Positions 1 to 26,468 of a stretch of DNA of 26,468 nucleotides are shown one piece after another. The stretch covers positions 1 through 26,468 of the IMG/VR virus record IMGVR_UViG_3300035699_000196; one strand, written 5' to 3'. A program made the position numbers and the translations under genes. The first letter of the stretch is position 1. Each line of letters begins with the position of its first letter. The notes below the pieces were generated by a model, which saw only the letters and a program-made list of their open reading frames with translations, was not told where the DNA came from and ran no database searches. The stretch comes from a virus.

Positions 1-620
1 CTAACTAGATTATAAACACCACTAGATTTTCTATGGTCTTTAATCTTTGTTTTAATATCAAATTGTTCTTCTATAATTAATTGTAATTTAAGTAATTTAT
101 CATAGTTAGATGAAGAAATTTTAAAAACACTTCTTTTCCCTTTATTAATATTTATTTCACCAGTTCTTTTAGATTTATAATATTGTTTTCTATCACCATA
201 AGTAGCGGAACCGTCACCTAAAAAATAACCATATAGAAATGATACTTCTTCATCTAAATATTCAATACCTTCATTATTAAAATTTTCAACATTTCTAACA
301 TCTAATAAATCACCTCTTTTTAAATCTTTAGGTTTTATTTGTTTAGTATTTTGAAAAAGTGAGTGGTCTTCGGTTACACAAACTAATTTATCCTTTGTAG
401 AGACTCTATGTATTTTTTTATCTGTTTTATGACGATATATATAATTAATTTCTTTCCAACCATTTACGGTTAAGACTTCATATGGTTTGATTTCATAATC
501 TCTAAGTTCTTCTTCATCAATAAACTCTGAGTTAGGATTATATAAATCAGAGATTGGTAGAATATCTATCTCTTTCGTTTTTTTCCACCTGATAAATATT
601 GGAGTGTTAAAGGTTACTGA
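1..620 (-). other. Intein in DNA polymerase motif C (N-terminal 206 residues visible)
   Basis: The insertion begins with Ser at 618-620 directly after the Gly-Asp of motif C, starting SVTFNTPIF like archaeal pol-c inteins, which begin SVTGDT. Block B is visible as VTEDHSLF (the TxxH motif), the pattern of an ordinary class 1 intein with Ser1. A first LAGLIDADG motif FLYGYFLGDGSAT is intact, with its acidic residue, so a homing endonuclease domain is present. The second LAGLIDADG motif, block F, block G and the terminal His-Asn are beyond the window edge. Splicing should restore Gly-Asp-Thr-Asp-Ser, but that junction cannot be seen. Ser1 and the intact DOD motif contrast with the helicase intein at 4978-6072, so the two are unlikely to be recent copies of each other. 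Confidence 0.88.
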
Positions 621-2582
621 ATCTCCAACTAAAGGTGTGAATCCTTTATCAACAAAGAACCAAACCATTAATCTTAGATATTGTCTACCTCTACAAGTGG
701 TTTCTTCAGCACATTCAATATCACCCCAGTTAAATATGTTAGGTGCGCCCAAAGAACCAAAAAATGAGTTACCTAGAATTTTAATAGGTAATTGTTTCTT
801 ATCATACGTACTTGCTAAAGCTGAGTTTTCTTTTATTTGTTTTTTAGCAAAACCCAACTCTTCCTCAGTCATAGATTCACCTTTCGTATCTATAATCTCT
901 TGGAATGTTCTAACTTCAGCTTTATGTTCATTCATTAAACCTTTAAACTTATCCCTTGTATTTGCAATATAAAGTAACATACCTTTCATTACATCACTAA
1001 TATCCGTATCTGGGAATATATCCCAAGTTATTTCAATATTAGGGTATAGGGCAGCAAAGTCCAACTTAACAACATCAGTTCTATAACCAACTTCCAGTAA
1101 CCTAGATAAACCACCTGTAAAAGTTTGTCTTTCTTTTAACTCTGGTACGGCCAACCTATTCTCATACGACCAAGCTAACATAATCAATTTCCATATACCT
1201 GCGGTACCCATGGTTATAGACCTCATGTATGAGGTAGGTATTAACTTAGATAATAAGAAAGCTGCTTGGTTAAATTCAGCATCGACTTTTTCTGTTTCCC
1301 ATAAATCGTCAAGTAGGTATCTCCTTATAATCATTTTACCTTTGACAAGCTCATATCCTTCTTCTAATGGTTTTTCTTCAGTAATCTTATAATATGTACC
1401 GTCAGTATCATTAAAAGCGTAATCAGTAACGCTATCAGCCCACATGCTGTAAATCTTATCACCGTCCACATACACTCGGTTAGGTTTGTTCTTTTTAGCG
1501 TATTTAGTAATATACTTTAATCCAGCACTTTTTATATTGGAGTTAATTGCTTTTGCTCTACGCACAGCATGATAAACATCAATAATATTATAACCCCACA
1601 TCGTTGTTTGCTTGTAATACTCTCGCTCACCACCTAATTTAAGAGATTTATCAACTCTTTTTATTTTGTGCTCACCAGTAGGGTCCAAAGTTTTGGCCAC
1701 CAATTCAATGTCAACACCTAAAATGTCGCATCTAGTGAAAATAAAATCCCAGTCAAAGTTTTCTGAGTTATAGCCAGCAATTGTATCAGGTTTTAATTTT
1801 TTAATAACCTCGAACATCTTGAATATAGCGAATAACTCTTCTTCTCTATCGTCAACATCAGGACCTGTTTTAATTTCTATAATATCTTCGTAACCTCTAT
1901 TATCCTTTACACCGACTTGGAATATTCTTGCATCCTTATACCTAACTGGTTGATTTTTCTCATCGAACTCATAAAGTTTGGTCAAATCTTCGCCAGTACT
2001 CATTCGACTTTTAACGTCTTCTATTTCCTCACGTGATAATAAAGTACCTTTAGGTTTAAGTCCAGTTGTCTCTAAGTCAAATTGTAATCTGTGTAAATCA
2101 TCATAGTCATCAAACCCTTTAAATAAACGCTTACCTGATGCAATTAAGTATTGTTCGATAGGGTTGATTGCAACAAAGTTTCTTTTATCACTCTCACCAT
2201 ACACATCAATACCACCCTGCTTAAAGAAATTTAATAGTTTTCCATAAGGACCAGTACATTTGGCCATAAACTTAAAACCATCTTCCATCCTTGGTGCAAT
2301 ACCTTGGTTATTTAATGAAGTCTTTAGTCTAGTTATAGTAACGCCGAATTTCTTACAAGCTTGTTTAATCTTATTCCTTTTACCACCATACATTTTTTTT
2401 GTGATAGGTTCCTTAAACCAAACAAACGACGTGATATCATCTTTAACCACGTATTTACCCTTAACTGGGTCGTTTATTATTAAAGAAACTTTATCGGCAC
2501 CATAAGGTATTTCAACATTTACAATGTATTTTTGAGGGTTTCTTCCTTCTAAGAATCTTGATATTTGTTCATCGTTAATCAT
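1..2582 (-). CDS. Family B DNA polymerase (T4 gp43-like), partial, interrupted by an intein
   Basis: Replicative DNA polymerase with 3'-5' exonuclease. The frame is open from an ATG at 2580-2582 to the window edge, so the C-terminal extein and the intein C-terminus lie outside. Visible motifs: Exo I FDLETTGL (D169, E171), Exo II GYNSENFDWDF, Exo III YAFNDTDG, polymerase motif A LDFAALYPNIE (D508), motif B KKQLPIKILGNSFFG (N605). Motif C should follow as a YGDTDS-like turn, but after LVGD (D654) the frame continues as SVTFNTPIF, an intein start at the site called pol-c in archaeal polymerases. There is no Shine-Dalgarno sequence before the ATG. No late-type ATATTTAT motif precedes the gene, while a host-like -7 element does, fitting early or middle expression. 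The family call is firm. Completeness cannot be judged here. Confidence 0.93.
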   Translation of the reverse strand, partial: MINDEQISRFLEGRNPQKYIVNVEIPYGADKVSLIINDPVKGKYVVKDDITSFVWFKEPITKKMYGGKRNKIKQACKKFGVTITRLKTSLNNQGIAPRMEDGFKFMAKCTGPYGKLLNFFKQGGIDVYGESDKRNFVAINPIEQYLIASGKRLFKGFDDYDDLHRLQFDLETTGLKPKGTLLSREEIEDVKSRMSTGEDLTKLYEFDEKNQPVRYKDARIFQVGVKDNRGYEDIIEIKTGPDVDDREEELFAIFKMFEVIKKLKPDTIAGYNSENFDWDFIFTRCDILGVDIELVAKTLDPTGEHKIKRVDKSLKLGGEREYYKQTTMWGYNIIDVYHAVRRAKAINSNIKSAGLKYITKYAKKNKPNRVYVDGDKIYSMWADSVTDYAFNDTDGTYYKITEEKPLEEGYELVKGKMIIRRYLLDDLWETEKVDAEFNQAAFLLSKLIPTSYMRSITMGTAGIWKLIMLAWSYENRLAVPELKERQTFTGGLSRLLEVGYRTDVVKLDFAALYPNIEITWDIFPDTDISDVMKGMLLYIANTRDKFKGLMNEHKAEVRTFQEIIDTKGESMTEEELGFAKKQIKENSALASTYDKKQLPIKILGNSFFGSLGAPNIFNWGDIECAEETTCRGRQYLRLMVWFFVDKGFTPLVGDSVTFNTPIFIRWKKTKEIDILPISDLYNPNSEFIDEEELRDYEIKPYEVLTVNGWKEINYIYRHKTDKKIHRVSTKDKLVCVTEDHSLFQNTKQIKPKDLKRGDLLDVRNVENFNNEGIEYLDEEVSFLYGYFLGDGSATYGDRKQYYKSKRTGEININKGKRSVFKISSSNYDKLLKLQLIIEEQFDIKTKIKDHRKSSGVYNLV

Positions 2583-2607
2583 AAAACTATATTATACTTA
2601 TTACCTA

Positions 2608-2638
2608 CAAAGTAACTAGTATAATAACCGAAAAACAA
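2608..2638 (-). promoter_or_regulatory. Possible host-type promoter of the polymerase gene
   Basis: On the minus strand, TTACTTTG (2608-2615) differs at one base from the Bacteroidota -7 consensus TAnnTTTG. A TTG (2636-2638) lies 20 bp upstream, in the range of the -33 box. The -7 element is about 25 bp before the polymerase ATG. The match is imperfect and the region is very AT-rich, so this is suggestive only. Confidence 0.35.
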
Positions 2639-2681
2639 GTTTTTTGTAATAATTTTTAAAATAAAGTGGTGTTTACCAGGT

Positions 2682-2870
2682 TTGTCTATATCTCAAATAG
2701 TACGTAGGTTAAAACAACAATCTACTAAACAAATATGGTTACTACATCCCACATTACTTCGTAGAGAGTACTGGTACAAAAACATTTTATGGAGTGCAGG
2801 TTATTTTGTTTGTTCAATAGGTGAAGCAAATCCAGATACAATTCGTCAATATATTTTAAGTCAAGGTTAA
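2682..2870 (+). pseudogene. tnpA: 5'-truncated tnpA (IS200/IS605 transposase relic)
   Basis: The reading frame corresponds to residues 73-134 of the intact TnpA at 12066-12470, with the same SISQIVRRLKQ start of homology and the same C-terminus ending QYILSQG. It retains the C-terminal helix with the catalytic-type Tyr but has lost the HUH metal-binding histidines, so it cannot be a functional Y1 transposase. There is no proper start; the frame opens at a TTG that matches a Leu codon in the full copy. Upstream, similarity fades at about 2680. Confidence 0.85.
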
Positions 2871-2937
2871 TTAGTTACCTTTGTCGCTTACATCCCATCC
2901 ACGCTAAAAAGCGATGAATGGGTTTTACGCTCATGGT
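2682..2937 (+). mobile_element. IS200/IS605 relic: 3' half of tnpA plus left end
   Basis: This segment aligns without gaps to 12282-12537 of the complete IS605-type element, at a constant offset of 9600. Identity rises toward the end: several changes per 60 bases around 2690-2790, one change in 2821-2880, then none until about 2932. It keeps the left-end hairpin (CCCAT..CGCT/AGCG..ATGGG, 2894-2922) but lacks the first 72 TnpA codons, all of tnpB and the other end, so it cannot move by itself. The TnpA of the full copy might still recognise its single end. As in the full copy, ATAAA (TTTAT on the other strand) follows the inferred end. Confidence 0.85.
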
Positions 2938-2939
2938 AT

Positions 2940-3068
2940 AAAAATAAATTAATACAATTTATAGTTGATGATGATTTGTATGCTAAGTTATCTTCAAAAT
3001 TAATGAAAGATGATGTAAGTGTTTCAACTTATATGAGGAATTTAATTATCAAGGATATGGATGTATAA
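2940..3068 (+). pseudogene. 5'-truncated ribbon-helix-helix (CopG/Arc-like) gene
   Basis: A plus-strand frame right after the IS relic ends with TAA at 3066-3068. It encodes LIQFIVDDDLYAKLSSKL then DDVSVSTYMRNLIIKDMDV. This is the layout of an RHH DNA-binding domain: a short beta strand, a first helix, a turn with V-S-V-S, and a second helix. No ATG lies in frame between the IS end and the strand; the first is an internal Met at about 3006. The start was therefore probably lost when the IS inserted or decayed. It overlaps the 3' end of the convergent gene at 3042-3404 by 27 bp. The RHH call is from pattern only. It could still be translated from a non-ATG codon. Confidence 0.5.
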
Positions 3069-3404
3069 CTCGTCTTTTATAGGGACGATTAATTTACCTG
3101 AACCATCATTAAATCTAATTGTGAATTCACCCACATAGGTACCAGCTTTTCTAGTTTCTTTTTCGCTAAATTGATAGCCGATGTAGTATTCTTCACTAAT
3201 CCTGTCAGGTTCTGGTTCTTTTAAAATACATAGAGCTTCTTTACCACCTATTCTTTTGATTCCTGTATTAGCATCAGTCATACAGAACGTAATAATGGAA
3301 TCCTGTAACCTATCGTGAAAATTATCAAAATCATTTCTACCATCGTTAATTAACTCCATTTTTAATCTAGGTAAAGTACTTCCTTTATTTATGTAAAAAT
3401 CCAT
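3042..3404 (-). CDS. BppU-like phage structural protein (putative)
   Basis: A 120-aa protein whose layout resembles the N-terminal domain of BppU-type baseplate upper proteins. It opens FYINKGSTLPRLKMEL, then a strand with IITFCMTDANTG, a central YYIGYQF strand, then AGTYVGEFTIRFNDGSGKL and a closing P-x-K-D-ELYIHI strand. Such all-beta domains anchor fibres or adhesins to a baseplate. It lies downstream of glutaredoxin on the same strand, 23 bp away, but has its own ATATTTAT motif on the minus strand 15-22 bp before the ATG. This suggests late expression, unlike the helicase-glutaredoxin pair. The fold is inferred from pattern; the phage-structural role is supported by the promoter-like motif. 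Confidence 0.5.
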   Translation of the reverse strand: MDFYINKGSTLPRLKMELINDGRNDFDNFHDRLQDSIITFCMTDANTGIKRIGGKEALCILKEPEPDRISEEYYIGYQFSEKETRKAGTYVGEFTIRFNDGSGKLIVPIKDELYIHILDN

Positions 3405-3418
3405 TGTTTATTTTTATA

Positions 3419-3426
3419 ATAAATAT
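3419..3426 (-). promoter_or_regulatory. Candidate late promoter motif (minus strand)
   Basis: Read on the minus strand, TATATTTATTATAAAAATAA precedes the ATG of the 3042-3404 gene. It is the same ATATTTATnATA pattern seen before plus-strand structural genes at 6697, 12771, 15292, 16846, 17902, 19298, 19332 and 23325. Its orientation follows the gene, which argues for function rather than chance AT-richness. Confidence 0.5.
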
Positions 3427-3427
3427 A

Positions 3428-3679
3428 CTACTCTAATGATTTAATCAACTCAATTGCTTCATCTATCGTATTGAAACTTCTGGTTGGTATTAATATATGG
3501 GGTTTCTTGATGATTATAGGTATTATGGGTTTACCAACAAACTCATATAATTTATCAACATGTTCTCTATTTTTGTCATTATCCACGTCAATGTCGGTAT
3601 ATTCAATATTACCCCTCTGTAATTTGGTTTTTAAATCATTACAGTATACGCATTCTTCACTTGTATATATTCTAATCAT
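3428..3679 (-). CDS. Glutaredoxin
   Basis: An 83-aa thioredoxin-fold protein with the glutaredoxin dithiol motif CVYC (C10, C13) after the first strand MIRIYTSEE. A cis-Pro-type segment GKPIIPIII follows at about residues 49-57, and a C-terminal helix DEAIELIKSL closes it. The length is standard for phage glutaredoxins (T4 NrdC is 87 aa). In T4-like phages these proteins reduce ribonucleotide reductase or other phage thiol enzymes; no reductase gene is visible here, so its partner is unknown. Its ATG overlaps the TGA of the helicase gene in an ATGA arrangement, which indicates translational coupling and a shared transcript. Confidence 0.88.
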   Translation of the reverse strand: MIRIYTSEECVYCNDLKTKLQRGNIEYTDIDVDNDKNREHVDKLYEFVGKPIIPIIIKKPHILIPTRSFNTIDEAIELIKSLE

Positions 3680-6606
3680 AGTTTTAAGTCATTTTCTTTT
3701 AACTCACCCAAAAGATTTGCCATCCTTTCACTGTGTTTATCACCTTTAGTTAGTATCTCATCAATATTTTTTTGTTTACTCATAACAGAATACCACATCA
3801 TTAAAGAAATAGTACCTCTAAATAACTGGTAATATACCGATACATTGTTTTTTTGACCAATTCTATAACTTCTATCTTCTGCTTGTTCATTATCACCTGG
3901 TACCCAACTAAAAGAGTTGAATATTACAACCGTGGCCTCAGTTAAGGTAATACCGACACCAGCTGATGTTATGTTACCAATGAAAACTTTTGTTTTCTTG
4001 TTATTTTGGAATTTATCAATTGATTCTTGCTTAGCTTTACTGCCCATTCTACCATTATGTATAACACACTTATTACCGAAGTGTTCAGATAACTCCTCTA
4101 GTTCTTCAGTAAATGTTGTAAATATAATAACTTTCTGGTCTTGTTCAATAGCTTCCTCAGCTAACTCAATTGATTTAGGTATTGTTTCCATCGCAATGAA
4201 TTTTCTCAATAGACCTAATTCAACTAAATCCTTATGTACTGAACTTGTTTTACGTTTACCTTCTTCAGCTCTTTTTTCTAAGTACTCTTCCCACAAGTTT
4301 TCGTATTCTGACCAACCACGTTTAGATAAATCATGGTACATTGTAGTTATGGTTTTATCTGGCATATCTAATGCTTCAGATTTTAATCTTCTTAACAAAC
4401 TGTTTTTAGTTCTAATACCTAATTCAGCTAAATTTGACGCTCCATCAGTAATCCATATTTGTTTAGTTCTACCGTTTTTAAGTTTTTTATAGAAACGCTT
4501 GGCATCACAATATCTTGTGGCAAAAAACTTCCAGTTAGCACCTAATGGTGATTTTATTAATTTTAATAGGTTGAAAAAATCCATTGGTTTATTGGCAATT
4601 GGTGTACCTGTTAATAACCAAACTTTTTCTATATTACCACGCTCTATAATGTCGTTCATTATTTTAGTTCTTTGAGCTTTAGGGTTTTTAATTTTATGAG
4701 CTTCATCCATGATAACTAAATCATAATTTTCTTTCATGATATCCTCATAGTAAGGTTCATTTTTCTTACGAGGACCTGTTGAATGAAAATTCTTTAGAAT
4801 GTCATAATTTATAATTGTATATTGACCAACGTCTGGCCAGTTACTACCACTAACTATAATCGCTTTCTTACCGAAGCTTTCAACTTCCCTTTGCCAAGAT
4901 ATCTTAACACTAGCTGGACATACGATTAACACTTTTTTAGCTCCAACTTCTAAAGAGGATATAATTGATTGATATGTATTATGTGTAACAATACCATGAT
5001 TAATAACAAATAATGAGTCTTCAGCATCAACCTTAATACACACACTATCACCTTCACCAATAGATTCTATATTTTTAATGTATCTACCAACCTTATATTT
5101 TTCAGGTGTGTTATATTCATCAGCTTTTCTCTTTAACCTAAATGGATTCATCCCTTCTGGTAATTTAATATTTAAACGATAAGCTTTTTCATCATCTGAA
5201 TTTTTATAAGGACCTATTTTACTCTTTTTTCTTACAATACCACCCAAACTATGTACAATTTCAGCCACATCATCAGCTAATTGTTCAGATACACTACAAT
5301 ATTCAGTTCCAGTAAAATTTCCGCTTTTTGATTTCATACAATGACCATCAGTGTCCATAAGACCTTGAAGGATAGCTAATCTATCTTCAATTGAAGAATA
5401 TTTATATATTTCTGGAATGAATTTGGTGTGAGATAAAGTACCATTTAATTTAAGTGCACATACTTCTTCTTTTAAATTATTTAAATAATTTAATCTTATA
5501 TTAAAACCACCTGAACTTTCATTAACACATTGATTTTTAAATATTTCATCAAAATCAGCTTTATGTAAGCCAATACTAATAACACCCGTTTTTTTGATAT
5601 GTCCACCACCCAAAGTAACACCTAATAAATAAGGTTCAATAGGTAATTTATATTCATTTTCAAATTCAATTGGTTTAACAATTGGAATTTGCCATTTGTT
5701 TTGTCCATTAGGTTGTTTGTAATATGTTTTAAACTTATAAGGTCTTTTCTCATTCCATCCAAAACCCCTTTGTTCTAACTCTAATTCTTTATCCAACATT
5801 TGTTCGATTGTTAAATTAGTGTATCTAATTAACCGATTTTTATTATTCACACTACCATTATTTGCTGTAACAGTCCACATATGTTCTTTACAACAAATAG
5901 TAGAATATCCATCATTAAATGTTATTTTAAATAAATCTTTTTTAGGTTGTGGGTGAACTTCAAGAACTTTTGTTTTTTTACCATCAGAACCAATTACATA
6001 ATCACCCACTTTTAAATCGCCAATTTTAACCTTTCCAGTTGGTGTGTAAACTAACTCATTGATAATCACCGCTTTACCCAAACCCATATCGTCAGCTAAA
6101 ATAGCACCATCTCTGCATGATAAAAATTCAATTCCAGTTTTTTGGTGCTCATAAGGTAACCTACAGTCAGCGTCCATTTTTTCGTACCTCTCCCAGTCAA
6201 TATCTAAATCACACTCAGTAAAATAAGGGTCATCCAATACCATAGTTTTTGGTAAGAAATACATTTTAGCGTGTTTCTGATTCCTCTTAAGCTTACCGTA
6301 TACGTGATAAGTTTTTTCTTGGTCAGCTAACATGGCTTGAATTAGAATTCTTTCTGGAACAAAAGATAGATTTTCTTTTTCCTTTAAAGAGTTACCCAAT
6401 AATGGATTTATTTCAACCACCTTGTTTAAGACTTGAGGTGGAGTATCGTGAAAATCAGTTATGTACTGAGATTGCCCTTCAGTTAAACTTATTTTACCTG
6501 TTTTGAGTAACTTAGATTTTAACTCCTTTATATAAGGGTTGATACCTTCGTATGTTTGCAATAAAGTTACTGCACCCCTACCCTTTAAATCATTTATATC
6601 TATCAA
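3676..6606 (-). CDS. SNF2-family DNA helicase/translocase with intein in the Walker A loop
   Basis: A 976-aa precursor. The exteins form an SF2/SNF2 ATPase of the SMARCAL1-like type, a role similar to T4 UvsW in fork remodelling. Motifs: Q-like region PYEHQKTGIEFL (about 151-162), motif I ADDMGLGK-[intein]-TYQSI, motif II MDEAHKIKNPKA (DEAH 634-637), motif III LTGTPIANKP (666-669), and motif VI QAEDRSYRIGQ (908-918). Without the intein, a protein of about 611 aa remains. The annotated start is TTG (6604-6606): an in-frame TAA lies 18 bp upstream of it and no ATG lies between, so a non-ATG start is needed. The gene ends in a 4-bp overlap with glutaredoxin. No late-type motif precedes it, fitting expression with the polymerase. 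The enzyme cannot bind ATP until the intein leaves, because Gly-Lys and Thr of the P-loop are separated. Confidence 0.92.
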   Translation of the reverse strand: MIDINDLKGRGAVTLLQTYEGINPYIKELKSKLLKTGKISLTEGQSQYITDFHDTPPQVLNKVVEINPLLGNSLKEKENLSFVPERILIQAMLADQEKTYHVYGKLKRNQKHAKMYFLPKTMVLDDPYFTECDLDIDWERYEKMDADCRLPYEHQKTGIEFLSCRDGAILADDMGLGKAVIINELVYTPTGKVKIGDLKVGDYVIGSDGKKTKVLEVHPQPKKDLFKITFNDGYSTICCKEHMWTVTANNGSVNNKNRLIRYTNLTIEQMLDKELELEQRGFGWNEKRPYKFKTYYKQPNGQNKWQIPIVKPIEFENEYKLPIEPYLLGVTLGGGHIKKTGVISIGLHKADFDEIFKNQCVNESSGGFNIRLNYLNNLKEEVCALKLNGTLSHTKFIPEIYKYSSIEDRLAILQGLMDTDGHCMKSKSGNFTGTEYCSVSEQLADDVAEIVHSLGGIVRKKSKIGPYKNSDDEKAYRLNIKLPEGMNPFRLKRKADEYNTPEKYKVGRYIKNIESIGEGDSVCIKVDAEDSLFVINHGIVTHNTYQSIISSLEVGAKKVLIVCPASVKISWQREVESFGKKAIIVSGSNWPDVGQYTIINYDILKNFHSTGPRKKNEPYYEDIMKENYDLVIMDEAHKIKNPKAQRTKIMNDIIERGNIEKVWLLTGTPIANKPMDFFNLLKLIKSPLGANWKFFATRYCDAKRFYKKLKNGRTKQIWITDGASNLAELGIRTKNSLLRRLKSEALDMPDKTITTMYHDLSKRGWSEYENLWEEYLEKRAEEGKRKTSSVHKDLVELGLLRKFIAMETIPKSIELAEEAIEQDQKVIIFTTFTEELEELSEHFGNKCVIHNGRMGSKAKQESIDKFQNNKKTKVFIGNITSAGVGITLTEATVVIFNSFSWVPGDNEQAEDRSYRIGQKNNVSVYYQLFRGTISLMMWYSVMSKQKNIDEILTKGDKHSERMANLLGELKENDLKL
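4978..6072 (-). other. Class 3-type intein in helicase P-loop, with degenerate LAGLIDADG endonuclease
   Basis: A 365-aa insertion (A179-N543 of the precursor) between Lys and Thr of GLGK|T; removal restores the P-loop exactly. The first residue is Ala, so no N-terminal nucleophile exists. Instead the class 3 signature is present: Trp two residues after the block B His (KEHMW; H242, W244), Cys at the block F position (SVCIKVD; C523), and Thr before the terminal His-Asn (IVTHN; T541, H542, N543), followed by Thr+1. Class 3 inteins use the block F Cys to start splicing. The endonuclease core has LAGLIDADG motif 1 as LLGVTLGGGHI, with Gly where Asp is expected, and motif 2 intact as LQGLMDTDGHC. 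Cleavage activity is therefore doubtful, while splicing residues look complete. Confidence 0.9.
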
Positions 6607-6696
6607 TTTTTTAAGTGTTTAACAATATATTATATTACTTAATATAGTTATTTTTAATAAAAAGTAAAGTATATCGTCAGATTTACTAATAGTTAA

Positions 6697-6704
6697 ATAT
6701 TTAT
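6697..6704 (+). promoter_or_regulatory. Candidate late promoter motif before the neck gene
   Basis: TTAAATATTTATCTTTAAA ends about 22 bp before the ATG at 6727. It lies in the 120-bp divergent region between the helicase (minus) and the start of the plus-strand structural genes. Confidence 0.4.
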
Positions 6705-6726
6705 CTTTAAAGCTAATAGATTAACC

Positions 6727-7248
6727 ATGAGTAACGGAAAAAGAAAAATACCAATTAAGAGAATAAACAAGTTTTTTTCAGGTGAAGATTTTGATTTAGA
6801 AATTGAAATGGGTAGAGAATCTATGGAAGGTGATGGTAACTTCACAGTTATTTTGTATAGGGTTGATAGAGAGACGACACAATCTGATGACATATATAAT
6901 GAAGCTAACGCTAATGAATTGAATTACCACCCACCTGTTGAGTTATACGTCACTCCTACAATTAATGAAGCTAAGAATTTAACTTATAATGAGTCAAACT
7001 TTAGGTATCAAGAAGATGGTAATTTAAGTTTTATTGTTTATGTAGAGCATTTGAACGAATTAGGTGTTGACGTTACTGTAGGTGATTATGTAGGTTATCC
7101 AATTAATGAAACTGACATGATTTATTTTAGTGTAACTAACGCTGGTGAAAAGAACTACGACAATAAACACACAATAATGGGTTATAAAAGCGCTTATAGA
7201 ATGATTGAGTGTACTATAGCCAATGAAGATGAATTTAACGGAAGATAA
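6727..7248 (+). CDS. Putative neck/head-completion structural protein
   Basis: A 173-aa protein that I do not recognise by motif. It opens the plus-strand structural run, directly upstream of the gp15-like gene, where T4 carries gp13/gp14 neck genes. The middle and C-terminal parts are rich in beta-type segments (NLSFIVYVEHL, GVDVTVGDYVGYPIN, MIYFSVTNAG) and end with IMGYKSAYRMIECTIAN. The GDYVGYPINETDMIYF stretch recalls the GDLIYFPMDNSLFEI segment of T4 gp14, but the similarity is short. It has no signal peptide or membrane segment. A candidate late promoter lies upstream. I hold it to be a virion connector or neck protein by context; the exact family is uncertain. Confidence 0.45.
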   Translation: MSNGKRKIPIKRINKFFSGEDFDLEIEMGRESMEGDGNFTVILYRVDRETTQSDDIYNEANANELNYHPPVELYVTPTINEAKNLTYNESNFRYQEDGNLSFIVYVEHLNELGVDVTVGDYVGYPINETDMIYFSVTNAGEKNYDNKHTIMGYKSAYRMIECTIANEDEFNGR

Positions 7249-7302
7249 ATATTATAAAATTATGACTAAAGATAATTTAACTAAATTTAATAAAATAACA
7301 TA

Positions 7303-8361
7303 ATGTCAGGTTTACCAAAAGGATTTAGAAAAAATGTTAATATTATTAAACAAAGTACTGGACCTGAGAGGAGGCAAGAGTATTTAGATGATATTGATTA
7401 TAAAGGCATGTACCTACCTAAGGGTGTAGAGACTGAGGATATTGATAGAACTTTTATTGAATTTGTTGATGATGAAATATCATTACAAGTTGATGGTGAG
7501 GAAGTACCTGTTTTATTCCTAACAATACAAAAATGGGCTGAATTTAGTAAGACTTGGAGTTTTTCTGATAAATATAAAAATGTTAAAATGCCTTTTATTA
7601 CAATAGTTAGAGAACCTAATTTACAAGTGGGTACGAATCAAGCTGGTAATTGGAATATACCAGGTCGTAATTTATATACTTATTTGAAGGTTCCTACTAA
7701 TGTAGATGGAAGAAAGGGTATTGATACGTATAAAATACCTCAACCAACTTCAATCGATATAAATTATGAGGTTAGGTTGTTTTGTAATAGAATGAAAGAT
7801 TTAAATAAATTTCATAAAAAAATACAGAAAACTTTTAACTCTAGACAATTTTACATCAAAGTTAACGGACACCCAATGCCAATACATTTAGAGACTATAG
7901 GGGATGAGAGTCAAAAAAGTGATTTTGATAAAAGAAGGTTTTATGTACAAAGTTTTGAGATGAAGATATTAGGTTACATTTTAGATGAAGATGATTTCGA
8001 ATTAATACCTACTATTAATAGAGCTAACATCAAATTCAAAGAAATTTTAAAAGGTAAAACTAAAAGTGGATTTAAGGTTAAACAAGTAACTCAAAACACA
8101 TTTTTATATGATATAACTTTTAAACCCAATAGTTCACTAACATTTGATTTTAACTCTGATTTCAATTCTCAATTAATTAGTTTACGAAATTTAACCAACG
8201 TGACTAGTGTAATAATAGAAGTTAATAATACTGAAGTGTTTAGTGGTTTGGAGATAACTAATCCTATTAATGTAGGTATTAACGATAAGATTGACGTGAC
8301 AATAACGACTGATGATTCATCATCAAGTTCAGCACTCGTAATTAATGGAAAATTAACGTAA
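7303..8361 (+). CDS. Tail completion / proximal sheath stabilisation protein (T4 gp15-like) with an extra C-terminal beta domain
   Basis: 352 aa. Residues about 145-240 follow the pattern of T4 gp15. A P-x-P/SID-INYEVRLFCNRMKDLNKFHKKIQ helix-strand unit is followed by a short FYIKVNGHPMPIHL strand. A D-x-RR-FYVQSFEMKILGYILDEDDFE ending corresponds to the RRRIEWSLTFEVNGWMYPP end of gp15. gp15 caps the last sheath and tube rings and joins the tail to the neck. After about residue 250 there is an added segment rich in Ser, Asn, Thr and beta-type sequence, ending in SSSSSALVINGKLT. It looks like a surface-exposed beta sandwich and is not part of T4 gp15 (272 aa). The next gene starts 2 bp after its stop. 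Confidence 0.68.
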   Translation: MSGLPKGFRKNVNIIKQSTGPERRQEYLDDIDYKGMYLPKGVETEDIDRTFIEFVDDEISLQVDGEEVPVLFLTIQKWAEFSKTWSFSDKYKNVKMPFITIVREPNLQVGTNQAGNWNIPGRNLYTYLKVPTNVDGRKGIDTYKIPQPTSIDINYEVRLFCNRMKDLNKFHKKIQKTFNSRQFYIKVNGHPMPIHLETIGDESQKSDFDKRRFYVQSFEMKILGYILDEDDFELIPTINRANIKFKEILKGKTKSGFKVKQVTQNTFLYDITFKPNSSLTFDFNSDFNSQLISLRNLTNVTSVIIEVNNTEVFSGLEITNPINVGINDKIDVTITTDDSSSSSALVINGKLT

Positions 8362-8363
8362 CT

Positions 8364-8609
8364 ATGAATGATTCAAGATTTAATAAAACATTTATAATTC
8401 AACCTGCATTGGGGAGTGATAGTTACCTAAGTGGAACTACATTTGATAATAATACCATTTATTATAATACACTATCACAAAAGATAGACTCTAAGACTAT
8501 AAATGAACCTGTAGGAAGTGATAAAGTAGCAAATATAGTATCATTAACACAAGCAGAATATGATGCAGCTACACCAATATCAACTACATTTTATATTATA
8601 ACAGACTAA
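8364..8609 (+). CDS. Small fibre/decoration protein
   Basis: 81 aa. The C-terminal LTQAEYDAATPISTTFYIITD is a motif found at the ends of many phage fibre and appendage modules, where the pattern is LTQAEYDAL-x-P-x-x-x-T-x-YII. The N-terminal half (FIIQPALGSDSYLSGTTF) is beta-rich and unassigned. It sits between gp15-like and adhesin-like genes, 2 bp after one and 15 bp before the next. A role as a structural adapter for a fibre is likely by context only. Confidence 0.55.
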   Translation: MNDSRFNKTFIIQPALGSDSYLSGTTFDNNTIYYNTLSQKIDSKTINEPVGSDKVANIVSLTQAEYDAATPISTTFYIITD

Positions 8610-8624
8610 AAAATTAATTAAAAA

Positions 8625-9491
8625 ATGGCTATAAAATTAGGTAATAAAAATATAAATAAAGCATACTTAGGAGGTGTAGAAATTAAAAAATTGTATTTAG
8701 GTTCAAATGTTATTTTTGATAATACTTTTACGGGGTTTTTAAATCAATTTCTTAACGCATCTTTAGGATTAAGCCTAGATAAACTAGATAAAAACTATAC
8801 AGGTTCCGCAATAAAAGTTAGAAGGTCAAGTGATAACAATGAATTAGATATAGGATTTGTAAATAATGAATTAGATACTGCAAGTTTATTAGACTTTGTA
8901 GGTTCTGGAAATGGTTTTGTTAGTATTATATATGACCAAGTAGGAAGTAATAACATGACTAAGACCACTGCAAATCTACAAGGTCAAATAGTTTCTAATG
9001 GAGAGGTTATTCTTAAAGGGGAAAAACCTTGTATTTTAAGAAGTGCAAATGATGATGGTGGTTATTTATCTACTTATTCGCCTAATGACGGTGCAACTGT
9101 TAAGGGAATATTTTATGTAGGAGATAATGAAGGAAAATCTTCCTGTATTTTCGGTAGTAATGTTGGGGGGGCTGATTATGGTTTTTTTGCCGTTAACTTT
9201 TCATCATCCACTTTTATTGATAATATTCCAACTATAACAGCTTCAAAATTAAATGGGTCAGATACTACATTTACAAACAGAGGTCAAACATTTACAGCAA
9301 CAAATAATCAGTTTTTACTTTATAGGGAAATTGAATTTTCTTTTACTGATAATGTACTAGGATTAGGTTATAGACAAGATTCTCCTGCAAATTATGGAAT
9401 GTTTACGTTTCAAGAGTTAGTGATTTTTGAAAATACAGATGATGCAGTAGCAAAGGAAAATAATATTAATTCTAGATATAACATATACTAA
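8625..9491 (+). CDS. Fibre/adhesin protein with arabinofuranosidase-B-like lectin-fold domain
   Basis: 288 aa. The N-terminus has two tandem copies of a short module (KAYLGGVEIKK then KLYLGSNVIFD, residues about 12-32) that begins many phage appendage proteins. From about residue 44 it follows the pattern of the alpha-L-arabinofuranosidase B catalytic-domain family, a concanavalin-like fold common in phage tail proteins: YTGSAIKVRRSSDNNELDIG, ELDTASLLDFVGSGNGFVS, then IYDQVGSNNMTKTT. The C-terminal part (FTFQELVIFENT) resembles the closing strands of LamG-like domains. Binding of host polysaccharide is a reasonable role; catalytic activity is not shown. It lies in a compact run of small structural genes. 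Confidence 0.72.
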   Translation: MAIKLGNKNINKAYLGGVEIKKLYLGSNVIFDNTFTGFLNQFLNASLGLSLDKLDKNYTGSAIKVRRSSDNNELDIGFVNNELDTASLLDFVGSGNGFVSIIYDQVGSNNMTKTTANLQGQIVSNGEVILKGEKPCILRSANDDGGYLSTYSPNDGATVKGIFYVGDNEGKSSCIFGSNVGGADYGFFAVNFSSSTFIDNIPTITASKLNGSDTTFTNRGQTFTATNNQFLLYREIEFSFTDNVLGLGYRQDSPANYGMFTFQELVIFENTDDAVAKENNINSRYNIY

Positions 9492-9493
9492 TT

Positions 9494-9706
9494 ATGTACT
9501 ACAAAGGAACAAAGACAAAATGCGAAGATTATAATACAAAGGTAACTTTAGGAGAAAACTACCAAAGTTCAACAAATAGCTGGTCAAATCTTACAAGCAA
9601 CCAAAACGGACAAGGCTTTGCAATACTAAAGCATGAGAACTACGAAAGTGACATGACTTTAATAGATAAAATCCCAGATAGTTGGTTTAATAATTTAGAG
9701 ATATGA
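9494..9706 (+). CDS. Small conserved-type phage protein, unknown function
   Basis: 70 aa, starting 2 bp after the adhesin gene. It begins MYYKGTKTKCEDYNTKVTLG and has a central ILKHENYESDMTLIDKIPDSWF. The sequence resembles short proteins I associate with Bacteroidota phages near fibre genes, but I cannot name the family. It has one Cys, no membrane segment and no signal peptide. Position between two fibre genes suggests an accessory fibre or chaperone role, which is inference. Confidence 0.5.
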   Translation: MYYKGTKTKCEDYNTKVTLGENYQSSTNSWSNLTSNQNGQGFAILKHENYESDMTLIDKIPDSWFNNLEI

Positions 9707-9727
9707 AAGAAGAAAAAAAAGGAAAGT

Positions 9728-9820
9728 ATGAGTATAAATGAACACAAAGATTATAGTAAACCTTATTGGGTAGCTAAATATGAAGATATTATGGAGGATG
9801 ATTATATAGAAAAAAAATAA
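9728..9820 (+). CDS. Possible 30-aa small protein
   Basis: ATG at 9728 to TAA at 9818-9820 encodes MSINEHKDYSKPYWVAKYED then a short acidic/basic tail. It fills the gap between the 70-aa gene and the frameshifted fibre gene, with only 6 bp to the next ATG. Base composition and codon use match the neighbours, but a frame this short can occur by chance. Confidence 0.3.
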   Translation: MSINEHKDYSKPYWVAKYEDIMEDDYIEKK

Positions 9821-9826
9821 TATAAA

Positions 9827-10706
9827 ATGGGATTAATAAAAAAAAATACTAAATCTTCAAGGTACTGCTGAAGATGGGACTATACTAAATCTAAGAGGTG
9901 TTAAAAACACACTATTAAAGGTATCAGATAGCCTAACTGGTAACATCTTTTCCTTTAGAAATAGAGATAAAGTAGAGTTATTAAATATCAAAAATGATGG
10001 TATATATACACCTGTTAGTGGTACGTACTCACATGCCGAAGGTAGTGAAACAATAGCTAGTGGTAATTTCTCTCACGCTGAAGGTGATGATACTGTTGCT
10101 AGTGGTAGAGGTTCCCATGCCGAGGGTGATAATAACTTTGCTAGGGCATTTGGTGAACATTCTGGTGGTATATACGGTACTGATTATACAGTTAATAATG
10201 ACGATACTGATAGATTAGTTAACTATGGTAATAGCAAAAACGGTTCTAGAGATGATGCGTTTACTATATACAGAAATGGGGCAGTTAGGTTTTATAGAAC
10301 CACAACAAGTGGTATAACTAACGCCGACTCTGGTTTCTTAATTTATGATTCTGATGATAATAACAGACCAATGATACATAACGGAACTGAATGGAAGGGA
10401 TTAGCATATGTGGATGAATTACCTAATGGGTATAGATTAGTTAGTTCTTCAGATACATTAGAAGTAAACGATTATACATTAGATTGTGATAGTTCTGGTT
10501 CTACTATAACATTATTCGACGCTACAACAACTAATGTACAAGGAAAGGTTTATAATGTGACTAATTCGGTAGGAGGTGATATTACTGTAAATACTACTAA
10601 TTCTCAAACTATTTATGTTGTAGGAGGTCCTGTTACTGATTTAACACTAAGTGATGGTGAATCTATAAGGGTACAATGTACTGGTTCAAATTGGAGGTCA
10701 TTGTAA
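9827..10706 (+). pseudogene. Fibre protein with YadA-like repeats, frameshifted at a 9-A tract
   Basis: From the ATG at 9827 the frame reads MGLIKKNTKSSRYC and stops. One A fewer in the run at 9838-9846 gives MGLIKKILNLQGTAEDGT and an open frame of 292 aa to TAA at 10704-10706. The long frame has no other ATG before 10371. Contents: an N-terminal segment with LLKVSDSLTGNIFSF, three SHAEG repeats typical of trimeric YadA/Hia-like head domains (about 10030-10130: SHAEGSETIASG, SHAEGDDTVASG, SHAEGDNNFARA), a long FTIYRNGAVRFYRTT linker, and a beta-rich tip. It may be a sequencing indel, a true pseudogene, or expression controlled by slippage. It ends the operon and converges with the RHH gene beyond the IS. 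Confidence 0.7.
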
Positions 10707-10870
10707 TTACTCGTCGTGTGAACTACCCACCCACGCCAGAGGCGATGGGATGGGCTTCGGGTTTCACAGAGTGTGCGTTATCACTAACGTCTGATTTCCT
10801 CTCCACCTTTGTAATCGCCAGTTCCTGACGATATATTTTTAAACCTTCTTTTAGAATGTTTTGACTTGCA
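10698..10870 (-). ncRNA. Predicted omega RNA (reRNA) of TnpB with guide in the flank
   Basis: In IS605-type elements the TnpB guide RNA is made from the 3' end of tnpB and the transposon right end and runs into flanking DNA, which acts as the guide. Here that is the minus strand from roughly the end of the zinc-finger region through the 10726-10754 hairpin, with the guide at 10698-10717. With TTTAT as TAM, the guide would match the reconstructed empty site exactly. The 5' limit is a guess; no promoter is seen. Confidence 0.45.
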
Positions 10871-11919
10871 TTTAAATCACGGTCTAATTTATGACCATTC
10901 TTGCATATCCATTCTCTATCTGAAAGATTTAAGTCTTGATTTATATATCCACAAACATTACAAGTCTTTGAACTCGGATACCAACGATTAATCTTAACAA
11001 GAGTTTTATCATTCCAATCTGCCTTATACTCAACAAATCGAACAAACATTCCCCAACTTGCATCAGAAATATGTTTGGATAGTTTTCTGTTTTTAATCAT
11101 TCCTTTGATATTTAAATCCTCAAGACATATTACATCATAGTTATTTACGATTTCGTTACTTACTTTATGTAATGTATCTTGCCTTGTGTTTGTGATTTTC
11201 TCGTGAATTTTAGCAACTTTGAGTTTTTGTTTTTCAAACCCATTACTACCTTTTTGTTTACGAGAAAGATGTTGTTGTGCCTTTTTTAATTTACGTGCAT
11301 ATCTTTTTGTGTATCTATTATTTTTATATTTTATTCCATCAGAAGTGATAGCAAAATCTTTTAATCCTAAATCTATCCCAACTGATTTACCAGTATTTTT
11401 CTTTGGATTATATTCTTGTTCAGTCAATATTGAAACAAAATATTGACCAGTTGGTGTTTTGGATATTGTGAATTTACCTACTTCACCTTTAATTTCTCTA
11501 TGGATATTTACTTTAATACCACCTTTAAATTTAGGTAAGAATATTCTACCATCAACAACTTTAGTGTGTTGTGGTACTGTAAATGTATTTTTATTCTTTC
11601 TTGATTTAAATCTTGGGAATTTAGCGTTACCCCTAAAAAAATTAACATAAGCGGTATCTAAACTTCTTAAAGCAAATTGCAAGGTTTGAGAATTAACTTC
11701 TTTTAACCAAATAGTATCTTCTTTTTTCTTTAATTCAGTTAAAGTTTTTGCTTGTCCGTAATAATTATCAGTTTTTTTATCTGATTGATATTGTTCCTTC
11801 CTTTCGTTTAAAAAGTGATTGTAAATATATCTAACACAACCGAAGTGCTTATCCAACAAGGTTTTCTGTTCCTCATTAGGTAGTAATTCAAATTTATATG
11901 TTCTATGTATATTCTTCAC
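10723..11919 (-). CDS. tnpB: TnpB RNA-guided endonuclease
   Basis: 398 aa, intact. It has an N-terminal wedge/REC part (HRTYKFELLPNEEQKTLLDK; HFGCVRYIYNHFL) and the RuvC catalytic acids in GIDLGLKDFA (D183), CLEDLNIKGM (E267) and LDRDLNASQNIL (D346/D348). A zinc-finger insert has CNVC (320-323) and C-K-N-G-H (339-343), in which one ligand is His-like rather than the usual second CxxC. TnpB with its omega RNA cuts DNA next to the transposon target motif and so keeps the element from being lost after excision. The start is GTG at 11917-11919, and no ATG lies nearby. The last 35 or so codons overlap the right-end hairpin and omega RNA. It is divergent from tnpA across 146 bp. Confidence 0.93.
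   Translation of the reverse strand: MKNIHRTYKFELLPNEEQKTLLDKHFGCVRYIYNHFLNERKEQYQSDKKTDNYYGQAKTLTELKKKEDTIWLKEVNSQTLQFALRSLDTAYVNFFRGNAKFPRFKSRKNKNTFTVPQHTKVVDGRIFLPKFKGGIKVNIHREIKGEVGKFTISKTPTGQYFVSILTEQEYNPKKNTGKSVGIDLGLKDFAITSDGIKYKNNRYTKRYARKLKKAQQHLSRKQKGSNGFEKQKLKVAKIHEKITNTRQDTLHKVSNEIVNNYDVICLEDLNIKGMIKNRKLSKHISDASWGMFVRFVEYKADWNDKTLVKINRWYPSSKTCNVCGYINQDLNLSDREWICKNGHKLDRDLNASQNILKEGLKIYRQELAITKVERKSDVSDNAHSVKPEAHPIASGVGG
10726..10754. repeat. Right-end subterminal hairpin of the IS605 element
   Basis: CCCACCCACGCC, loop AGA, GGCGATGGGATGGG. Twelve base pairs with two single-A bulges (10745 and 10750). Imperfect hairpins like this are what TnpA binds in single-strand form. It overlaps the tnpB 3' end. 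Confidence 0.8.
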
Positions 11920-12065
11920 TATATTATTATATAGTCTAAACTTTTGTAAAGTTACAATATTTTATACGAAATATCAAGTATTTTGTAAAATACTTTAATT
12001 AATACCGTATTTTGTTTAAATCATTCCGTCTTTGGTTGTAAATAATTTAAACTAAATACTACATT

Positions 12066-12470
12066 ATGCAATCAAATTACATCAGTACAAATCATTCAAA
12101 ACATTATCTAAAAGCACATATCATTTTAGTTACAAAGTATCGTAAACCATTATTGGTTAATCAACTTAAAGATGATATGTACACAATATTCAACAATATC
12201 ATAGATAACTCAGATTTTAGCGTAGAAGTATTCGAGAGTGATATTAATCACATACATTTCCTAATTAGGTATATCCCACGTCTTTCAATCTCACAAATAG
12301 TTCGTAGGTTAAAACAAGAATCTACTCGTCAAATTTGGTTGTTACATTCTACATTACTTCGTAGAGAATATTGGTACAAAAATATGTTTTGGAGTGCAGG
12401 TTATTTTGTTTGTTCAATAGGTGAAGCAAGTCCAGATACAATTCGTCAATATATTTTAAGTCAAGGTTAA
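12066..12470 (+). CDS. tnpA: TnpA, Y1 HUH single-strand transposase (IS200/IS605)
   Basis: 134 aa, near the usual length for the family (about 130-155). The HUH motif is H62-I-H64 in SDINHIHFLIRY, and the catalytic Tyr is in the C-terminal helix DTIRQYILSQ (Y129). The IS200 signature ISQIVRRLKQ and the REYWYKNMFWSAGYFV block are intact. It excises and inserts one DNA strand at a short target, using the hairpins near the ends. All key residues are present, so the element looks active. It runs away from tnpB, toward the left end. Confidence 0.95.
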   Translation: MQSNYISTNHSKHYLKAHIILVTKYRKPLLVNQLKDDMYTIFNNIIDNSDFSVEVFESDINHIHFLIRYIPRLSISQIVRRLKQESTRQIWLLHSTLLRREYWYKNMFWSAGYFVCSIGEASPDTIRQYILSQG

Positions 12471-12487
12471 TTAGTTACCTTTGTCGC

Positions 12488-12676
12488 TTACATCCCATCC
12501 ACGCTAAAAAGCGATGAATGGGTTTTACGCTCGTCGTATAAATCAGTCGGCTTTTTACATTTCTCTTTAATTAGTTTTTCAACGAACCCAAACATTTTAA
12601 GTCCATTTTCATTGCAATAGTCTTTTAATATTTTGTGAGTTGTAGGGGTTATTTTAAGGTTTTTAGTTCGTTTCAT
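12488..12676 (-). CDS. Small putative RHH-type DNA-binding protein, C-terminus replaced by IS sequence
   Basis: 62 aa from the ATG at 12674-12676: MKRTKNLKITPTTHKILKDY, then NENGLKMFGFVEKLIKEKCK. A short basic strand followed by two helices fits an RHH or similar small regulator; the family is not certain. A longer frame reaches 12712, but a TAnnTTTG element lies inside that extension, so I chose the inner start. The native end was DLYDE-stop; the IS605 insertion replaced the stop codon and added 13 residues (RKTHSSLFSVDGM). A perfect inverted repeat upstream (12726-12748) may be its operator. It is convergent with the fibre gene; before insertion the two stops would have been adjacent. Confidence 0.6.
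   Translation of the reverse strand: MKRTKNLKITPTTHKILKDYCNENGLKMFGFVEKLIKEKCKKPTDLYDERKTHSSLFSVDGM
12494..12522. repeat. Left-end subterminal hairpin of the IS605 element
   Basis: CCCAT-C-CA-CGCT, loop AAAA, AGCG-A-TG-A-ATGGG. A bulged A follows AGCG, as a bulged A follows GGCG in the right-end hairpin. The identical sequence occurs in the relic at 2894-2922. Confidence 0.8.
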
Positions 12677-12698
12677 GAGTTTTTTACTATAAGTATGA

Positions 12699-12706
12699 CA
12701 AAAGTA
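12699..12706 (-). promoter_or_regulatory. Host-type -7 element for the RHH gene
   Basis: TACTTTTG on the minus strand matches the Bacteroidota -7 consensus TAnnTTTG exactly and lies about 23 bp before the inner ATG at 12676. No clear TTG -33 box is seen at the expected distance; the inverted repeat covers much of that region. Confidence 0.5.
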
Positions 12707-12725
12707 ATACAAAAATCATACTAAA

Positions 12726-12748
12726 TATGATGTATTACATACATCATA
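12726..12748. promoter_or_regulatory. Perfect inverted repeat, candidate operator
   Basis: TATGATGTAT-TAC-ATACATCATA: 10-bp arms with a 3-bp centre, perfectly symmetrical. It sits 20 bp upstream of the RHH gene's -7 element and 22 bp before the sheath gene's candidate late promoter. A 2-fold site of this size suits a dimeric RHH or HTH regulator. Autoregulation by the adjacent gene is inference. Confidence 0.5.
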
Positions 12749-12770
12749 AAAACTTTTGATAAAATTCTAC

Positions 12771-12785
12771 ATATTTATTATAAAA
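12771..12785 (+). promoter_or_regulatory. Candidate late promoter of the tail sheath gene
   Basis: ATATTTATTATAAAA, about 31 bp before the ATG at 12817. Same core as the other late-type motifs. Confidence 0.5.
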
Positions 12786-12816
12786 TAAGAATTATAAAAA
12801 CTAAATATCTAATTAT

Positions 12817-15240
12817 ATGAGTACAAACAACAGAGTATTTGTAAGTCCAGGGGTTTACACATCAGAAAGAGACATATCATTTGTAACACGTCAAATAGGT
12901 GTTACAACAGCTGGTTTGGTAGGTGAGACTACAAAAGGTCCAGCTTTCCAGCCTATATTCGTTTCTAATTATAACGAATTCACTTCATTCTTTGGTGGGA
13001 CAAACCCAGCCAAATTCCCTGATACTGGATATCCTAAATATGAGTTACCTTATATAGCTAAATCATACTTCACAAGGTCTAACCAATTATATGTAACAAG
13101 AGTATTAGGTTACTCAGGTTATGATGCTGGTCCAGCTTGGGCAATTAAAGGTAATAATGACCAAGTTGTTGCTTTTATTAGAAGTAGAGGTAGTTACGAT
13201 GCTAGTGAAGATTTAATCTTCGACGTAGGCATTGATGATTTACAGATTGACCCTGCTATTAATGATATTGATAGTGACGCAAAGGCCGAATTTGTATTAA
13301 GTGGTACAACTGGTGGTAATGACTTTACCTATAACGTATCATTTGACTCAACTAAAAAGAATTATTTACCTAGGGTTTTAGGTCAATCAAATTCAGATGG
13401 TCAAGCACCTATATTTGTTGAGAGTATTTATCCAAATATGTTAGATTCTTTAATAGATGATAGTACCATTACTGGTATTAGTACTACTTTAGATAAATTT
13501 GAAACTGAATTCGAAGATTATAAAACCAAATATAGACCTGCTATAACTCCATGGGTTGTATCTGAGGTTAATGGTAATATTATTAAAAAATTATTCAGAC
13601 TTATTACTATATCAGATGGTAATGGTGCCAATTCAGAGATTAAAGTATCTATTGAAAATATAAGGCCTAATGCTAGGGAATTTGATGTTAGAATTAGAGC
13701 ATTCAATGATACTGATGCTAATCCAGTAACTTTAGAAAGATTTTCTAGATGTACAATGGACCCAACTTCAGATAATTTTGTTGGTAGAAGACTTGGTACT
13801 TTAGATGGTTTTTATTCTTCAGTATCTAATTATGTGTTAGTTCAATTAGATGAAACTGAGGAAACTTCAGATTCATTCCCAGCTGGATTTACTGGTGTGC
13901 CTACTAAGGCCTTTGGTGCTTCTTTAGATGCTCCATCAGTTAATTATAATCAAGCTTATGGTCGGTTCGATAAAGTAAGAAAAATTTACTTAGGTCTTTC
14001 AGATACAGTAGGTATAGATGGAGATTTCTTTAAATTTATAGGGGCTGATGACGAGGCTACTAGTGGTATGACAAACGGTTTCCATATGGACATTGACGCA
14101 AGTGGTGCTACTTTAGATAACTTCACATTTGTTTATGGAGATTCTAATTTCCAAAACGATGCTCAATTAGGATTATCTGGTAACAGTTACACTAGAATAC
14201 AATCAAGAAAATTCACAATGGCACCTTTCGGTGGTTTTGATGGATGGGATGAGTATAGAGAAGGTAGAAGTAATACAGATAGTTTTGTATTAGGTCAAAC
14301 CAATAGTAATGAAGCTTTAGCTAGTGGTGCTATTGCTGAAATGGCTCTGGAAAATGGTGACCAAGGAACGACAGCTGATTACTACGCATATCAAGAAGCT
14401 ATAAGAACATTTAATAACCCTGAAGAAACTAACGTTAACGTGTTTGCAACACCAGGTATTGATATATTTAATCACACTAATCTTGTCGAATCGACTATTG
14501 AAATGGTTGAGGAAGAAAGAAGTGATTCTATCTATATTACAACAACACCTGATTATGAGAATGAGACGGTAATTACTGTAGATGATGTTGTTAATAGATT
14601 AGACGCTACAGGTATTGACAGTAGTTATACTGCAACATACTGGCCTTGGGTACAAGTTAATGATACAGATAATAACGTATTAGTATACTTACCACCTACA
14701 AGAGATGTTATAACTAACGTTGCTTTAACCGATAATGTATCATTCCCATGGTTCGCTGTGGCTGGTGTACAGAGAGGTATTGTAAACGCAGTTAAAGCTA
14801 GAAAGAAATTAACTTTAGGTGAAAGAGATACTTTATATGAAGGTAGAATCAACCCTATCGCTACATTCGCTTCTGAAGGAACAGTTATTTTCGGTAATAA
14901 AAACTTACAAGAAAAAGAAACTGCTTTAAACAGACTTAACGTAAGAAGATTATTACTACAGGCTAGAAAATTAATATCTGCTGTATCAATCAGATTATTA
15001 TTCGAACAAAACGATGAGGTTGTAAGAAATCAATTTAAAACATTAGTTAACCCTATTCTAGAAAATATTAGAAGTGAAAGAGGTCTTACTGATTTCCGTG
15101 TAGAAGTTGATAACTCACCTGAGTCAATTGATAGGAACGAACTTAACGGTAGAATATTCATTAAACCAACAAGAGCGTTAGAATTTATAACAGTAGAATT
15201 TGTTGTACAAAATACTGGTGCATCATTCGAAGATATATAA
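12817..15240 (+). CDS. Tail sheath protein (T4 gp18-like)
   Basis: 807 aa, longer than T4 gp18 (659 aa), which points to extra surface domains in the middle. The N-terminus has the sheath signature VSPGVYTSERD (residues 9-19), followed by GVTTAGLVGETTKGPAFQPI, SNYNEFTSFFGG and the SYFTRSNQLYVTRVLG block. The C-terminal domain, which forms the interlocking arm with neighbouring subunits, is conserved: ETALNRLNVRRLLLQARKLI, then a segment with NQFKTLVNPILENIRSERGL and a last strand LEFITVEFVVQ. The protein forms the contracting outer tube of the tail. It is preceded by a late-type motif, followed by a strong terminator, and transcribed apart from the tube gene. The start at ATG 12817 gives the usual short N-terminus. 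Confidence 0.96.
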   Translation: MSTNNRVFVSPGVYTSERDISFVTRQIGVTTAGLVGETTKGPAFQPIFVSNYNEFTSFFGGTNPAKFPDTGYPKYELPYIAKSYFTRSNQLYVTRVLGYSGYDAGPAWAIKGNNDQVVAFIRSRGSYDASEDLIFDVGIDDLQIDPAINDIDSDAKAEFVLSGTTGGNDFTYNVSFDSTKKNYLPRVLGQSNSDGQAPIFVESIYPNMLDSLIDDSTITGISTTLDKFETEFEDYKTKYRPAITPWVVSEVNGNIIKKLFRLITISDGNGANSEIKVSIENIRPNAREFDVRIRAFNDTDANPVTLERFSRCTMDPTSDNFVGRRLGTLDGFYSSVSNYVLVQLDETEETSDSFPAGFTGVPTKAFGASLDAPSVNYNQAYGRFDKVRKIYLGLSDTVGIDGDFFKFIGADDEATSGMTNGFHMDIDASGATLDNFTFVYGDSNFQNDAQLGLSGNSYTRIQSRKFTMAPFGGFDGWDEYREGRSNTDSFVLGQTNSNEALASGAIAEMALENGDQGTTADYYAYQEAIRTFNNPEETNVNVFATPGIDIFNHTNLVESTIEMVEEERSDSIYITTTPDYENETVITVDDVVNRLDATGIDSSYTATYWPWVQVNDTDNNVLVYLPPTRDVITNVALTDNVSFPWFAVAGVQRGIVNAVKARKKLTLGERDTLYEGRINPIATFASEGTVIFGNKNLQEKETALNRLNVRRLLLQARKLISAVSIRLLFEQNDEVVRNQFKTLVNPILENIRSERGLTDFRVEVDNSPESIDRNELNGRIFIKPTRALEFITVEFVVQNTGASFEDI

Positions 15241-15256
15241 TATTAATAGATGAATA

Positions 15257-15282
15257 AATGTGGGTTCATCCCACATTTTTTC
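15257..15282 (+). terminator. Rho-independent terminator after the sheath gene
   Basis: AATGTGGG, loop TTCAT, CCCACATT followed by TTTTTC. An 8-bp perfect stem 17 bp after the sheath stop, with a T tract. Confidence 0.85.
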
Positions 15283-15291
15283 TCTTTTCAT

Positions 15292-15306
15292 ATATTTATA
15301 ATAAAG
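15292..15306 (+). promoter_or_regulatory. Candidate late promoter of the tail tube gene
   Basis: ATATTTATAATAAAG, between the sheath terminator and the tube ATG (about 33 bp before it). The same 15-mer recurs exactly at 16846-16860. Confidence 0.55.
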
Positions 15307-15339
15307 AAGATAAAAGATTAAAATTAAAAATAGAAAAAT

Positions 15340-15828
15340 ATGAGTGATTTACTAATGAAAATGCCTGTTCCTTACGAACCAAAGAAAAAGAATAGATGGT
15401 TAATGAGGTTCCCAGCTGAGTTGGGTATACAACAATGGTGGTTACAGTCAGCATCACGTCCTTCAATCACACAAAATGAAGTTGAGATTCCATTCTTAAA
15501 CACATCTACCTTCGTAATTGGTAGATTTACTTGGGATACTATTGAAGTTGTATTTAGAGATGCCATTGGACCTTCTACATCCCAAGCTATTATGGAATGG
15601 GTTAGGTTAACTTCTGAGTCTGCTACTGGTAGACAAGGTTATGCTGCTGGATACAAAAAAGATGTTGAGCTTGAAATGTTAGACCCTAGTGGTGTTGTTA
15701 TTGAAAAATGGCAACTACAAGGTACTATGTTAACCGATGTTGGATTTGGTGACTTATCAATGGATGATGACGGTATTGCAGATATCACAGCCACTTTAAG
15801 GTTTGATAGGGCAATATTATTATTCTAG
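15340..15828 (+). CDS. Tail tube protein (T4 gp19-like)
   Basis: 162 aa, the standard length (T4 gp19 is 163 aa). It shows the tube-fold pattern: NRWLMRFP at the N-terminal strand, SASRPSITQNEVEIPFLNTS, a TFVIGRFTWDTIEVVFRD strand pair, an AIMEWVRLTSESATGRQGY helix and loop, KKDVELEMLDPSGVVIEKW, and a final ADITATLRFDRAILLF strand. Subunits stack as hexamers inside the sheath to form the DNA channel. It follows the sheath gene as in T4 but has its own terminator-separated promoter motif. A homing endonuclease gene sits directly downstream. Confidence 0.95.
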   Translation: MSDLLMKMPVPYEPKKKNRWLMRFPAELGIQQWWLQSASRPSITQNEVEIPFLNTSTFVIGRFTWDTIEVVFRDAIGPSTSQAIMEWVRLTSESATGRQGYAAGYKKDVELEMLDPSGVVIEKWQLQGTMLTDVGFGDLSMDDDGIADITATLRFDRAILLF

Positions 15829-15854
15829 TAACTAATTGATAATCAAATACTTAA

Positions 15855-15873
15855 CTATTTTACAGTAAAATAG
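15855..15873. repeat. Short inverted repeat after the tube gene
   Basis: CTATTTTAC-A-GTAAAATAG is a near-perfect palindrome 27 bp after the tube stop. It could fold as a 7-8 bp hairpin but lacks a following T tract, so it is a weak terminator candidate at best. Confidence 0.4.
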
Positions 15874-15903
15874 CTTCATCAAAACTTAAAGTTCTTTTAC
15901 TTT

Positions 15904-15926
15904 TATACTATTTATTAGTATATTTG
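15904..15926 (+). promoter_or_regulatory. Promoter region of the homing endonuclease gene
   Basis: TATATTTG (15919-15926) matches the Bacteroidota -7 consensus TAnnTTTG exactly and lies 17 bp before the ATG at 15944. It overlaps the perfect inverted repeat TATACTA-TTTAT-TAGTATA (15904-15922), whose centre also resembles the late motif. No convincing -33 box is seen. Confidence 0.45.
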
Positions 15927-15943
15927 GGTAAAGGAATTTTTTT

Positions 15944-16837
15944 ATGGAAAAAATTAAATGTAAAATATGTGAAAAAGAATTCACATCATTAATGGGGTTA
16001 AGTAAACATAATTCACAAAAACATAGTATATGCTCAAAAGAGACATATATTCAATATAAATTGAATGGAAATAAACCAGTTTGTCAATGTGGTTGTGGTG
16101 AAGAAACTAATTACCTTTCAATAAAAAAAGGTTTTGTTGATTATGTTAGAGGCCATGCGGCTAGAATTAATAATAATTGGGGGCACAATCCTGATGCTTT
16201 AACTAAATCACATGAAACCCAAAGATTAATGCATAAAACAGGTCAATTAAAAGTGTGGAATGACGGATTAACAATTGATGACTCAAGAGTTAGGGATAAT
16301 ATAGATAAGGTAATGGCAAATCCAAACAGAAGTAAAAGGATATCTAAAGCTTTATCTGACGTACCTAAATCTGAAGAACATAAACAAAATTTATCAATCG
16401 CACAAATTAAATCATGGGATAATCAGGAAAAGCGTGATAGACAACGCGATAATAGAATGAGGTATATCAGAAATAATGATTTAGTACCTATCTCAAAATT
16501 AGAAAAGTATTTTGAGGAAATATTATTAGCTGAATTTAAATTAAAAAGTGGTGTTGATTATTATCCACAATTTTATATTAGAGATATTAAAGCATTGTTT
16601 GATTTTAAATTATCTGGTAAAAAAATTTTAATTGAAGTAGATGGTGATTATTGGCATTGTAATCCTAACACTAAATTTAAAGTACCTAAATACGCAGCCC
16701 AATTTTCTAATTTAAAAAAAGATAAAATAAAAAAAGAGTGGTGTGATAAAAATAGTTATATCTTATTAAGATTCTGGGAAAATGATATTAATAATAATCT
16801 AGATGAAATTATTACCAAATTAAAAGAATTTTTATAA
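15944..16837 (+). CDS. Free-standing homing endonuclease, zinc-finger + Vsr-like (EDxHD) nuclease
   Basis: 297 aa. Residues 6-27 form a C2H2 finger (C6, C9, H22, H27). A second Cys/His cluster follows (C47-Q-C49-G-C51 and H71 in FVDYVRGH). A NUMOD-like segment KSEEHKQNLSIAQIKSWDN precedes the nuclease. The C-terminal domain has LFDFKLSGKK (D220), ILIEVDGDYWH (E231, D233, D235, H238), a basic helix with KKDKIKKEWC, and the strand YILLRFWENDI. This is the very-short-patch-repair/DUF559-like fold used by EDxHD homing endonucleases such as I-Bth0305I. It sits alone between the tube gene and a small gene and is probably copied into phages lacking it at that site. Its host-type promoter differs from the late motifs around it. 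Confidence 0.8.
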   Translation: MEKIKCKICEKEFTSLMGLSKHNSQKHSICSKETYIQYKLNGNKPVCQCGCGEETNYLSIKKGFVDYVRGHAARINNNWGHNPDALTKSHETQRLMHKTGQLKVWNDGLTIDDSRVRDNIDKVMANPNRSKRISKALSDVPKSEEHKQNLSIAQIKSWDNQEKRDRQRDNRMRYIRNNDLVPISKLEKYFEEILLAEFKLKSGVDYYPQFYIRDIKALFDFKLSGKKILIEVDGDYWHCNPNTKFKVPKYAAQFSNLKKDKIKKEWCDKNSYILLRFWENDINNNLDEIITKLKEFL

Positions 16838-16845
16838 TTGTTATG

Positions 16846-16860
16846 ATATTTATAATAAAG
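16846..16860 (+). promoter_or_regulatory. Candidate late promoter before a possible small RNA
   Basis: ATATTTATAATAAAG, identical over 15 bases to the motif at 15292-15306. No start codon follows for more than 100 bp; a set of hairpins and a terminator follow instead. Confidence 0.5.
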
Positions 16861-16861
16861 T

Positions 16862-16970
16862 CATTATAAAATAAAGTGTTACATAACACTAAAATAAACG
16901 GTTTAGGACCGATTATAGCTCACGGCTATTTAAAATCACTTAAGTGTCGCTACCTAAGTGATTTTTTTTT
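16862..16970 (+). ncRNA. Possible structured small RNA between the endonuclease and the 122-aa gene
   Basis: No reading frame of note lies here. The segment can form AGTGTT-ACAT-AACACT (16875-16890), CGGT-TTAGG-ACCG (16899-16911), ATAGC-TCACG-GCTAT (16915-16929) and a strong terminator hairpin (16933-16964) with a T tract. A late-type motif lies just upstream. The G+C content of its middle part is above that of the surrounding spacers. It may be an independent RNA of about 110 nt or the 3' leader/terminator of the upstream transcript. I recognise no known RNA family. Confidence 0.4.
16933..16970 (+). terminator. Rho-independent terminator
   Basis: AAATCACTTA, a 12-base loop, TAAGTGATTT and more T. 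A perfect 10-bp stem running into a run of nine T. It ends 9 bp before the ATG at 16979, so that gene must be read through or start from another promoter. Confidence 0.85.
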
Positions 16971-16978
16971 AACTATAT

Positions 16979-17347
16979 ATGAAAATACCGATTGTAAAGT
17001 ATAACGACACACTATTATCAATTATAAGTTTATTCGCACCGATAAAAGGAATTACTATTTTTCCTTTTATCATAATAAGAGAAAGGTTTATTAATTATCA
17101 TTACCCAAAGGCCACTGATAAATTACTTAATCATGAGAAAATACATATCGAACAACAAAAGGAGATGTTAATTTTACCCTTTTTTGTGTTTTATTTCATA
17201 GAATGGTTAGTGAAATTGTTTATCTATGGGTCTAAATCTTATAGAAACTTAAGTTTTGAAAGAGAAGTTTATAAGTTTGAGGGAGATATGACATATTTAT
17301 CTAATAGAAAGCGTTATGCTTTTTTAAAATACGTTATAAAAGAATGA
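16979..17347 (+). CDS. Small membrane protein with HExxH motif
   Basis: 122 aa. The motif NHEKIHIEQQKEML (HEKIH, about residues 52-56) is followed by a hydrophobic segment ILPFFVFYFIEWLVKLFIYG (about 65-84) and then SFEREVYKFE, whose Glu could be a third zinc ligand. An N-terminal hydrophobic stretch LLSIISLFAPIKGITIFPFI is also present. The layout matches small HExxH membrane proteins that I associate with Bacteroidota genomes; their function is not established. A zincin-like protease is possible. Its stop overlaps the next gene's start (ATGA), so the two are coupled. Confidence 0.6.
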   Translation: MKIPIVKYNDTLLSIISLFAPIKGITIFPFIIIRERFINYHYPKATDKLLNHEKIHIEQQKEMLILPFFVFYFIEWLVKLFIYGSKSYRNLSFEREVYKFEGDMTYLSNRKRYAFLKYVIKE

Positions 17348-17496
17348 GAAAACAAGATAAAAAGAAAAACATGGATAAGGTCAACAAAAAATTCCAAGAT
17401 AGGATGAATGGAGTTGACGAAGAAAAAGATAAAGAAAAGGATAAATTTAAATTTGTTAAAGACATTTATCCTGAATTAAGTAGAATAATAAACTAG
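17344..17496 (+). CDS. Small lysine-rich protein, unknown
   Basis: 50 aa, ATG at 17344 overlapping the previous stop by 4 bp, TAG at 17494-17496, then 1 bp to the next ATG. The first 40 residues are mostly charged (MRKQDKKKNMDKVNKKFQDR, then E/D/K-rich), and the end is DIYPELSRIIN. The tight coupling on both sides argues that it is a real gene. A scaffold-like or assembly role is possible but unsupported. Confidence 0.6.
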   Translation: MRKQDKKKNMDKVNKKFQDRMNGVDEEKDKEKDKFKFVKDIYPELSRIIN

Positions 17497-17497
17497 T

Positions 17498-17878
17498 ATG
17501 GGAAAGAAACTTAAAATTACAGAAAAACAATTAAAAACTCTAAAAGAAAACTTACTTAAGGAAGATAAATTTAGTTGGGATGGTAAATATGCTAATGAAG
17601 AAGATATTAACGAACATCACGACGGTGAGTTTCCAGAGTCTCTAATGAATAAATCTCTAGAGCAATTTTTAGATGAATTATCTAAAAAAAGTGAAACAGA
17701 TTACGATAAAGTTGAAGATATAATCGCCAAGTATTTTGCTACATCTAAAGATGAAGGTTATACTGGATTACCTAGTGATTTAGAGGTTGTGGATGAAGAT
17801 AATAAACCAACAGACGCTAAATCTAATCAATGGTTTTCAGATTCAGATGGTGAAAGAGTAACCGACGGAGTGCATTAA
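17498..17878 (+). CDS. Acidic phage protein, unknown
   Basis: 126 aa, highly acidic in its C-terminal two thirds. It begins MGKKLKITEKQLKTLKENLL, a short helix seen at the start of various phage proteins, followed by EDKFSWDGKYANEEDINEHH, FLDELSKKSETDYDKVEDII and a C-terminal part ending WFSDSDGERVTDGVH. No catalytic motif, signal peptide or membrane segment. It lies upstream of the gp26-like hub gene in the tail module, last in a coupled set of three. Confidence 0.6.
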   Translation: MGKKLKITEKQLKTLKENLLKEDKFSWDGKYANEEDINEHHDGEFPESLMNKSLEQFLDELSKKSETDYDKVEDIIAKYFATSKDEGYTGLPSDLEVVDEDNKPTDAKSNQWFSDSDGERVTDGVH

Positions 17879-17901
17879 TATTTTAAAAACTTTACTTTTT
17901 C

Positions 17902-17914
17902 ATATTTATTATTA
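17902..17914 (+). promoter_or_regulatory. Candidate late promoter of the gp26-like gene
   Basis: ATATTTATTATTA, about 30 bp before the ATG at 17944, in a 65-bp spacer. Confidence 0.45.
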
Positions 17915-17943
17915 TATAACATACTAAAAATAAGTTAATAAAT

Positions 17944-19056
17944 ATGGAGAAGAAACCAAATGTTTTCCCAACATCGTCTAGGATGACTGATGAAATGAAA
18001 GAAGCTAACGAGATGGGTAGTAAAATAGCCGAAGAAGTTAGTGAACAAGAAGGTATAGGTAAGACTGAAAAAAGCGGTAGAGAGAAAGAATACGCTCAGA
18101 AAATGAATCAGGAATCTCTAGATATGTTAGAGGAACAGATGAGAAAGAGAGATGAATTAATCGCTAAAAGAAAAAATGATGGTGATGTTGGTGGTAGTGA
18201 TGATTTTAGTGGTGAGGAAACCGCTAAAGTTACTTATTCAGACGCTGAGAGTAAACCACATAAAAAATTAGAGGTACCAGAAGATAGATTCGAAGAGTTA
18301 AGTAGACCTCAAGAGGATTCACCTTATGATGTAATTAAATTACCTAGTGAAGGGTTACTTTACCCTAATCAAGGTAGTTCAATAAAACTATCTTATTTGA
18401 ATGCTAGTGATGAAAACCTTATTACTAACCCTAATCTTTTAAGGTCAGGTAAGTTTCTAGAAGTTCTTATCAATAGAAAAATGTTGGGTACTGATTTAAG
18501 GTACAAGGATTTACATGTCGGTGATAGAAATGCAATCATGATTTGGTTACGTTCTACTGGGTATGGTTCAATGTATAACGTTATGTTAACTGACCCAAAT
18601 GATGATTATAAAGAATTTGAAACTAAGATTGATTTATCTGAGTTACCAATTAAATACTTAGATGAAAAGCCAGATAAAAATGGTCACTTCAAATATAAAT
18701 TACCATTATCTGGTAAAGAGGTTACATTTAGAATGTTAAGCGTTGGTGACGTTAATGATATTGAAGACCACATAGAGGAATTAGTTGAGGAAAAGGGTTC
18801 AGATTTTGCTGACGCTTCAACTTATACACTTAAAAAGCAGATATTAGCCATTGATGGTGATAATAACTCGACTGTTGTTAATAACTTCATTGAAAGAGGA
18901 ATGAGATTAGGTGATGTTAGAAGTTTTAGACAACATTTAAACAAAATTGAATCAGGCATTGATATGAATATTACTGTCGGGACTCCTGGGGGTGGGTCCA
19001 TAACTACGTTTCTTCCCCTTAACGGAAACTTTTTTTGGCCTGACACATCACTATAA
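17944..19056 (+). CDS. Baseplate hub / tail assembly protein (T4 gp26-like), zero-frame product
   Basis: 370 aa in the zero frame. Residues 1-125 are charged and probably disordered. From about 127 it follows the gp26-family pattern: YDVIKLPSEGLLYPNQG, TNPNLLRSGKFLEVLINRKM, DLHVGDRNAIMIWLRSTGYG, the KYKLPLSGKEVTFRMLSVGD strand set, and a C-terminal TVGTPGGGSITTFLPLNGNF then FWPDTSL-stop. The region before FFWP is where related proteins often have a CxxC zinc ribbon; here the Cys are absent (GTPGGG). The homologous continuation, HHYKKDLLEEIYLCMKYL onward, lies in another frame up to 19264. Proteins of this kind, just upstream of the tape measure, act in hub and tail assembly. The family call is moderately firm. 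Confidence 0.72.
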   Translation: MEKKPNVFPTSSRMTDEMKEANEMGSKIAEEVSEQEGIGKTEKSGREKEYAQKMNQESLDMLEEQMRKRDELIAKRKNDGDVGGSDDFSGEETAKVTYSDAESKPHKKLEVPEDRFEELSRPQEDSPYDVIKLPSEGLLYPNQGSSIKLSYLNASDENLITNPNLLRSGKFLEVLINRKMLGTDLRYKDLHVGDRNAIMIWLRSTGYGSMYNVMLTDPNDDYKEFETKIDLSELPIKYLDEKPDKNGHFKYKLPLSGKEVTFRMLSVGDVNDIEDHIEELVEEKGSDFADASTYTLKKQILAIDGDNNSTVVNNFIERGMRLGDVRSFRQHLNKIESGIDMNITVGTPGGGSITTFLPLNGNFFWPDTSL

Positions 19057-19264
19057 AAAAGATTTATTAGAAGAAATATATCTTTGTATGAAGTATTTAA
19101 ATATTTCATACGGTGATTTAATGAAAATGCCTACATACGAAAGGCGTTTCTTTATAGTGACATTACAAAACCAAATAAATAAGACAGAAGAGGAATCTGA
19201 AAACACACCTAAAGTAACCAAGACTGGTAAATTTACCAGTACTAGGTCATATTCACCTAAATAA
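19046..19264 (+). other. Frameshifted C-terminal extension of the gp26-like gene
   Basis: Frame +1 relative to the gp26-like gene: HHYKKDLLEEIYLCMKYLNI, SYGDLMKMPTYERRFFIVTL, then a polar tail ending RSYSPK-stop (TAA 19262-19264). The YGDxxxMPxxERRFF pattern belongs to the same protein family, and the frame has no start codon placed to make it a separate gene of sensible length. It is open from 19004, so the shift must lie between 19004 and about 19053. A T7 run (19030-19036) offers a site where two Phe codons can slip +1 with perfect re-pairing. A fused product would be about 439 aa. A terminator follows directly after its stop. Confidence 0.65.
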
Positions 19265-19289
19265 AATCCCTTAATCAAGGGATTTTTTT
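19264..19289 (+). terminator. Rho-independent terminator after the gp26-like gene
   Basis: AAATCCCTT, loop AATC, AAGGGATTT and T tract. A perfect 9-bp stem starting at the last base of the frameshifted extension's stop codon, which places the true transcript end beyond that extension. Confidence 0.85.
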
Positions 19290-19297
19290 ATTATTTG

Positions 19298-19339
19298 ATA
19301 TTTATTAAGTAGAATACCAAATACTTTTAATATATTTAT
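19298..19339 (+). promoter_or_regulatory. Two candidate late promoter motifs
   Basis: ATATTTATTAA at 19298 and ATATTTATAA at 19332, both between the terminator and the ATG at 19371. The second lies about 31 bp before the ATG, the same spacing as at the sheath and tube genes. Confidence 0.45.
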
Positions 19340-19370
19340 AACATGGTATTTAAATAAAAATGATTAAATT

Positions 19371-20618
19371 ATGAGTTTAAACGAAAGAATGGTAAACATA
19401 ATGAAAGTTATGCTAATGGAAGTTGAACTTAAGAAGACCTTCAGTACAATTAGTAGTGGTGATAAAATAAATATCATTGAGGTTGACGACAATAAATATA
19501 GTTTTATTGTTCAGTCAAATATCTCTGGTAGGGTTATAATGAAGGATTCAAGTGAGAAATCCTTAGGTAAACTATTTGTTTTAGAAAAAGACTCATTAAA
19601 AAAGAACGAATTAATCATATACATATACGATAACAGCGCCGTTAGTAATGACTTCAAAGGAAAGTCATTATCAATAGAGGTTAAATATATAAGTGTGTTA
19701 GATGATAAAACTGGTGAGCTTCAAAGGATAGATATAACTTCTGATGGGAAGACCATGAAACAAAAAGAAGAACTATCTAGAATTGATGAATACACTAGAA
19801 TTATTAAAGAACTAGATAAGGGTGAAATGTTGATTATAACAACAGAAACCGATTCGGAAAAAGATAGTATCGTAAACGACTTAGTTTTTAAAGTTGTAGA
19901 TATCAAGAAAAATTGGTACGTTTTAAATTTAGTTAAAGTTAGAGGTAATTCTGAAGGTGATAAATCTGTTGAAAGTGATAAAATTCTTGATGTTGTTAGG
20001 TCTAAGGAATTATACATTGGTAAAGGTGGATTCTTTAAGGTAGTTGATAATAAGGTGAGCTTAGATTTAAGATTCGGTAAAAACTATAAAATACCTATTA
20101 AAGGTATTATCGACGTTGATATTGAAAATGATAATGTTGGTGATACTTCAGATGATAAAACTGTAACTGATAAGGATGATTTTACTGATTGGCTTGATAA
20201 TAATCCTCAATATAAAAATATAATTAATAAAACACCTAATTTTTTTGAAAAACTTAGCGGAGCCTCACCAAAAGGTGTGTTTCAATTACAAAACATGTTA
20301 AAAAAAGCAGGTACTAGTAACTCTTATTTAACTAAGAATAAATATGTTGTGATAAAATTATTAGATGGTAGAATAGAGGTTGATTTATCTAATAAACTTT
20401 TAAGTAAAGCTGGTAAAACTTATGAAGCTAAAGTCACTGATGATAGAACTCTTAGAATAGGTGATAGAAGAAAAGGTTATTGGGAAATTGAGTTATTAGA
20501 TGAATATGAAGATAAAACTTATAAAACTAAAGTTAGTTTCTGTTACCCTAATGGAACTTGCGACCTTAAAGCCAACGATGCTAAGATTAAAATATTAAAA
20601 GTTAAAAATAATAGATAA
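19371..20618 (+). CDS. Tail-module protein of unknown function, 415 aa
   Basis: Soluble, beta-rich, charged protein with no motif that I recognise. The N-terminus LNERMVNIMKVMLMEVELKK precedes strands such as DDNKYSFIVQSNISGRVIM. A middle region holds two related-looking beta segments around KNWYVLNLVKVRGNSEGDKS and KGGFFKVVDNKVSLDLRF. An acidic linker with DTSDDKTVTDKDDFTDWL separates a C-terminal helical-plus-beta part (PKGVFQLQNMLKKAGTSNSY; KYVVIKLLDGRIEVDLSNKL). The stop overlaps the tape measure start by one base, so translation is probably coupled. Position between the hub-assembly gene and the tape measure suggests a baseplate or hub role. Confidence 0.6.
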   Translation: MSLNERMVNIMKVMLMEVELKKTFSTISSGDKINIIEVDDNKYSFIVQSNISGRVIMKDSSEKSLGKLFVLEKDSLKKNELIIYIYDNSAVSNDFKGKSLSIEVKYISVLDDKTGELQRIDITSDGKTMKQKEELSRIDEYTRIIKELDKGEMLIITTETDSEKDSIVNDLVFKVVDIKKNWYVLNLVKVRGNSEGDKSVESDKILDVVRSKELYIGKGGFFKVVDNKVSLDLRFGKNYKIPIKGIIDVDIENDNVGDTSDDKTVTDKDDFTDWLDNNPQYKNIINKTPNFFEKLSGASPKGVFQLQNMLKKAGTSNSYLTKNKYVVIKLLDGRIEVDLSNKLLSKAGKTYEAKVTDDRTLRIGDRRKGYWEIELLDEYEDKTYKTKVSFCYPNGTCDLKANDAKIKILKVKNNR

Positions 20619-23101
20619 TGGCCGAGCTACCTGATGATTTAAAAAAACGTATAGAGTTAGCTGAGGAAGCCTCAAAAAGTTTAAGCAACTATAACAATCT
20701 TTTAAACGAAACGAGAGCTTACGAGGAGAATATTACCCATATAAAAGAGGGTCAGCTAAAAATATCTAAAGACTTAGAAAAGAATGAGGCTGAAATAACT
20801 AAGGCTGTCTCTAGTAACAACAAAGAGAAAGAGAGAGAATTAAAAAAAGAGAGGGGAAACTTAAAGAAATTACACAAGATTAATGAAGACGCAATTAATC
20901 AGGGTGAAAAAGAGTTAGATATACGTAAAAAAGCGGTAAAAGAGGTTAACCTTTTAAATATAGCTAGAGAAAAAGGATTAGATATTGGTAGGAAGATTAC
21001 TAATAGTTTAATTAAACAAGGTAAACAATTCTTTGAACAACAAAAATCAGTTAAAGAAACTGAGTTGTCAATGGGATTATTATCGAATCAGGCTAACGGT
21101 TTTAGAAATAACATTTATCGTGCTTCTATCAATACAAATCAAATTGGTGTTGATACCAAAGAATTAGCCAAGATACAAGGTGTTTATGCTGATAATGTAG
21201 GTAGAGCGGTTCAATTAAATGGTGAAGAGTTAGAGAATATGGCAGCTCTTGCTAAAGGTACTATGTTAGGTGCTGAAGGTGCCGCTGAGTTCGCTGGTCA
21301 AATGGAAAAATTCAATATATCTGCTGAAAGTAGTGTTGATTATGTTGAGGATGTTGTGAATAAGTCTAGTGAAATGGGACTTAACGCAAATAAAGTTATT
21401 AAGAATATCCAAAGTAATATTGGATTATTGAATAGGTATAATTTTAAAGAGGGTGTTAAAGGTTTAGGTAAAATGGCCGAGTTAGCAACCAAATTTAAAT
21501 TTGAAATGCAAGATATTGCTAACCTAGCTGAAAAAGTAATTACACCTGAAGGTGCGGTAGAAGTTGCTGCTAGATTACAAGTATTAGGCGGTGAGTGGTC
21601 TAAATTAGGTGACCCATTTGAGTTAATGTATAGAAGTAGGAATGATTTGGCTGGACTACAGGAAGACGTTATAAACGCAACCAAAGCGACTGCTAGGTTT
21701 AATGAGACCACTGGTGAGATAATGATTGACCCTATGGAAATGCATAGACTTAGAGAAGTTGCTAATGCCACAGGTATGAGTTTTGATTCTTTAGCCAATT
21801 CTGCTAGGGAAGCCGCTAAGTTTGACCAGATTAAGAAGGGTATGTCAAATATCTTTAAAGATGAGGATAAAGACTTTTTAGCTAGTATGGCTAAGTTTGA
21901 TAAAGAAACTGGTCAATTTAAAGTTACTATGCAAACTGAAGAAGGTGAAACTATAACTGAAAACGTTCAAGCATTAAGAAGAATAACACCTTCACTTATT
22001 CAATCTCAAAGAGATTTAAAACAATCTTTAGAAGAAAGAGCTAAACAAGCGATTACATTTGATGAGACTTTAGTTAACTTAACTAACTCTTTTAAAACAC
22101 TTCTTTTCCCAGGTTTTGAAGCTTTTGCTGGTGCATTACAAAACAGTGTTGGTGACTTCCACGACTGGGCTGTGGATAGTGGTGCAATGGATAAGTTTGC
22201 TAATTTTGCAAAAAATCTAGGTGAATTATCTGGTTCATTAGTTAAATTTATTGTCGAGAATCCTATTAAATCAGCTATTGGTCTTTTATTAGGTAAAGCC
22301 ACTATGTGGTATCTTAGAGGTCGTCAATTAGGTAGAGGTTTTAACGCTGCTACAGTTGGTAGAGGCGGTGGTGGTGGAGGCATGTTTGATATGTCTAGTG
22401 GTAAAAGCGTTAAAGGTGCTGGTAAGGGTGCTAAAAATGTGGGTAGAATGGGTAAACTAGGTAAGGTAGGTAAAGGGCTTGGTAAAGCTTCTTTACCACT
22501 AGCTTTATTATCAGCTGGATATGATGCCTTTAGTAATTTTAATGATGATAGTCTAGATTCAGGAGATGCTGCTTTAAAAACCTTAGACCAGAATAAGTAT
22601 ATGGCCATAGGTGCTGGTATTGGTACCTTAGTCGCACCTGGTGCGGGAACAGTAGTAGGAGCTGGTATTGGTGGTTTAGCTGATTTCGGTTCTGGATTCC
22701 TTAAAGATGATGGTTTGTGGGGTGGTTACGGTGGTGATAACAATAAACCTAAAATGTTTAATGATTTTATTGCTAGACCAGGTGAAAACCCAATTAATTT
22801 TAGTCCAAAAGATACCGTTGTAGGTGCTAAAAAAGGTGGTCCAATTGATAGAATGATTGAACAAACTACTACAAATAACACTACTAACGTCAGTAATAGT
22901 GGAGCAAGTAAAGTTTCTGTTGAATTTAAAGACTCTATTAAGATTGAAGGTTCTATTAATGTAAATTCATCTTCTGATTCTGCTAAAATAGACTTGGATG
23001 ACCCTATTTTAATGAGAAATTTGAGTAAGATGATAATGGAAGAATTAAGTAAAGCAATTAGTGGTGGTAAAATAGGTTCTAATCCAGTTTCAATATCTTA
23101 A
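20618..23101 (+). CDS. Tape measure protein
   Basis: 827 aa. An N-terminal charged coiled coil (residues about 1-120, with EKNEAEITKAVSSNNKEKER) leads into a long helical body with LAKIQGVYADNVGRAVQLNG and AARLQVLGGEWSKLGDPFEL. Hydrophobic, glycine-rich segments follow: a FIVENPIKSAIGLLLGKATM helix, a Gly run (GRGGGGGG), a Gly/Lys-rich stretch and a glycine-zipper segment with AIGAGIGTLVAPGAGTVVGA at about 664-690, which could insert into membrane. The C-terminus is beta-rich (VSVEFKDSIKIEGSINVNSS). Tape measures set tail length; at 0.15 nm per residue this would give a tail near 120 nm. It is the largest complete gene of the tail module and coupled to the gene before it. Confidence 0.85.
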   Translation: MAELPDDLKKRIELAEEASKSLSNYNNLLNETRAYEENITHIKEGQLKISKDLEKNEAEITKAVSSNNKEKERELKKERGNLKKLHKINEDAINQGEKELDIRKKAVKEVNLLNIAREKGLDIGRKITNSLIKQGKQFFEQQKSVKETELSMGLLSNQANGFRNNIYRASINTNQIGVDTKELAKIQGVYADNVGRAVQLNGEELENMAALAKGTMLGAEGAAEFAGQMEKFNISAESSVDYVEDVVNKSSEMGLNANKVIKNIQSNIGLLNRYNFKEGVKGLGKMAELATKFKFEMQDIANLAEKVITPEGAVEVAARLQVLGGEWSKLGDPFELMYRSRNDLAGLQEDVINATKATARFNETTGEIMIDPMEMHRLREVANATGMSFDSLANSAREAAKFDQIKKGMSNIFKDEDKDFLASMAKFDKETGQFKVTMQTEEGETITENVQALRRITPSLIQSQRDLKQSLEERAKQAITFDETLVNLTNSFKTLLFPGFEAFAGALQNSVGDFHDWAVDSGAMDKFANFAKNLGELSGSLVKFIVENPIKSAIGLLLGKATMWYLRGRQLGRGFNAATVGRGGGGGGMFDMSSGKSVKGAGKGAKNVGRMGKLGKVGKGLGKASLPLALLSAGYDAFSNFNDDSLDSGDAALKTLDQNKYMAIGAGIGTLVAPGAGTVVGAGIGGLADFGSGFLKDDGLWGGYGGDNNKPKMFNDFIARPGENPINFSPKDTVVGAKKGGPIDRMIEQTTTNNTTNVSNSGASKVSVEFKDSIKIEGSINVNSSSDSAKIDLDDPILMRNLSKMIMEELSKAISGGKIGSNPVSIS

Positions 23102-23194
23102 AATTATTAGGTTGAAGTTATTTAAAATCAGGTACTTATAAATTATTTTAAAAATATTTACAATTTTACTTGTTTTTATAAATGAATTTACCTT

Positions 23195-23270
23195 TATTAT
23201 ATATTACCTATATTATTATATATTACCTATATTATTATATATACTATATTATATACTATATTATATACTA
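23195..23270. repeat. AT-rich tandem repeats
   Basis: A 19-bp unit TATTATATATTACCTATAT twice (23195-23232) and a partial third copy, followed by a 12-bp unit TACTATATTATA twice and a partial copy (23242-23271). The array lies in the 250-bp gap between the tape measure and baseplate genes. I see no gene in that gap; apart from this array and the late motif at 23325 it holds only AT-rich sequence. Confidence 0.85.
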
Positions 23271-23324
23271 ATATTGCGTAAACCTAAAATTAGAACTATT
23301 TCAACCGAAAAAACAAATCAAATT

Positions 23325-23335
23325 ATATTTATTAG
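23325..23335 (+). promoter_or_regulatory. Candidate late promoter of the baseplate gene
   Basis: ATATTTATTAG, about 19 bp before the ATG at 23352. Confidence 0.4.
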
Positions 23336-23351
23336 TAAATAGAATTACAAC

Positions 23352-26300
23352 ATGGCCAGTAATATAAACGAATTATCTCCAGAAATTAGAGATTTTCTAC
23401 TAAATAGAAACTTAATACCTTCAGACACTGTTACTGATAATGGTTATAGTGCTACTGGTTTGGGTACTCAAGCTAATATTACTAGTTCATCTAATTCAGT
23501 AAACCCTTCAATAGACATTGAAGATTCTTCAAACGATTTTAGAGCTTCAGTTGTAAGTAGAAATAGATATACTTCAATCGAAGATATGGTATCCGCTAAC
23601 ATAATTGATAATTCTTTTAGTTATAATCAAATAGATGGTGGTTATATTGATGAAAATAGAAATTTAAATTTAGAAGGTCGTTCAAACGATGGTCTAGACG
23701 TAATAACAAGTATTACATCTCAAGAAGGGTTTGGATTAGGTTCAGATGGATTCTTCCCACAAAACAGTGTTAATACATCAATAACTGGTAGAGTTTTAGG
23801 TGGTGTAGGCGCAATAAACGATACTAAACTAGGTATTATTGCTGGTGAGCAGTTATTGTTAGCTTTAGGTCAAAAAGCTTCATTTAACGCACAAAAAGAA
23901 TTATTAGGGAAAGTAAACCTTCAACCATTCAGTTTACTAAGAAGTGGAGATTTTTTAAATCCAGATTACTCGATAACAGTAAGTAGCTCAACTGGTGGCC
24001 GTGTATTAGACACAGCACTCGATTTAACGGGTTTTCAGCTACCCATTTCACAAATAGATAGTGAGGGGTCAATTTTCGAAGAAACACCCTTAAACAAGAC
24101 GAATTCGATTGAGAGAAACAACGCTTTAATTAGAAACACTGGTAGAGGTCAAATTCTTAGATTATTTGAAAGTTTAAATCAAAACCAATACAGCCCCGAA
24201 TATGAAAGTGACAGGAATGATAAAGGTGTAACAGACCCTAATCAATACACTAAACCAACTGACCCTAGTTTAAGTCAATTGTCATTTAACAACACACCTC
24301 TTGGGTCTATACCAAGTAGTTCCCAATCAGTAGAGTTTAATGGTTCAAGTGATATATGGAGTCCAGATGTTACTTTTAGTGATGATAATTCTATTTTATC
24401 AAAGACAAAGAATTTATTCAGTAAAGATAACTTCAGATTATATAATAGCACATTTAATGAACAAGGCGTAGAAAATCTTAATAAGAAAGACCAATTAACA
24501 ACACCTTCAGGTGGTAGGTTATCTAAAGGTAGTGGTGTGTTGAGTGAAGATTTCTTATTGAATAACGATAAAGAATTTGTTTTCTGTAGAACTTGGAGTT
24601 CAACTAAACAATATTCAACTGTAAATGATTTACAAAAAAATAGTGGCTTAAAAGATAATCCTAGAAGGATTAGAGATGGTATTGAAGATTCAGTGTTAGG
24701 TGACAATGGGTTTGTTAAAATATCTCCATATAGCAATGTACCTTCTGACGACACTGAAGACGTCAAAAAATATATGTTCTCGATAGAAAATTTAGCTTGG
24801 GCTGATAATTTATCAAAAATAGCCAACTTTGAAACTGGTTCAGGTGACCCTATAACTGGGACCAAAGGTAGAATAATGTGGTTTCCACCTTATGATATTA
24901 ATTTTAATGAATCTAGCTCAGTAAATTGGGATTCAACTAATTTCATAGGTAGAGGAGAACCAATATACACTTATAACAACACTGAAAGAATTGGTCAATT
25001 AAGTTTTAAAGTAATTATTGACCACCCAGATTACTTAAATGATAATAATTTAAGCTCGGATGAAATAATCAGTAGTATAATGGCTGGGTGTTCGGACTAC
25101 GAAAATTTTTTATCAGCTGAAGAATATGGTGAAATACAAAAAGTTAGCAATGCTGAAGCTCCAGTAAGTGAAACAGTAGAGGCAAGTGCTGTTCAAGAAC
25201 CAGACGATATTAATTTTTATTTCGCTAATGATGTTGCCTCACTTAAGAAATACCCTAATTACGAGGTTGGTGGTGAAGTACAACCTAACCCTACAATTCC
25301 AGATAGCGGTTATAATTCTGAAACAACTGATAGTTATGAGAATAATACTAATTCTGGTTTAAATTATTTTTGGAATAATGAAAGTAACATCCAAAACATA
25401 AAAGACTTTTTAAATAACAATGAAGGATTCAGAATCGATTTAATTGGTTACTCTAGTTTAGCTGGTAATAGTGAGGATAATCAAAATTTAAGTAGCGATA
25501 GGATAGATAGTATTAAGACTTGGATAAGAGAAAACTTAGGAAAAAACGTAAAGGTATTAGAAGGAAAACCTAGAGGTAGTAGCGATTCTAATGCTACTGG
25601 TGAAGTTGACTCTGAAAGTGTTAAAAGAGATAGAAAAGTAACGTTAGAATTTCAATACGATGGAAGTTTAGATTCTAAAAATACTGAAAACGCTGAAACA
25701 GAGAAAGAAGTAAGGTATGATAAAGAATTTGTAAGTAAAATTAAAAGAAGATTTCATAAAGAATCTGAATATTTTGAAAAACTAGAGAAGAGTGAAGCTA
25801 ATAGCGATAAAATAATATATGATTCAATTCGTGAGAAAATCAAATTCTTTCAACCAGCTTTCCATTCCACAACACCAGAAGGCTTTAACTCTAGATTAAC
25901 ATTTTTACAACAATGTACAAGGCAAGGCCCTACTAATGATGATAATAGAGCTAATAATTTAGCATTTGGTGCACCACCAATTTGTATATTAAGAATAGGT
26001 GATTTTTATAATACCAAAATTGTAATAGATAATGTTAGTTTTGACTTTGAACCACTTGTATGGGATTTAAACCCTGAAGGTGTAGGTGTTCAACCTATGA
26101 TAGCCAAAGTTTCGCTAAGTTTTAAATTTATCGGTGGTAGTTCTTTAAAAGGCCCTATTAATAAATTACAAAATGCAGTATCATTTAATTATTTTGGTAA
26201 TACTGAGGTATACGACCCAAGAGCTGATAGATATGTTAGAGGTGAAGATGGGTTAACATTAAGTAGTGGTATAGAAGATTTAAAAACAGTCTTGAGTGAA

Positions 26301-26468
26301 GATAATAACCCAATAACTAAAGAAGGTAATAATAGTTTAGTTAATGACCAAGAAGCCGTAGCAGAAAAGCAGGCATCTAAACAGACAGTTGAACCCTCAG
26401 CTACAAACCCTAGAAATCAGATTAAAAATCTAAATCTAGTAGGGTATAATTATAATTCTTCTACTACT
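23352..26468 (+). CDS. Giant baseplate/tail protein with embedded OmpA-like domain, partial
   Basis: Open without a stop from ATG 23352 to the window edge: 1039 residues so far. The N-terminal ~240 residues are Ser/Asn-rich with a helical LGIIAGEQLLLALGQKASFN segment. At about 495-570 is a region with KGRIMWFPPYDINFNES and IGQLSFKVIIDHPDYL, a strand pattern of tail/baseplate proteins. Residues about 672-770 match the OmpA C-terminal peptidoglycan-binding pattern: NIQNIKDFLNNNEGFRIDLI, GYSSLAGNSEDNQNLSSDRI, then KRDRKVTLEFQYDG. Residues about 832-935 (FFQPAFHSTTPEGFNSRLTF; then GAPPICILRIGDFYNTKIVI, VSLSFKFIGGSSLKGPI) look like a baseplate tube-cap-type domain. It follows the tape measure, as baseplate genes do. 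A wall-binding role in infection is inference. Confidence 0.72.
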   Translation, partial: MASNINELSPEIRDFLLNRNLIPSDTVTDNGYSATGLGTQANITSSSNSVNPSIDIEDSSNDFRASVVSRNRYTSIEDMVSANIIDNSFSYNQIDGGYIDENRNLNLEGRSNDGLDVITSITSQEGFGLGSDGFFPQNSVNTSITGRVLGGVGAINDTKLGIIAGEQLLLALGQKASFNAQKELLGKVNLQPFSLLRSGDFLNPDYSITVSSSTGGRVLDTALDLTGFQLPISQIDSEGSIFEETPLNKTNSIERNNALIRNTGRGQILRLFESLNQNQYSPEYESDRNDKGVTDPNQYTKPTDPSLSQLSFNNTPLGSIPSSSQSVEFNGSSDIWSPDVTFSDDNSILSKTKNLFSKDNFRLYNSTFNEQGVENLNKKDQLTTPSGGRLSKGSGVLSEDFLLNNDKEFVFCRTWSSTKQYSTVNDLQKNSGLKDNPRRIRDGIEDSVLGDNGFVKISPYSNVPSDDTEDVKKYMFSIENLAWADNLSKIANFETGSGDPITGTKGRIMWFPPYDINFNESSSVNWDSTNFIGRGEPIYTYNNTERIGQLSFKVIIDHPDYLNDNNLSSDEIISSIMAGCSDYENFLSAEEYGEIQKVSNAEAPVSETVEASAVQEPDDINFYFANDVASLKKYPNYEVGGEVQPNPTIPDSGYNSETTDSYENNTNSGLNYFWNNESNIQNIKDFLNNNEGFRIDLIGYSSLAGNSEDNQNLSSDRIDSIKTWIRENLGKNVKVLEGKPRGSSDSNATGEVDSESVKRDRKVTLEFQYDGSLDSKNTENAETEKEVRYDKEFVSKIKRRFHKESEYFEKLEKSEANSDKIIYDSIREKIKFFQPAFHSTTPEGFNSRLTFLQQCTRQGPTNDDNRANNLAFGAPPICILRIGDFYNTKIVIDNVSFDFEPLVWDLNPEGVGVQPMIAKVSLSFKFIGGSSLKGPINKLQNAVSFNYFGNTEVYDPRADRYVRGEDGLTLSSGIEDLKTVLSEDNNPITKEGNNSLVNDQEAVAEKQASKQTVEPSATNPRNQIKNLNLVGYNYNSSTT

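Follow-up and report, generated by a model that had tools for sequence, protein, structure and literature searches.

P-loop class 3 inteins are well documented in phage helicases and terminases. As a class, these inteins are defined by a Trp/Cys/Thr (W/C/T) triplet and by a nucleophile located in block F (PMC3196547, PMC5222942), and a phage origin has been proposed for them (PMC3196547, citing Tori and Perler 2011). A 2020 survey recovered 1,701 class 3 inteins from nr, 82.5% of them with LAGLIDADG motifs and with only rare deviations at Trp and Thr (PMC7891396), and insertion of phage inteins between the Lys and Thr of the P-loop (K/T) has been called classic (PMC5050341).

The intein described here resembles the class 3 inteins of MP-Bethlehem DnaB, D. 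radiodurans Snf2, MP-Catera Gp206, and mycobacterial DnaB-1, which require no nucleophile at position 1 and carry Trp at B:12, Cys at F:4, and Thr at G:5. Further likenesses are the block B His, the C-terminal His-Asn, Ser or Thr at +1, the P-loop K/T or K/S site in ATPases, and the frequent occurrence in phages. Among annotated relatives, the intein of Parabacteroides phage PF672P1 (OP172819) has the full class 3 signature and a K/T insertion and is 36% identical to ours. Those of uncultured phage LR756508 and Brevundimonas phage Papperlapapp (ON529860), about 32% identical, combine the class 3 signature with an SNF2-type helicase and the same GK/T site. Our intein departs from the known class 3 set in two respects: it is about 36% identical or less to the annotated phage relatives listed, and its same-site family has seven different residues at position 1, Phe, Met, and Leu among them.

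The intein and its helicase host

The window, i.e., the whole stretch of viral DNA analyzed (26,468 nucleotides; IMG/VR record IMGVR_UViG_3300035699_000196), is a 26-kb linear contig and represents one allele. The features relevant here, all on the minus strand, are as follows.

3676..6606 (-): SNF2-family DNA helicase gene, intein-containing precursor (open reading frame; Pfam SNF2-rel_dom and Helicase_C; PHROG 62, DNA helicase)
4978..6072 (-): intein of 365 aa with class 3 signature, between Lys and Thr of Walker A (GLGK/T) (translation, alignments, tree; AlphaFold2 pLDDT 89.5, pTM 0.89)
6070..6072 (-): Ala1 (GCG), in place of the class 1 nucleophile
5869..6072 (-): N-terminal part of the splicing domain, blocks A and B, with His64 at B:10 and Trp66 at B:12 (alignments; Foldseek to class 3 MchDnaB-1, 6riy, rmsd 1.1 over 69 columns)
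5344..5628 (-): LAGLIDADG homing endonuclease core (Pfam LAGLIDADG_3, PF14528, 1.6e-5; alignment; PI-SceI as best fold match)
5605..5607 (-): codon of intein residue 156 (codon 334 of the gene), GGT for Gly, ancestrally GAT for Asp; polymorphic for GGT, GAT, and AAT
4978..5085 (-): C-terminal part of the splicing domain, blocks F and G, with Cys345 at F:4, Thr363 at G:5, His364, and Asn365 (translation, alignments)
4975..4977 (-): Thr+1 (ACA), the helicase P-loop threonine and second splicing nucleophile

The helicase precursor is a single open frame of 976 aa, with Pfam matches at its two ends to SNF2-rel_dom (2.3e-28) and Helicase_C (6.2e-16). Precursor residues 179 to 543, running from 6072 down to 4978 in the window, form the insert, with junctions that read ...GAILADDMGLGK / AVIINELVYT and VINHGIVTHN / TYQSIISSLE. 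Removal of the insert rebuilds the Walker A motif GLGKT, the same motif that is unbroken across the empty site of L090 and L099 (GLGKS in L097). The coordinates, the P-loop position, and the phage SNF2 host gene given in the initial annotation are thus all borne out, as is the predicted spliced length of about 611 aa; translation gives 611 aa, a figure that depends on an inferred TTG start at which the alignment with homologues also begins. A glutaredoxin-like gene (3428-3679, minus strand; Pfam 7.2e-10) lies immediately downstream of the helicase.

By its tail sheath gene (12817-15240, plus strand), the virus itself is a contractile-tailed phage far from described ones; the nearest known relatives of that gene are in Microcystis phage Mel-JY01 (30%), the 484-kb phage LR756508, and Flavobacterium phages.

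The resemblance of the insert to inteins exceeds chance, as indicated by phmmer matches to inteins in the PDB (a gp41-1 variant at E=8.7e-12 and the class 3 DnaB inteins 6rix, 6riy, and 6bs8 at about 1e-5 to 4e-6), by 742 phage records matching at E<=1e-5, and by recurrence of the same insert at the same K/T site in about 80 viral contigs. All of the diagnostic residues that the initial annotation had listed (Ala1, W244, C523, T541, the terminal His-Asn, and Thr+1) are present in the translation. In intein numbering, precursor residues W244, C523, and T541 are W66, C345, and T363, with W66 two residues past H64.

The class 3 assignment proposed in that annotation hinges on where these residues fall, and in every alignment C345 lay in block F and W66 in block B. 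The W/C/T triplet was in register with all 30 class 3 references, which came from phages and bacteria, and occurred in none of six class 1 controls. On the tree, the window intein fell on the class 3 side, with support of 98/96 for the split from those controls; the two sets compared are these controls, gathered in this analysis, and class 3 references other than the type sequences Bethlehem DnaB and Dra Snf2. The AlphaFold2 model was built from 48 sequences and replaced a first model built from 13 (pLDDT 71.9). Its best Foldseek match as a whole was PI-SceI, a protein with splicing and endonuclease domains, and the modeled splicing domain alone matched 6riy and 6rix (rmsd 1.1 to 1.2 over 69 columns), consistent with a HINT fold. 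The intein therefore combines the absence of Cys, Ser, or Thr at position 1 with Trp B:12, Cys F:4, Thr G:5-His-Asn, and Thr at +1. Ala1 does not provide the Cys, Ser, or Thr that serves class 1 inteins as first nucleophile, and neither the SNF2 host gene nor the full W/C/T triplet fits the KlbA type (class 2). By every sequence and fold feature examined, the window intein is a member of the already common class 3.

Position 1 and the same-site alleles

The roughly 80 same-site viral contigs were reduced to 55 distinct alleles, which we used to separate fixed from free positions. His64, Cys345, Thr363, His364, and Asn365 did not vary in any of the 55, and position 66 was Trp in 52 and Phe in three (L023, L032, and L042, all of which keep Cys F:4 and Thr G:5). 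Position 1, in contrast, was Ala in 17 alleles, Cys in 15, Phe in seven, Met in six, Gly in six, Ser in three, and Leu in one. On a maximum likelihood tree of the alleles, from which the first three columns were excluded, position 1 changed at least 19 times, and it crossed between potential nucleophiles (Cys or Ser) and inert residues at least 10 times. This placed it within the 28 fastest of 361 columns, whereas the catalytic columns showed zero changes. A class 1 intein could not tolerate such freedom at position 1. The combination of an invariant Cys345 with a switching first residue therefore supports a class 3 mechanism, in which splicing would be begun by the block F Cys.

Cys1 or Ser1 occurs together with Cys F:4 and Thr G:5 in 18 of the 55 same-site alleles, and the closest relatives of the window intein outside its own population have Cys1. 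As judged from these sequences, a nucleophile at position 1 is an unreliable mark for excluding an intein from class 3. The Ala1 clade of the window is nested on the tree among Cys1 alleles (L011, L026, L012, L013, and L016-L018); read in that direction, Ala1 probably replaced a Cys1 that was already dispensable.

These Cys1 and Ser1 alleles raise the question of whether the family at this insertion site straddles the class boundary, with some Cys1 relatives starting to splice at position 1 in the class 1 manner while the Ala1 allele of the window does not. Besides the 18 alleles themselves, the TxxH feature reminiscent of class 1, with Thr or Ser at B:7, is found in seven of these 18 and in none of the other 37 (Fisher p=1.6e-4), and L032, with Cys1, Thr B:7, and Phe B:12 together, looks almost class 1. 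The link between Thr/Ser at B:7 and Cys1/Ser1 was, however, not significant in independent pairs on the tree (median p 0.125), and we regard such straddling as improbable. Cys1 and Ser1 inteins with the W/C/T motif tested by Tori and Perler in 2011 reportedly still used the block F Cys. A milder version, to which we give somewhat more credence though still as a minority view, is that either nucleophile may serve in some of the Cys1 alleles that have Thr or Ser at B:7; the natural alleles of one site would then record a crossing between class 1-like and class 3 chemistry.

Residue 61 (B:7) also varied with position 1 more broadly across the 55 alleles. Gly at B:7 accompanied a bulky first residue (Phe, Met, or Leu) in 14 of 14 cases versus six of the 41 others, and Asp at B:7 accompanied Gly1 in six of six. 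In distant lineages, L114 and L115 likewise pair Gly1 with Asp, and L128 pairs Met1 with Gly. In a class 3 structure from the literature, B:7 lies against both residue 1 and the scissile bond, and A1G abolished splicing there (PMC7891396), which makes compensation between the two positions plausible. On the intein tree, B:7 led all 217 columns in co-change with position 1, with 9 of 14 changes coinciding (p=2.9e-5, uncorrected), but it drops to rank 28 of 221 on a tree built from residues 76-330 only, and we therefore treat coevolution as a lead and not as a finding. Part of the signal could also come from N-terminal segments having been exchanged between alleles.

Probable past mobility and endonuclease decay

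Helicases with an empty P-loop site are found in L090 (75% identical over 611 aa), L097, and L099. For most relatives carrying the insert, identity is higher in the intein than in the extein (82.6% versus 68.8% for L011; 81.0% versus 57-62% for L026), as expected if the element passes from one helicase to another; part of this difference could also come from the intein evolving more slowly. The pattern is reversed in L021 (intein 70.4%, extein 75-79%, with 79% over the C-extein), as if a different intein allele had been acquired. The element has thus neither simply followed its host gene nor always outrun it.

A second intein occupies SNF2 motif VI (EDR/C...NVHN/CYRIG) beside the P-loop intein in L021, L011, L024, L025, L034, L038, L045, L046, and L057. 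It is also carried by L091-L096, L098, and L100, and in L091, L092, L094-L096, L098, and L100 the P-loop is empty wherever the contig is long enough to show it. With Cys1 and without Trp B:12 or Cys F:4, the motif VI intein is, by its sequence, class 1. M. smegmatis DnaB likewise combines a class 3 intein in the P-loop with a class 1 intein elsewhere (PMC6195587), a combination matched here in L021, L011, L024, L034, L038, L045, and L057. Unlike that system, the host in our case is an SNF2 helicase and the second site is motif VI (EDR/C). The window helicase has only the class 3 intein; its motif VI is empty (EDRSYRIG), with Ser at the +1 position.

The initial annotation made no mention of a LAGLIDADG domain or of the loss of its block C Asp. 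Two LAGLIDADG motifs are present, block C (LLGVTLGGG, intein residues 149-157) and block E (LQGLMDTDG, residues 235-243). The catalytic Asp at motif position 8 remains only in the intact block E (Asp242); in block C, Asp156 has become Gly. The same architecture of a splicing domain with a LAGLIDADG endonuclease is found in PI-SceI and in TliVMA/PhoVMA, and PhoVMA has also lost catalytic Asp residues (PMC8966425). These inteins differ from that of the window in splicing by the class 1 route, and they are 12-16% identical to it over the fold match.

Asp242 is unchanged in all 55 alleles and Asp156 is kept in 48; the block C Asp has also been lost in L026 and L060. In both L026 and L027, which have Cys1, the intein is shortened to 311 aa and block C reads LSLGYGDV, the endonuclease being in partial deletion. 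LAGLIDADG enzymes no longer cleave both DNA strands once the catalytic Asp of block C is lost. The window endonuclease is therefore probably inactive, with nicking by the Gly156 form a possibility beside the expected loss of double-strand cleavage.

The window belongs to a near-identical population of 12 contigs, itself included, with 99.4-100% DNA identity over the gene, and within this population codon 156 exists in three states: GAT (Asp) in L009 and L010; GGT (Gly) in the window, L002, L003, L004, L007, and L008; and AAT (Asn) in L005, L006, and L020. The remaining contig, L088, begins downstream of the codon. Because the outgroups have Asp at 156, these states imply two separate substitutions in one catalytic codon among the 28 variable sites of the gene, and the 11 metagenome identifiers found besides the window's own record argue against assembly error as their source. 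A rough uniform expectation, set up once the data had been seen, puts the probability that either of the two catalytic codons is hit twice at 8e-4, or 2.5e-4 if only amino-acid changes are counted, a suggestive departure from chance. From these sequences, inactivation of the endonuclease looks recent and looks to have occurred at least twice, and this agrees with the stage of the homing cycle at which the endonuclease decays (PMC1654191, PMC8966425). Within the population, an excess of amino-acid changes was not significant either for the intein relative to the extein (p=0.064) or for the endonuclease relative to the splicing domain (p=0.068).

Other mobile elements occur in the same stretch. 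An IS200/IS605-type element (10723-11919, minus strand, and 12066-12470, plus strand), consisting of a TnpB RNA-guided nuclease (NCBIfam 1.1e-129) adjoining a TnpA-like transposase (PHROG 2577), sits just upstream of the tail sheath gene, and a free-standing HNH/homing endonuclease-like gene (15944-16837, plus strand; weak matches to PHROG 559 and 9084) lies amid the tail genes. Together with the intein, these make three kinds of mobile element within 26 kb. No Rfam family and no tRNA was found within the window.

Splicing model and biological meaning

We consider it very likely that this SNF2 helicase of a tailed phage carries, in its ATP-binding loop, a mobile class 3 intein or the descendant of a mobile ancestor. 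The anatomy of the insert, its fixed and free positions, its placement in class 3, the codon polymorphism, and the empty sites are seen in the sequences themselves; splicing and its chemistry, homing in the past, and the inactivity of the endonuclease are what we infer from them. After translation, Cys345 of block F, activated by His64 and Thr363, would attack the Lys-Ala1 bond and take up the N-extein as a thioester. The N-extein would then be handed to Thr+1, Asn365 would cyclize with the aid of His364 to release the intein, and an acyl shift would then link the two exteins, giving a 611-aa helicase whose GLGKT is unbroken. With Walker A split by the insert, the helicase would be unable to bind ATP normally before splicing. 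At the DNA level, the intein would have spread by homing, with the LAGLIDADG endonuclease cutting intein-free alleles. The window allele would now have an endonuclease without its block C catalytic Asp and a splicing domain that stays conserved, presumably because the helicase needs splicing.

Three other readings of the locus seem less probable to differing degrees. Ala at position 1 is shared with class 2 inteins, in which case Thr+1 would attack the N-terminal junction directly and Cys345 would be merely structural. Published class 2 inteins are, however, confined to KlbA genes (PMC3196547), the window intein has the full W/C/T triplet with a Cys345 that is invariant in 55 alleles, and in a test of the class 3 intein Bvi IcmO the +1 residue was no substitute for the block F Cys (PMC5222942), so that this is the least credible of the three. 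The loss of the catalytic Asp of the endonuclease, together with the existence of pseudogenes among class 3 inteins (PMC3196547), might instead point to a decayed intein that no longer splices, comparable to Arthrobacter Arth_1007, and hence to a nonfunctional helicase in this phage. Against this, every splicing residue is intact, the helicase frame is open, and the 12 near-identical contigs show no amino-acid change in intein residues 1-68 or 330-365, whereas Arth_1007 lost both Cys F:4 and His B:10; decay of splicing is accordingly very unlikely. Somewhat less remote, although still unlikely, is regulated splicing, in which the precursor would keep the helicase inactive until a redox or other signal arrives. 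This was proposed for M. smegmatis DnaBi1, which shares the class, the P-loop site, and the Cys nucleophile (PMC6195587), and in the window intein Cys60 and Cys61 share block B with His64. Cys is present at 61 in just 22 of 55 alleles, however, with no sequence sign of regulation, and an intein in a site of the essential type is read by default as splicing constitutively.

Taken singly, the window intein is one more member of a large class, and the useful part is the series of alleles at the same site. What is new here is that series, with its free exchange at position 1, together with a population snapshot of endonuclease loss. Drawn from natural variation instead of engineered mutants, the series is evidence that catalysis is fixed at the Cys of block F rather than at position 1, and it puts natural Cys1, Ser1, Gly1, Met1, Leu1, and Phe1 variants on hand for probing which first residues are permitted. 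Of the 55 alleles, 15 have Cys1 and would be overlooked by surveys in which its absence defines class 3 (PMC7891396). Population studies of the decay step have been called for under the homing-cycle model (PMC1654191), and the decay of a homing endonuclease might be followed in nature in a population such as this one, in which one catalytic codon encodes Asp, Gly, or Asn.
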